From Candidatus Nitrosopumilus sp. (lineage in GTDB: Archaea > Thermoproteota > Nitrososphaeria > Nitrososphaerales > Nitrosopumilaceae): DNA of 47,353 nt. A program made the translations under genes and the position numbers. A model generated the notes under the pieces. It did no database searches. It was not told the origin of the DNA and saw only the letters and a program-made list of their open reading frames with translations. How positions within the stretch are numbered: position 1 is the first letter of the stretch; each line of letters starts with the position of its first letter. The stretch covers positions 1 through 47,353 of the forward strand of contig JANQNM010000086.1 of the NCBI GenBank assembly GCA_028279625.1, written 5' to 3'. Shown in pieces: positions 1 through 47,353 of the stretch.

Positions 1-168
1 AACACAAATGATCATATCTCTGCTGAAATATTGTCCTACAAGCGGAGGATCTTGTGCACCTTGTCCTTGTACTTGATGAATAGTAACACCACCGACACCG
101 ACTTTTTTGATAGCAGCAACAACTTCATCCCTTACATGAGTTGGAACGATTGCTTCGATTTTCTTCAT
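1..168 (-). CDS. P-II-like nitrogen regulatory protein, 5' part
   Basis: The reverse strand opens with ATG at 168 and reads MKKIEAIVPTHVRDEVVAAI, the usual first strand and helix of P-II (GlnB/GlnK) signalling proteins, which sense 2-oxoglutarate and ATP and control nitrogen uptake. The frame runs off the left edge after about 56 residues. The following segment (VQGQGAQDPPLVGQYF, then SRDMIICV) is shorter than in canonical P-II, so the T-loop seems reduced and the usual uridylylated tyrosine segment is not recognisable. A TTTAAATA box lies about 30 nt upstream of the ATG. It is divergent from tatA. P-II family is secure; the GlnB or GlnK subtype cannot be told. Confidence 0.8.
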   Translation of the reverse strand, partial: MKKIEAIVPTHVRDEVVAAIKKVGVGGVTIHQVQGQGAQDPPLVGQYFSRDMIICV

Positions 169-294
169 AAAATTCACTTGTGTTGAATTTATTTAAATCA
201 ATAAGTCCTTTTCAGACTTGATATTCAATTCATATTTGGAATCAGGCACAAATTCAGACATTACGTTTAATTTCAAAATACGGTATAGACGGGT

Positions 295-642
295 ATGCTT
301 GATTATTCATTGAATGTTGCAGGTAGTGAATGGATAATCATAATTTTTGTAGCTTTGGTTTTGATTTTAGGGACAGGAAAACTTCCAGGTGCTGCAAAAA
401 AACTAGGAAAAGCAGTAAATGAGTACAACAAAGCAAAAAACGACATCAAAGATCATATGAAAGAAGTTACAGAAGAACCCCCAAAGATTTCAGGGCCTGT
501 AGAGACTGAAAGACAAAAGCTTGAGATGATTGCAAAATCTATTGGAGTTAAAACAGAAGAAAAAACAGATGATGAATTAAGAAAGATAATTGCTGATAAA
601 ATAGGTCAGAAAAAAATAGACGAACCTGAAACTGAAAAATAA
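295..642 (+). CDS. tatA: TatA/E-type twin-arginine translocase subunit
   Basis: This 115-residue protein has the TatA plan. A short N-terminal segment leads into one membrane helix (residues about 11-26, EWIIIIFVALVLILGTG), then the hinge and amphipathic helix with the family sequence KLPGAAKKLGKAVNEYNKAK, and a charged C-terminal tail. TatA oligomers form the membrane pore that passes folded proteins with twin-arginine signals. The ATG at 295 is leaderless: a GTTTAATTT box at about 264-272 lies 26 nt upstream. The tail contains a second predicted helical segment rich in K and E. No tatC lies in the window. TatA versus TatB cannot be separated by sequence alone, but archaea normally use TatA. 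Confidence 0.85.
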   Translation: MLDYSLNVAGSEWIIIIFVALVLILGTGKLPGAAKKLGKAVNEYNKAKNDIKDHMKEVTEEPPKISGPVETERQKLEMIAKSIGVKTEEKTDDELRKIIADKIGQKKIDEPETEK

Positions 643-1431
643 TTATTTTGATTTTTTGATTCGATACAAATCTTTGTCTAATCGTTTTTTAGCAAATTTG
701 TAATATTCTGGGACAATTTCAAAGCCTAGATACCTTCTCTTAAGAGATTTGCTAACAACTGCGACTTGTCCCGAGCCAAGGAATGGATCAAGAACAGTAT
801 CCTTTTTTTCACTAGAGTATTCCAGTATTTTTTCTATAATTTCAGAAGGAAGTTTAGTTGGAGTTTTCTCATCTCCAGTCCAGTACTCTCTTTTGATATC
901 CCAAACATCTTCTTTGTCTTTGTAATGAAGGCTGCGTCCATCCTTTGTTTTGTCATCTTTTTTGAATCTTGAAAAAGGATAGAATTTTCTTTTTTTGTCA
1001 TCCTTGCAGACATAAAGACAGTGATAATGAGATGTGACAAATTTTTTCTTTGTAACAACTCCAAATTGGTATTTCCATATTAAGTGGTTAATAGTTGTAA
1101 ATCCAACATCATCTAGTGCTCTAAGAATATCCTTGAGGTTATTCCATCCAGAAAAAACATACATGCTTCCAGAGTCCTTTAGAATTCGAAAAACCTCGCT
1201 CATCCAAGCAAAGGTAAAATCGTAATAATCTTCTGGTTTGATTTCGTTATATCCTGTTAGCACTCTAGAAGAGGTTCTGTTGTAATTTGCTTTTTTTGCC
1301 TTGAAATTTATTGCAAATGGAGGATCAGTAATTACCAAATCAATTTTGTTTTTAGGAACCTGAGTCATTCCTTCGATGCAGTTCTGATTGTAAATTTTGT
1401 CAAATTCTATTTTTTTCAAGTTTAGATTCAA
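643..1431 (-). CDS. Beta-class site-specific DNA methyltransferase
   Basis: A 262-residue SAM-dependent DNA methyltransferase. The catalytic motif IV DPPF is at residues 36-39 (LVITDPPFAINF) and the SAM-binding motif I follows at about 215-221 (DPFLGSGQ), so the order IV then I marks the beta class, which makes N6-methyladenine or N4-methylcytosine. The start is TTG at 1431. The gene is divergent from the helicase at 1511 with about 80 nt between them, and no restriction endonuclease lies beside it, so it may be an orphan methylase or function with the helicase. A helix-rich tail (EYYKFAKKRL) ends the protein as is common in this family. The target sequence is not predictable. Confidence 0.85.
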   Translation of the reverse strand: MNLNLKKIEFDKIYNQNCIEGMTQVPKNKIDLVITDPPFAINFKAKKANYNRTSSRVLTGYNEIKPEDYYDFTFAWMSEVFRILKDSGSMYVFSGWNNLKDILRALDDVGFTTINHLIWKYQFGVVTKKKFVTSHYHCLYVCKDDKKRKFYPFSRFKKDDKTKDGRSLHYKDKEDVWDIKREYWTGDEKTPTKLPSEIIEKILEYSSEKKDTVLDPFLGSGQVAVVSKSLKRRYLGFEIVPEYYKFAKKRLDKDLYRIKKSK

Positions 1432-1510
1432 AATGATTTCCTAGCTTAATAATGTCATGGAATTTACTTCTCAAACAATAAATCACGAATCAAATCCATC
1501 ATAATAGATC

Positions 1511-4021
1511 TTGAAATTCTCTTGCCCAAAATGCAAATCAAAAGTTGAGATCCAAAAAACGTTCAACAAAATGATGCATGTCTCTTGTAGCAAATGTGGA
1601 ATTGAGGATCTCTTGGAATTCTCAAAAAATCCTGATGAAGTGTTTTTGGAGTTTTTATCAAGATATGACAAAGGACTTGTGACTGAGAAAGGACTCTCAG
1701 AAGGTCTCAAAGATGAGGGAATAGTTCGTGGTGAAAATGAAATCAAAGAAATGATTGGCAATAACAAACCAGACAAAATTACCGAAGAAATCCTATATTC
1801 AAAAAAAGATTATGTCTCACAGTACAAAGTCTTGAGCAATCCTGAGCCTGAAATGGGCTCAAAAGTAGAAGATTTGGGATTAGACGAATCAATAACTGAG
1901 CATCTCAAAGAGCTAAACATTGAACAGTTTTACAAATTTCAAGAAGAGGCAATTGAAGAAATTGTATTTGGACAGAATGTTGTCATTGAGGCACCAACTG
2001 CATCAGGAAAGACTGAAGCATTTTTGATTCCAATAATTCAAAGAATCAAAAAAGAAGGAATTCAAGGAAGTGTCTTTGCAATCTTTGTTTATCCAACAAA
2101 AGCACTTGCAAGAGATCAATATCCAAAAATTCAGAAATTTGCACAGAAAATTGGAGTAGATGTCAAAGTATTTGATGGAGACACAAAACTTCCTGAAAGA
2201 AGAGAGATCATTGACAGTCCCCCACAAATTCTTGTAACAAATTTTGATGTGTTACATTATCACATGTGGCATCAAACAAAGTTCTCATCAATTCTATCAA
2301 CAACAAAAATTCTTGTAACTGATGAAGCACATGTCTATTCAGGAATTTTTGGTTCTAATGTACACTATATTATCAAGAGACTAAAGAGGATATGTACAAA
2401 CAAATTGCAATTTGTTGCAGCTTCAGCTACCTTAGAAGATGCTAAAGGATTTTGTCAACAGCTCTTTGGAGAAGAGATGCAGAAAATTCAAGGTTCAGGA
2501 AAAAAAGGTCAGACAGATTTTGCAATGTTGTTTCCCTCATTACGTACCCAAAGAGCATTAATGGTGGATTTGACAAAAAAAATAACCGGAAAAAATCACA
2601 AGACAATGGTTTTTAGCAATTCACATTTGAATTCAGAACTTTTAGCAATTCAAGCAAAAAAGCAAAAAATCAACATCAAAGTTCACAGGGCAGGTTTGAT
2701 GGCAAACTATCGGGCATCTGTTGAAAGGCAATTCAAGGAAGATAGTTTACAAGCAATTTCCTGCACTCCTACGCTCGAATTAGGCATAGATGTGGGCAAT
2801 GTAGACTGTGTAATTTCATCAACCATACCAGTAAACAGGCTTACTCAGAGAATTGGAAGGGCAGCAAGAAAAGGGCAGAAGGGTTATGCATTTTTGGCAT
2901 TAGGCAATGATCCTATTTCACAATATTACAAGAATCATCCTGATGATTATTTTGAAGATATTGAGAAAACATACATCGATCCCAAGAATCCATTTGTAGA
3001 AGAATTTCAAGTTCTAGCAATTGCATGTGATAGACCAATTTCAAAACATGAATTAAAAGAACATCAAGAAGTAATTGAACATCACATAATCAAAGAGAAC
3101 CTAAAAGAATTCAACAATAGAATAATTCCAAATTTTGATAAGATAAACTCAATGTTAAATGAATACAGTATCAGAGGAATAGGAAATTCTGTAGATATTT
3201 TCTTAAATGATAAAAAAGTTGGAGATAGAATTCTTCCAATTGCATTAGAAGAGTTACACAAAGATGCAATCTATTTTCTAGCCGGGATTCGTTATAAAGT
3301 AAAGGAGTTTGACTATCCAGAAAAAAATTATGCAAAAATAGAAAAAATTCCTAGAGACTATCCTTACTATACCAAAGCTCTCACTGAGGAATGGCCAACA
3401 ATTGAGACTGTATTTGAGAAGAGAGTTGCAAACGGTGTGGAAGTTGCATTTTGTAAATTACATATCGAAAAGAAAGTCTATGGATATGTAAACATCGAAC
3501 TAGGTCAGGAAATCACTCAAGGAGAAAAAGTACTACTTGAGACTCCATTAGAATATGATTTTGTTACAAAAGGAATTATCTTTCACGCACCCAGACCAGT
3601 AAAAGTGATTGAGGAATCTGAAGATGAAGAATATACTGAAGCCAGTGGATACCATGCAACAGAACATGTGGTAATAGAGGGAAGCAATATGATTACAGGT
3701 GGAGTTTCTCAGGACTTGGGAGGCATATCTTTGGGCACATCAGGCTTGATTTTCATCTATGATGGGGCAATTGGAGGTAGTGGAGCAAGCAAGGCTCTCT
3801 ATGACAGATTTGAAAAAGCACTTGAGAGAAGCATGTACATTGTCAAAGAGTGTCCTTGCAAAAATGAATCAGGATGTCCCAGGTGTACATTTTCGTACAG
3901 ATGTGGAAACAACAATGAATATTTGCACAAATACTCTGCATTAGAAATCCTTCAAAGAATCAATGACGGTGAAAAGACTCAGTTAATTGATCCAACAGAA
4001 GGCGATAGACCTCTAGTATGA
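1511..4021 (+). CDS. DEAH-box helicase with C-terminal DUF1998 zinc domain (MrfA/Hrq1-like)
   Basis: An 836-residue superfamily 2 helicase. It begins with a zinc-ribbon (CPKCK then CSKCG, residues about 4-30), followed by Walker A (APTASGKTE, residues 161-169), motif II DEAH at 271-274, motif III SAT, and motif VI QRIGRAARKG. The C-terminus has a cysteine cluster CPC-X5-CPRC starting at residue 781 plus RCGNN, the signature of the DUF1998 region in MrfA and Hrq1 relatives, which are DNA-repair helicases. Start is TTG at 1511. The neighbouring divergent methyltransferase could hint at a defence pairing, but the family is also widespread as housekeeping repair, which I think more likely. Confidence 0.88.
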   Translation: MKFSCPKCKSKVEIQKTFNKMMHVSCSKCGIEDLLEFSKNPDEVFLEFLSRYDKGLVTEKGLSEGLKDEGIVRGENEIKEMIGNNKPDKITEEILYSKKDYVSQYKVLSNPEPEMGSKVEDLGLDESITEHLKELNIEQFYKFQEEAIEEIVFGQNVVIEAPTASGKTEAFLIPIIQRIKKEGIQGSVFAIFVYPTKALARDQYPKIQKFAQKIGVDVKVFDGDTKLPERREIIDSPPQILVTNFDVLHYHMWHQTKFSSILSTTKILVTDEAHVYSGIFGSNVHYIIKRLKRICTNKLQFVAASATLEDAKGFCQQLFGEEMQKIQGSGKKGQTDFAMLFPSLRTQRALMVDLTKKITGKNHKTMVFSNSHLNSELLAIQAKKQKINIKVHRAGLMANYRASVERQFKEDSLQAISCTPTLELGIDVGNVDCVISSTIPVNRLTQRIGRAARKGQKGYAFLALGNDPISQYYKNHPDDYFEDIEKTYIDPKNPFVEEFQVLAIACDRPISKHELKEHQEVIEHHIIKENLKEFNNRIIPNFDKINSMLNEYSIRGIGNSVDIFLNDKKVGDRILPIALEELHKDAIYFLAGIRYKVKEFDYPEKNYAKIEKIPRDYPYYTKALTEEWPTIETVFEKRVANGVEVAFCKLHIEKKVYGYVNIELGQEITQGEKVLLETPLEYDFVTKGIIFHAPRPVKVIEESEDEEYTEASGYHATEHVVIEGSNMITGGVSQDLGGISLGTSGLIFIYDGAIGGSGASKALYDRFEKALERSMYIVKECPCKNESGCPRCTFSYRCGNNNEYLHKYSALEILQRINDGEKTQLIDPTEGDRPLV

Positions 4022-4063
4022 TTAATCAAAATGGGATAAATATAACAAAAAATTAGGATATTT

Positions 4064-4897
4064 GTGGAAAAAGTAGCACTTGTAACTGGAAGTTCATCTG
4101 GAATTGGATTACAAACTGCATTATCACTTGCAAAAGACGGATATCATACATTTGCAAGTATGAGAAATACTGTAAAGGGAAAAGAGTTAGAAGAGATTGC
4201 TAAAAAAGAAAATCTTCCAATCGAAGTTATTGAGTTAGATGTTGACAAGGAAGAATCAATCGTATCAGCAATTAAGAAAATAATTGAAAATGCTGGTAGA
4301 TTAGATGTTTTAGTAAACAATGCAGGTTATGGTCAGTTTGGATGTACAGAAGATGTATCCATTGAAGATTTTAAGAAACAATTTGAGACAAATTTCTTTA
4401 GTGTTGTGAGAATCATTCAAGAAGTTGCTCCAATTATGAGAAAACAGAATTCTGGAAATATCATCAACATTAGTTCTGTTGCAGGAAGAATGGGATTGCC
4501 TGGTTCTCCAGCATATATCAGCTCAAAGTTTGCCCTAGAAGGACTAGGAGAATGTTTGAGATATGAATTAGGACAATTTGGAATAAAAACCACCTTAATT
4601 GAACCAGGAGTTATCAAAACAAACTTTTTTGATTCTATGAAGATTCCAGATTCAAAAACAGACCCAAAATACAAGCAATTAACAGATCATATCTTAGGAG
4701 GCCTGAAGATGATGGTTCAGATGGGAACCGAGCCTGCTCAGGTTGCAGATGTGGTCATGAAGGCACTTCATGATGATGAGATGCTTCCAAGATACATTGT
4801 GGGAACTGATGCTGCCATGTTTATGGAAGCAAAGAAGATGAAGACAGACATTGAGTTTGAGAAATACATGAGTAAAGAGCTATTTCCAAGTAGTTAG
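4064..4897 (+). CDS. Short-chain dehydrogenase/reductase
   Basis: A 277-residue classical SDR oxidoreductase. The cofactor-binding motif TGSSSGIG sits at residues 8-15, the NNAG motif follows (VLVNNAGYG), and the catalytic Ser-Tyr-Lys set is visible as ISSVAG and YISSK. Substrate cannot be predicted from sequence; SDRs reduce or oxidise carbonyl or hydroxyl groups with NAD(P)H. The start is GTG at 4064: the ATAAATAT box centred near 4038 is 26 nt upstream, which fits a leaderless transcript. It is single, with its own promoter, between the helicase and topoisomerase genes on the same strand. Confidence 0.88.
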   Translation: MEKVALVTGSSSGIGLQTALSLAKDGYHTFASMRNTVKGKELEEIAKKENLPIEVIELDVDKEESIVSAIKKIIENAGRLDVLVNNAGYGQFGCTEDVSIEDFKKQFETNFFSVVRIIQEVAPIMRKQNSGNIINISSVAGRMGLPGSPAYISSKFALEGLGECLRYELGQFGIKTTLIEPGVIKTNFFDSMKIPDSKTDPKYKQLTDHILGGLKMMVQMGTEPAQVADVVMKALHDDEMLPRYIVGTDAAMFMEAKKMKTDIEFEKYMSKELFPSS

Positions 4898-4969
4898 ATT
4901 ACTTCGTTAAATTGATATACACATAGAATACAGTTTTTGTCAAAGTCCGCAATTTTAAAGTGAAAAAGA

Positions 4970-6634
4970 ATGACGAAATGGAAAACTCTAGAACACAAAG
5001 GAATCTTGTTTCCCCCTGCATTTGAGTCTCAAGGAATCAAGATAAAGATCAAAGGGGAATCTATCGATCTCAATTTAGACCAAGAAGAGATGGTGTATCA
5101 GTGGGCAAAAAAGAAAGACACACCATATGCTCAAGACAAGGTATTTCAGAAAAATTTTACTGCAGATTTTGCTAAAACTCTAGATTCAAAATTTAAGAAA
5201 ATCTCTTATGAAGATATTGATTTTTCAAATGCCTTCAAAGTTGTAGATAAAGAAAAAGACCTCAAAGAATTGATGACAAAAGAGGAGAAAAAAGAACAAG
5301 CAAAAAAGAGAAAAGAAATTCGCGAGGAGCTCAAAGAAAAATTTGGCATTGCAATTATGGACGGCAAAGAAGTCGAAGTTGGAAACTACATGGCTGAACC
5401 ACCAGGAATTTTTATTGGAAGAGGAGAGCATCCACTTCGAGGAAAATGGAAGCCAAGAGTCACTGCAAAAGATGTCACACTAAATCTTGGAAAAGAAGCA
5501 AAAGCACCTCCTGGTGATTGGGGCAAGATTATTCATGATAAAGATTCAATGTGGCTTGCAAGCTGGATGGATTTTCTAACTCAGAAAAGAAAGTATGTTT
5601 GGCTTTCAGATAGTTCTGATCTAAAGCAAGGAAGAGACAAGGAAAAGTACGAAAAAGCAGTCAAGCTTGAAAAAGAGATTGAGAAAATCAAAAAAGCAAT
5701 GGTAAAAGACATGAAAGATCCTAAAAAGAGAAACGTAGCTACTGCATGTTATCTAATTTATAGAACTGCAATGAGAGTTGGAGACGAAAAAGATGAAGAT
5801 GAAGCAGATACTGTAGGTGCTACAACTCTCAGAAAAGAACACATCAAGATTTCTGCAAATGCAATTGACTTTGATTTTCTTGGTAAAGACAGTGTAAGAT
5901 GGCAAGAAACAGTCAAGGCAGTTGGAGATGACAAAACATTTCAAGAGAATCTTAAAATCTTAATTGACAAGAAAAAACCAAAAGACGAGATTTTCCATGA
6001 CATCACATCAAGACATGTAAATGCATATTTTTCAGGAATTGTAAAAGGACTAACTGCCAAGGTTTTCAGAACATATTTGGCTACAACCAAAGTCAAAAAC
6101 TATCTCAAAGACCATGATGATGTTAAAAAGAAGTCAGCTAACGAGAAACTATATCATGCAAAGCTTGCAAACTTGGAAGCTGCAATAATGTGTAATCACA
6201 AAAGAACCATACCTAAAACATTTGAGCAGTCTTTACAAAAGAAAAAAGACACTTTGAAGAAAATTGAGAATGACAAGCCTTGGGTAAAATCTCAAGAGAC
6301 CCTAAAGAAAGTCGAAGACAAAGAAGCAAAGACGGATGCACAAAAAAAGACAAAGACAAAGAGAATCAAGACACTAAATGATCAAATCAAAAACAGAAAA
6401 ATAAAACACAAAGAAAGAGTTGAGAAGCTAAAGTTACAAATTGACTTATCTGAGAGGACCAGAGATTACAACCTTGGAACATCACTTCGAAACTATATCG
6501 ACCCCAGAGTTGTCAAAGCATGGACTGATGATATGGGTGCTGAATGGGAGAAATTGTATACTTCAGCACTCCAGAAGAAATTCTTGTGGGTCCAAAAAGA
6601 GAAGTTAGACTGGTCTGAGATTGCCAAAAACTAG
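4970..6634 (+). CDS. top1: DNA topoisomerase IB (eukaryote-type)
   Basis: A 554-residue type IB topoisomerase that relaxes supercoils through a 3'-phosphotyrosyl intermediate. All five catalytic residues can be aligned by eye to the human enzyme: R269 (AMRVGDEKDE), K306 (FLGKDSVRW), R367 (VFRTYLATT), H410 (CNHKRTIPKTFE) and the nucleophile Y509 (LGTSLRNYIDPR). The core subdomains precede them, and a lysine-rich linker (about residues 430-490) separates H410 from the Tyr domain, as in eukaryotes, but the long charged N-terminal domain is absent. Among archaea, TopoIB of this type is characteristic of Thaumarchaeota and close relatives. The gene stands alone, upstream of tRNA-Met. Confidence 0.96.
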   Translation: MTKWKTLEHKGILFPPAFESQGIKIKIKGESIDLNLDQEEMVYQWAKKKDTPYAQDKVFQKNFTADFAKTLDSKFKKISYEDIDFSNAFKVVDKEKDLKELMTKEEKKEQAKKRKEIREELKEKFGIAIMDGKEVEVGNYMAEPPGIFIGRGEHPLRGKWKPRVTAKDVTLNLGKEAKAPPGDWGKIIHDKDSMWLASWMDFLTQKRKYVWLSDSSDLKQGRDKEKYEKAVKLEKEIEKIKKAMVKDMKDPKKRNVATACYLIYRTAMRVGDEKDEDEADTVGATTLRKEHIKISANAIDFDFLGKDSVRWQETVKAVGDDKTFQENLKILIDKKKPKDEIFHDITSRHVNAYFSGIVKGLTAKVFRTYLATTKVKNYLKDHDDVKKKSANEKLYHAKLANLEAAIMCNHKRTIPKTFEQSLQKKKDTLKKIENDKPWVKSQETLKKVEDKEAKTDAQKKTKTKRIKTLNDQIKNRKIKHKERVEKLKLQIDLSERTRDYNLGTSLRNYIDPRVVKAWTDDMGAEWEKLYTSALQKKFLWVQKEKLDWSEIAKN

Positions 6635-6687
6635 GAAAATTCTCCATACGTAGCATTTAATTTCCCAGATTTTTGAGATAATTTTGT

Positions 6688-6802
6688 GCCGGGGTAGCTC
6701 AGCCTGGTTAGAGTGCCAGTTCACTTGGTAATCTCTAAAGGTTCTCCAACTAAGGCAATACTCATAATCTGGAGGTCGCGAGTTCGAAACTCGCCCCCGG
6801 CA
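6688..6802 (+). tRNA. tRNA-Met (CAT), intron-containing
   Basis: Acceptor stem GCCGGGG (6688-6694) pairs with CCCCGGC ending at 6801, discriminator A at 6802. The D arm (GCTC...GAGT) and T arm (GCGAGTTCGAAACTCGC) are complete. Direct reading across the anticodon arm is interrupted: CCAG (ending 6719) and ACTCATAATCTGG (from 6760) rebuild a perfect CCAGA/TCTGG stem with loop CTCATAA, anticodon CAT, if about 40 nt (6720-6759) are removed as an intron. The splice point would be near position 30/31, upstream of the canonical 37/38 site. Exact junctions may shift by a base. CAT could also be Ile2, but the body looks like elongator Met. No CCA is encoded. Confidence 0.9.
6720..6759 (+). other. tRNA-Met intron
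   Basis: These roughly 40 nt do not fit the tRNA fold, while removal restores a 5-bp anticodon stem and a CAT anticodon. TGCC before the 5' junction and GGCA before the 3' junction can pair over 4 bp, consistent with a bulge-helix-bulge substrate for the archaeal splicing endonuclease. The G|A junction was chosen because neighbouring cut positions break the stem. Confidence 0.7.
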
Positions 6803-6807
6803 TTACA
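6787..6807 (+). repeat. Left attachment site (attL), tRNA 3' end
   Basis: AAACTCGCCCCCGGCATTACA covers the 3' half of the T stem and the acceptor stem of tRNA-Met plus five flanking bases. It recurs with a single G to A change at 37214-37234. A 21-nt GC-rich match is very unlikely by chance in DNA this AT-rich. Confidence 0.7.
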
Positions 6808-6844
6808 GAATCACTTTAAAGCCCACCCCTGCGTTAACTATGGC

Positions 6845-8179
6845 GTGAGTTTAAAGACAATAAAAAAACGCCAAATACACGATTACGATTCTTTAATGAG
6901 ATCCGTAAACAGACAGATTCGAATTGAATTGTCAGAGAACAATTCTGAACTAATTACAAAGTATGACAGAGAAATGGTTCGCCAATCTATTGCAGTTGCA
7001 ACAAGACAAAAACATTTGCGAACATTGCTTGGATTAACTAGACTTTTGAAAAAAGATTGGAAGGATGCAACAAAAGACGACATGGATGAACTAGTTTACG
7101 AAATAATGCAAAGACATTCAGATGAATCAGGAAAAGAAACAAACTATTCGTATGATCACAAAAAAGTTTTGAAAATTTTCATGAGATGGTTAAAGCTTGG
7201 TTCTAGAGAATTTTCTGAAGTAGGGGATCCTCCTGAAACTTCACAAATCAGAATGAAACGAGTCAAAGACAAGATAATTCGCGAAGATTTGTTAACTGAA
7301 GATGACATCTCAAGACTTTTGCATGCATGTGGCGAGAATGCAAGAGACAGAGCATTAATTGATTGTCACTATGAAGGAGGGACAAGACCTGGAGAAATTC
7401 TTTCTATTTTGATAAAACATGTAAAGTTTGATCAATATGGTGCAAACTTGCATGTTGATGGAAAAACTGGACCTAGAACCGTTCGATTGGTAAAGTCAAC
7501 ACCTAGTCTTGCAAACTGGATGGCAACTCATCCATTCAAGGACAACCCTGATGCTCCAGTGTGGATTAATCTAACAAAGAGACATTATGGCGAACAATTG
7601 ACATATCCTGCAGCTCGTGCAATGTTTGAAAGAAGAGCAAAAATTGCACATTTGGAGAAAAGAGTCAACCTAAACATGTTCAGACATAGCGAGGCCACAA
7701 ACTCTGCAAAATTCATGACAGAGGCACAGTTGAGAAAAAGACACGGATGGTCACCTGAATCCAAGATGCCGGCACGATATGTCCACATGGTAAACGCTGA
7801 TGTTGATGATGCAATCTTCAAACAACTTGGAATCAAAAAAGAAGAGGAAGTTATCAAGATGCCACAAAAATGCCACATTTGTGACATGCCAAATGCTCCA
7901 GATGCCAAAATGTGTTCAAAATGTGGAAAACCACTGGATCTTGGTACAAGTTTAGAGATTGATGAGAAAAACCAAGAACAAATCACAAAACAGAACGAAA
8001 AGATAGAAAGTTTGGAAAAAACTCTCAAATCAATGCAAAACAGTTTAGAGAAGCGAGATAAGGAATGGGAGACAGCAATTGTGAAAATACTTGAAGAACA
8101 AGCAAAAAAGTTCTCAGATCCTAACTATATCAAGAAATTAGAAGAAAAAGAAAATTCTGATGAAATTTTGTATAATTAA
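6845..8179 (+). CDS. Tyrosine recombinase/integrase with C-terminal zinc ribbon
   Basis: This phage-type integrase has an N-terminal SAM-like core-binding region, then the catalytic domain: Arg in GGTRPGEIL, RHS-type box NMFRHSEAT (Asn where the first His of HxxR is usual), GW in HGWSPESK, and nucleophile Tyr in ARYVHM. After it come a zinc ribbon (CHIC...CSKC) and a coiled coil (about the last 80 residues). The ORF-track start at 6713 lies inside tRNA-Met and is not credible. GTG at 6845 is preferred because TTTAAA at 6815-6820 sits about 27 nt upstream; ATG at 6896 is the alternative. Placement beside the tRNA implies that it catalysed insertion of the island. Confidence 0.88.
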   Translation: MSLKTIKKRQIHDYDSLMRSVNRQIRIELSENNSELITKYDREMVRQSIAVATRQKHLRTLLGLTRLLKKDWKDATKDDMDELVYEIMQRHSDESGKETNYSYDHKKVLKIFMRWLKLGSREFSEVGDPPETSQIRMKRVKDKIIREDLLTEDDISRLLHACGENARDRALIDCHYEGGTRPGEILSILIKHVKFDQYGANLHVDGKTGPRTVRLVKSTPSLANWMATHPFKDNPDAPVWINLTKRHYGEQLTYPAARAMFERRAKIAHLEKRVNLNMFRHSEATNSAKFMTEAQLRKRHGWSPESKMPARYVHMVNADVDDAIFKQLGIKKEEEVIKMPQKCHICDMPNAPDAKMCSKCGKPLDLGTSLEIDEKNQEQITKQNEKIESLEKTLKSMQNSLEKRDKEWETAIVKILEEQAKKFSDPNYIKKLEEKENSDEILYN

Positions 8180-8638
8180 GAAAAAACAAAACATAATGAG
8201 AAAAATCTTCTAGACGCGCGCGTTATCAATTACATTAAACTAATTTAATCTATGAAACGACAATTACAAAATACAAATTACAAATTTTTAGACACAACCA
8301 CCCATAATATAGGGAATTTGTAACTTTGATTGATTTTGTAACTTTTCTAGGCGTGGAAAATTACAAAACAGGTTACAGAATCAATCATTTTTGTAACTTT
8401 TTGATTGATTTTGTAACTTTGATTGAAAGTTTCCAGGCACGGATTTTTAGGAGGATTAGAAATGGCATAATTTCAAGACAAAATGAATAATTTCAAAAAA
8501 TTTACAATTATTCAAAAATTATTATTTTTTTCAAAAAAATTTCCTTTTTTGAGTTTTGGTCCGTTAAAGTAGCTATAAAATTGGTTCAAGACTCTAAAGT
8601 TCAGTTCTGTAGAGATTGAAACCATTTATGGAATCAAA
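8180..8638. repeat. Iteron-like, AT-rich intergenic block
   Basis: No gene is seen in these 459 nt. The 20-mer TTGATTGATTTTGTAACTTT occurs exactly twice (8326-8345 and 8401-8420). Its core TTTGTAACTTT occurs four times (from about 8317, 8335, 8390 and 8410), and an inverted form (TTACAGAATCAATCA, from about 8373) can pair with the second copy. CGCGCGCG at 8215-8222 stands out in the AT-rich background. The block follows the integrase stop and could be an integrase or excisionase binding region, a plasmid-like origin, or a repressor operator. The last 130 nt (8500-8638) are T/A tracts with no structure that I can name. Confidence 0.6.
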
Positions 8639-9088
8639 TTAGGATTCACGTTTTCTCTTAGCCTTGAACCATTCATCATCATTTCTAAGAAAATCCCAAT
8701 CCGCTCTTGAATTTGTCAAATCATCTTGATCATGAAGGAGTAAATCAACAAAATTATCTTGATTTCCAAATCTTATTGTTCTATTTTGTTCTAAAGATTC
8801 AAGGAAGCCTTCATCAATTCTAACAAGACACCAAATTCTTTCTGCGTCAATAAATGCTGTGACTTCGATTAGAGTTTCAAAGTATGGACCTTCATCAGTA
8901 TCAATTCTATCAAAGAAGTTTCTCATTCTAAATGCTCTGTAACCCTTTATGATTTCGTGCAGGTCTCGATCATCAACTTGAATCAATGGAATATTTTGGT
9001 GCATGAACCAAGTATCAGGTTCCATAAAACCATTCTGAATTTGGTCCAAATCTTTTTGATGTTCAGCAAATTCTTCGTTACGTCTCAT
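8639..9088 (-). CDS. Hypothetical acidic protein
   Basis: A 149-residue soluble protein starting MRRNEEFAEHQKDL, with no signal peptide or membrane segment. It is rich in Asp, Glu and Arg, with alternating hydrophobic stretches (YFETLIEVTAFIDAERIWCLVRIDEGFLESL) that suggest a mixed alpha/beta domain, and it ends in a basic KAKRKRES tail. I do not recognise a family. It lies 53 nt downstream of the NERD-domain gene on the same strand, so the two may be co-transcribed within the island's defence-like segment. The gene has normal codon use for the window, which supports its being real. Confidence 0.6.
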   Translation of the reverse strand: MRRNEEFAEHQKDLDQIQNGFMEPDTWFMHQNIPLIQVDDRDLHEIIKGYRAFRMRNFFDRIDTDEGPYFETLIEVTAFIDAERIWCLVRIDEGFLESLEQNRTIRFGNQDNFVDLLLHDQDDLTNSRADWDFLRNDDEWFKAKRKRES

Positions 9089-9141
9089 ATCTAATCTATG
9101 AATTTTTTGTTTTTATGTGATCCTAAATTAGCATTTGAAGA

Positions 9142-9786
9142 TTATTTTGTTACATGCCCCTTAATTCTACCAACAACTCTATCAACTTCTTTGTCTGAAA
9201 ATATCTCATATCTGCTTTGAATGAATGGGTTAATGTTATCCATGTTTTTGACATTGACAAATTTGTACTCAGAATCATACTGAAGATTTCCACGGTTTGC
9301 TAACACAACTTTGGTCACTTGGGGGTTTCTTGGACTAAACCAAGACTTTAATGCAATCCACAGAACCATTCCAGCTCTATCTACTTGTTCATGTGGAGTA
9401 ATTCCTTTTTTCTTGTTCTTTTCAACATATGAATTTCCCCAGTTTTTTGTTTCAATTAATACAATTCCTCTTTTTGATACAACAACAAAATCCATTTGAG
9501 CTGATTTGAGATTTTTCCTTCCACGATATGTTATGTAACGACCTAAATCCATTCGAACACCACATAAAACATGAAAATTATCATCCAACTCTGATAGTTT
9601 ATCGATAACTTCTAACTCGCCTTTTGCACCACGAATCCATTTTCCTTTTTTTCTTTCTTCAATTTTGTTTATCTGTCGTTTTTTCTTCCAACGTCGAAAT
9701 TTGTTTCCTATACCTTTTTCATCAATAGAGTCAAATTCTTGCTTCATCTCTTTGTGAATTTTTCTAATATCATCTACTGTTTCCAC
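9142..9786 (-). CDS. NERD-domain (nuclease-related) protein
   Basis: A 214-residue protein with the NERD pattern: RGAKGELEVIDKL (the GxxGE motif, about residues 53-65), then QMDFVVVSKRGIVLIETKNWG, the D...E-x-K core of restriction-endonuclease-like folds. NERD domains occur in predicted DNA-processing and defence proteins. The listed start is GTG at 9786, but the frame stays open upstream and reads AIIYGRADAEKRLLEGLPDE, which resembles the N-terminus of other NERD proteins. The first codon of that extension, where Met would be expected, is CTG at 9849, with TTTTTAAT about 26 nt before it. The true start may therefore be CTG at 9849 (235 residues). Confidence 0.75.
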   Translation of the reverse strand: METVDDIRKIHKEMKQEFDSIDEKGIGNKFRRWKKKRQINKIEERKKGKWIRGAKGELEVIDKLSELDDNFHVLCGVRMDLGRYITYRGRKNLKSAQMDFVVVSKRGIVLIETKNWGNSYVEKNKKKGITPHEQVDRAGMVLWIALKSWFSPRNPQVTKVVLANRGNLQYDSEYKFVNVKNMDNINPFIQSRYEIFSDKEVDRVVGRIKGHVTK

Positions 9787-9983
9787 TTCATCTGGAAGTC
9801 CTTCTAAAAGGCGTTTTTCAGCATCTGCACGACCATAAATTATTGCCAGATCATTGTTATGATATTCTAAGAATTAAAAATTTGGAATTATCAACGTTTG
9901 AGCCTTAATTAGAAAAAAGGAATGCAAATAGACAATAAAATCACATATTGAAGAGTAAAACGAATATCAAATGAGAGAGAATA

Positions 9984-10922
9984 ATGCAAGAAAATAAAGG
10001 AATATCAGATATTGCATCATCTGAAGGAGATTTATCTGATTTCACAAAAATTTGCAGAGCAATATGCAATAATCGATTAATTTCAAAAGAGAAACTATTC
10101 AAAATTATTATGAATGAAATTAAAAGTAAATCAGAAGGTTCTATTGAGAGGAAACTCAGTATTATGCAGAAATTAAATTTAATAGATATTGTAAACCAAA
10201 AATATGCATTAAATTCAAATGGAAAAATTTTGATTGAGATAAGTAATGAGCCATTTGTATTTTCAGAAAAAATTGAAAAAGCATTTTATTTTATCATTTT
10301 GTTTATGTCTGATGCTAGAATTCAGCTTGCCACATTACTTCAATCAATAAATGAACAAAATGGAGATGACAAAAAGAATAACATTCTAAGATATTTTAAA
10401 ACAGATATTGCGCAGATGATTTGGAATAAACAAATCGTACAAAAAAATATTCATGATTTAGAAAAATCAAACAAAATTCCAAGCATGTTTAACAATAAAT
10501 TTTCTTGTATGAACAAATGGTTACAAATCATAGATTTGGTGGAATCAAAACAGAATGGATTACATGTGAATTTACCGAAAAAAATGATTAATTCTCTAAC
10601 AGATTCAAAGAATGTAGAGAAAATTTTTGAAGAAACCGCAACAAAATATTATCCTGAAGCAGTTAAATTCAATTTAAAAAAACATTATCAAAAACTAAGT
10701 GAATTATTTATTGAAGGTCATGAGAAATTTTGTACATCAACAGTGGGAATTAGTGATGCTGATGCAGTTGGAAAGTATGTATGTTTACAACTTTTGAAAT
10801 CAGGAATTATTCTTGAAGAAAATCACTTTTTCAAGTTAACAGGGGAACTAAAACAAGACAATATTATTCGTTCAGTAATGATCGGTAGAGATGGAAAACC
10901 CAAAAATTTTAGCGTAAATTAG
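9984..10922 (+). CDS. Hypothetical protein, possible winged-helix N-terminus
   Basis: A 312-residue soluble, helix-rich, Lys/Asn-rich protein. The N-terminal 90 residues (ISKEKLFKIIMNEIK, then GSIERKLSIMQKLNLIDIVNQKYALNSNGKILI) read like a winged helix-turn-helix, with a recognition-like helix followed by a wing. The C-terminal part (ADAVGKYVCLQLLKSGIILEENHFFKLTGE) repeats that style. No enzymatic motif is visible. It converges with the ATPase gene, the two stops overlapping by 4 nt (10919-10922). In bacterial dpd islands an accessory protein of roughly this size exists, but I cannot show homology, so the function stays open. Confidence 0.6.
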   Translation: MQENKGISDIASSEGDLSDFTKICRAICNNRLISKEKLFKIIMNEIKSKSEGSIERKLSIMQKLNLIDIVNQKYALNSNGKILIEISNEPFVFSEKIEKAFYFIILFMSDARIQLATLLQSINEQNGDDKKNNILRYFKTDIAQMIWNKQIVQKNIHDLEKSNKIPSMFNNKFSCMNKWLQIIDLVESKQNGLHVNLPKKMINSLTDSKNVEKIFEETATKYYPEAVKFNLKKHYQKLSELFIEGHEKFCTSTVGISDADAVGKYVCLQLLKSGIILEENHFFKLTGELKQDNIIRSVMIGRDGKPKNFSVN

Positions 10923-12019
10923 AGATAGCGTAGGGAGGATTTGTTGTCTTCAACAAATTTTGAATCTATAACATCTAGTTCTTGCTCTGCTGCTTCTCGA
11001 ACTAGTCTACCACAATTGGGTAGTAAAAATCCAGGATAATGATATTCAGGTCTCATTAATCTAAGTAATACTTCTAAGGAATCATCAGAAAATGGGGATA
11101 ATTTATTTTCAGGCGCGTTTGATGGATTAAAATACAAATTATGATGAACACGTAAGAATTCAGAAATATGTTCTGATGATAAACTATCTAGTCTGATTAA
11201 ATAATCAAATCGTCTAGAAAGTTGTTCAGAAAATCCCAATTCATACCATTCATCTTCTTTTTCTGCAGTAAAGGATGCAATTAATGCAAAGTTTTCTGAA
11301 AAATCATCCAATAATTCTCTTAAACTGTCACCAATAGCACTACTAAGTTTTGCAGGAGTATTTTCTAATTCATCAATAACTAATACAACAGGGCCAAAAT
11401 TTTTGCTGAGATGTAAAAGAAGTTCTTTTAATATTGTCAATCGTTTGTAGTCCCCATCAAGAGCATAGGTAATATCTAACGTGTTAAGTTCTGATGATGA
11501 AAGTCGTTCTCCAAGCAACCATTTCTTTGCTAGTTCAGGGTGATGCGCATTGGTATTAATCATATGTAGTATTCTTGCTAGTTCATTATTTGGAATTAAT
11601 TGGTTCCAAGTAGTTGGGGTTTCATTTGAAAATTCTTTTTGAACAAAAGCGCCAATATTTTTTAGATTATTTTTTATAAAATTAGACATTGCTTCTCTAT
11701 ACATAACTGAAAAAGAAGCTTCAACTGCCGGAATTAATGTATAAATGAAAACAATGTTTTTGTTTGCATCTTTAGATTTTTGATTTAGTTTTTTATTGAT
11801 AATTTTTGTTAACCACGTTTTACCACTACCTGTTTGTCCAAATATTCGTAGACCTATCCTACCACCATTTAAAATATCTTCAAAAAATCTATCAAGATCT
11901 CTTTGCACATTTTTTAAATCAGGTCTATCCCATTCAAGAAATTTTTCATCAATCAAATAGGGATTTGTAGGTTCATATGGATTTTGTACAAAATTATATT
12001 TCTCGAAATATTTGGCCAT
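10919..12019 (-). CDS. AAA-type ATPase, defence-cassette associated
   Basis: A 366-residue P-loop ATPase. Walker A is GQTGSGKT at residues 61-68, Walker B is VVLVIDELEN at about 209-218, a sensor-like segment ALIASFTAEK follows, and FSEQLSRRFDYLIRL resembles an arginine-finger region. The C-terminal third is helical. The overall plan resembles ORC/Cdc6-like and DUF2791-type ATPases from anti-phage operons. ATG at 12019 has AATAAAAA centred 26 nt upstream (about 12045), so it can be transcribed independently of the PLD gene 35 nt upstream. I infer that it works with the DNA-modification cassette, for example as a motor or sensor like DpdH, but sequence identity to DpdH is not established. Confidence 0.8.
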   Translation of the reverse strand: MAKYFEKYNFVQNPYEPTNPYLIDEKFLEWDRPDLKNVQRDLDRFFEDILNGGRIGLRIFGQTGSGKTWLTKIINKKLNQKSKDANKNIVFIYTLIPAVEASFSVMYREAMSNFIKNNLKNIGAFVQKEFSNETPTTWNQLIPNNELARILHMINTNAHHPELAKKWLLGERLSSSELNTLDITYALDGDYKRLTILKELLLHLSKNFGPVVLVIDELENTPAKLSSAIGDSLRELLDDFSENFALIASFTAEKEDEWYELGFSEQLSRRFDYLIRLDSLSSEHISEFLRVHHNLYFNPSNAPENKLSPFSDDSLEVLLRLMRPEYHYPGFLLPNCGRLVREAAEQELDVIDSKFVEDNKSSLRYL

Positions 12020-12054
12020 AATAATACTACTGACAAATGTTTTTTATTCTTATC

Positions 12055-12516
12055 TTAAGTACCACCTAAAATCGTATTAATGTATGTATGAGCATCATCG
12101 ATCAAAGTTTCTTGTTCGTTTTCAACATAAACACCTGCTTCCTTGTTTTGATGTATTGCAGTATCAGTGATGTTTAAGCTTGACACCAATAGGCTCTTCG
12201 AGTTTCCTTCTAATAACACCATTTTTGCATGAACACCTTTTCTTGACAAAATAGAAATCCCTAAATTATCTTCTAGATCTTCTACAAATTCTTGTTCAGT
12301 TTTATCTCTTGCAAGAAATTTCCGGCTTATGATTATCGTAATTTTTATCTGACTACGTACTAGCTGTTCTAATTTATCACGAAACGACACACCATTAATT
12401 GATGCGTTATGAATATGTTGACTAACAATTTTGACCTTTTTCATTCCTCTTCGTGCTGTCAATAGTTGATTTAGCCGAGATTCCAATGAATCACCAAAAA
12501 CAAATTCAATTACCAA
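12055..12516 (-). CDS. PLD-superfamily nuclease-like protein (single HKD motif)
   Basis: A 153-residue protein with one phospholipase-D motif: H96-A-K98-X4-E103, then SSLN ending at N115 (GVHAKMVLLEGN...VSSLNITD). The usual Asp of HxK(x4)D is Glu here. Small single-motif members form dimeric nucleases (Nuc type), and PLD proteins serve as DpdK in dpd islands and DrmC in DISARM. Start is TTG at 12516, with a strong Shine-Dalgarno GAGGTGAT at 12520-12527. Only 16 nt separate it from the DpdA-like gene upstream, so the two are probably in one operon. A role as effector nuclease against unmodified DNA is inference. Confidence 0.8.
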   Translation of the reverse strand: MVIEFVFGDSLESRLNQLLTARRGMKKVKIVSQHIHNASINGVSFRDKLEQLVRSQIKITIIISRKFLARDKTEQEFVEDLEDNLGISILSRKGVHAKMVLLEGNSKSLLVSSLNITDTAIHQNKEAGVYVENEQETLIDDAHTYINTILGGT

Positions 12517-12519
12517 ATC

Positions 12520-12527
12520 ATCACCTC
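12520..12527 (-). promoter_or_regulatory. Strong Shine-Dalgarno site of the PLD gene
   Basis: The reverse strand reads GAGGTGAT, a perfect complement to the archaeal 16S 3' end, about 5 nt before the TTG start at 12516. Most genes in this window are leaderless, so an SD here supports translation from an internal position of a polycistronic mRNA and fixes the start codon. Confidence 0.65.
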
Positions 12528-12532
12528 AAAAA

Positions 12533-13579
12533 CTATGAATGTGTTATTTTATTACTCTTTTTAGTTTTTTCAATTGTGGAAAATAATGAAGCAAAATTTG
12601 TTTTTTTCATTATTTTTGAAACATAATCGTCATACCTATTTTCTTTCATTAGTTTTCTAGCTTTTTTAACTTCTTGTTGATGAACCCATGCGTTGTGAAC
12701 TGCTCTTGCTGTGAAATCTTTTTTTAATCTTGAAAGACCATAGTTTCTACACATTGGACATCTACATTTTTCTAGTTTTTCTTTTTCTTCTTTAGAGAGT
12801 TGAGGATAGGGTTTTTTTCTAACAGAGTTTGTTATCCATCTGTCTCCAATGCCTGGCATTTGAATTGCTCCAAAAGCAGCTTTTGTTCGCCATGCAGAAC
12901 TATCAAGAGAATTAGCACCAGCATAATACATCAAATGCATTGTAAGTGTTCCTCCTGTTCCAAAAACATGTAGTTTAGCGCGTGGTATTTGTTTTCTAAT
13001 TTCCATAATTACTTTCATCACATTTAGAATTCCCCCTACTCCTTTGACGTTATATAATGCAGGAACTAAGCTACCAATTCCATAAATAGAAAATTTTCCC
13101 ATTTTTTTTAATCTATTAACATACCATTTTATTTCGGGATCAGTATATCCATGAACAACTGGGATAAGAATAGGATTTTTTGTGGTTCTCTTTTTGATCA
13201 TTATTTTTGTATTTTGTAAAGTTTTGAGTTTCCGTTTCTGATTTTCAGAATCTGTATTAGTTGGAAATAACGGATGATCTAAAACTACACCATAATTTGG
13301 ATTAGTTTCTTCATAAAATGATATGATCTCTTCGGCAGAAACATCCATGATATTTTTTTTCATAAACATAAACCCACCAGAATCCATCATGACTGGACCT
13401 TGGAATCCTAAATAATCATGAATTTTTTGTTCCTTTACTTTACGAAATGCGGATGGGTGTTGCATAAAATCATACGCATTCATTAAAACTCCATCAACTT
13501 TGAAGAATTTCCAAGGTGCACTGGCATCTTGACCAACTTCTTGGCTAAACCAAAGCATAGGATATTGAATTTTAGACAT
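12533..13579 (-). CDS. DpdA-like tRNA-guanine-transglycosylase family DNA base-exchange enzyme
   Basis: A 348-residue TGT-fold protein. It has the substrate-pocket motif MMDSGGF (D66), LDHPLFP (D101), the glycine strand IYGIGS, the nucleophile region NSLDSSAWRT (D226), and a zinc site C272-X-C274-X2-C277 with His near 295. Archaeal tRNA TGTs are much longer and carry PUA domains; this one has none, matching DpdA proteins that exchange guanine for preQ0 in DNA. ATG at 13579 overlaps the stop of the ArcS-like gene as TAATG, showing translational coupling. QueC and PLD genes flank it. A tRNA role is possible but less likely given the missing PUA and the neighbours. Confidence 0.85.
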   Translation of the reverse strand: MSKIQYPMLWFSQEVGQDASAPWKFFKVDGVLMNAYDFMQHPSAFRKVKEQKIHDYLGFQGPVMMDSGGFMFMKKNIMDVSAEEIISFYEETNPNYGVVLDHPLFPTNTDSENQKRKLKTLQNTKIMIKKRTTKNPILIPVVHGYTDPEIKWYVNRLKKMGKFSIYGIGSLVPALYNVKGVGGILNVMKVIMEIRKQIPRAKLHVFGTGGTLTMHLMYYAGANSLDSSAWRTKAAFGAIQMPGIGDRWITNSVRKKPYPQLSKEEKEKLEKCRCPMCRNYGLSRLKKDFTARAVHNAWVHQQEVKKARKLMKENRYDDYVSKIMKKTNFASLFSTIEKTKKSNKITHS

Positions 13580-14310
13580 TAGATATTTTCTAATCTAGTT
13601 ATGAGATTTTTTAACATATAGCTATGAGCTACGCCATACATATCCCATGCAAATGAACCGCGTTTGTTTACAAGCGATCTAACCTGCTTTTTTTCTGGCA
13701 AGATTTCTAAATCTAAAGCAAATTTTTCAGAAGCCATTTCAAGCATCCTTCTATGAGTATGATCAATTTTTTGTTCAAGATTTGAAGAATAGGTTCTAAC
13801 AAAACCAATCATATGTCGATATACCTTTTTTTGTTTCATTTTCTTCAAAAATTTTCCAATATTGTCAGAAAGAAGATCTAAACTTTTGTCTAGATACTCT
13901 TCATCAAATTCTTGACCGTATTTTTTACACCACCATTCAAACAAGCCAGGACAGTCATACCATTGAAATTTTTCATAATATTCTTCTGGCACTAATCCAA
14001 AAGGTTCAGAAATTGTCATAACTTGAATTTTTTTCCTATTTCCATTTAACATGTCTAAGTAATTGTACAGTTGTTTGTATGATCTTGATTCATTGTATGG
14101 TTTTACAGTTGAACATGGAAAAATCAAAAGTGTATCTTTTTTTTCTGGTTTGTATTTTGTCATCATAAATTTCTGCCAATTTTCAATATCAGAATTATTT
14201 TTTAGACCAGTGTAGACTTGTTTTGGGTTGTAAAAACAAAGAGATTTCTTGATTTTTACGCCTTTTCCGATTTTAGACGAAACTTGATCAAATAGTTGTT
14301 GTTTTGACAC
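13579..14310 (-). CDS. Stand-alone ArcS middle-domain-like (DUF5591-type) protein
   Basis: This 243-residue protein contains FPCSTVKPYNESRSY at residues 64-78, matching the archaeosine synthase signature PC-X3-KPY-X2-S-X2-H except that the last His is Tyr. The downstream SEPFGLVPEEYYEKFQWYDCPG resembles the ArcS segment PLG-VP-ELE...Yd-P. ArcS modifies the nitrile of preQ0 already inserted in tRNA. Here the domain is separate and is coupled by TAATG to the DpdA-like gene, so I infer modification of preQ0 in DNA towards an archaeosine-type base. GTG at 14310 is leaderless: ATTTAAGTAG at 14331-14340 is centred 26 nt upstream. It lacks the TGT and PUA domains of full ArcS. Confidence 0.8.
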   Translation of the reverse strand: MSKQQLFDQVSSKIGKGVKIKKSLCFYNPKQVYTGLKNNSDIENWQKFMMTKYKPEKKDTLLIFPCSTVKPYNESRSYKQLYNYLDMLNGNRKKIQVMTISEPFGLVPEEYYEKFQWYDCPGLFEWWCKKYGQEFDEEYLDKSLDLLSDNIGKFLKKMKQKKVYRHMIGFVRTYSSNLEQKIDHTHRRMLEMASEKFALDLEILPEKKQVRSLVNKRGSFAWDMYGVAHSYMLKNLITRLENI

Positions 14311-14353
14311 AAATTCACCAGGAATAATAACTACTTAAATTTATCCTGAAATT

Positions 14354-14995
14354 TTAGTAATCAAATGTTGTAGAACCAAATGCTTCTTGTCTAACTGTAC
14401 ATGCAGGGCATTTTTCACAAGGAAATTCTGATGATTCATAACAACTTCTTGTATATGATAAATCAAATCCAAGTTTTTTACAATAATCAATTAATCCAGG
14501 TTTTGTATTACATGGAAAGTCTCCTTCAAAAAAAGGAGAAAAAATTCTAACTTTGTAAGGTATAGCAATTTCTGTTTCTTGTTCCTTTATCTTAAAAAAT
14601 TTAGGTTGGCCATCACCCATATCATAATCAAAAGTTGCAAGAACAATAGTAGAGATATTTTTTCCTGCAGCAAATCGGATTGCATTATTTATCATATCAG
14701 AATTTCGCAAATAGGTTCGTGATTCAAAATTATGTTTTTTAAATTCTGGAGCTGGGATATCTGTTGTTACTATGAAGGGTTCATGGAATCTAGATTTGTA
14801 ATCCTTAAAGAAAATTTTTGTGTAATGTTCAACAGATTTTGATTCAAATTCAGTATTTCTTTGTCCGTGTTTAAGAAATAAAGGGAAAACTTCACCCTCA
14901 TAATTATTTAAAATAATTTTGATTAATCCTGTACTATCTAATCCACCGGACCATAAAACAACAATTTTCTCATTTAGTAATGAAAGATCCGACAT
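14354..14995 (-). CDS. queC: QueC-like 7-cyano-7-deazaguanine (preQ0) synthase
   Basis: A 213-residue member of the PP-loop ATPase family. The pyrophosphate loop SGGLDS is at residues 16-21, and a zinc site formed by C185, C193, C196 and C199 closes the protein, as in QueC, which turns 7-carboxy-7-deazaguanine into preQ0 using ATP and ammonia. The central ATFDYDMGDGQPKF segment differs from the usual DYSGYPDC motif, so this is a divergent, island-borne paralogue. It is the first gene of the cassette, with GATTAAAC about 26 nt before ATG 14995. The host's tRNA pathway presumably supplies the earlier precursors; none of those genes is in this window. Confidence 0.82.
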   Translation of the reverse strand: MSDLSLLNEKIVVLWSGGLDSTGLIKIILNNYEGEVFPLFLKHGQRNTEFESKSVEHYTKIFFKDYKSRFHEPFIVTTDIPAPEFKKHNFESRTYLRNSDMINNAIRFAAGKNISTIVLATFDYDMGDGQPKFFKIKEQETEIAIPYKVRIFSPFFEGDFPCNTKPGLIDYCKKLGFDLSYTRSCYESSEFPCEKCPACTVRQEAFGSTTFDY

Positions 14996-15113
14996 AATCT
15001 AAATGAAGAGTTTTTGTTTAATCAATATTTTCAATAAGGTGTTAGCATGATTTTAGATTTTCAATATTACAATAACCTACTCTTTAATTCTGATCAATTC
15101 TTAATCAGAGGTT

Positions 15114-15269
15114 ATGAAAAAAACTTATCAATGTCCTATTTGTCCTGAAACTTTTTCGTATATATCAAAAAAGCAATTAGAATGGAATATCAAAGCTCAT
15201 GAAATGGGTAATCGACATAATCTTTACCTACGAATGAAACTCAGAGAATCAAATCCTGAAGAAAAATAG
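15114..15269 (+). CDS. Small single C2H2 zinc-finger protein
   Basis: A 51-residue ORF missing from the ORF track: MKKTYQCPICPETFSYISKK and so on, with CPIC followed 18 residues later by H-X5-H (AHEMGNRH), a single classical zinc finger, and a charged tail. Such mini zinc-finger proteins are common in Thaumarchaeota and may bind DNA or proteins. It sits between the divergent queC-like gene and the KAP NTPase gene, on the KAP strand. A second protein of this kind is at 37245-37367, outside the right island boundary. Confidence 0.7.
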   Translation: MKKTYQCPICPETFSYISKKQLEWNIKAHEMGNRHNLYLRMKLRESNPEEK

Positions 15270-15351
15270 ATAAAATTTTGTCTTACAATTATTATTGAAT
15301 ATAAGTAATGAAGACAATAATATTTTAATCCAAAATTTGATTGTTTGAGTT

Positions 15352-16524
15352 ATGGATTTTCAGATAAATCCCATTCGCGAGATGCCCATAGAAGATGCTA
15401 AATTACTTGGGCATGAAAAAATAGTAGCAAATCTCAAAACATTCCTAGAAAATGAAAACATGATCACTCCATTATCCATCGCCATTCATGGAGAATGGGG
15501 AAGTGGTAAAACAAGCATAATGAAAACATTGGAGAAAAATCTTGACAATTCAAAATTTGAAGTTTTATTTTTTGAAGCATGGAAATATGAATATTCAAAT
15601 CCATCATTAGGATTAATCACAGAGATTGCGGAAAAATATGCCACGGGCAATCTTACAAAAGACATAATTCGTGCTGGAGCATACATTCTTGCACAGAAGT
15701 ATTTAGGAGTCAATCCTGAAGAAGTCTTAAAAAATATTCGAGCTTCAAAGGCACATTCTGAAACCCTATCTGAAAAACTAAGAAAAGTGGTAGAAGATAA
15801 AATTGGTAATAAAAAATTAATCATAATAATTGATGATTTGGATAGATGTGACGTAGAAAATAGTTTACAATTACTTGCAATAACGAAATTATTTTTTGAT
15901 TTGGAAAATTGTGTATGTATTGCAGCAGTTGATTTTAAACGATTAAGACAAGCATGGAGACAAAAATATCAAATTGATAAAACATCCGATGATGATGGCA
16001 GTCAATATTTAGATAAAATCTTCCAAATTCAAATAGGAATTCCTAAACCACCAGTTGAACAAGTTAAGGAGTATGTGGAAACATTGATTGAACAAATTCC
16101 CAATAGTGTCTCAGAATTATTGGCCAACATATTACCCAAAAATCCGCGTTCAATAAAACGAATATTAAATTTAATTTCCTATCGACAGAATATTTTACAA
16201 AGTGACAACAAAGAAATCTCTGCAATTTTCTGGACATTGTTAGAAGAAATTATTTCCAACTCCAAAATAATTTATCTTCATGACTTATTGAAGAAAAATG
16301 GTGCATCTATAGGACATTTCATTTTACAAGGAAATGATTGGGCTACTGTTAAAAAATATGTACAGAATCATTTAGGAAATGATTTTTACACAAAACATGC
16401 AACCCGATTATCTATGTTTTTTGCCTTGAGTTACAATATTTGTGTCGAAAACAATATTACCAAAAATGAGATTGATGATGATTTTGTTATTCTTTATTCT
16501 GCAACTAATGAAGCTCTACGTTAA
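15352..16524 (+). CDS. KAP-family P-loop NTPase
   Basis: A 390-residue KAP NTPase. Walker A is GEWGSGKT (residues 47-54), the FFEAWKYEY segment follows, as typical of KAP domains (usually F-W-Y), and Walker B is LIIIIDDLDRCD (about 155-166), with the family DDLDRC signature. The sensor region AAVDFKRL and the NPRSIKRILN motif (arginine finger) follow. Bacterial KAP proteins often have membrane helices inserted in the P-loop domain; none is seen here, so this is a soluble form. KAP NTPases are frequent in phage-defence islands, and this gene lies between the deazaguanine cassette and a HEPN gene, supporting such a role. Confidence 0.85.
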   Translation: MDFQINPIREMPIEDAKLLGHEKIVANLKTFLENENMITPLSIAIHGEWGSGKTSIMKTLEKNLDNSKFEVLFFEAWKYEYSNPSLGLITEIAEKYATGNLTKDIIRAGAYILAQKYLGVNPEEVLKNIRASKAHSETLSEKLRKVVEDKIGNKKLIIIIDDLDRCDVENSLQLLAITKLFFDLENCVCIAAVDFKRLRQAWRQKYQIDKTSDDDGSQYLDKIFQIQIGIPKPPVEQVKEYVETLIEQIPNSVSELLANILPKNPRSIKRILNLISYRQNILQSDNKEISAIFWTLLEEIISNSKIIYLHDLLKKNGASIGHFILQGNDWATVKKYVQNHLGNDFYTKHATRLSMFFALSYNICVENNITKNEIDDDFVILYSATNEALR

Positions 16525-16576
16525 TCAGGTCCTAATTCTCCAATTTTTCAGACACAGTATGATTTGTACATTATAA

Positions 16577-16720
16577 TCAACTCAAAGATTTAATGTGAGT
16601 GTTATTCTTTTTGAAAACTTCTTTCAATCTAAGTTCAAGATCTGCCTCTTTATTGATCTCTTCAATAATCTCTTTCAGTCTCTGCTCAATCTCCTCTTGC
16701 GTTGAAAATTTGTTCAACAT
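16577..16720 (-). CDS. Small coiled-coil protein
   Basis: A 47-residue ORF not in the track: MLNKFSTQEEIEQRLKEIIE and onward, nearly all helical with a heptad-like spacing of L and I and alternating K/E, so it probably forms a coiled coil. A CTTATATTA box on the reverse strand lies about 25 nt before the ATG at 16720. It is divergent from the AbrB-like gene at 16816, and their promoters share the 95-nt gap. A pairing as partner or antitoxin is speculation; I do not recognise a family. Confidence 0.5.
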   Translation of the reverse strand: MLNKFSTQEEIEQRLKEIIEEINKEADLELRLKEVFKKNNTHIKSLS

Positions 16721-16815
16721 GTATTGTTACACACATACCGTAATATAAGATTTATCTTGGTAATCTTATTAATCTTGGCTACATATAATTCTGAATGGTC
16801 TTACTGGTCTTATAT
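16721..16815. promoter_or_regulatory. Divergent promoter region of two small genes
   Basis: The 95-nt gap between the coiled-coil gene (reverse) and the AbrB-like gene (forward) contains a TATA-like box for each direction: CTTATATTA (reverse strand, about 16740-16750) and ACATATAAT (16781-16789). An imperfect repetition of TAATCTTATTAATCTTGG at 16761-16778 is a plausible operator for the AbrB-like protein. Confidence 0.4.
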
Positions 16816-16965
16816 ATGGGACAGATAATAGGCGCAAGCAAGATCACTGCACGATACCAGGTGACGGTTCCCGAAAAAGTAAGAGAATCCATGGGCCTTG
16901 AGGAGGGACAAACACTGGTATTTGTTGAAGAAGATGGCAAAGTGATTTTGAAATCCGAAATTTGA
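16816..16965 (+). CDS. AbrB/SpoVT-type DNA-binding protein
   Basis: A 49-residue swapped-hairpin AbrB protein: MGQIIGASKITARYQVTVPE, then KVRESMGLEEGQTLVFVEED and a final strand. This is the short archaeal form used as a transcription regulator or as a MazE/VapB-type antitoxin. It is shorter than the ORF-track limit. ATG at 16816 is chosen because ACATATAAT at 16781-16789 lies about 26 nt before it; an in-frame ATG at 16795 is less likely. No obvious toxin lies directly downstream, unless the convergent HEPN gene at 17003 or the divergent small protein at 16577 is the partner. Confidence 0.72.
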   Translation: MGQIIGASKITARYQVTVPEKVRESMGLEEGQTLVFVEEDGKVILKSEI

Positions 16966-17002
16966 ATTTCCATTGTTGTTTCTTAGAAAATATACAAACC
17001 AA

Positions 17003-18382
17003 TCATTTCTTGAGTTTTGTCTGCATTACTGATTTTGGAACCATTTTCTTTACGGTTGAAATAATTTGCTCATATTCTTTATTTTCAATACCTAACATGG
17101 AATCATCAATACCAAAGACAATTTGATTTTTCTTTAATTCCATTAATCCTATGCCAAAAATTATTATGGATATTCTCAAAATATCACAAACTTTGTCCAA
17201 TGTTTCACGTACTTTTTGATGCTCTTGTTGTGCTATATTGTTACCATGACCTATAGTGTTTCTATAGCCATATGCATCTTCAATGATTTTTCTTATTTGT
17301 CTTCCATCTAAACCAAAATTACTTAGTAGTTTTGCAATTCTGTTGGAAATTCTATATTTGATTTCTCCTAATTCATGTTTTGCAGAAAATAATGCTTCTA
17401 ATCCTATTACTGCTGTCATCAGGTTTCTTCCATCTTCTACCATATCTAATGTAGAATTTTTATAACGCTCTAAGGCAATATTGAATCCAAACATGTCTTT
17501 TTCTTTGTTAGATTTTTGTTCAAGAATGGGGAAAAACACTTCTGCAAATTCATGAAAATTTGGAATTTCTTTGTCTGTCATTTCATATTTGTATTGAATA
17601 CGATCTTTTTGTATTGGTGACGAAGTTCCAGAACTCATAGGCCAGATTAGGCTTGAGGATTTACTTCTTAATTGTTGATGGGTTACAGAAGAAAGCCTAA
17701 ATAATCTAAAAACATCTAAAATGTTTACCATTTTAGAATGTCCCAGATTTTGATCTCCCTTAATTTTAAAAGTCAAAATTCCATCTGGAAAATTAAACAT
17801 TGGATGACGATTGTCTATATCAATATCTTGAGGCTGTAGTTTTCTAAATGAAAAATGCTGTAAAATTGTATCAGTACATGAAACAAACACGCCTAAAATT
17901 TTTGCAGTAAATTCAATAGTGACTGGAATTTCATTTAATTCCATCATTAAATTTGAGACATAATGTGTGGTTGATTTTGGTTTCCCATTAGAATATAATT
18001 TTTCAAATTCATCTTCTGCAACTCTTTTGAAAAATGTTTCTAACCACATTTCCATTTGACCAATTGGATTTTCAAATTTGTTTGTGATTGAAGTTGCTTT
18101 TACGAGACTATTTGCTAGACTTCCTAGTGTTCCATCTGTGATTAATTTTTCATCTATAATTTTTGCAATAATCTGACTCCAATCTGGTTTTGTTTCAATT
18201 TCTGTTTTAGATGTTGCACTATGGCTGTTTAATCCTGTTTTTAGTTCTGTTACAACATTTTTGTATGATTTAACAATAGGAATAAGATCCTCTTTTTCTT
18301 TAATCTGCTCAAACGACTTACTACATTCCATTTTTAACAAATTCACTGCACGAGTTAAATCATCAATTTCCATAAATGACAT
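17003..18382 (-). CDS. Apea-like HEPN-domain protein (candidate RNase)
   Basis: A 459-residue protein. The C-terminal region (about residues 320-430) has the Apea-type HEPN layout: a helix with LMTAVIGLEALFS, then KYRISNRIAKLL, then YGYRNTIGHG, which supplies the R-X4-H ribonuclease motif, and a final helix. HEPN proteins with an intact RX4-6H site cleave RNA in toxin-antitoxin and abortive-infection systems. The N-terminal two thirds (including a segment with many R/K and aromatic residues) is unassigned. It is transcribed toward the AbrB-like gene with only 37 nt between stops. The setting beside KAP and DNA-modification genes supports defence; direct evidence for RNase activity is absent. 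Confidence 0.78.
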   Translation of the reverse strand: MSFMEIDDLTRAVNLLKMECSKSFEQIKEKEDLIPIVKSYKNVVTELKTGLNSHSATSKTEIETKPDWSQIIAKIIDEKLITDGTLGSLANSLVKATSITNKFENPIGQMEMWLETFFKRVAEDEFEKLYSNGKPKSTTHYVSNLMMELNEIPVTIEFTAKILGVFVSCTDTILQHFSFRKLQPQDIDIDNRHPMFNFPDGILTFKIKGDQNLGHSKMVNILDVFRLFRLSSVTHQQLRSKSSSLIWPMSSGTSSPIQKDRIQYKYEMTDKEIPNFHEFAEVFFPILEQKSNKEKDMFGFNIALERYKNSTLDMVEDGRNLMTAVIGLEALFSAKHELGEIKYRISNRIAKLLSNFGLDGRQIRKIIEDAYGYRNTIGHGNNIAQQEHQKVRETLDKVCDILRISIIIFGIGLMELKKNQIVFGIDDSMLGIENKEYEQIISTVKKMVPKSVMQTKLKK

Positions 18383-18474
18383 ATTATTTTCTTATATTTT
18401 CATATTTTGTTAAATTTATCTTAGAAGTACGTTTAGGTATAATTTGAGAAGATTGTTTTTTTGATCGGAGGGCA

Positions 18475-18603
18475 TTACACCTCTAGTTGCAAGCCGCGAA
18501 CGAGTTTATTCTTGCATTCAAGTTCTAGTGGTTGCTGACAATCTTTACAATAGTCTTTTACGTCCAACTCAATTCCACATTTTCTGCATGAATCTAATCT
18601 CAT
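18475..18603 (-). CDS. Small zinc-ribbon protein
   Basis: A 42-residue ORF below the track limit: MRLDSCRKCGIELDVKDYCK, then DCQQPLELECKNKLVRG. It carries two Cys pairs (C-X2-C and C-X2-C) that would chelate one zinc, typical of the many mini zinc-ribbon proteins of thaumarchaea. It lies upstream of the HEPN gene on the same strand, separated by about 92 nt with no strong terminator. Function unknown; a DNA- or protein-binding adaptor is the usual guess. Confidence 0.55.
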   Translation of the reverse strand: MRLDSCRKCGIELDVKDYCKDCQQPLELECKNKLVRGLQLEV

Positions 18604-18623
18604 TGAAAAATGCCTCTAATGCA

Positions 18624-18684
18624 GCGAGAACATGTGGAAAAAAAGCCCACTGTTTCATACTGGTCTAGGGTAAGAAGTTCTCGC
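18624..18684. other. Inverted repeat that could fold as a structured RNA
   Basis: GCGAGAAC (18624-18631) and GTTCTCGC (18677-18684) are perfect complements 45 nt apart. The enclosed segment has short self-complementary pieces but no coding frame that I support. It precedes the stronger palindrome at 18714. Either a small RNA gene or paired protein sites would explain it; evidence is only the repeat itself. Confidence 0.35.
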
Positions 18685-18713
18685 ATACAGAATTATTGGA
18701 TTGAGTCACAATA

Positions 18714-18745
18714 TACCTTAGTCAGCTAATTAGCTGACTGGGGTA
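18714..18745. promoter_or_regulatory. 32-nt near-perfect palindrome
   Basis: AGTCAGCTAATTAGCTGACT (18720-18739) is a perfect 20-bp palindrome. As RNA it extends with two G-U pairs, then C-G, C-G, A-U and U-A, to a 32-nt hairpin with almost no loop. It lies about 50 nt upstream of the small membrane-protein gene at 18793. A dimeric regulator's operator is favoured over a terminator, because no T-run follows on either strand. Confidence 0.55.
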
Positions 18746-18792
18746 CATTCGAATTTACCATATCCTATCTGTTTCTACATCTAACTACTTTC

Positions 18793-18942
18793 ATGAAAAC
18801 ACAACATATCTCAAACTGGGATAAAATGGTTCATGCACCATTTAGAAAGGTTGTAAAATTCGACCTCATCTGCATGGCAATTGGTGCCATGATGGGAATT
18901 GGTGCAGGAGCTTATCTTGCTACTAGTGGAATCTTAGGCTAG
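18793..18942 (+). CDS. Small single-pass membrane protein
   Basis: A 49-residue ORF, MKTQHISNWDKMVHAPFRKV, then a hydrophobic glycine-rich helix (FDLICMAIGAMMGIGAGAYLA). It has a basic N-terminal part, so Nin-Cout topology is likely. The ORF track omits it because it is short. The ATG at 18793 is the only start in frame with a complete membrane helix. It converges on the 7-TM-like gene, 28 nt apart. Function unknown; small one-helix proteins often stabilise membrane complexes. Confidence 0.6.
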   Translation: MKTQHISNWDKMVHAPFRKVVKFDLICMAIGAMMGIGAGAYLATSGILG

Positions 18943-18970
18943 TAGCAGTCTTTCTTTTTTCATTTTCTAC

Positions 18971-19747
18971 TCAAATAGATTTTTGATGTTTATACAATGC
19001 ATAGATTACCATCATAGATGATGCAAGCCATAATCCAGTTGCTGGATCTGCAAAGTCATAAAATGAAATGGTGTCAGTGTATCGATACAAAATATCACCT
19101 GTTGTTCCAAACAAAATGCCTATCAAAAGCAAAAACCAGGGTACAAACAAAGCTGTCTGTCTGAACACAGTAAATGCAACTATGATAAAGCCAAGAGAGG
19201 CAGCAGATTGTGCAATAACTAACAAGTTAAAGAGATATTCATCTGTATTTTCTGAGTAAGCCTCAAGCAACACCATACCATATCCTGATACAATCACAAT
19301 AGGAATTACTACAAGCAGGATCTTCTGATATGTTTCTAATTTTTCAGCAAAGTATCGTATATTGATTATGATGTGTGTGATTAGTAATGGTGTTGAGAAC
19401 ATAAACATCATTTCTGCCCAGATTCTATGCTCATAATTGCCAGATGGATCCATGTAAAAGTAAAACAAGGCCTCTCCAATGAAAAATAGCATGTAAGAAA
19501 TTCCCAAAATAAAATAAGATTTTCCAAAAATTTTTGAACCTCCATATATCCTTGAAACTGCAAAAGACGATATCGATACTGCTAGTGGCAATATCACTAT
19601 AGCAGTACTTGCAACAATTGCAGATTCAAAAAATTCTATTGGTATTTTTGGACTAAGTTGAATTGCAATTGCAATACCTAGAATTACAAGAATGATTTTG
19701 TATGACTCTCTTACTTGTGAATAAATTGTAGGAACACTAATTACCAT
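18971..19747 (-). CDS. Polytopic membrane protein (about seven helices)
   Basis: A 258-residue integral membrane protein with about seven hydrophobic segments (for example IILVILGIAIAIQL, AIVASTAIVILPLAVSI, LFFIGEALFYFYM, ILLVVIPIVIVSGYG, WFLLLIGILFGTTGDI). No catalytic motif is seen. The layout resembles the 7-TM sensor modules of archaeal signalling proteins, but no output domain follows. An SD (AAAGGAGATT, around 19754-19760) lies just before ATG 19747 and overlaps the stop of the upstream HTH-type regulator, so these two are a coupled operon. A regulator paired with a membrane sensor would fit; that is inference. Confidence 0.7.
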   Translation of the reverse strand: MVISVPTIYSQVRESYKIILVILGIAIAIQLSPKIPIEFFESAIVASTAIVILPLAVSISSFAVSRIYGGSKIFGKSYFILGISYMLFFIGEALFYFYMDPSGNYEHRIWAEMMFMFSTPLLITHIIINIRYFAEKLETYQKILLVVIPIVIVSGYGMVLLEAYSENTDEYLFNLLVIAQSAASLGFIIVAFTVFRQTALFVPWFLLLIGILFGTTGDILYRYTDTISFYDFADPATGLWLASSMMVIYALYKHQKSI

Positions 19748-19758
19748 TAGAATCTCCT

Positions 19759-20388
19759 TTACACCTGTATGGAGCTAAATGCATAGCTGTCTTTTAGAAA
19801 CTTTGTTTGAACATTTGCATTAATTGAAATGTTATCGTCGGCAATCTCAAAGACTGTTTTGTTAAATGTGGTAGCATATTCGTTTACTTTTCTTCCATCA
19901 GCAGCATGGGTAAAGCCAACCATGGTAAGTAATCCATCTGAAATTAACTCCTTTATTCTGTTATAGGTTGATGCCTTTGGTAGTTTTGATTTTGCAATAG
20001 CTTCAGGAATTGATTTTGATTCATGGAGCAATAAATCTAAAATGATTTTTTTTGCAGGATCACCATATGCCTCAAAGATAGTTTTTGCGACTCCAGGATC
20101 TTTTATTGTAATTATTGATTCATTTTTTGTGTTTTGCTCAACTGAGAGAACTTTTTTAAAAATTTTAGATTCAATGTTAGATGTGTGTTTTCCAAAAAAT
20201 TTACGCAATACCAAATCAAGTTTTGAAAAATCACCTACTGCCTCTAAAACAGAAATACCATACACGTCATGCACTTCTTTTTCGATTTTTCTAAATGTGG
20301 CTTTGCCTAAATCTTCTTCAAACGTAGATTGCACTCCTTTTGCTACAATCCTATCCAAAGAATTCATCAAATATTGTATTCCAGCCAT
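19759..20388 (-). CDS. Winged-helix transcription regulator
   Basis: A 209-residue protein. Residues about 110-175 form a winged HTH: EAYGDPAKKIILDLLLHESKSIPEAIAKSKLPKASTYNRIKELISDGLL, then VGFTHAADGRKVNEYATTF, with the recognition helix around ASTYNRIKEL. The N-terminal 100 residues (IVAKGVQSTFEEDLGKATFRK...) look like a dimerisation domain found in other thaumarchaeal regulators. It is leadered: an SD AAAGGAG at 20401-20407 precedes ATG 20388. The inverted repeat at 20421-20448 in its promoter is a likely autoregulatory operator. It is the first gene of an operon with the membrane protein. Confidence 0.75.
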   Translation of the reverse strand: MAGIQYLMNSLDRIVAKGVQSTFEEDLGKATFRKIEKEVHDVYGISVLEAVGDFSKLDLVLRKFFGKHTSNIESKIFKKVLSVEQNTKNESIITIKDPGVAKTIFEAYGDPAKKIILDLLLHESKSIPEAIAKSKLPKASTYNRIKELISDGLLTMVGFTHAADGRKVNEYATTFNKTVFEIADDNISINANVQTKFLKDSYAFSSIQV

Positions 20389-20420
20389 AAAATATAAAAT
20401 CTCCTTTATTAGAAATAGTC

Positions 20421-20448
20421 TATTATTTCTATATTTTAAGAAATAATA
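20421..20448. promoter_or_regulatory. 10-bp inverted repeat operator in divergent promoter
   Basis: TATTATTTCT and AGAAATAATA are perfect arms separated by 8 nt. The spacer contains the reverse-strand TATA (CTTAAAATATAG) of the regulator gene, and the right arm abuts the forward TATA (AATAAATAATAC) of the exported-protein gene at 20474. A protein bound here would block or modulate both promoters, so autoregulation by the neighbouring winged-helix protein is the simplest reading. Confidence 0.6.
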
Positions 20449-20473
20449 AATAATACTATTCCATTATCATATC

Positions 20474-20731
20474 ATGAACAAAAAATCAGCTGGGATTGCA
20501 GGAATAGTCGCCATATTTGCCATAGGAATGATTGCAGCATCAGTTTCATTTTCAGAAGTTTCTGGCGAGACTGGACAAAAAAAATCAGCGCCAAGATATT
20601 CTGAGACCTGTGCACATGGACACAATGGATTTGACTGTAAACCACCTCAGTACAAAGTAGACATTTCTGAATTGCAAGACAAGACTGCAGAGTTGGAGAA
20701 ACGCGTGTTTGCATTAGAGACACGAGGTTGA
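20474..20731 (+). CDS. Small exported protein with coiled-coil tail
   Basis: An 85-residue protein with an N-terminal signal or anchor (KSAGIAGIVAIFAIGMIAASVSF), then a Cys/His-containing middle (CAHGHNGFDCKPPQY) and a C-terminal helix with heptads (VDISELQDKTAELEKRVFALE). The two cysteines could form a disulfide outside the cell. ATG 20474 is leaderless, with AATAAATAATAC about 26 nt upstream. It is divergent from the winged-helix regulator and shares its operator region, so the regulator probably controls it. Family unknown. The reverse-frame ORF (20472-20723) is a shadow. Confidence 0.7.
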   Translation: MNKKSAGIAGIVAIFAIGMIAASVSFSEVSGETGQKKSAPRYSETCAHGHNGFDCKPPQYKVDISELQDKTAELEKRVFALETRG

Positions 20732-20841
20732 TCCATCAATCATTTTTTTCACAGTTTTGCAAATAATCCAAATCTTAAAAACCAAAGCTCGCTTTACACG
20801 ATTCGGTTTGCACACCAAATCCTGTTTAGCAAGTGTTGGTA

Positions 20842-21720
20842 TTAGTCTCGACCAAATATCCAGTCGTGAAGATGTCGAGATTCATTGATTCCTTCAACAT
20901 CTGTAAAAATTTCTTGTATTTGTTGTTTAGAATATTCATGATTTTCATCAATATAGACAACAAACCTATGTTCTGAATCAAGTACTTCCCTAGCCTGCTG
21001 TAACCAATTAGGATTAAGGGATTCAAAGTAATCTTCAAGAGTTGTTACTCGATAGAGGGTAAGTTCTTTGAGATCTTCCTCTCTTAATTGCGATTCTAGT
21101 TGGTCATCAGACAAATCAAGATGAGGCTCTAGTTCAATCATCCATCTTTCAGAGTTTTCATTCATATGAGTTACATTAAGTGCTATAAGAAGAACAAAGA
21201 TTCCAAAAAGTACGGCTGGAATTGAGACTCCAATGATTATTTTGTATCTAGTTTTCATTGGTTTAGACTCTATAGGTTGTTTTAGAAAATATTTTTTCAC
21301 ATTTGAGGTCATCAGATAAGCAACCACTATACCCATCAGAACAGTATCAAGAATGCTTTCAAATGCACTAACCAATTCTACTGAAAATAAAATCCAAGTC
21401 ACAACAGTTGTGGCAGATAAGACAATGATTGTCGGAAGTCTAATCCACGGTTTTGCATCCCAAAATCCCCACGCCATAATAAAATAAAAAAATCCAAATC
21501 CTAAATGATATGCAATTAAAGTATTCTCCAAAAGAGAATCTACAAAAAGATCAGGAATGTTTTGACCGCCAAATATCCCAAAAGAATTTTGGTAAAAAGA
21601 GTAAATTCCCTCAATAACAAACCAGATTGAAAGGATTTTAATTCCCATAGGCCTGTCAGGATTTTTCAAAGAGCTCATGTGATACACTACAAAATTATGA
21701 TATTCATAAGTGATTCGCAT
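20842..21720 (-). CDS. Membrane protein with extracytoplasmic C-terminal domain
   Basis: A 292-residue protein. The N-terminal half has four to five hydrophobic segments, starting with PMGIKILSIWFVIEGIYSF and including IPAVLFGIFVLLIALNV near residue 175. The remaining about 110 residues are hydrophilic and acidic (LEPHLDLSDDQLESQLREED...) and would lie on one side of the membrane. No enzymatic motif is seen. The first part resembles the DUF2127-like 4-TM proteins of archaea, but I am not certain. It is transcribed alone, 67 nt from the next reverse gene. Confidence 0.6.
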   Translation of the reverse strand: MRITYEYHNFVVYHMSSLKNPDRPMGIKILSIWFVIEGIYSFYQNSFGIFGGQNIPDLFVDSLLENTLIAYHLGFGFFYFIMAWGFWDAKPWIRLPTIIVLSATTVVTWILFSVELVSAFESILDTVLMGIVVAYLMTSNVKKYFLKQPIESKPMKTRYKIIIGVSIPAVLFGIFVLLIALNVTHMNENSERWMIELEPHLDLSDDQLESQLREEDLKELTLYRVTTLEDYFESLNPNWLQQAREVLDSEHRFVVYIDENHEYSKQQIQEIFTDVEGINESRHLHDWIFGRD

Positions 21721-21787
21721 CTATTGTTTTAGAAAAAACAAAAAGAAGATTTGGTAAAAATTCTAAATATTATCAAAAATCTAGTTT

Positions 21788-22846
21788 TCATATTGCCCAT
21801 CCACGTTCTTTTAATTTCCAGGCAGTATCAAAATCAACACACACCAGTGTTGAGTAATCATGTTTTATCAAACGTCTAAAATTTTCATTTTTACATACTC
21901 CATCATCATCAATTGCCTTGCTAAACTTGTCGACAACAGTCAAACCACCCATATTGGAGCCCATAATTGCAGGAGAGTTTTTCAGTTTTTTATAATATTG
22001 ATGAGTGTATAATCCAGAGTCATTGAAGTAAAGAGATGATTTTACATAGAATGGTTTTTCAGGATTTATCTTAAATTCAAAAAACTTTGCAATCTCGCTG
22101 TGTTGGTAAAAATCATTATTTAATTTTCGATTATTTTCTGCAAACTCTTGATGATCAGCATCAGTAACATTTTCTCCTCTAGGAGGATGAATCATCTTAT
22201 CTCCTTTTTGATAGGCATATCCTACAACTGCATTAAAGGTAGAGTTTGCGGCAAAGTTATCATCGCTAAAATCTACCTTTTGTACTATAGAGTATTGTTG
22301 TCCTTTTTCTAGTATTGAAAGCGGAATCATTGTATTTTTTGTGTAAATTACAGCTCTATCATTTTGAGAAAAATCAACCCATGGGATTTTTTCATAATCT
22401 ACCTGACGAGAAATAACATCTCTTGGACCGATTGATAAGATAAGTGAATCAGTCCATCCACTCTTGAACTTGTTCATATTAGAATTGGTTCCTTCAAATG
22501 AAACACTGAGGAAAATTTTGTCATAGTCAATTTCAGGATCAAGAGTCATTGTGACAGGAATTCTTCCAATAGAATTTTTATCCACAGGTATTGATTCAAA
22601 ATCAAGATGTACAGCAGATGCTGCATTTTCAGGAGATACTTCAATTATTGGAACTACGTCATCAAGACCCCAAGGACCTACAGTATACTGTAGTTTAATA
22701 TCAAAAGTAGATGGAAAATGACGAGATATTTCTGTAGGCATATTCTCAAAACTTGATGTTCCATGAAAATATTCAGCTGCAAAAGCATTAGGGATTGAAA
22801 CCATCAATATTGTAAATGCAAAAATCACCAAAAGTCTAGTTTTCAT
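21788..22846 (-). CDS. Exported protein with C-terminal C...CV...GWAI motif
   Basis: A 352-residue secreted protein. The signal peptide (MKTRLLVIFAFTILMVSIPNAFAA) is cleaved after AFA. The body is beta-rich, and the C-terminus reads VCKNENFRRLIKHDYSTLVCVDFDTAWKLKERGWAI; this closing motif, two Cys around K-DYS then KLxxRGWA, is repeated in many thaumarchaeal surface proteins. The start overlaps the end of the gene at 22836 by 11 nt, so it is co-transcribed with it, and both share MKTRLL(V/I)IF at the N-terminus. Function on the cell surface is unknown. Confidence 0.72.
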   Translation of the reverse strand: MKTRLLVIFAFTILMVSIPNAFAAEYFHGTSSFENMPTEISRHFPSTFDIKLQYTVGPWGLDDVVPIIEVSPENAASAVHLDFESIPVDKNSIGRIPVTMTLDPEIDYDKIFLSVSFEGTNSNMNKFKSGWTDSLILSIGPRDVISRQVDYEKIPWVDFSQNDRAVIYTKNTMIPLSILEKGQQYSIVQKVDFSDDNFAANSTFNAVVGYAYQKGDKMIHPPRGENVTDADHQEFAENNRKLNNDFYQHSEIAKFFEFKINPEKPFYVKSSLYFNDSGLYTHQYYKKLKNSPAIMGSNMGGLTVVDKFSKAIDDDGVCKNENFRRLIKHDYSTLVCVDFDTAWKLKERGWAI

Positions 22847-24008
22847 TTTCTATTTTTCCAATCTCAGGGGTAATTGGGACATGATAGTTTGATAGAACTG
22901 AAATAATTGATTCTCTTATGGCATCAGGATTCTTTCCTGAGACGCTGTATTCGTGTCCGTCATGTGCAAAACGGAAATGGAATTTGTTGACGCTATCATT
23001 GATATTTGGATATTTTGACTTTGTGTCATGTATCGCAACAGTGACATCGTTGATTTTCTCTAATGTCTCGTAATCATGATGGCCTCGAAGGTCACTGCAG
23101 TTGCATGCATGAATGGTCATCTCTACAATATTTGAGACAAGACCAAAATTAGAATACAGTACCTTGACTCCACCTGATAATGGAACAATATCAGCAAGCA
23201 TCATTCCTGCAAAGGTTTTTCGGATTGGCGGGTATGTAGGAAAATGTTCTGCAAACGAATCAATAATAAATTGAGAGCCTTCGGTAATTTCTTTTTGAGA
23301 GATCTCCCTTCCATGACCTATCACGCCATTTTCAGTTTTTGTAAATGATGGCGGTTCAATGAACAAGAATCCATTTTCATCAGATGACAAATCTAAATGA
23401 GGAAGTGCAATTGGGTGAATGCTTGGAATCGAGCCAAAACTAAAGATCATCACTCCATCATGTACTCTATAAAATCCACCTTTGCATGGATTTTCTATTC
23501 TTTGTCTATCGTTTCCTGGCCAATATTTTATCATACACGGATCGTCAACTGATTGCGAACTATACACTCTGTATGCAGAAACATCATTGACTCCACCACC
23601 TAACCATTCAGGTAATCGAATAATCATGAATTGTTGAAATGGATCACGATTTTCAGTGTCTTCGGGATTGGGATAGTAAAATAATTCTGCACTATCAGGT
23701 TTCATTGTGGCAATGCTATCCAAATTTACTGTTTCGATATCAGGACATGTCCAGCCACCACCAGGATACAATTTGCATCCTGCAGATAGTTTGGCATCTC
23801 TTTTAGCGTTTGGAATTTTTAGACTATCAGTTTTATCTGATTCATTCCATAACACGTCACATGTAGTACGGTCAGAAAATATCCAATGTGTACAAAATAA
23901 AACATATTCTTGATCGTCTTTTTGTATTGAAAAGCTTGACAGTAGAATTACTCCTACAAAGATAAAAATTCCAAATATTATCAAAAGCCTAGTTTTCATT
24001 TTGACCAC
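22836..24008 (-). CDS. Exported or membrane-anchored protein of unknown function
   Basis: A 390-residue protein with an N-terminal hydrophobic segment (LLIIFGIFIFVGVILLSSFSI), probably an anchor or signal. The rest is extracytoplasmic, with several cysteines (CTHW, CDVLW, CKLYPGGGWTCPD, CNCSDL). Met4 (ATG at 23999) begins MKTRLLIIF, matching the start of the neighbour at 21788, so the true start may be 23999. Start and stop overlap both adjacent genes (20 nt and 11 nt), defining a three-gene operon 24432 to 21788. No family was recognised. Confidence 0.65.
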   Translation of the reverse strand: MVKMKTRLLIIFGIFIFVGVILLSSFSIQKDDQEYVLFCTHWIFSDRTTCDVLWNESDKTDSLKIPNAKRDAKLSAGCKLYPGGGWTCPDIETVNLDSIATMKPDSAELFYYPNPEDTENRDPFQQFMIIRLPEWLGGGVNDVSAYRVYSSQSVDDPCMIKYWPGNDRQRIENPCKGGFYRVHDGVMIFSFGSIPSIHPIALPHLDLSSDENGFLFIEPPSFTKTENGVIGHGREISQKEITEGSQFIIDSFAEHFPTYPPIRKTFAGMMLADIVPLSGGVKVLYSNFGLVSNIVEMTIHACNCSDLRGHHDYETLEKINDVTVAIHDTKSKYPNINDSVNKFHFRFAHDGHEYSVSGKNPDAIRESIISVLSNYHVPITPEIGKIENEN

Positions 24009-24432
24009 ATCTTTTGCATTTGTAATATCCTAAATCAGAAGTATGTTCACCAGGTTCTTCAATTCTCTCTTCTAAAATGAATTCAAATTCTTCAGAGCCA
24101 CACACTTTACATTTTCTTGGATTGTATTCTAAATCTTCAAATTCTTTTTTCATTTTCAAATATTCTTCTTTGGAAATTTTTTCTTCAATGTATTTTTTCT
24201 CTAAAATTCTTAATGCTTCATCATTTTGTTCTTTTTCAAATTCATTTATAGGATCTACACGCCTGTAATTCAAAAGAGAATCTTTACTACGAGACTCATG
24301 TTTTTTTGCATACCAGATAATGATTCCACCTAATCCAATACCCAAAACCAGTCCAAATGGAAATGGCATGACTGTTTGAATCAAAAAGAAAACAACAATT
24401 GCTATAATTATTCCAGTAATTATGGAATTCAT
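23989..24432 (-). CDS. Membrane-anchored SHOCT/zinc-ribbon protein
   Basis: A 147-residue protein: two N-terminal membrane helices (about residues 3-22 and 25-40), a SHOCT-like helix pair (ALRILEKKYIEEKISKEEYLKMKKEFE, about residues 72-98), and a C-terminal zinc ribbon with CKVCG and CKRCG. SHOCT modules promote oligomerisation and are often fused to membrane or nucleic-acid-binding parts. It is the first gene of a three-gene operon with the two exported proteins downstream, and is divergent from the FMN reductase gene. Confidence 0.7.
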   Translation of the reverse strand: MNSIITGIIIAIVVFFLIQTVMPFPFGLVLGIGLGGIIIWYAKKHESRSKDSLLNYRRVDPINEFEKEQNDEALRILEKKYIEEKISKEEYLKMKKEFEDLEYNPRKCKVCGSEEFEFILEERIEEPGEHTSDLGYYKCKRCGQNEN

Positions 24433-24481
24433 TTATGCAAGCTAAAATTTGAAACTTCTTAAAGACTTCTAATCTTTAGCC

Positions 24482-24511
24482 TGAATCTAGATAGGCTTGA
24501 ACCAGTTTTGG
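24482..24511 (+). repeat. Dispersed 30-nt motif, copy A
   Basis: TGAATCTAGATAGGCTTGAACCAGTTTTGG. It aligns without gaps to copies at 25112, 33281 and 35273. This copy lies in the divergent gap between the SHOCT gene and the FMN reductase gene, about 10 nt before the latter's TATA-like box. Confidence 0.7.
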
Positions 24512-24547
24512 AGAAAACTTTATGAAATAATTTTGAAATTTTTTGGT

Positions 24548-25114
24548 ATGAATATAGCAGTGATTTTAGGTTCTTTAAGAAGCGACAGAAATGGTAAAAA
24601 AGTGGGTCAATACATCACAAAAAAGATTGAAGATAGAGGACACAAAGTATCATTAATTGATCCAATGGAATTGGATTTGCCAATTTTAGATAGAATGTAT
24701 AAAGAAATGAAAAATCCTGAACCTAAATTTCAAAAATTACATGATATGATAATTTCTGCTGAGGGATATGTCCCCATTACGCCAGAATACAATCATACAA
24801 CATCAGCAGCCTTGAAAAACACTCTTGATTATTGTCTTGAAGAATATTTTTTCAAACCTTCTGCCATTGTCTCCTATTCAGTAGGTTCCTTTGGTGGAGT
24901 AAATGCAGCACAACATTTACGACAAATTTTTGCAGAACTAGGTTCCCCTTCAATTCCATCTTCTCTTCAAATTTCTAAAGTACACGAAGCATTTGATGAA
25001 TCAGGAAATCTCTTACATCAAGAATATGAGAGAAGAATAGAACGTTTTCTAGATGAGTTTGAGTGGTATCTTACAGCATTTAAGAATCAGCGAGAACAAG
25101 GAACTCCTTACTGA
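24548..25114 (+). CDS. NADPH-dependent FMN reductase-like flavoprotein
   Basis: A flavodoxin-fold reductase of about 188 residues. The FMN phosphate-binding loop GSLRSDRNGKK opens the protein (residues 7-17) and TPEYNHTTSAALKNTLDY is the family signature. Related enzymes (Azr, ChrR, ArsH types) reduce flavins, quinones or metals with NADPH. The ORF track starts at 24497 on a TTG inside repeat copy A, but MNIAVILGS at 24548 is the family start, and CTTTATGAA about 26 nt upstream gives a leaderless transcript. The stop codon overlaps the first three bases of repeat copy B. Confidence 0.88.
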   Translation: MNIAVILGSLRSDRNGKKVGQYITKKIEDRGHKVSLIDPMELDLPILDRMYKEMKNPEPKFQKLHDMIISAEGYVPITPEYNHTTSAALKNTLDYCLEEYFFKPSAIVSYSVGSFGGVNAAQHLRQIFAELGSPSIPSSLQISKVHEAFDESGNLLHQEYERRIERFLDEFEWYLTAFKNQREQGTPY

Positions 25115-25141
25115 ATCCATAGAGGTTTGAAGCGTTTACGG
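25112..25141 (+). repeat. Dispersed 30-nt motif, copy B
   Basis: TGAATCCATAGAGGTTTGAAGCGTTTACGG. Its first three bases are the TGA stop of the FMN reductase gene. It is followed after 14 nt by an ATCTAAT-N4-ATTAGAT palindrome. Confidence 0.7.
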
Positions 25142-25155
25142 ATAATATTTAGTTC

Positions 25156-25173
25156 ATCTAATTTGGATTAGAT
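25156..25173. promoter_or_regulatory. ATCTAAT-TTGG-ATTAGAT palindrome, site 1
   Basis: A perfect 7-bp inverted repeat with a 4-nt spacer, identical in its arms to sites at 27651 and 30181. Unlike those, it is not upstream of an annotated reverse-strand gene; it lies between convergent genes, 35 nt past the stop of the 25208 gene. It might serve an unannotated transcript. Confidence 0.55.
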
Positions 25174-25207
25174 TATTGGTTCGTATCCTCTGAGATTCAC
25201 ATTTTGT

Positions 25208-27604
25208 TTATGGAGAATATGGCATGTATTTCATTGAAGTTCCAAAAGTTTCTTCCCAGATAGTTGCTTGTTCATCAGTAATTGGATAATGATCATTGTG
25301 CGTATATTGAGATTCTTTTGCAAATGAGCCACATCCGCCTGGTATCCATGGAACTGGAGTTGCAAAAGGATCTAGTTGGAATGCTATATTATGATAATCT
25401 GAATGCCAAGGACCAGGTTTTAGATAACTTTCAGAACACCCATCATCTGGTGGAGATAACATAAATTGATAGGCTGGAAATACCAAATTTCCTATCTTAA
25501 TAGCACTAATTTCCCACTTGTAGTTTCCATCTGAATTAGATTCTGTAGTTGATTGTGGACTATGAGTTGCCTTGAACTTTGCAATCAAGTCATCTAGTGC
25601 AAGAAGAGCATCGTTCATGGTATCAAATTCATGTCGTTCATTGCCAACAATCAGAGTCACTATTCCAGAATTGTAATTCACATATGGTCCATTAACATAA
25701 ACATCGCCTGATTCTGTAAATCCGTCATCTTCAGGTTCAGTTGAAGTTTCAGGTTCTGTTTCATCATAAGTTGTTGAATAATTTTCTGATTCATGTTCAT
25801 CTCCACAAACAACACACAAACCATGTTCTCCAACCTCTAAACAAGTTTGGCAGGAATCAGCACTTGTTCCAATTTCAACTTCAGATTCAACAAATTCTTC
25901 TCCACAATTTACGCATAATCCATGAGGAGCTATTTCTCCTGAACATGAAGGACATTCAAGAATACTAGGACTACTAGGATCAGTACTAATCATTTTGTGG
26001 CCTTCAATGACATCAGGGTTTAAAATTTGGTCAAGCGTTCCTTTGGGATATTTTTGTAAAATAGTCATGATGTTTCCATTTGGCAATGTAATTCCCATAA
26101 AAAAGCCAGAAGAGCCATAAACCCAGGAAGAATCATCGTCATTTGAGGGAACTAGTGGGTCAACCAAGTTATCAGATGGATTTGCGTCTTCATTTACAAT
26201 TACAAAGAAACCCCCATCAAAGGATGTAGAAGACTCTGTAAAATCAGAATTTACTGGAGGAAGTTCAGGCTCACCACGTTCAAAATATTCTATAAAAATT
26301 TCTGCACCATCTTCATTTGATAGTGTATCAATAAAAAACAAAATCATTTGTCCTTCGGGGGTAGCCATTGAATGGATGGTATTTTTAGTTGGAACTGTAT
26401 TTGATGATGACTTTTTTTTAGAAAATGAATCAATTTTAAAATCAGAGTATTCTATTCCGTTAATTTTCTCAGACACAAAATTTTGGTCAGTTCTAGATAA
26501 TTTTTGAAATTCTGGAGATTCAGAAATGATAGATAGTAAAACATCTTGAAGGTCTTCATTTGCCTGTTTTTGAGCTTTTTGAGCGTCTTTATGTGCAGAT
26601 TTTAGTTCAGATTTAGTTTCAAATGTTTTATCCATTGAATCAATTTCTGATTGTTGCCTCTCTACTGATTTTTCCAAGTCTAAAACATTGAAACCAGATT
26701 TTATTGCAATTTTCTTTGCATTTTCTGAAAATATTGTTGTTGATTTTAGAATTTCAGTGGAACGGTGAGAATCTTCTTTTGCTTTTTTCTCAAGATTTCC
26801 AAGTTCAATCATTTCATTCATTGAATTTTGATCTTTGTTTTCTGAATAAGCATCTAGAGATTGTTCATAGGATTTTTTTATGCTTTCGTATTCCCCACTT
26901 TTAATTTTTTGAAGATATGTCATGGCAAGTTCATTAGATTTTGCTGATGGCATTAATTCAAGAGGAGCCCATGCATGTTCAATTCCAAACCATGTTGGAA
27001 TGCATTTTCCTTCAGTAGTACCATCTCGTTTTGCGCACACTTCTCCTTTGTCAGCATCACAGACATTATCATCTGCACATTCTGTTGCACCCCAGCGACT
27101 ATCAATACCAAATTCTTTTGAAGTTTTATCTACCAAACCAGATGCTCCAAATGCGTTTTCAAATTTTTCTTGTCTTTCAGAGACTTCTTTTTGGATTTTT
27201 TCTGAATTGATGATTCCTTTAGTCATTAAATGACCAATAGCATTAACAATTTCATCATCTGAAATGATTCCTTCACCCCAGAATCCAAACACATCTTTTT
27301 GATAACTAGGAATGGATGGTTCTCCTTTTGGTACATTTGAGACATCTTCAAGGTCTGAGGATTGCACAAACCTATCAAGAGGAATGATATCTTGAACCAT
27401 TAAAGATTCAAGAGCATTAATCATATCAGCATCAGTGATTAGACCATCTTTCCACCACTTTGCGTTAGTTTTGAACCAGTCAGGCATCACATTTTGCGAA
27501 ATTCCTGGATCATGTTCATTGTAATCTGTCCATTGAGCATGAGACATGGTAAAAGTCTGTGAAATTAAGATAATTACAAAAAAAACTACAAAAAGCGTTT
27601 TCAC
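25208..27604 (-). CDS. Large exported protein with DWFKTNAKWW repeat and two zinc ribbons
   Basis: A 798-residue secreted protein: signal peptide ending SHAQ, then WTDYNEHDPGIS, then DWFKTNAKWWKDGLITDADMINALESLMVQDII, a thaumarchaeal surface-protein repeat, with a second repeat after it (FGFWGEGIISDDEIVNAIGHLM). A central coiled coil follows (about residues 230-350). Two zinc-ribbon-like units (CPSC...CVNCG and CQTC...CVVCG, each around GLC) lie near residues 545-605, unusual outside the cell. GTG at 27604 sits within the palindrome CACAAATTTGTG. It is a paralogue of the gene at 27672 and follows it in the same orientation. Confidence 0.78.
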   Translation of the reverse strand: MKTLFVVFFVIILISQTFTMSHAQWTDYNEHDPGISQNVMPDWFKTNAKWWKDGLITDADMINALESLMVQDIIPLDRFVQSSDLEDVSNVPKGEPSIPSYQKDVFGFWGEGIISDDEIVNAIGHLMTKGIINSEKIQKEVSERQEKFENAFGASGLVDKTSKEFGIDSRWGATECADDNVCDADKGEVCAKRDGTTEGKCIPTWFGIEHAWAPLELMPSAKSNELAMTYLQKIKSGEYESIKKSYEQSLDAYSENKDQNSMNEMIELGNLEKKAKEDSHRSTEILKSTTIFSENAKKIAIKSGFNVLDLEKSVERQQSEIDSMDKTFETKSELKSAHKDAQKAQKQANEDLQDVLLSIISESPEFQKLSRTDQNFVSEKINGIEYSDFKIDSFSKKKSSSNTVPTKNTIHSMATPEGQMILFFIDTLSNEDGAEIFIEYFERGEPELPPVNSDFTESSTSFDGGFFVIVNEDANPSDNLVDPLVPSNDDDSSWVYGSSGFFMGITLPNGNIMTILQKYPKGTLDQILNPDVIEGHKMISTDPSSPSILECPSCSGEIAPHGLCVNCGEEFVESEVEIGTSADSCQTCLEVGEHGLCVVCGDEHESENYSTTYDETEPETSTEPEDDGFTESGDVYVNGPYVNYNSGIVTLIVGNERHEFDTMNDALLALDDLIAKFKATHSPQSTTESNSDGNYKWEISAIKIGNLVFPAYQFMLSPPDDGCSESYLKPGPWHSDYHNIAFQLDPFATPVPWIPGGCGSFAKESQYTHNDHYPITDEQATIWEETFGTSMKYMPYSP

Positions 27605-27668
27605 AAATTTGTGTTTGAAAAACTATACTTAAAGATGTTCAATGATTCTCATCTAATTTAGATTAGAT
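27602..27668 (-). promoter_or_regulatory. Promoter with ATCTAAT palindrome, site 2
   Basis: Reverse strand, 5' to 3': ATCTAAT-CTAA-ATTAGAT (27668-27651), then the box CTTTAAGTATAG (about 27622-27633), then CACAAATTTGTG (27613-27602), whose last three bases are the GTG start codon. The palindrome is 47 nt before the start, upstream of the TATA box, where archaeal activators bind. The same arrangement and spacing recur at 30132-30198. Confidence 0.65.
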
Positions 27669-27671
27669 GTA

Positions 27672-30134
27672 TTATGGAATTGAAAATTTGATAATAGAAT
27701 CTTCTATTGTGACATATTCATTAGTTTCATAGTCTAGATATGTCAAAGAATAGACATAGTCACCGTATCCTTCAGCCCAATATGTTACATCTACGTTGCC
27801 ATTTTCGTCTGCATGATAACTATTTCGAGTCCAAACATTATGATGATCTCCCATAATTTCGTCCCAATTGAAATCAACTACAACTTGCACCCAACCATCA
27901 AAATTTGCAAATTCCCTATCATCAGAGAGTTTCCAATGTAAAGTAACATCATGAGAGGTAGAATATGCTTGATTCACTGTAACTTGATGACTTTTTTCAA
28001 TTACACTAAAGGATGTGCTATCAGGAATTGATCCAACAATTTCATCATTGAGTGCTAGTGTGAAAAATTTAGAGGAATCCTCAGAAATGCTTGTCACTTG
28101 TGCAGTGAATTTGTCTCCAGGTTTGTAATGGTAGGCATATGCAGCAGCACTAATTTTACCATCAACAAATGAATCCCAATGGTATTCTTTTTTTCCATCA
28201 GGGAGAGTAATTGTCACTAATGCTGAATAGTTTGAAGAATAGTCCCCTTCTAAAACTTCAAGGGAGTGAGATACAGTTTCAACATCCCAATCAAATGTAA
28301 TCCACGAGAGGTCCTTCATGCCAGGAACTTCTTCATAGTATGACGATTTTGGATTTGTTGGTTTTAATTCGGGATTTGGAACCACGATTGAGAGTCCATT
28401 TGTTGTTGCAACATCAATGATTTCTGAAATATTCCATACCGTTTCATCGTATTCTATTTGTTTCAACATGAAAGTGTATGAATCCCCTATTATTGGATAA
28501 TTTACATCATTAATTGCAATGCCATTATTATCAGTCGTTATTATTTTTTCAAAGGGTGTTTCATTATTCTTTTGTACAGTTATTGTGATTTTTGCTCCAG
28601 AGAATCCCTGCCTAGTTTCAGCATCATATACTTCCCATTTGGTTTGAATTTTGTCGTTGGGTTTTGAGTAATCTCCAGATAAAATGAAAGTAGGTTGTGT
28701 TACACCTGTAGGTCTATCATCTTCTGAAAGAAAATCTTTGAATACATAATTTTCAGAATTTTCTATTGAAGGTTGTACTTCAGGTGGTTTTTCATCAGGT
28801 GGTTGTTCATCCACAATTCCTGAACAAGAAGGAATGTAAATTTCAATAGGTTCAGGATCATCCGAATAATAGTAACGAGAATCTAAAGATTTAGAAAATT
28901 TTCCAACATTTGTGTTGTCATAGAAAATGTATGTTTGACCATCAATGTCTTTCAAAGTGTAAGGAGGGTTCCAAATTTTTCCTTTTTCATCCATTATCGC
29001 TTCATAAAAAAAACTAAGTGATTTTATTTCAAATGTCCATAAACCAGATTTTGTAATTTTTTCTATTCCTGTCCTAAAAGAATAATCCCCTTCTTTGGAG
29101 AATGTACTTCCAGAATATTTTTCACCATTAGGAGAAATAACATAGTAAAACAAAAAGATGGCCTCATCTTTTATTGGTTGGTTATTCTCATCAGCTAGCG
29201 ACCAAAAAAAATCAACCTTTACCTCATCGTTTAACTCAAGGCATTTTTTGTTTGCCATTGCATTTTTTTGTACAACAAAGACTTCACATTCATATCCAGG
29301 TAATGTACATGATTCTAGTTCTTTGAAATCAGAAGATTGTAAGTGTCCCTTAACAAAATCATTTGATTCAGTTTTTTCTTCAAATGAAATAATTTCAGTG
29401 TTCATCAGAAATTCAATACCCATAACAAAATCTCGTTCTGAAATCTGTTCATTAACATACCATTTGGCATTATTTCGAATCCAGTCTGGAATGTCAATAT
29501 CATCATCAACTTGAATTTGAGTTCCAGTAGGATCCATCTCTACAGGAGTATCAACAACAATAAGATTCTCTTTGACTAGAAATCCTAAACCTGTCGCAAA
29601 TTCTTTGTCACTGATAATGTCATCAGACCACCATTCAATCACTTGCTTGAGGTGAGCTGGCAAGAGACGTTGAGTTGGTTCAAAAACAGGATATTTTTTT
29701 TCTGAATTAATTTTCTCAAAATCCTCCAACTTATTTTCTAAGTCATTCCATTTCTTTTCAAACTCTGCCTCTTTTTCCAACAAATCTGACTCTGATTTTT
29801 CTAACTTGGCCTTGTCATCATGAAGATCTTTTAGTTGTTCTTCTACATCCTCAATCTTGTCAGGAGAAACATTACTGTGTTTTAGATTGTCTAATACTTT
29901 GTTTAGTTCTGTGATTCTATCTAGAATTTCCTGATGTTTCTTCTCATATGACTGCCTTTCTTTCTCAATTCTTTCTCCTTTTTTCTCTAGTTCCTTTTTT
30001 TGCTCTAGGAGCATTTGGTGTTTTTTTGACACTCCAGGATCATGCTCATTATAGTCAGTCCATTGACCATAAGACATTGTAAAACTCTGAGAAAGCAAAA
30101 TTATTCCAAAAAATATCACAAGAAGTTTTTTCAC
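27672..30134 (-). CDS. Large exported protein with coiled coil and beta domains
   Basis: An 820-residue secreted paralogue of the preceding gene: signal peptide ending SYGQ and the same WTDYNEHDPGVS. A long coiled coil follows (about residues 40-150, KKELEKKGERIEKERQ and so on). Then come two membrane-proximal repeats (EWWSDDIISDKEFATGLGFLV and DWIRNNAKWYVNEQISERDFVMGIEFLM), and a series of Ig-like beta domains (for example WDSFVDGKISAAAYAYHYKPG) up to the C-terminus. The GTG start 30134 lies inside CACAAATTTGTG. Function is likely cell-surface or adhesion; that is inferred from composition. Confidence 0.78.
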   Translation of the reverse strand: MKKLLVIFFGIILLSQSFTMSYGQWTDYNEHDPGVSKKHQMLLEQKKELEKKGERIEKERQSYEKKHQEILDRITELNKVLDNLKHSNVSPDKIEDVEEQLKDLHDDKAKLEKSESDLLEKEAEFEKKWNDLENKLEDFEKINSEKKYPVFEPTQRLLPAHLKQVIEWWSDDIISDKEFATGLGFLVKENLIVVDTPVEMDPTGTQIQVDDDIDIPDWIRNNAKWYVNEQISERDFVMGIEFLMNTEIISFEEKTESNDFVKGHLQSSDFKELESCTLPGYECEVFVVQKNAMANKKCLELNDEVKVDFFWSLADENNQPIKDEAIFLFYYVISPNGEKYSGSTFSKEGDYSFRTGIEKITKSGLWTFEIKSLSFFYEAIMDEKGKIWNPPYTLKDIDGQTYIFYDNTNVGKFSKSLDSRYYYSDDPEPIEIYIPSCSGIVDEQPPDEKPPEVQPSIENSENYVFKDFLSEDDRPTGVTQPTFILSGDYSKPNDKIQTKWEVYDAETRQGFSGAKITITVQKNNETPFEKIITTDNNGIAINDVNYPIIGDSYTFMLKQIEYDETVWNISEIIDVATTNGLSIVVPNPELKPTNPKSSYYEEVPGMKDLSWITFDWDVETVSHSLEVLEGDYSSNYSALVTITLPDGKKEYHWDSFVDGKISAAAYAYHYKPGDKFTAQVTSISEDSSKFFTLALNDEIVGSIPDSTSFSVIEKSHQVTVNQAYSTSHDVTLHWKLSDDREFANFDGWVQVVVDFNWDEIMGDHHNVWTRNSYHADENGNVDVTYWAEGYGDYVYSLTYLDYETNEYVTIEDSIIKFSIP

Positions 30135-30198
30135 AAATTTGTGATTGAGGAACTTTACTTAAAGCTGATCTATAATTATCATCTAATTTTGATTAGAT
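30132..30198 (-). promoter_or_regulatory. Promoter with ATCTAAT palindrome, site 3
   Basis: Reverse strand: ATCTAAT-CAAA-ATTAGAT (30198-30181), TATA-like CTTTAAGTAAAG (about 30154-30165), and CACAAATTTGTG (30143-30132) containing the GTG start. The palindrome to start distance is 47 nt, the same as at site 2. The two promoters appear to be duplicated with their genes. A second overlapping palindrome (GATTAG-ATAA-CTAATC) extends the site upstream. Confidence 0.65.
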
Positions 30199-30205
30199 AA
30201 CTAAT

Positions 30206-31384
30206 CTAAAATGGAGTTCCTGTACCAGTACTCAAATCTACAATTATTTCGTTAAATCGTGGGTCACTACTCAAATCAGAACGTACTGTAACAGTTACAT
30301 CACCTGAAACTCCAAGAGGCACATTACCTGAAATCGTTGTTCCATCTGCACTTACAGAAATATTGTCAGCTGTGATTACATCAAAAAATACACTGTCTCC
30401 TGATTGGATTCGTCCACATGAATCTGTTATAGTAAATACATCTCCATGATTTAGTTCAGTAGGATCAATTGTTGGATCAGATTCGCATATTGGTGGTTCT
30501 GGACACGAAATAGCATTTCCTGAAACATTGTTGCTTGAATCATATCCAACACAATCTCCAGTCGTGCCTGAAATCTTTAGATTTCCATCAATATTGTTTC
30601 CAGTAATAGCAACATCTTGATTTTTCTTCAAGTCAACGTTTCCATTAATTTGGCTATCAGTAATTATTACAGAGTTACTCTTTTTTACACTAACATTTCC
30701 ATTGACAGAAGAATTCTCAAGGATTAGATTTCCACCTTTTTTGACATCAATATTACCATTGACATCACCGCCATTTTTCACAACAAGTGTTCCACCTTTT
30801 ACTTTGATGTTACCATTGATGAAAGCGCCATCAACTATTACAGTCTCATCAAATTTGATTGTAAGATTGTCATTGTAGTCATCTGTGATAACTATCGTAC
30901 TAGGATCAAATTGTAGAATTGTTTCAATTGGAGCAAAGGAAATTACTTGTTGACCGTTAGTTAGATGTTGTAATCCATAAACTACATTCCAATCAGAAGG
31001 ATTTCCAGATGTATCAAATCCTTCAACCACAGCATCTATTGAGAAAGATTCATTTGGAATGTCAAAGAAAACGGAATTTATTGTAATTGTATTAATGTAT
31101 GATGCAATTACAGGAGGATTTTCATTATTTCCATCAGATACTTCAACAGCCATGATATCTTGTGAGGCAGTTACAGGATTTTGAATACCAAGAATTACTG
31201 CCCAATTATCAGTTAGTGGTTCGAATCCCTCAAAAGTTACATCAACTGTTAGTTTGCCATTTTCTATGATATATTGTGAATCAGTCATGGTTGCTCCAGG
31301 TGGGATAAATTGTGCAAAAGCAGGAGTTGCAAATGTTCCTAAAATCAAAATACTTGCTAAAATTGGAACTGCTAGTTTTGACAC
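30206..31384 (-). CDS. Exported protein with beta-helix-like repeats
   Basis: A 392-residue secreted protein with signal peptide ending PAFAQ. The middle (about residues 180-280) is a run of about 20-residue repeats: INGNIKVKGG, VNGNIDVKKGG, VNGNVSVKKS, INGNVDLKKN, IDGNLKISG, each with an N-G-N turn, typical of a right-handed beta-helix or bactofilin-like solenoid. The C-terminal part is an Ig-like domain (DPTIDPTELNHGDVFTITDSC...). Start is GTG at 31384. Promoter site 4 is 61 nt upstream. It lies upstream of the two large paralogues and is probably under the same control. Confidence 0.75.
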   Translation of the reverse strand: MSKLAVPILASILILGTFATPAFAQFIPPGATMTDSQYIIENGKLTVDVTFEGFEPLTDNWAVILGIQNPVTASQDIMAVEVSDGNNENPPVIASYINTITINSVFFDIPNESFSIDAVVEGFDTSGNPSDWNVVYGLQHLTNGQQVISFAPIETILQFDPSTIVITDDYNDNLTIKFDETVIVDGAFINGNIKVKGGTLVVKNGGDVNGNIDVKKGGNLILENSSVNGNVSVKKSNSVIITDSQINGNVDLKKNQDVAITGNNIDGNLKISGTTGDCVGYDSSNNVSGNAISCPEPPICESDPTIDPTELNHGDVFTITDSCGRIQSGDSVFFDVITADNISVSADGTTISGNVPLGVSGDVTVTVRSDLSSDPRFNEIIVDLSTGTGTPF

Positions 31385-31444
31385 AATAAAAAATGAAAAT
31401 ATGATCGTCTTAAAGATATCCTTGTAATATTACAGATGTTACAT

Positions 31445-31461
31445 ATCTAATGTAGATTAGA
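31445..31461 (-). promoter_or_regulatory. ATCTAAT palindrome, site 4
   Basis: ATCTAAT-GTAG-ATTAGA, one base short of the full repeat (final T is A). It is located between divergent genes 31384 (reverse) and 31501 (forward), with a TATA-like TCTTTAAGA between it and the reverse start. It may control both directions. Confidence 0.55.
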
Positions 31462-31500
31462 AAAAGAAACATCCAAAGCACTGAAAAAAAATTCTAAAAC

Positions 31501-32064
31501 ATGAGCGAAGATCTTACCAAACTTCCATTTTATCTACCTAAACCAGAAGACGATAGAAGAGCAAATCATCTTTTGGGACGGCAAATGCCAAAGATAGTAC
31601 TCCCTTCAACAAAAACGAGTTTTTTAGATTTTTCAAAAATTGCAAAAAAATATGTGATTTTGTATTTTTTTCCGATGATGGGAATGCCAGGAAAGGAATT
31701 GCCATCAGGATGGAATGAAATTCCAGGTGCAAGAGGATGTACGCCTCAAAATATAACATTTAGTGAGAATAATGATTCTTTAAAAAAATTTAATGCAGTT
31801 TCAATTGGAGTGTCTTCTCAGTCAATATATGACTTGGAACAACTATCATCTATTAGGAAACTATCACAGGAGATAGTTTCTGATAACAAATTAGAATTTC
31901 AAAAAAATCTCAACATTCCAATCTTTGAAATTGAAGATAAAATTATGTACAAACGACTAACATTGATTGTCAAAGATTCAAAAATTATCAAAGTGTTTTA
32001 TCCGGTTTTTCCACCTGACAAACATATTTTTGAAATCTTAGAGTGGTTAAAGAAAAATGATTGA
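31501..32064 (+). CDS. Peroxiredoxin-like thioredoxin-fold protein
   Basis: A 187-residue AhpC/TSA-like protein. After a short head, LGRQMPKIVLPST and YVILYFFPMMGMPGKELPSGWNEIPGARGCTPQNI match the peroxiredoxin core, with the GCTPQ cysteine in the position seen in BCP-like peroxiredoxins where the usual PXXXTXXC differs. Then FNAVSIGVSSQSI and a thioredoxin-like tail. It would reduce peroxides or protect cytosolic thiols; the peroxidatic role of Cys81 is an inference. ATG 31501 is divergent from the exported-protein gene at 31384. Confidence 0.75.
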   Translation: MSEDLTKLPFYLPKPEDDRRANHLLGRQMPKIVLPSTKTSFLDFSKIAKKYVILYFFPMMGMPGKELPSGWNEIPGARGCTPQNITFSENNDSLKKFNAVSIGVSSQSIYDLEQLSSIRKLSQEIVSDNKLEFQKNLNIPIFEIEDKIMYKRLTLIVKDSKIIKVFYPVFPPDKHIFEILEWLKKND

Positions 32065-32083
32065 TTTGCACGCCAAATATTGG

Positions 32084-33034
32084 TTATCGAGTATTAGTCA
32101 CACATGAATTACAGATATGCTCAATGTGACGATGATCTGTTCCACAACATCCACCTAAAACATTCAAATGATTCATTGCTGTTCTAAGTTCTCTATACTG
32201 TTCTGCTAACATTTCAGGATCACCATCATCTAGTTCTGTAGATTCATCAAGTTCGGCATGACTTTTTTCGGAAGCATTAGCTCTTACGCCCTTTATTCTG
32301 TTTATCCAAGAAGAGCTTCCATCAAGAGTTGTCACAAAATGATTGGGATGAGCACAATTTATCATAAAATATTCTACAGCATTGTTTGTTACTTTGTCTG
32401 TATATGCAATTGCATCTTTTAGGGATTGTCCAGTAACTAATCTTCCATCAGTCTCAACAGTAAAAGCAATTACTACTGGCATGTCAACATTTTTTGCAGC
32501 ACGAATAATTCCTATAGCTTCTTCGACATAATTAATCGTCAATCCAGTAATCATATCAGCATTAGTTTTGCTAAATGTTTGAATTTGATTTTGGTGATAT
32601 TTTTCAGATTCAATTTCATTCATTAAAAATTTGGGCTTATAACCATCACTTCGTGGACCAACACATCCACTAATTACTATCTTTGAATTGTTATTTTCAT
32701 TCAAATCACGCATGTCACTCAACATAGAAATTGATTTTTTGTTTAAATCTGAAAGTTCTTGTTCATTATAGCCCAATTTTTGTGCCCAATCTATACTTGC
32801 TCTCCAAGTAGGACTATCCAAAATCAAACCAATGTTATTTCTTGATGCAAGGTCTACGTAACTTTGATAGTACTTTTGGATTGTTTCATAACCAGTGTTA
32901 TCTTTTAGTAAATCAAATGCGGCAAAATATGGTAGTTCAATGCCATTGTGAAAAATCAGAGTCGTTTCCAAACCACCATCAGTAATGAAAACATCAGTAG
33001 ACATTTGGGGTAGATTATTACGATATTTTGTCAT
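32084..33034 (-). CDS. Homocysteine S-methyltransferase family protein
   Basis: A protein of about 316 residues with the family pattern: the first strand ITDGGLETTL, the zinc ligands in NCAHPNHF and GGCCGTDHRH, and central ITGLTINYVEEA. It transfers a methyl group to homocysteine, often from S-methylmethionine, giving methionine (MmuM-like). The ORF track starts at 33046, but the reverse TATA TATAAATA (33059-33066) places transcription at about 33036, so ATG 33034 (MTKYRNN) is the better start. No methionine biosynthesis genes are nearby. An extra acidic loop (SHAELDESTELDDGDPEM) is present. Confidence 0.87.
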   Translation of the reverse strand: MTKYRNNLPQMSTDVFITDGGLETTLIFHNGIELPYFAAFDLLKDNTGYETIQKYYQSYVDLASRNNIGLILDSPTWRASIDWAQKLGYNEQELSDLNKKSISMLSDMRDLNENNNSKIVISGCVGPRSDGYKPKFLMNEIESEKYHQNQIQTFSKTNADMITGLTINYVEEAIGIIRAAKNVDMPVVIAFTVETDGRLVTGQSLKDAIAYTDKVTNNAVEYFMINCAHPNHFVTTLDGSSSWINRIKGVRANASEKSHAELDESTELDDGDPEMLAEQYRELRTAMNHLNVLGGCCGTDHRHIEHICNSCVTNTR

Positions 33035-33058
33035 ATAGCAAATCATTAGATTCGAATT

Positions 33059-33069
33059 TATTTATATTT
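33059..33069. promoter_or_regulatory. Overlapping divergent TATA boxes
   Basis: TATTTATATTT reads as a TATA element on both strands. Forward TTTATATTT is centred 26 nt before ATG 33092, and reverse TATAAATA is centred 26 nt before ATG 33034. Both genes are then leaderless or nearly so, and occupancy by TBP for one direction may exclude the other. Confidence 0.6.
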
Positions 33070-33091
33070 CAATTCTTACAAATTTGAAATC

Positions 33092-33283
33092 ATGAATAAG
33101 AAAATTTTGATTATGATAATTATTGCAGGAGTAGGTCTTCCGATTCAGATAATTCTGGCATCATTGTATCCTGCATCAGAGTATAGTTTCACATTAGGTG
33201 TTGCTCTAGCCATATTAGGAATAATTTTGGCAATTGAGATTGCATTATACAACAAAGTAAGAAAAGAAATTCCAAAAAACTGA
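33092..33283 (+). CDS. Small two-helix membrane protein
   Basis: A 63-residue protein with two hydrophobic helices (ILIMIIIAGVGLPIQIILASL and FTLGVALAILGIILAIEIAL) joined by a short PASEYS loop, and a basic C-terminal tail (YNKVRKEIPKN) in the cytoplasm. ATG 33092 is leaderless, with TTTATATTT centred 26 nt upstream. The TGA stop forms the first three bases of repeat copy C. Function unknown. Confidence 0.7.
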   Translation: MNKKILIMIIIAGVGLPIQIILASLYPASEYSFTLGVALAILGIILAIEIALYNKVRKEIPKN

Positions 33284-33310
33284 ATCCTTAGAGGCTTGAA
33301 CCAATTTAGG
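33281..33310 (+). repeat. Dispersed 30-nt motif, copy C
   Basis: TGAATCCTTAGAGGCTTGAACCAATTTAGG, the closest copy to the consensus. It begins at the stop codon of the small membrane-protein gene, as copy B begins at the stop of the FMN reductase gene, and ends 2 nt before the 3' end of the reverse gene at 33312. Confidence 0.7.
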
Positions 33311-33311
33311 T

Positions 33312-33515
33312 TCAAAGTAAATGAAAAAATTCTAGAATTCTGACATAAAGATTTTCACACTGATAATGATCATTAACTACCCAGCAATGCATAAGCCATT
33401 GCCATTCATCAATCTTGATCCAGTATCCAACTCTGTAAATATTTAGAAGATGATTAATTCCAAGCCAGCCTAGAATTACTGTAATTACAAATAAAATCAG
33501 ATTTCTAATTTTCAT
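33312..33515 (-). CDS. Small exported or membrane protein
   Basis: A 67-residue protein beginning with a hydrophobic segment (NLILFVITVILGWLGINHLL), then an aromatic-rich extracytoplasmic stretch (WIKIDEWQWLMHCWVVNDHYQCENLY) with two cysteines that could pair. It starts 7 nt after the stop of the large exported-protein gene at 33523, so the two form an operon. No family recognised. Confidence 0.6.
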   Translation of the reverse strand: MKIRNLILFVITVILGWLGINHLLNIYRVGYWIKIDEWQWLMHCWVVNDHYQCENLYVRILEFFHLL

Positions 33516-33522
33516 TTTTTCA

Positions 33523-35226
33523 TCATCTATTTTCAGAAATGTAGATGATGTAGTTCATCCATTCGTAGAGTTCTTCTGTATCTGGATTTGCAGCAGAAAG
33601 TGCAAAGGAATTTACGCCTTCATACGAACTAGGGGGCTCATCAATTATCCAATCATCCTGAGGATCTATCCAAATTGAAAAGGAATTTTTTCCATTGTCA
33701 CTTATTCCATCAATTTTGTATGGAATAGTATCTTGGTTTACAAAACGAAATGTTGTATTTGGGTTATCTGGATAGTAAACAACAAAGTTCTTGCGATGCT
33801 CAATTGTTTCAGGCAAAATTATTACTTCAAAGGTATCAAAGTGATCATCGCATTCTACAAAGACCCACAACATGGATTTGCCTTCAGTTGGTTTTTCAAA
33901 TGTAAATTCTACTCCATTAGAGTCTTCCTCAGCAGAATAAACTAGATCAATATTTGTCACAACAATGTCTGTTGGGTTTTTGTATGCATACCATCCCCAC
34001 TGAATCAACTCCTGTGATGCAGGGCAGTATTCATTGACTACATTATTTGAGCCTGAAACAGTAGCAGAGGTAATTGAATCAAAGCCTTGTGCATATCCAC
34101 GATGAATTAACTCTCTCATAGCATATCCTGATGCGCAAAATGCAGTTCCATCAGATGTTTTGTAACTGCGATATAGATCATGATTGCATTTGACTTTTTC
34201 TGGTTCTATTCCATTTTGTTGTTGAGAAAAAGGAGATGGACGTATTATGTTACAATTCTCATCAACTTCTGCACCACGATAGTCCAAACAAAGATTTTCA
34301 CCAGGAATTTCAATTACGGGTCCCCAGATTCCAGTTGAATTTGATTGAGGTGTTTGTTCTTTAACAACACAAATTCCATCTTGTAGTGTAGTTCCAAGCC
34401 CACAGTTCTCATAGATTGGTTTGTCTTGTTCAGGTTCTGGAATCAGAGAATCATGAACTCTAGACTCTGCAACAATATCCAAATCGTCATGAATGTGATA
34501 TGGTTCTGGAAGTGTATAATCAGTATACTGTGCATATATTGCATCTTCAGGCATTGTGAAAAGTCTGTTTCCGCTTGAAGAACTGTTTTGTGAAAAAGAG
34601 ACGGTTGTTTCAAATATTCCTGACTCTTCTTCTGTCTCTATTGCATCAACTAGGATTCCTGCCTTGTCTGAATCAGAGAAAACATGGATTGGTAGTTTGT
34701 CCAATGTTTCAGGATTGAGGTTCATGTCAGGATCAATTACTTGCAGTTTTGCAGTCTCATCTAACTGAGGTTTTGGTAAATCAAAGGAAATTTCTCCCAC
34801 ATTCCATGCAATCTTTGTAGTTGTCTTGATTTTGGTTCCATCATTAAGATTAACTAATATCTCCAATTTCTCATCACGAGCTGATTCCAAAAAGCCATTG
34901 TTGGGTCCACTTCCTGTTGTTCTAGGATTAGTGTCAGGTTTACCATCCCCATCAACATCATGTAAAAATCCAGTAAGAATTACCTCACCAGTGTATAGTC
35001 CATTTCCTGCTTTTGATAACTTGTATGACTTTAGTTCATTATTCCCAACTGAGATCTGTATTGTGTCTTGTTTGTGATCAAAACCATGAACCATTAATCG
35101 TATCTTTACCTTGTCAGTCCAAGAATAGTTGCCCTTGTCTAAAGACAAGGAACCATATGCATCAGAAATAGTTACAGGAATCAATACCATAACAAATAGA
35201 ATAATTGTAATGATTCCTAATCTCAT
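33523..35226 (-). CDS. Large exported protein with S-layer-like beta domains
   Basis: A 567-residue secreted protein. The signal peptide (IITIILFVMVLIPVTISDAYG) precedes LSLDKGNYSWTDKVKIRLM. Two beta-sandwich units follow. One contains HDVDGDGKPDTNP, a calcium-binding-like loop, and another TAKLQVIDPDMNLNPETLDKLPI with ETEEESGIFETTVSF, a repeat type found in thaumarchaeal S-layer proteins. The later part has cysteines (CGLGTTLQDGICVV, CLDYRGAEVDENC) and a CNHDLYRSYKTSDGTAFCASGYAMRELIHRG segment resembling the closing motif of the 21788 protein. ATG 35226 is preceded by CACTTTATC. A surface or cell-envelope role is likely. Confidence 0.75.
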   Translation of the reverse strand: MRLGIITIILFVMVLIPVTISDAYGSLSLDKGNYSWTDKVKIRLMVHGFDHKQDTIQISVGNNELKSYKLSKAGNGLYTGEVILTGFLHDVDGDGKPDTNPRTTGSGPNNGFLESARDEKLEILVNLNDGTKIKTTTKIAWNVGEISFDLPKPQLDETAKLQVIDPDMNLNPETLDKLPIHVFSDSDKAGILVDAIETEEESGIFETTVSFSQNSSSSGNRLFTMPEDAIYAQYTDYTLPEPYHIHDDLDIVAESRVHDSLIPEPEQDKPIYENCGLGTTLQDGICVVKEQTPQSNSTGIWGPVIEIPGENLCLDYRGAEVDENCNIIRPSPFSQQQNGIEPEKVKCNHDLYRSYKTSDGTAFCASGYAMRELIHRGYAQGFDSITSATVSGSNNVVNEYCPASQELIQWGWYAYKNPTDIVVTNIDLVYSAEEDSNGVEFTFEKPTEGKSMLWVFVECDDHFDTFEVIILPETIEHRKNFVVYYPDNPNTTFRFVNQDTIPYKIDGISDNGKNSFSIWIDPQDDWIIDEPPSSYEGVNSFALSAANPDTEELYEWMNYIIYISENR

Positions 35227-35272
35227 ATCGAGTGTTTTTTAGGATATTTGATAAAGTGTTCTACTAAATGGG

Positions 35273-35302
35273 TGAATCCTATAAGGCTTGAATCGTTATT
35301 GG
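35273..35302 (+). repeat. Dispersed 30-nt motif, copy D
   Basis: TGAATCCTATAAGGCTTGAATCGTTATTGG. It lies between the start of the reverse gene at 35226 and the 3' end of the reverse gene at 35351, so in antisense orientation to both. Confidence 0.65.
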
Positions 35303-35350
35303 AAATAAAAATAAACACAGGATCAATAAATGATTTCAAATTTGGTACTG

Positions 35351-35569
35351 TTAGATTTTCTTTAGAATTTTTACGACCTCAGAATTTTCCTTTATCCATG
35401 TCTTAAGATATGCAAAAAAGAGATTCTCCAAGTCATCAACTAGTCCTTCGAGCCTAGGATCTGAGCGTAAATCCTTGAATTCTTCATCCAATGTTTCAAT
35501 GATAGTGTTAAGACCTCGATTTGAAGTCTCTAATTTTTCAATTGCCTCACTTACCCCCATAGGGTGCAA
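35351..35569 (-). CDS. Small helical hypothetical protein
   Basis: A 72-residue soluble helical protein (VSEAIEKLETSNRGLNTIIETLDEEF and FFAYLKTWIKENSEVVKILKKI). The track start is a TTG at 35569; ATG at 35560 (MGVSEAIEK) is a plausible alternative. It is acidic and alternates polar and hydrophobic positions as coiled coils do. No family or partner is evident. The upstream gap (35570-35701) holds only promoters of this gene and of the 35702 gene. Confidence 0.55.
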   Translation of the reverse strand: MHPMGVSEAIEKLETSNRGLNTIIETLDEEFKDLRSDPRLEGLVDDLENLFFAYLKTWIKENSEVVKILKKI

Positions 35570-35701
35570 TTAATTCTCATCAGCACTTAACTGTAATTGC
35601 AACTTTTCAGTTTTGGGAAATTCAAGAAAATGGATGTAAGAAAAAAAGACAACAATTTAGATCTTGGATTAAATATGAGATGATGAGAATCATAAGATGA
35701 T

Positions 35702-35932
35702 ATGGCATTCAAAGTAAAATACCGATTTAAAGAGGACAAGAAATCATACAGTTGTGTTTTGACATATCAACAGTACAAAAACTTCAAGGAGTTGCCAATA
35801 GTTGTAGAATGTGAAGTAGTAAAAAAGAATCAAAAAAACTTTGAAGAATACAAAAAAGACATGGAAAGAGCACTAGAGTTGGCAGTTCATAACGACAAGA
35901 GTCACATTAGAAAACTATCAGAAAACGTATAG
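35702..35932 (+). CDS. Small conserved-looking basic protein
   Basis: A 76-residue soluble protein (MAFKVKYRFKEDKKSYSCVLTYQQYKNFKELPIVVECEVVKKN, then a charged helix and a His/Arg tail). The beta strands at the start resemble a small nucleic-acid-binding or ubiquitin-like fold, but I make no call. It converges with the small helical gene at 35934, the stops being 1 nt apart. Confidence 0.6.
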   Translation: MAFKVKYRFKEDKKSYSCVLTYQQYKNFKELPIVVECEVVKKNQKNFEEYKKDMERALELAVHNDKSHIRKLSENV

Positions 35933-35933
35933 A

Positions 35934-36086
35934 CTAGTTGCCATAGGTCAGCATTACTTTTTGTTTCAAAATGCTTGCAAGTTCTTCATAGAGTTGTTCT
36001 AGATCTTCCAAAGTAGGATCTTTGTCAATGATTTGTTCAACTTTTTTTTCAAATAATCGAAGTTGGTCATACTCTAAGAGATTCAT
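35934..36086 (-). CDS. Small helical hypothetical protein
   Basis: A 50-residue ORF missing from the track: MNLLEYDQLRLFEKKVEQII, then DKDPTLEDLEQLYEELASILKQKVMLTYGN, two amphipathic helices typical of a small helical-hairpin protein. ATG at 36086. It converges on the 35702 gene with a 1-nt gap, and such tight packing supports both as real genes. Function unknown. Confidence 0.5.
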   Translation of the reverse strand: MNLLEYDQLRLFEKKVEQIIDKDPTLEDLEQLYEELASILKQKVMLTYGN

Positions 36087-36225
36087 TACTTAATGAAACA
36101 CTGCCAAGTACTTTATCGTCTTTGTGTAATTTTATGTTACATGTTTTTTTGAAAACATAAATAATGATATGCTAGTATATTATTAACATAATACAATTTT
36201 TATAATACTCTAATATCATCATACT

Positions 36226-36282
36226 ATGTCATGTGATTTTCAACCATGTCATGAGATTAGTGTGAGATCAAAGGCGAAGTGA
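36226..36282 (+). other. Leader ORF or displaced 5' end of the 36279 gene
   Basis: The reading frame ATG 36226 gives MSCDFQPCHEISVRSKAK and ends with a TGA at 36280-36282, which overlaps GTG 36279 as GTGA. TTTTTATAATAC at 36197-36207 is about 26 nt before this ATG, so this is the best-placed leaderless start. A one-base change within AGTGTGAGATC joins it to the main frame as HEISV-EIKGEVKDGKAL, a smooth beta-strand sequence. Either the real 5' end is shifted by one base, or this is a leader peptide. Confidence 0.55.
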
Positions 36283-36638
36283 AGGATGGAAAAGCCCTTT
36301 CAGTATACATTCTCAAAGACGATGGCAAAGCAGGACCAAAAATTCATTTCAAAGACGTCATTGCTCAAGCAAAAAAATTAGTTGATGATGATATTTGGGA
36401 TAGAGAAGGGACATTTCCAGCACCAGATTCAAAGGAATGTCCTGAAGATTGTGAGTGTATTCATACAAAAGTTGAATGTAGTGAATGGAAAAAGTTCACC
36501 ATCACCAAACGTTTCAAGTTTGGGGCTCAAAAGTACATTGCAGTAGCAAGTCTTGAGCGTCAAATTTGTCAAAATTATGGTGTATGTGCTTGTGCTGATG
36601 GTGATGATGAAGAGATTCACGAAGTTCAGCCAGAATAA
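36279..36638 (+). CDS. Conserved-looking cysteine-rich protein, possibly frameshifted at its 5' end
   Basis: A 119-residue soluble protein in the main frame (KALSVYILKDDGKAGPKIHFKDVIAQAKKL...). It is rich in Cys and His in its second half (CPEDCECIHTKVECSEW and CQNYGVCACADGDDEE), so zinc or iron binding is possible. GTG at 36279 is the only in-frame start after a stop at about 36252, but no TATA box lies 26 nt upstream of it. Instead, a good box serves ATG 36226 in another frame (see the preceding entry). If the frames are joined the protein is about 137 residues. No family recognised. Confidence 0.55.
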   Translation: MKDGKALSVYILKDDGKAGPKIHFKDVIAQAKKLVDDDIWDREGTFPAPDSKECPEDCECIHTKVECSEWKKFTITKRFKFGAQKYIAVASLERQICQNYGVCACADGDDEEIHEVQPE

Positions 36639-36766
36639 CCACAACCCAAATTTCATTTTTTTAGAAAATCAATCTAAAGACAGAACAGTTCCTTGTAAAA
36701 TTACGTCAGACTAGTTCATCATAGTATAGAAAATGTTAAAGAACAAAAAAACAATCTAAGGGTATT

Positions 36767-37093
36767 ATGGTATACAAAAAGCCAGTAGACACAACATTGC
36801 AGATGATTTTTGCTGTAATTCCTGTATTAGATATTGTTGCAAGTTATAGAGTTCAGAAATTAAGATTAGGGTTGCTATTTTTTTGGGCTGGAGGAGCAAT
36901 AGTTCAGTTCATTCAATTTTTTGTATTTTTTGGAGAAGAGCATTATTTGTTCTTTGGTGAGTTTGAAGCACGATTACCTGAAAGCGTAATTTTGTTTACA
37001 ATTCTATTTGTTTTTCTCAAAGCAGTGGTAATGGGAATATGGTCAGATAAATGGAATAAACAGTTTGATGTTAAAATCAGAATTAAAGAATAA
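36767..37093 (+). CDS. Small membrane protein
   Basis: A 108-residue protein with three hydrophobic stretches (LQMIFAVIPVLDIVASY, LLFFWAGGAIVQFIQFFVFF, VILFTILFVFLKAVVMGIW) and a basic C-terminal tail, so three or four membrane helices are likely. GTTAAAGAAC is about 26 nt before ATG 36767, a leaderless start. It is the last forward gene before the right island boundary. No motif indicates function. Confidence 0.65.
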   Translation: MVYKKPVDTTLQMIFAVIPVLDIVASYRVQKLRLGLLFFWAGGAIVQFIQFFVFFGEEHYLFFGEFEARLPESVILFTILFVFLKAVVMGIWSDKWNKQFDVKIRIKE

Positions 37094-37119
37094 TTCAAAA
37101 AGAATCAAGCCCATACGGA

Positions 37120-37137
37120 ATTGGTTCACAGACCAAT
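37120..37137. terminator. Hairpin after the membrane-protein gene
   Basis: ATTGGT-TCACAG-ACCAAT is a perfect 6-bp hairpin 27 nt past the 37093 stop. No T-run follows directly, so terminator function is uncertain; an arm site of the recombinase near attR is the other option. Confidence 0.35.
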
Positions 37138-37213
37138 AGTCGTTTTATGAGTATTGGTTTGAAAGAATGGTTTTTTGTGCGTAAATAAGGCGCGGCATCA
37201 AACTGATCTGACA

Positions 37214-37234
37214 AAACTCACCCCCGGCATTACA
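37214..37234 (+). repeat. Right attachment site (attR), copy of tRNA-Met 3' end
   Basis: AAACTCACCCCCGGCATTACA, 20 of 21 bases equal to 6787-6807. There is no tRNA upstream of it, only 3'-end sequence, as expected for the far end of an element integrated at the tRNA. It lies 11 nt before the stop of the reverse gene at 37245. Confidence 0.7.
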
Positions 37235-37244
37235 AATTTTTTTA

Positions 37245-37367
37245 TTACCAAGCATCAAGACCTTTACTTTCTTTTTTCACTCCCCATTTGTGTTCAATTT
37301 GCAAATGAACCTCAAGTTTCCTAGGAGATTCTAAAACAACATTACAGATAAGACAACGATAACTCAT
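37245..37367 (-). CDS. Small single C2H2 zinc-finger protein
   Basis: A 40-residue ORF, MSYRCLICNVVLESPRKLEV, then HLQIEHKWGVKKESKGLDAW. CLIC and H-X4-H form one classical C2H2 zinc finger, as in the protein at 15114. It is too short for the track. The stop is 11 nt from the right attachment repeat, so the gene is just outside the island. Thaumarchaeal genomes encode many such proteins; roles unknown. Confidence 0.65.
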   Translation of the reverse strand: MSYRCLICNVVLESPRKLEVHLQIEHKWGVKKESKGLDAW

Positions 37368-37424
37368 GGAATGAAAACTAGAACGGTTTTGGATTAAAAA
37401 TAGAGGTTATAATGAAAAAAAGAT

Positions 37425-38351
37425 CTATTGGGATAAAACCCATTCATAGATGAATTTGACTTGTTCCATCATTACTGCATTGATTTGAACTATTTTCTCT
37501 TCTAGTTCTGATATTGTTTGTCGAAGCATTTGATTTTCTTCTTCAAGTTCTGAAATTCTTTGTTCTAGTTTGAAAACTTCATCGTTATCATAGGGTGTAG
37601 GATATGGTTCTGGATAATCGTGTTCAGGATATCCATAATCATCATATTCTCTATCATCATATTTTTCAAAGAATAATACAACTCGTTTTGCTTCTTCATA
37701 ACTCAAATCAGTTTCAGAAACTATCAATTTAACAAGTTCATCAATCTGTCCTAATTCCCATAGATGCTTTATTTTGTCCATAGGAATTGCATCTGTTATT
37801 CTATCAGCTAGATGTTCTATTGATTCCCACTCAGGATCATATTTGTGTGGTTCATCATATTCTTTGTAGTCGTAATCATCATATTCGTATATATCATCAT
37901 CGTATTCGTATCTATCATCATCGTATTCGTATCTATCATCATCGTATTTTTCATAGTATTTTCTTGCTTCTTCATCAATATGTCTTAGTTCTTTTTCAAA
38001 GAGTTCTTCAATTTCTTCAAATTGATGCATCATCTTTTCTTCAAGATCATGCCTTTTTTCTTCAAATTCAAAGAATAATTCATCAAACATCTTGTTGATT
38101 TCAAACTCACTAAGTTCAGGATTATTCTCTATTTTTTCATAGATTCCCATTTTTTGTTCTTCATAATCTTTTTCTAATTCTTCGAATTGTTCTTGAAACT
38201 CTCTGTCAATTTGATGTTTTTTCTCTTCAAATTCTTTTTCAATTTCTCGGTATTTGTCATCCCACTTGTCATCATATTCAGCAATTGCAGGAGTGATCAT
38301 CCCTACAAACAAAATTGCAAATAGACCAAGTATTGGAAGTGTTTTTTGCAT
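37425..38351 (-). CDS. Exported coiled-coil protein with Asp/Tyr tandem repeats
   Basis: A 308-residue secreted protein: signal peptide (LPILGLFAILFVGMITPAIAE), a long highly charged coiled coil (residues about 25-130), a DDRYEYD repeat tract (about 140-165, tandem 7-residue repeat encoded by a 21-bp DNA repeat), an acidic middle (DREYDDYGYPEHDYPEP), and a C-terminal leucine-zipper-like helix (VFKLEQRISELEEENQMLRQTISELE). It may be an extracellular structural or metal-binding (acidic) protein. It is reverse-oriented, next to the island boundary. No family recognised. Confidence 0.72.
   Translation of the reverse strand: MQKTLPILGLFAILFVGMITPAIAEYDDKWDDKYREIEKEFEEKKHQIDREFQEQFEELEKDYEEQKMGIYEKIENNPELSEFEINKMFDELFFEFEEKRHDLEEKMMHQFEEIEELFEKELRHIDEEARKYYEKYDDDRYEYDDDRYEYDDDIYEYDDYDYKEYDEPHKYDPEWESIEHLADRITDAIPMDKIKHLWELGQIDELVKLIVSETDLSYEEAKRVVLFFEKYDDREYDDYGYPEHDYPEPYPTPYDNDEVFKLEQRISELEEENQMLRQTISELEEKIVQINAVMMEQVKFIYEWVLSQ
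37874..37948 (-). repeat. 21-bp tandem repeat inside the exported coiled-coil gene
   Basis: The unit ATCATCATCGTATTCGTATCT (forward strand) occurs about 3.5 times, the outer copies slightly changed. It encodes DDDRYEY-type heptads in frame. Number may vary between strains by slippage or recombination. Confidence 0.75.
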
Positions 38352-38433
38352 TATTTTTCAAAAAGGAATTTTCCATTTAAGGTCAAGCATGTAATGTATA
38401 GTAACAGTTATCAATCAAAAATCAAGTTTAAAC

Positions 38434-38886
38434 CTAATCCAAATTCAAAGTAAATGAAAGTGCAGATTGTTCAAATCCTATTTTCTTATAAAATTGATGA
38501 GAATCTAGTCGTTGATTTCCAGATTCCAGTCTAATTCTATGACAATTCTCATCTTTTCCAAGTTTTATGCATGAATTGACTAGTTCTTTTCCTATTCCTT
38601 GATTACGGTGTTTTTCTAAAACTACCAGTTCTGGAATATACAACTCCAAAGAATCACGGTTAAGACGATGCAAAAACACTATACTCACAATTCCAACAAT
38701 TTCAATTTCATTTAGTTGAGCAACAAGGAGTTTTTTGTCTGAATCCAAAATGTGTTTTTTTACTAGATTTCGAAATGTTTCAACATCAGAATCTTTTTCA
38801 GGTTTGGGACGTCCAAGTTCATACAACAATCCAAGAATAATAGGAATGTCCTTTTCAGTTGCATCTCTTATCACAACTTTTTCCAT
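38434..38886 (-). CDS. GNAT-family acetyltransferase
   Basis: A 150-residue GCN5-related N-acetyltransferase. The acetyl-CoA loop (VLEKHRNQGIGKELVNSCI, the R/Q-X-X-G-X-G/A signature) and the first motif (VVIRDATEKDIPIILGLLYELG) are clear, followed by FYKKIGFEQSALSFTLNLD as the C-terminal strand. It transfers acetyl from acetyl-CoA to an amine; substrate unknown. ATG 38886. It is located between an exported-protein gene and the cupredoxin-like gene (divergent). Confidence 0.87.
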   Translation of the reverse strand: MEKVVIRDATEKDIPIILGLLYELGRPKPEKDSDVETFRNLVKKHILDSDKKLLVAQLNEIEIVGIVSIVFLHRLNRDSLELYIPELVVLEKHRNQGIGKELVNSCIKLGKDENCHRIRLESGNQRLDSHQFYKKIGFEQSALSFTLNLD

Positions 38887-38994
38887 ATCAAAATAAAACG
38901 TTCAAGACTTAAGAATGAGATCATATGTCTGAATTCTTTTTTGCGAATTAGCATTAGGTTTCTTTAAGGAGAAACGACATACAATGGGATAGAA

Positions 38995-39471
38995 TTGAAG
39001 TCAAACGATAAAATTTTGATTATTGCAGGATTAGTTGCAGGAATGGTAGGATTAGCAGTAATGATTGGGTATATCGGTCAAGGAAATGTTAGACATGTCT
39101 CAATTTTTTGGACTGAAAAAGTAGAGCAGACAGTGATTTTTGAAGAAATTGATGGAGAAGCCCAGATTAGAGCAGTCAAAGGAGTTGGAGGAGAAGCAAA
39201 TCCAACATTGATCTCTAGAACATCATTTGCATACATTCTAACTGTAATTAATAATGGAACAACTTTTCATAGACTCTACATTGATGGTTTTAATGTTCAA
39301 ACTGATCTTTTAGAACCAGGACAACAAGACACAATCACGATTTATCCAGAGGAGGAAGGAGAATTCACTTATTATGATAAGAAACAGTATCTAAAACCAC
39401 TAGGCAAAATCAAAATATTCACCGTAGTTCCTAGTGATGAATTTACTGGAATATGGAAAGATTTGATTTAA
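38995..39471 (+). CDS. Membrane-anchored cupredoxin-like protein lacking copper ligands
   Basis: A 158-residue protein with an N-terminal anchor (ILIIAGLVAGMVGLAVMIGYI) and a cupredoxin-like beta-sandwich (TSFAYILTVINNGTTFHRLYIDGFNVQTDLLEPGQQDTITIYPEEEGEFTYYDKKQYL). The first His ligand remains (FHRLYID), but the Cys, second His and Met of the CxxxHxxM loop are missing (YYDKKQYLKPLG), so copper is not expected. TTG at 38995 is a leaderless start: TTTAAG about 26 nt upstream. Thaumarchaea have many cupredoxins; this would be a non-redox relative. Confidence 0.7.
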   Translation: MKSNDKILIIAGLVAGMVGLAVMIGYIGQGNVRHVSIFWTEKVEQTVIFEEIDGEAQIRAVKGVGGEANPTLISRTSFAYILTVINNGTTFHRLYIDGFNVQTDLLEPGQQDTITIYPEEEGEFTYYDKKQYLKPLGKIKIFTVVPSDEFTGIWKDLI

Positions 39472-40344
39472 TCATTTTTTTCCAATAACAAAATCTACTT
39501 TGTAGTTTAATGTTGCACGAGGATTAATTTTTAGATTCCATGGAAGAAAGGAAGGTCTTTTTGTTTTTGAGTTAATTTTAAAACCAAAATTTTGAAGATT
39601 TGTGCGTAAAGTAGATTCGTCAAGTGTATTTTTGACAGAATTCACACCTCTATCAAAATCATAAGGATCAGAAATTACAAAAAATCCTTTAGAGATTTGT
39701 TTGGAGATGTGTTTTAATAATTCTAGAGGTTCAATTAGTTCTAAAAGATTTAGAGCTAATACGAGATCAAATTGTAATTTTCCAAAAGGAGAAGAAATTG
39801 AATCTGCAACAAAATAATCAAGATTTTCTTTTGAAGATTTTTTTGCTTGCTTTAATGCACTAAAAGATCTATCTATACCAAAAACCATATCATGTTTATC
39901 TGCAAGAAAGGAAGTCATTATTCCAATCGAGCAACCATGTTCCAACACAAATTTTGAGGATGGAATTGCATTTAGATTGTTTTTCATTAAATGGTAAAAT
40001 TTTGAATTTTTGCTATTTTCATATATTTTTGTCCATCGTTCTTCAAGTGTTGTTCTATCATTGTTTATTTTTGATTTTTTCAATAATGATTTTTTTATGA
40101 ATTTTTTTAATGTTGGGCTAGATGTTGATTTGTAAAGTTTTCCTCCCAAAATCTTTCTTGACTCAAGATATTTAGAAAAATCATCCCACAAAACAGGGAT
40201 TTTTTCTAATATGGGAAATTCCAGATTACATTTCTTGCATTGTAAAATCCCTTCATCAATTTCTTTACTGGTTTTGAAGATATCTGATTCTAGTTTAGAA
40301 CCACAACGAACACATCTAAGAAAATCAAGACTAGATTTTAGCAT
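39472..40344 (-). CDS. SAM-dependent methyltransferase with N-terminal zinc ribbon
   Basis: A protein of about 290 residues. CVRCG and CKKCN (residues about 12-40) form a Trm112-like zinc ribbon (FLRCVRCGSKLE...LQCKKCNLEFPILEKIPVLW). The class I methyltransferase core follows: FVLEHGCSIGIMTSFLADK is the SAM-binding motif I, DLVLALNLLELIEPLELLKHIS is the post-I region. Substrate unknown. The ORF track start is TTG at 40362; ATG 40344 (MLKSSLDFLRC) is preferred because a TTTACAAATAA box lies about 25 nt upstream of it. Confidence 0.78.
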   Translation of the reverse strand: MLKSSLDFLRCVRCGSKLESDIFKTSKEIDEGILQCKKCNLEFPILEKIPVLWDDFSKYLESRKILGGKLYKSTSSPTLKKFIKKSLLKKSKINNDRTTLEERWTKIYENSKNSKFYHLMKNNLNAIPSSKFVLEHGCSIGIMTSFLADKHDMVFGIDRSFSALKQAKKSSKENLDYFVADSISSPFGKLQFDLVLALNLLELIEPLELLKHISKQISKGFFVISDPYDFDRGVNSVKNTLDESTLRTNLQNFGFKINSKTKRPSFLPWNLKINPRATLNYKVDFVIGKK

Positions 40345-40439
40345 TTTTAGACAACAAATCAATTATTTGTAAACTAATAATTCTTTGAAGAAAAATTGCA
40401 AGATAATATTAAATGTAGTAATTTTTGATTTTATGCAAA

Positions 40440-41636
40440 TTGGGAGAATTTGAAGAATTTGCTGAGGCCTTATTTGGTCAATTATCAGTAGAAATTAACG
40501 AAGAAAAAGAGATTGCAGAGCTAGCAATCAAGGCTAAAGAAGACCTCTCAGGAAAGGTACAATTCAAAGATTTAGAGGATATCACAAAAGAAGTGTTTCC
40601 TGCCTATAAAGAAAAAATAGAAGAATTTTTAGGAATTAAAGTTCCAGATAATATTCAAGTTGAATTTCCCGAATTAGATGATTTAAAGAAACTAAAAGGT
40701 GACAAAGTGTTTGCAGACAAAGAATCAAGAGAGTTTGTAAATGAGTTATTTGGAGCAGTTGCAAAAGAAGATCTAAAAAAGATTGCAGAGTTAATGCAAC
40801 AAAACACTGCAAAATATCTTGTCTATTCTACATATGCAATACAATACATTTCAAAAATTACCACAACGTATGGTGACTATCTTAATTCAGTGATTTATTT
40901 GAACAAATTCATTTTGTCAAGATATCCTCAAATAATTTTGCATAAACAAGGGGAACCATACGAATCTAGATTTGAAAATGTAAACTCTGGATATCTTGGT
41001 GCAGTAAAGATGACAGTTCTTGAAGAATTAATTCATTCAGCACAAGAAAATCTTCAGCAAGTAAACATGAATGCTGCAATGCAGGTAAATAAAATCAATG
41101 AAGAACTTGCAAGCATTATTTTGTCATTAGATACTGAAACTACCAACACTCTTTCAGAATATTGTCAATTACAAGCAGTTCCGGATGATTTTCCATTTGC
41201 AAAAAAAGCAAATCTGTTTTTCTTTTTAAATCCAGACCATTTTCTAATTGAGCAAATTGGACCTGATGTAATGACATTTACTCATGTAGAGATTGATCCT
41301 AAAATTGGAGAAGCAATTCCAGAGTTATTAGATATTTACAAAAGATGGCTTGTTCCAATCCAACAACATCATGCTGCATTTACTGCAATGGAAGGCATGG
41401 CAGGATTTGCAATTGAAAATATCTTAAAGGATGATCAGGATTTTCAAAACTATCTAACTACGTTTATGGGCACTGATTTTTCATCATATCAAGTAAGGAA
41501 GAGCATGGGAAAGGATTTCACTAAAGCAGTTTATGAAAAATTAGGCAAGGATACCTTCAAAAAAATGATTGGAATTCCTCCAAATACTAGAGAGTTAAAG
41601 GATCCTCAACTATACATTAACAAATTGAGCCAGTAA
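40440..41636 (+). CDS. Conserved-looking hypothetical helical protein
   Basis: A protein of about 398 residues, all helical, without membrane segments. No motif of a known enzyme is seen; EELIHSAQENL and HHAAFTAMEGMAGF are notable for His but do not form a zinc protease site. The track start is TTG 40425, but TATTAAA (40407-40413) puts transcription at about 40436, so TTG 40440 (GEFEEFAEALF) is more likely. It is followed 3 nt later by the SirB1-like gene and is probably co-transcribed. Thaumarchaeal lineage-specific is a guess. Confidence 0.65.
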   Translation: MGEFEEFAEALFGQLSVEINEEKEIAELAIKAKEDLSGKVQFKDLEDITKEVFPAYKEKIEEFLGIKVPDNIQVEFPELDDLKKLKGDKVFADKESREFVNELFGAVAKEDLKKIAELMQQNTAKYLVYSTYAIQYISKITTTYGDYLNSVIYLNKFILSRYPQIILHKQGEPYESRFENVNSGYLGAVKMTVLEELIHSAQENLQQVNMNAAMQVNKINEELASIILSLDTETTNTLSEYCQLQAVPDDFPFAKKANLFFFLNPDHFLIEQIGPDVMTFTHVEIDPKIGEAIPELLDIYKRWLVPIQQHHAAFTAMEGMAGFAIENILKDDQDFQNYLTTFMGTDFSSYQVRKSMGKDFTKAVYEKLGKDTFKKMIGIPPNTRELKDPQLYINKLSQ

Positions 41637-41639
41637 TAA

Positions 41640-42458
41640 TTGAAAGAAGAATTTGATCCATTTGTAGCAGAATGGTTTTCTTTTGTAAAAAATCCAAATT
41701 TCAACTTGGTAGAAAAATGTCTAAAATTTGCTCAAATTTTAGAATATCCAGATCTCAATGTAGATGAATACATTCAAAAAATTAATCGGATAGGAATGTC
41801 ATTAAAAGAATCAGTTAGCGATGTAAAAAATCCAACGTATCTAATTTCTATGTTAAACGAACATCTCTTTGAAAATTTAGGTTTTAGTGGAGATGATGAT
41901 GATTACTATGATCCAAAAAATAATTTTCTAAATGAAGTTATTGATAAAAAAACAGGATTGCCCATTACAATTTCAATTCTTTATGCTGAAGTTGCAAAAT
42001 TCATAGGTTTAGATCTTAAGATAGTTGGTTTTCCAAGTCATATTTTGGTAAAATACAACGAAGAGATGATTTTAGATCCATTTTATGATGGCCGTCTTTT
42101 AGATATAGATGATTTACAAGAAATTCTCGACACAAACTTTGGTGGAGAATTAGAATTTCAACCAGAATTTCTTGATGAAATCAATACAGAACAAATCCTT
42201 GTAAGATTAACACGTAACTTGAAAAATTCCTATGCTCAATCATTTGTTTATGACAAAGCATTAAGATGTGTCAATATGATTTTGGCAATTGAGTCAGAAT
42301 CTCCGGAGGATATTAGAGACAAAGGAATTTTAGAAGAAAGATTTCTAAATTCAGAAACTGCATTAGAATATTTGAACAAATATTTAGAAATAAATCCAAA
42401 CGCAGAAGATGTAGATTTTATTTTAGAATTAATTAGAAGTATAAAGACAAAGGATTAA
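41640..42458 (+). CDS. SirB1-like (transglutaminase-like) protein
   Basis: A 272-residue protein of the SirB1/Transglut_core2 type. The family segment is FLNEVIDKKTGLPITISILYAEVAKFIGLDLKIVGFPSHILVKY; the Cys is replaced by Ser/Thr, His is in SHILV and Asp in MILDPF, so a non-catalytic or altered transglutaminase fold. TPR-like helices follow (ETALEYLNKYLEINP). Start is TTG at 41640, 3 nt after the stop of the upstream gene, so both are co-transcribed. Bacterial SirB1 members are of unclear function; some affect signalling or cell-wall metabolism. Confidence 0.8.
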   Translation: MKEEFDPFVAEWFSFVKNPNFNLVEKCLKFAQILEYPDLNVDEYIQKINRIGMSLKESVSDVKNPTYLISMLNEHLFENLGFSGDDDDYYDPKNNFLNEVIDKKTGLPITISILYAEVAKFIGLDLKIVGFPSHILVKYNEEMILDPFYDGRLLDIDDLQEILDTNFGGELEFQPEFLDEINTEQILVRLTRNLKNSYAQSFVYDKALRCVNMILAIESESPEDIRDKGILEERFLNSETALEYLNKYLEINPNAEDVDFILELIRSIKTKD

Positions 42459-42625
42459 TCAATAATCGAATCGATGTCTTGTCCTTTTTTGATCATAGAT
42501 ATTTCGTGACGAGCAATTTTATTTCTTAGTGCTTTTTTGAGAATATCTACTTCACTTCTTAACAATGCAATTTCATCTTCAAGTTTTGCAACTCGTTCAT
42601 AGATGGTTTCGGCTTCTGAACTCAT
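42455..42625 (-). CDS. Small coiled-coil protein
   Basis: A 56-residue ORF not in the track: MSSEAETIYERVAKLEDEIA, then a heptad-rich helix (LLRSEVDILKKALRNKIARHEISMIKKGQ), so a coiled coil dimer is likely. It converges with the SirB1-like gene; their stops overlap by 4 nt. ATG 42625 is preferred. It may be an archaeal small protein of DNA-binding or structural type; no family recognised. Confidence 0.55.
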   Translation of the reverse strand: MSSEAETIYERVAKLEDEIALLRSEVDILKKALRNKIARHEISMIKKGQDIDSIID

Positions 42626-42698
42626 GATTATCTATCAAGAAAAAATTGTCTTAAAAAGTTATGGGTAAATATTTTGATGGGCAGGTTAGCTTTTTGAA

Positions 42699-42860
42699 CT
42701 ATAATTCAAATTCTTGGCGGCATTTTTCACATTTGCCTCGCTCTTCACCTGGTGGACCAAGGATGAATATCTTACCTATTACTTTGCAAATAGGACATAA
42801 TCCAGTAGTTGCGTTCTTTGGACCAGTGCGAATGATTTTTTGTGTTTTTCTACGTCCCAT
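42699..42860 (-). CDS. Small zinc-ribbon protein
   Basis: A 53-residue ORF, MGRRKTQKIIRTGPKNATTG, then LCPICKVIGKIFILGPPGEERGKCEKCRQEFEL. Two CxxC pairs (CPIC, CEKC) form a zinc ribbon, and the basic N-terminus suggests nucleic-acid binding. This form is common in thaumarchaea. It is below the ORF-track limit, and the forward ORF 42661-42897 is its shadow. Located 38 nt from the tRNA-Ser. Confidence 0.68.
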   Translation of the reverse strand: MGRRKTQKIIRTGPKNATTGLCPICKVIGKIFILGPPGEERGKCEKCRQEFEL

Positions 42861-42897
42861 TGGCAAGAAATCGCAATTTCGGCCTATTAAGGGTTAG

Positions 42898-42984
42898 TGG
42901 CGCGGGGAGGGGGATTTGAACCCCCGTGTCCTTGCGGACATGGGATTAGCAATCCCACGCCCTACCAGGCTAGGCGATCCCCGC
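42898..42984 (-). tRNA. tRNA-Ser (GCT)
   Basis: The reverse strand gives acceptor GCGGGGA and TCCCCGC, D arm CCTAGCCTGGTAGGG, anticodon arm TGGGA-TTGCTAA-TCCCA with anticodon GCT, a long class II variable arm (TGTCCGCAAGGACA), and T arm GGGGGTTCAAATCCCCC. Discriminator G at 42901 is followed by genome-encoded CCA (42900-42898). The long variable arm is diagnostic for serine. No intron is needed. Confidence 0.96.
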
Positions 42985-43017
42985 ACAAAGATGCCTAGAA
43001 TTAATCTGTAAATAAAT

Positions 43018-43764
43018 TCAATCGTCGTGAAATTGGCTATAATTATCCACTATTTCACTAATAGGAAGTCTCTTGCCACCTACAATTTTGAGTTCCACAT
43101 GGACTTTTTTATCTTCAATTGTTAGAATGTTATAGGTATTCTCAAACAATCCTCTAACTCTTTCAGAAGTAGCCGTGCCAGCATTTACTACTGTCAGTGA
43201 ACCAAAATTCCAGGCCCAAGGTCTATGTTTGTGTCCACATAAAACCGCATCAACTTTTGTGTCCAATACAGTTCGTAGAACATCACCAGCATCAACAACT
43301 GTTAACTGATCAGAACCAGTATCAGGAATTGCAATGAGGTGGTGATGCATTGCAACAATCTTTACCTTGTCTTTGTATTTTTTCATAGTTCGTTCTAACC
43401 ATAAATTCTGACGGTATCCAACCTCACCTTCATTTCTATCAGGTCTGGCAGTTCCAACTGTAACTAGAACTATATCATCATCTAATTCGTTTACAGTTTC
43501 AAATGGAAAGTATTTTTTAAAAAGCAGATAACCAGTATTTCTATAATCGTGATTACCACTAATTGCAATAATCTTTTTTGTGTTAAATTTTGTCAAGAGA
43601 GATTTACATTTTTCATATTCTTTCATCAGTCCTTCATTTGTCAAATCTCCAGTTAGAACAATTACATCAGGATTTAGTTGATTTACTTCTTCAACTAATG
43701 TATCAAATTTTTCTTGTAGGAATTGGGAACCAACATGTAGATCAGAAATCTGTACTATTTGCAT
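43018..43764 (-). CDS. Calcineurin-like metallophosphoesterase
   Basis: A metallophosphoesterase of about 248 residues. The metal motifs are visible in order: DLHVGS (DxH), GDLTNEG (GDxxx), SGNHDYR (GNHD), MHHHL (H) and CGHKHRPW (GHxH). It hydrolyses phosphodiester or monoester bonds with two metal ions; the substrate could be cyclic nucleotides, nucleic acid, or phospholipid. The track start at 43830 carries 22 unlikely residues; ATG at 43764 (MQIVQISDLH) is the family start. It is reverse, divergent from the dehydrogenase gene. Confidence 0.9.
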   Translation of the reverse strand: MQIVQISDLHVGSQFLQEKFDTLVEEVNQLNPDVIVLTGDLTNEGLMKEYEKCKSLLTKFNTKKIIAISGNHDYRNTGYLLFKKYFPFETVNELDDDIVLVTVGTARPDRNEGEVGYRQNLWLERTMKKYKDKVKIVAMHHHLIAIPDTGSDQLTVVDAGDVLRTVLDTKVDAVLCGHKHRPWAWNFGSLTVVNAGTATSERVRGLFENTYNILTIEDKKVHVELKIVGGKRLPISEIVDNYSQFHDD

Positions 43765-43874
43765 TTGAATAAATTTTATCAAATTAGCTATTAAATCATC
43801 ACTATAGAAAGTATGTAGAAAAATTTTCAAATCAAGGTAGAATTAAATAATAAACACCTCAAAATCTTGCAGTT

Positions 43875-44906
43875 TTGAGCAAAAAAGCCGCAGTTATGAA
43901 AGGAGATGGAATTGGACCTGAAGTTGTCGATTCGATGCTTAAAGTTCTAAAAGAATGCAATTTTCAATCAGAATTAATCCTGTGTGAAGCAGGCTCAGAG
44001 CAATGGGAGAAAAATGGAAGAAAAAATGCATCATATATTCCAGATGCAACTATGAAAATTTTAGAAGAAACAGATTGTTGTTTTAAGGGGCCTACTACAA
44101 CCATCCCAGTTCCAGGTGCACCTAGAAGTGTTGCAGTTACATTGAGACAAAAATTTGATCTTTATGCAAATATCAGACCAACTAAAACTTATGACAGATT
44201 AACTCCTGACAGAAAACTTGATTGTGTATGTTTTAGAGAAGCTACAGAAGGACTCTACACAGGAGTAGAAGCAAAAATTACAGATGATGCAGCAATAGCA
44301 ATCAGAAAAATCACAAGACATGGAAGTAGAAGATTAATTGATTCAGCAGTTGATTGGGCAAACAAATTCAACATGAAAAAAATGGTTGCAGTTACTAAAA
44401 GAAATATCCTCAAACAAACTGATGGAATATTTTGGGAAGAAACCCAAAAAGCAGTTGAAGGTACAGGAATTGAATTATCTGAAATTTACATTGATAACAT
44501 GGCACAACAGATGGTCATTGCAACTGAACAGTTCAATGGTTCAGTACTAGTTAGTACCAATTTGTTTATGGATATTATTTCAGAACTTGCATCTGCATTG
44601 GTAGGTTCAATTGGATTAATCTATTCTGCAAATATTGGAGATAACTATGCAATGTTTGAAGCAGCACATGGAAGTGCTCCACAATTTGCAGGACAAAACA
44701 AAGTAAATCCTACTGCAACAGTATTATCAGGAGCTTGGATGGCCGATTATCTTGGTGAGAGAGATATCAGAGATGCAATCTTTGCTGCAACTGAACAAGT
44801 AATCAATGAAGGAAAAGCAGTAACTTGGGACATTGGTGGAGATGCATCAACAACTCAAATGACAGATGCAATTATCACTTATGCAAAAGAAAAACTTCGA
44901 AAATAA
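43875..44906 (+). CDS. Isocitrate/isopropylmalate-type dehydrogenase
   Basis: A 343-residue beta-decarboxylating dehydrogenase. GDGIGPEVV opens the protein; the substrate site FREATEGLYTGVE fits NAD(P)-dependent isocitrate dehydrogenase (FRENTEDLY-type) more than isopropylmalate dehydrogenase. The cofactor region is EAAHGSAPQFAGQNKVNPTA, and the metal-binding region is NLFMDIISELASALVGSIG. It would convert isocitrate to 2-oxoglutarate in the TCA cycle. TTG 43875 is a leaderless start with TTAAATAATAAAC 26 nt upstream. Specificity for isocitrate versus homoisocitrate or isopropylmalate cannot be fixed from sequence alone. Confidence 0.85.
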   Translation: MSKKAAVMKGDGIGPEVVDSMLKVLKECNFQSELILCEAGSEQWEKNGRKNASYIPDATMKILEETDCCFKGPTTTIPVPGAPRSVAVTLRQKFDLYANIRPTKTYDRLTPDRKLDCVCFREATEGLYTGVEAKITDDAAIAIRKITRHGSRRLIDSAVDWANKFNMKKMVAVTKRNILKQTDGIFWEETQKAVEGTGIELSEIYIDNMAQQMVIATEQFNGSVLVSTNLFMDIISELASALVGSIGLIYSANIGDNYAMFEAAHGSAPQFAGQNKVNPTATVLSGAWMADYLGERDIRDAIFAATEQVINEGKAVTWDIGGDASTTQMTDAIITYAKEKLRK

Positions 44907-45443
44907 TTATTCCTTTATTGCTTCAACAAGAATCAATTCCTCAAAGAAGAGTTTCTTTTTTGCTAAAATTCTTGTTTTCAAGCCTAGTTTTTGTGCGTAA
45001 TTTATCAATTTTTGATAATTGGAAAGAGAAGAAGTTACAAAAACAAATTTTCCTTTATTTTGGATATTTGGAATTACTGAATCAAAAATTTTTTTTGGAA
45101 TTGCAAAGCCTTCCTCTCCACCGTCAGTTGCAATATCAAGTACCTCATCAGTTGCAAGATATGGAAGATTACATACAACAAAGTCAAATTTAGAATTTAT
45201 TGCATCAGAACCATTACAGCATATCAAATTAGGTGTTTTGTAAGTTTGATTTTTGAGCACTTCAAAATTGATGTCAGTTCCAACTACATAGGAAAAATTT
45301 TCTGACAAGAGTTTTGTTAGATATCCTGAACCACTTCCAACATCTAACGCAAAATTACCTTTTTCATTTTCAATATTATTTGCTATGAAAAAAGTATCCT
45401 CAGATGGAGGATATTCATCATTTTTCAAGAATTTTGTTTGCAA
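44907..45443 (-). CDS. HemK2/PrmC-type N5-glutamine methyltransferase
   Basis: A 178-residue class I methyltransferase. Motif I is ALDVGSGSGYLTKLL (residues about 33-47), and the catalytic NPPY-type motif is CNLPYLATDE (NLPY). It probably methylates the GGQ glutamine of aRF1, like archaeal HemK2/Mtq2. No PrmC N-terminal helical domain is present, which fits the short archaeal form. It overlaps the upstream ksgA gene by 26 nt (45418-45443) and ends at the boundary of the convergent dehydrogenase gene. Confidence 0.85.
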   Translation of the reverse strand: MQTKFLKNDEYPPSEDTFFIANNIENEKGNFALDVGSGSGYLTKLLSENFSYVVGTDINFEVLKNQTYKTPNLICCNGSDAINSKFDFVVCNLPYLATDEVLDIATDGGEEGFAIPKKIFDSVIPNIQNKGKFVFVTSSLSNYQKLINYAQKLGLKTRILAKKKLFFEELILVEAIKE

Positions 45444-46125
45444 GATTGATTATTTCATCTCCTGAAAGATCATCTACTCTTCTGTCTATTACAGTTTCTT
45501 TGTTAAACTGTTTTAAGATATTCTTAACTGTTTTTCTTCTATATGAAAAAATTTTGTTTATAGTCTGAATGACATCTTTAGGCAAAGTGTTTTTTTGTTT
45601 TATTTTTAATATCATTGAATCGACTTTAGGAGGAGGTGAAAAATTGTTTTTATTTACTTTAGATATTTGAGAAATATCAAAGCAGTGTTCTGCAATTACA
45701 CTCACAGCTTTTCTGTTTTTAGAAGATTTTGCTACAAGTTTTTCAGCAAATTCTTTTTGAACCATAATAACGCCATGTGAAAACGTAGTTTGTGCAAGCC
45801 ATTCAATTGCATCTTTGCTTCTAGAATAGGGTAAATTTGAAACAAATATCGAAAAAACATCTCTTTTCTTAAGACCATCACCAGACTTTAGAATTAAATT
45901 GTCAATTTCAGAAAATTCAGATTTTGCATTTTTTATGAGATTTTCATCAGCATCTATTGAGATGACCTTTTGTGCCTTTTTACATAATAATGGAGTTAGA
46001 ATTCCCTGTCCAGTTCCTAGCTCAAAAACAGTGTCTTTTTTTGAGATTTTAGCCTCTGAAACAATTGTTTGTGCAATTGAATTTGAATTAAGGAAGTGTT
46101 GGCCTAGTCTTTTTCGTTTTATCAT
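45418..46125 (-). CDS. ksgA: 16S rRNA adenine dimethyltransferase KsgA/Dim1
   Basis: A 235-residue member of the family that makes N6,N6-dimethyladenosines at the 3' end of 16S rRNA. Hallmarks are RLGQHFLNSN at the start, ELGTGQGILTPLL (motif I), and the catalytic NLPYSRSKDAI (NLPY). It has a C-terminal helical domain (FSYRRKTVKNILKQF). It is in the operon L21e-RpoF-DUF655-KsgA-HemK, overlapping DUF655 by 4 nt and HemK by 26 nt. It is shorter than bacterial KsgA (about 270). Confidence 0.93.
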   Translation of the reverse strand: MIKRKRLGQHFLNSNSIAQTIVSEAKISKKDTVFELGTGQGILTPLLCKKAQKVISIDADENLIKNAKSEFSEIDNLILKSGDGLKKRDVFSIFVSNLPYSRSKDAIEWLAQTTFSHGVIMVQKEFAEKLVAKSSKNRKAVSVIAEHCFDISQISKVNKNNFSPPPKVDSMILKIKQKNTLPKDVIQTINKIFSYRRKTVKNILKQFNKETVIDRRVDDLSGDEIINLANKILEK

Positions 46126-46688
46126 CTCTTTACAAAGAGATTCATTCTACTTTCGCCAGTAATTTCATCCATTATTCGTTCTGTTATGTGTTTAATTGGT
46201 TCTTTGAATCCAACGCGTTCTTGCAAATCTTCATAGCTTTCAAACTTTTTCTTTTCTCTTTCTTCAAGCATTGTTTTCATGTAGGTTTTACCAATTCCAG
46301 GAATTAGTTCAAGAGCATGAATTCTTGGAGTTAAAGGTCGTGCATTGTTGAGATATTCTACAAATTTAGATTCGTTATTTGTAACAATATTTTCTACCAC
46401 TGTTGGTAGTTCACTCTGTGCAGATGAGGATGTTTTTTCATAATCCATTTTTCCTAATACAGAAAGAACTTTGGTCCGTCCTTCTTTTCCGATATAGATT
46501 CTTTCACCTACCTCAAATGTAGAGTTTGGAACACCAAGAACTTCTAAAAGAGTTAACCGGTCTTCTCCTATTGCAGTTACAATAATTCCTTCTCGTCCTC
46601 TTACAGTAGACGATTTTCCTCTAGGATTGAAATCTAGAACATATGCATATTCCTCATATTTTCTAGGTGGGGGTTGTGCCCTGTACAA
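46122..46688 (-). CDS. DUF655 protein (OB and helix-hairpin-helix)
   Basis: A 188-residue archaeal DUF655 protein. The N-terminal OB-like half (YEEYAYVLDFNPRGK...TVRGREGIIVTAIGEDRLTLLEVL) is followed by a helix-hairpin-helix (ALELIPGIGKTYMKTML), which suggests nucleic-acid binding. DUF655 is a conserved neighbour of L21e, RpoF and KsgA in archaea, so a role in RNA polymerase or ribosome function is suspected. Start is TTG at 46688. It overlaps ksgA by 4 nt. Confidence 0.9.
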   Translation of the reverse strand: MYRAQPPPRKYEEYAYVLDFNPRGKSSTVRGREGIIVTAIGEDRLTLLEVLGVPNSTFEVGERIYIGKEGRTKVLSVLGKMDYEKTSSSAQSELPTVVENIVTNNESKFVEYLNNARPLTPRIHALELIPGIGKTYMKTMLEEREKKKFESYEDLQERVGFKEPIKHITERIMDEITGESRMNLFVKR

Positions 46689-46708
46689 AATAAAATACTC
46701 CTAAAAAC

Positions 46709-47035
46709 TTACGAATGCTCCTTAATTATCTTGAGCATTTTTTCTAGAGTTTCTGCAAGAATTAGTTTTTTCCAACCAAATGTGAAAGAACGCAACTCAG
46801 CCAAACTTGTTGGTCTAATGTTTACAATTTCAACAGCTTCTTCTTCTGTTAATTCACATTCTTTGATGAGTTTCTTTTTCATTTCTTTTGCATCTTTAGG
46901 ATCAATTGATACAAACTTTGAAACATAATCATGGGTCCAACGTTGAATTTGGTCCATCTCTTCAGGATCAACTTTACTTAAAATTTCTTTTACTTCTGAA
47001 AGAGAAATAGCTTGTTTCTTTTGAACTTCTTCCAT
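46709..47035 (-). CDS. rpoF: RNA polymerase subunit F (Rpb4)
   Basis: A 108-residue RpoF, the archaeal Rpb4 that pairs with RpoE (Rpb7) in the stalk of RNA polymerase. The helical protein carries the HRDC-like region: LTEEEAVEIVNIRPTSLAELRSF, with KKQAISLSEVKEILSK at the start. Operon position between rpl21e and DUF655 is the standard archaeal one and supports the call. ATG 47035 follows the L21e stop by 2 nt. Confidence 0.92.
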   Translation of the reverse strand: MEEVQKKQAISLSEVKEILSKVDPEEMDQIQRWTHDYVSKFVSIDPKDAKEMKKKLIKECELTEEEAVEIVNIRPTSLAELRSFTFGWKKLILAETLEKMLKIIKEHS

Positions 47036-47037
47036 AT

Positions 47038-47337
47038 CTATACACCGAATGGTTTTATGTGATCCAATCTAGTGATTAAGGTTTTCGATTTATCTCCTAA
47101 TTTTACATCTAGAGTGATAGCACGTCTGCCAATGTTTGTAATTACACCTACTTTACCATGGTATCGTCTGTGTGGCAATCCTTTGTGCTGTCTTGGATCG
47201 ATAATGACAAGTGCTTGTTGACCTTCTTGGTATTCACGTAACAAGAATGAGGCGCCTCTAGGGGCTTTTTTCTTCATTACAGATCTGGATTTATGCTTAA
47301 ATCCATGTGAACGACCATGAGATTTCTTAGTTGCCAT
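47038..47337 (-). CDS. rpl21e: 50S ribosomal protein L21e
   Basis: A 99-residue archaeal/eukaryotic ribosomal protein eL21. GRSHGFKHKSR and the central SH3-like part (EGQQALVIIDPRQHKGLPHRRYHGKVGVITNIGRRAITLDV) are characteristic. It is the first gene of the operon rpl21e-rpoF-DUF655-ksgA-hemK2, about 16 nt from the right edge of the window, so upstream promoter sequence is not visible. Confidence 0.95.
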   Translation of the reverse strand: MATKKSHGRSHGFKHKSRSVMKKKAPRGASFLLREYQEGQQALVIIDPRQHKGLPHRRYHGKVGVITNIGRRAITLDVKLGDKSKTLITRLDHIKPFGV

Positions 47338-47353
47338 GTAGTGTAAAACCTTC

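What the first reader, a model, noticed from the sequence alone, without database searches (positions are those of the whole stretch)
25156..31461. Shared ATCTAAT-N4-ATTAGAT operator for a cluster of exported proteins
The same 18-bp palindrome lies 47, 47 and 61 nt upstream of three consecutive exported-protein genes (27604, 30134, 31384), just upstream of TATA-like CTTTAAG boxes. One more copy (25156) is between convergent genes. This position fits an archaeal activator site. The set would be a small regulon of surface proteins.
Basis: partly seen in the sequence, partly recalled or inferred. Interest (0 to 1): 0.6.

Follow-up and report, generated by a model that had tools for sequence, protein, structure and literature searches.

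The report
Repeated palindrome before archaeal surface-protein genes
In one ammonia-oxidising archaeon, the same rare 18-base palindrome sits just upstream of the promoters of three neighbouring exported-protein genes and almost nowhere else, so it is probably the docking site of a small private gene switch; this is a plausible but ordinary and unproven regulatory site.

Summary
ATCTAAT-N4-ATTAGAT is exact at 25156, 27651 and 30181, with one arm mismatch at 31445. The genome (1.47 Mb, Nitrosopumilus-like) has one further exact copy (C101:21687) and no other one-mismatch copy, against about 0.08 exact copies expected. It is the only gapped palindrome with arms other than A/T runs that recurs three or more times in intergenic DNA. 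TATA boxes at -30/-31 match a sharp genome-wide peak, so three copies lie just upstream of real, probably leaderless, promoters. The arms show 0 changes in 28 positions against 19 in 98 neighbouring positions (p about 0.005).

Four things weaken the reading. Copies 27651/30181 lie in one duplicated block, as do 25156/C101, leaving about three independent occurrences. All four exact copies also lie 3-66 nt after the stop codon of a leftward gene. No other genome of 250 in the family shows the motif above chance. The regulator is unknown.

Best reading: a lineage-restricted operator for a dimeric regulator, probably an activator, serving only this cluster (confidence 0.55). Rivals: a duplicated repeat or a 3'-end hairpin. 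Not a wider regulon.

The parts
25156..25173 (.). Palindrome copy 1 (exact), between convergent genes, 34 nt after the stop of the leftward gene 25208-27604; shares 61 nt at 85% with C101:21652-21712
27651..27668 (.). Palindrome copy 2 (exact), -64..-47 of the start at 27604; 3 nt after the stop of the gene 27672-30134
30181..30198 (.). Palindrome copy 3 (exact), -64..-47 of the start at 30134; 7 nt after the stop of the gene 30206-31384
31445..31462 (.). Palindrome copy 4 (one arm mismatch), -78..-61 of the start at 31384, in the divergent gap to the redoxin gene at 31501
27628..27634 (-). TATA-like box CTTTAAG, -30..-24 of the start at 27604
   Evidence: genome-wide TTTAA peak 26-30 nt before starts
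30158..30164 (-). TATA-like box CTTTAAG, -30..-24 of the start at 30134
31409..31415 (-). TATA-like box CTTTAAG, -31..-25 of the start at 31384
25208..27604 (-). Exported protein, 798 aa, signal peptide; residues 132-218 match TGase_elicitor; a segment of it matches a large exported family of the genus
   Evidence: signal peptide read from the sequence
27672..30134 (-). Exported protein, 820 aa, signal peptide and coiled coil; no Pfam match
30206..31384 (-). Exported protein, 392 aa, signal peptide, sub-threshold bactofilin-like stretch; no relative in the genus sample
27492..27668 (-). Duplicated block, copy a: signal-peptide codons, promoter, palindrome
   Evidence: 80% identical to 30022-30198
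30022..30198 (-). Duplicated block, copy b

Best explanation
The palindrome is an operator: the binding site of an unidentified dimeric, probably winged-helix, transcription regulator whose half-sites are one helical turn apart (11 bp start to start). Bound 16 or 29 bp upstream of the TATA box it would help recruit the basal factors, so an activator is more likely than a repressor, and it would control just the three exported-protein genes of this strain-specific cluster. Operator, promoter and signal peptide of one gene were copied to make another. The copies at 25156 and on C101 have no gene to control and are most simply duplicated leftovers or spare binding sites. Shown: the sites, the promoters, the rarity in the genome, the conservation of the arms. 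Inferred: protein binding, activation, co-regulation.
For: Rare in the genome: 4 exact and 1 near-exact copies in 1.47 Mb, four of them in 6.3 kb; the only recurrent intergenic gapped palindrome whose arms are not A/T runs. Three copies precede TATA boxes placed at the genome-wide peak. Arms unchanged in both duplicated pairs (0 of 28) while neighbouring positions changed (19 of 98; p = 0.005). Identity of the arms rather than mere pairing is kept. Palindromic sites upstream of BRE/TATA go with activation in archaea (PMC4158304).
Against: About three independent occurrences, not five. Two exact copies have no downstream gene. Spacing to TATA differs by 13 bp between promoters, not a full helical turn. 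All exact copies are also just behind stop codons. No relative shows the motif and no regulator is known.
Confidence: 0.55

Rival explanations
1. Duplicated DNA without regulatory role: the palindrome is the best-kept core of a short repeat that spread with local duplications (promoter block 27492/30022, 61-nt block 25122/C101:21652), perhaps as an end used in recombination.
For: Both pairs of copies lie in longer similar blocks. The asymmetric centre TTNG is the same in all four exact copies, which common descent explains easily. C101 also carries a 459-bp segment 96% identical to window 18508-18966, ending 16 nt before the 61-nt block, so DNA has moved between these two places.
Against: Between the two pairs almost only the 20-bp palindrome is shared; the arms changed less than their flanks; the copies are few and three of them sit at promoters.
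Confidence: 0.25
2. A 3'-end element: an RNA hairpin that ends or protects the transcript of the leftward gene before it.
For: All four exact copies lie 3, 7, 34 and 66 nt downstream of the stop of a leftward gene, in one orientation. The predicted hairpin forms; z = -2.8 at 30181. The C101 copy directly follows a conserved 3' box TTGGCGTGCAAACCAA, and the 25156 copy follows a similar-looking ...AACCAAT.
Against: A hairpin needs pairing, not identity: no compensatory change in any copy, and the only arm change (31445) breaks a pair. The stem is weak and A/U-rich, no T-run follows, copy 31445 follows no gene, and the other regions fold little better than shuffles (z -1.0 to -1.35).
Confidence: 0.15

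Closest known systems
TGM operator TATCAC-N5-GTGATA of TrmBL1/Tgr (TrmB family, Thermococcales; PMC4158304)
   Different: Arm sequence and spacer (N4, not N5) differ; the cognate protein is unknown here; only one gene cluster is served
Ptr2 (Lrp family) upstream sites, Methanocaldococcus jannaschii (named in PMC4158304; details from general knowledge)
   Same: Activator sites upstream of TATA that act by recruiting TBP
   Different: Sequence not compared; no evidence that an Lrp-type protein binds here
REP-like dispersed palindromes of prokaryotes (general knowledge)
   Same: Recurrent palindromes in intergenic DNA, some between convergent genes
   Different: Only five copies, four of them in 6.3 kb; all exact copies keep the same arms

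Membership tests
Archaeal activator-type operator | Dyad-symmetric site upstream of BRE/TATA | tested here: met
   Three copies 16, 16 and 29 nt upstream of CTTTAAG boxes at -30/-31
Archaeal activator-type operator | Shared by independently evolved promoters of one regulon | tested here: inconclusive
   Two of the three promoters are one duplication; the third copy has a mismatch and other spacing
Archaeal activator-type operator | Site conserved in related genomes | tested here: not met
   250 family genomes at chance level; but the genes themselves are absent there, so this is a weak test
Archaeal activator-type operator | Cognate regulator binds and raises transcription | not testable with these tools
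   Needs gel shift and in-vitro transcription
TrmB-family operators (TACT-N3-AGTA; TATCAC-N5-GTGATA) | Consensus arm sequence and spacing | tested here: not met
   ATCTAAT-N4-ATTAGAT differs in arms and spacer from the motifs quoted in PMC4158304
Intrinsic terminator | G+C-rich stem followed by a T-run | tested here: not met
   One G-C pair in a 7-bp stem; no T-run follows on the minus strand
REP-like dispersed repeat | Many copies across the genome | tested here: not met
   Five copies at up to one mismatch

The most novel reading that the evidence does not exclude
The three exported genes form a cassette array: each gene is bounded by direct copies of the same palindrome (25156, 27651, 30181, 31445), which would be the crossover site of a recombinase that swaps or adds strain-specific surface-protein genes, with a spare site on another contig.
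Probability: 0.05. Interest if true: 0.75.

Novelty: new member of a known kind. Interest (0 to 1): 0.3.

Why it matters
If right, it gives a concrete 18-bp bait for catching a surface-protein regulator in an ammonia-oxidising archaeon, a group for which PMC4158304 states that its TrmB-type regulator is not characterised. The scope is small: one strain-specific gene cluster, with no sign of a genus-wide system.

Tried and rejected
Genus-wide regulon: rejected; 250 family genomes show the motif at chance level, and in an earlier set of 61 only 3 other genomes had a single copy each. Conservation at orthologues: the 392-aa protein has no match in 59 congeners and the 820-aa protein only partial ones; a scan of genome contigs with the 820-aa protein found none. 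Conservation at the C101/argS locus: relatives carry the argS 3' end but not the palindrome. Viral origin: four viral contigs hold the 17 specified bases once each, about what chance would give by my own rough estimate. Known RNA family: none at the sites. Degenerate extra sites: two-mismatch matches fall mostly in coding DNA, as in the reversed control. A nearby regulator as the cognate protein: a FilR1-like winged-helix gene lies about 0.6 kb from the C101 copy, and the gene at 19759-20388 looks helix-turn-helix-like by eye but has no Pfam match; proximity alone is not evidence.

Full report
CHECK OF THE OBSERVATION. The pattern ATCTAATNNNNATTAGAT occurs exactly at 25156, 27651 and 30181 and with one arm mismatch at 31445; none of 100 dinucleotide shuffles of the window gave four matches. 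The stated distances to the GTG starts (47, 47, 61) are correct. In the whole genome (1,467,361 bases; handle G000) there is only one more exact copy, C101:21687, and no other copy with one mismatch; matches with up to two mismatches number 36 against 23 for the reversed control. With 33% G+C I expect about 0.08 exact and 2.6 one-mismatch copies. I rebuilt the genome from stretches and listed all perfect palindromes with 7-nt arms and 2-8 nt gaps: ATCTAAT with gap 4 is the only one, other than arms made of A/T runs, that occurs three or more times in intergenic DNA. So the recurrence is real and rare.

INDEPENDENCE. The five copies are not five events. 27651 and 30181 lie at the edge of a 177-nt block, 80% identical, that carries palindrome, promoter and signal-peptide codons. 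25156 and C101:21687 share 61 nt at 85% identity. Between the two pairs little more than the palindrome and its centre (TCATCTAATTTNGATTAGAT) is shared. The near-copy at 31445 is a third unit. Within the two pairs the arms differ at 0 of 28 positions while all other aligned positions differ at 19 of 98 (one-sided Fisher p = 0.005). This points to selection on the exact sequence of the arms, although the numbers are small.

PROMOTER CONTEXT. Across 1,260 gene starts called by a simple coding-score method, TTTAA is sharply enriched 26-30 nt upstream of the start codon (104 hits in the bin against about 10-25 in most others), which suggests that many transcripts begin at or near the start codon. 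The three exported genes have CTTTAAG beginning at -30, -30 and -31. The palindromes end 16, 16 and 29 nt upstream of these boxes. In archaea, palindromic sites upstream of BRE/TATA go with activation and sites downstream with repression (PMC4158304); hence activator is the better guess. The 13-bp difference in spacing is not a full helical turn, a mild point against.

3'-END CONTEXT. Of intergenic bases 14% lie at -80..-40 of a start and 20% lie within 70 nt after a stop, so position alone does not decide. Against an RNA hairpin: no compensatory change, a weak A/U stem, no T-run, a copy (31445) that follows no gene, and ordinary folding energies except at 30181.

RELATIVES. The genes are accessory: the 392-aa protein has no match at E<=1e-20 in 59 other congeneric genomes, and the 820-aa protein has only partial matches in three. 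The 798-aa protein shares a segment with a large exported family (often 10-20 matches per genome), yet the closest N-terminal relatives in G034 and G002 lack the palindrome. In 250 genomes of the family no other genome has more than one exact copy of the motif. Downstream of argS the relatives keep a conserved 3' element but not the palindrome. The nearest named argS relatives are Nitrosopumilus metagenome-assembled genomes. So the site is restricted to this lineage.

MECHANISM. I commit to a lineage-restricted operator for a dimeric regulator, more likely an activator, acting on the three exported genes (0.55). The remaining copies are most simply duplicated leftovers. A duplicated repeat without function (0.25) and a 3'-end hairpin (0.15) remain open. 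A cassette model, in which the palindrome is a crossover site between strain-specific surface genes, fits the direct-repeat layout but has no comparative support (0.05).

COMPARISON. It works like known archaeal upstream operators (TrmBL1/Tgr TGM, Ptr2 sites) but cannot be filed under any named regulator: sequence and spacing differ from those quoted in PMC4158304, and the protein is unknown. It is a new member of a known kind and of modest interest.

Noticed in passing
C101:21707-21770 (L004:1521-1584), the 3' side of argS in loci L223-L275; window 32061-32076 and 20803-20818; C72:6017, C72:22474, C101:15626, C28:3290: A conserved 3' element: one or two hairpins followed by a nearly invariant box TTGGCGTGCAAACCAAT lies right after argS in many Nitrosopumilus and related genomes. 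The box has 7 intergenic copies at 0-2 mismatches in this genome, most near gene 3' ends, and no Rfam match. It may be an undescribed thaumarchaeal 3'-end element or small RNA.
   Followed up: partly
window 24482, 25112, 33281 and 35273: A second short repeat, TGAATCCNTAGAGGCTTGAACC, twice starting at a TGA stop codon, once upstream of the TATA-like box of the FMN reductase gene; similar stretches occur in congeners, including upstream of a related exported gene in G034 (L020).
   Followed up: partly
window 18508-18966 and C101:21177-21635: A 459-bp segment with a small membrane-protein gene is present twice at 96% identity; the C101 copy ends 16 nt before the palindrome-bearing 61-nt block.
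   Followed up: partly
window 27601-27614 and 30131-30144: A second perfect dyad, CACAAATTTGTG, spans the start codon of the two duplicated genes; one more copy in the genome at C16:20223.
   Followed up: no
C20:11450-11479: A 30-bp palindrome TATATAATGTAATATATATTACATTATATA lies 14 nt upstream of a called gene start.
   Followed up: no
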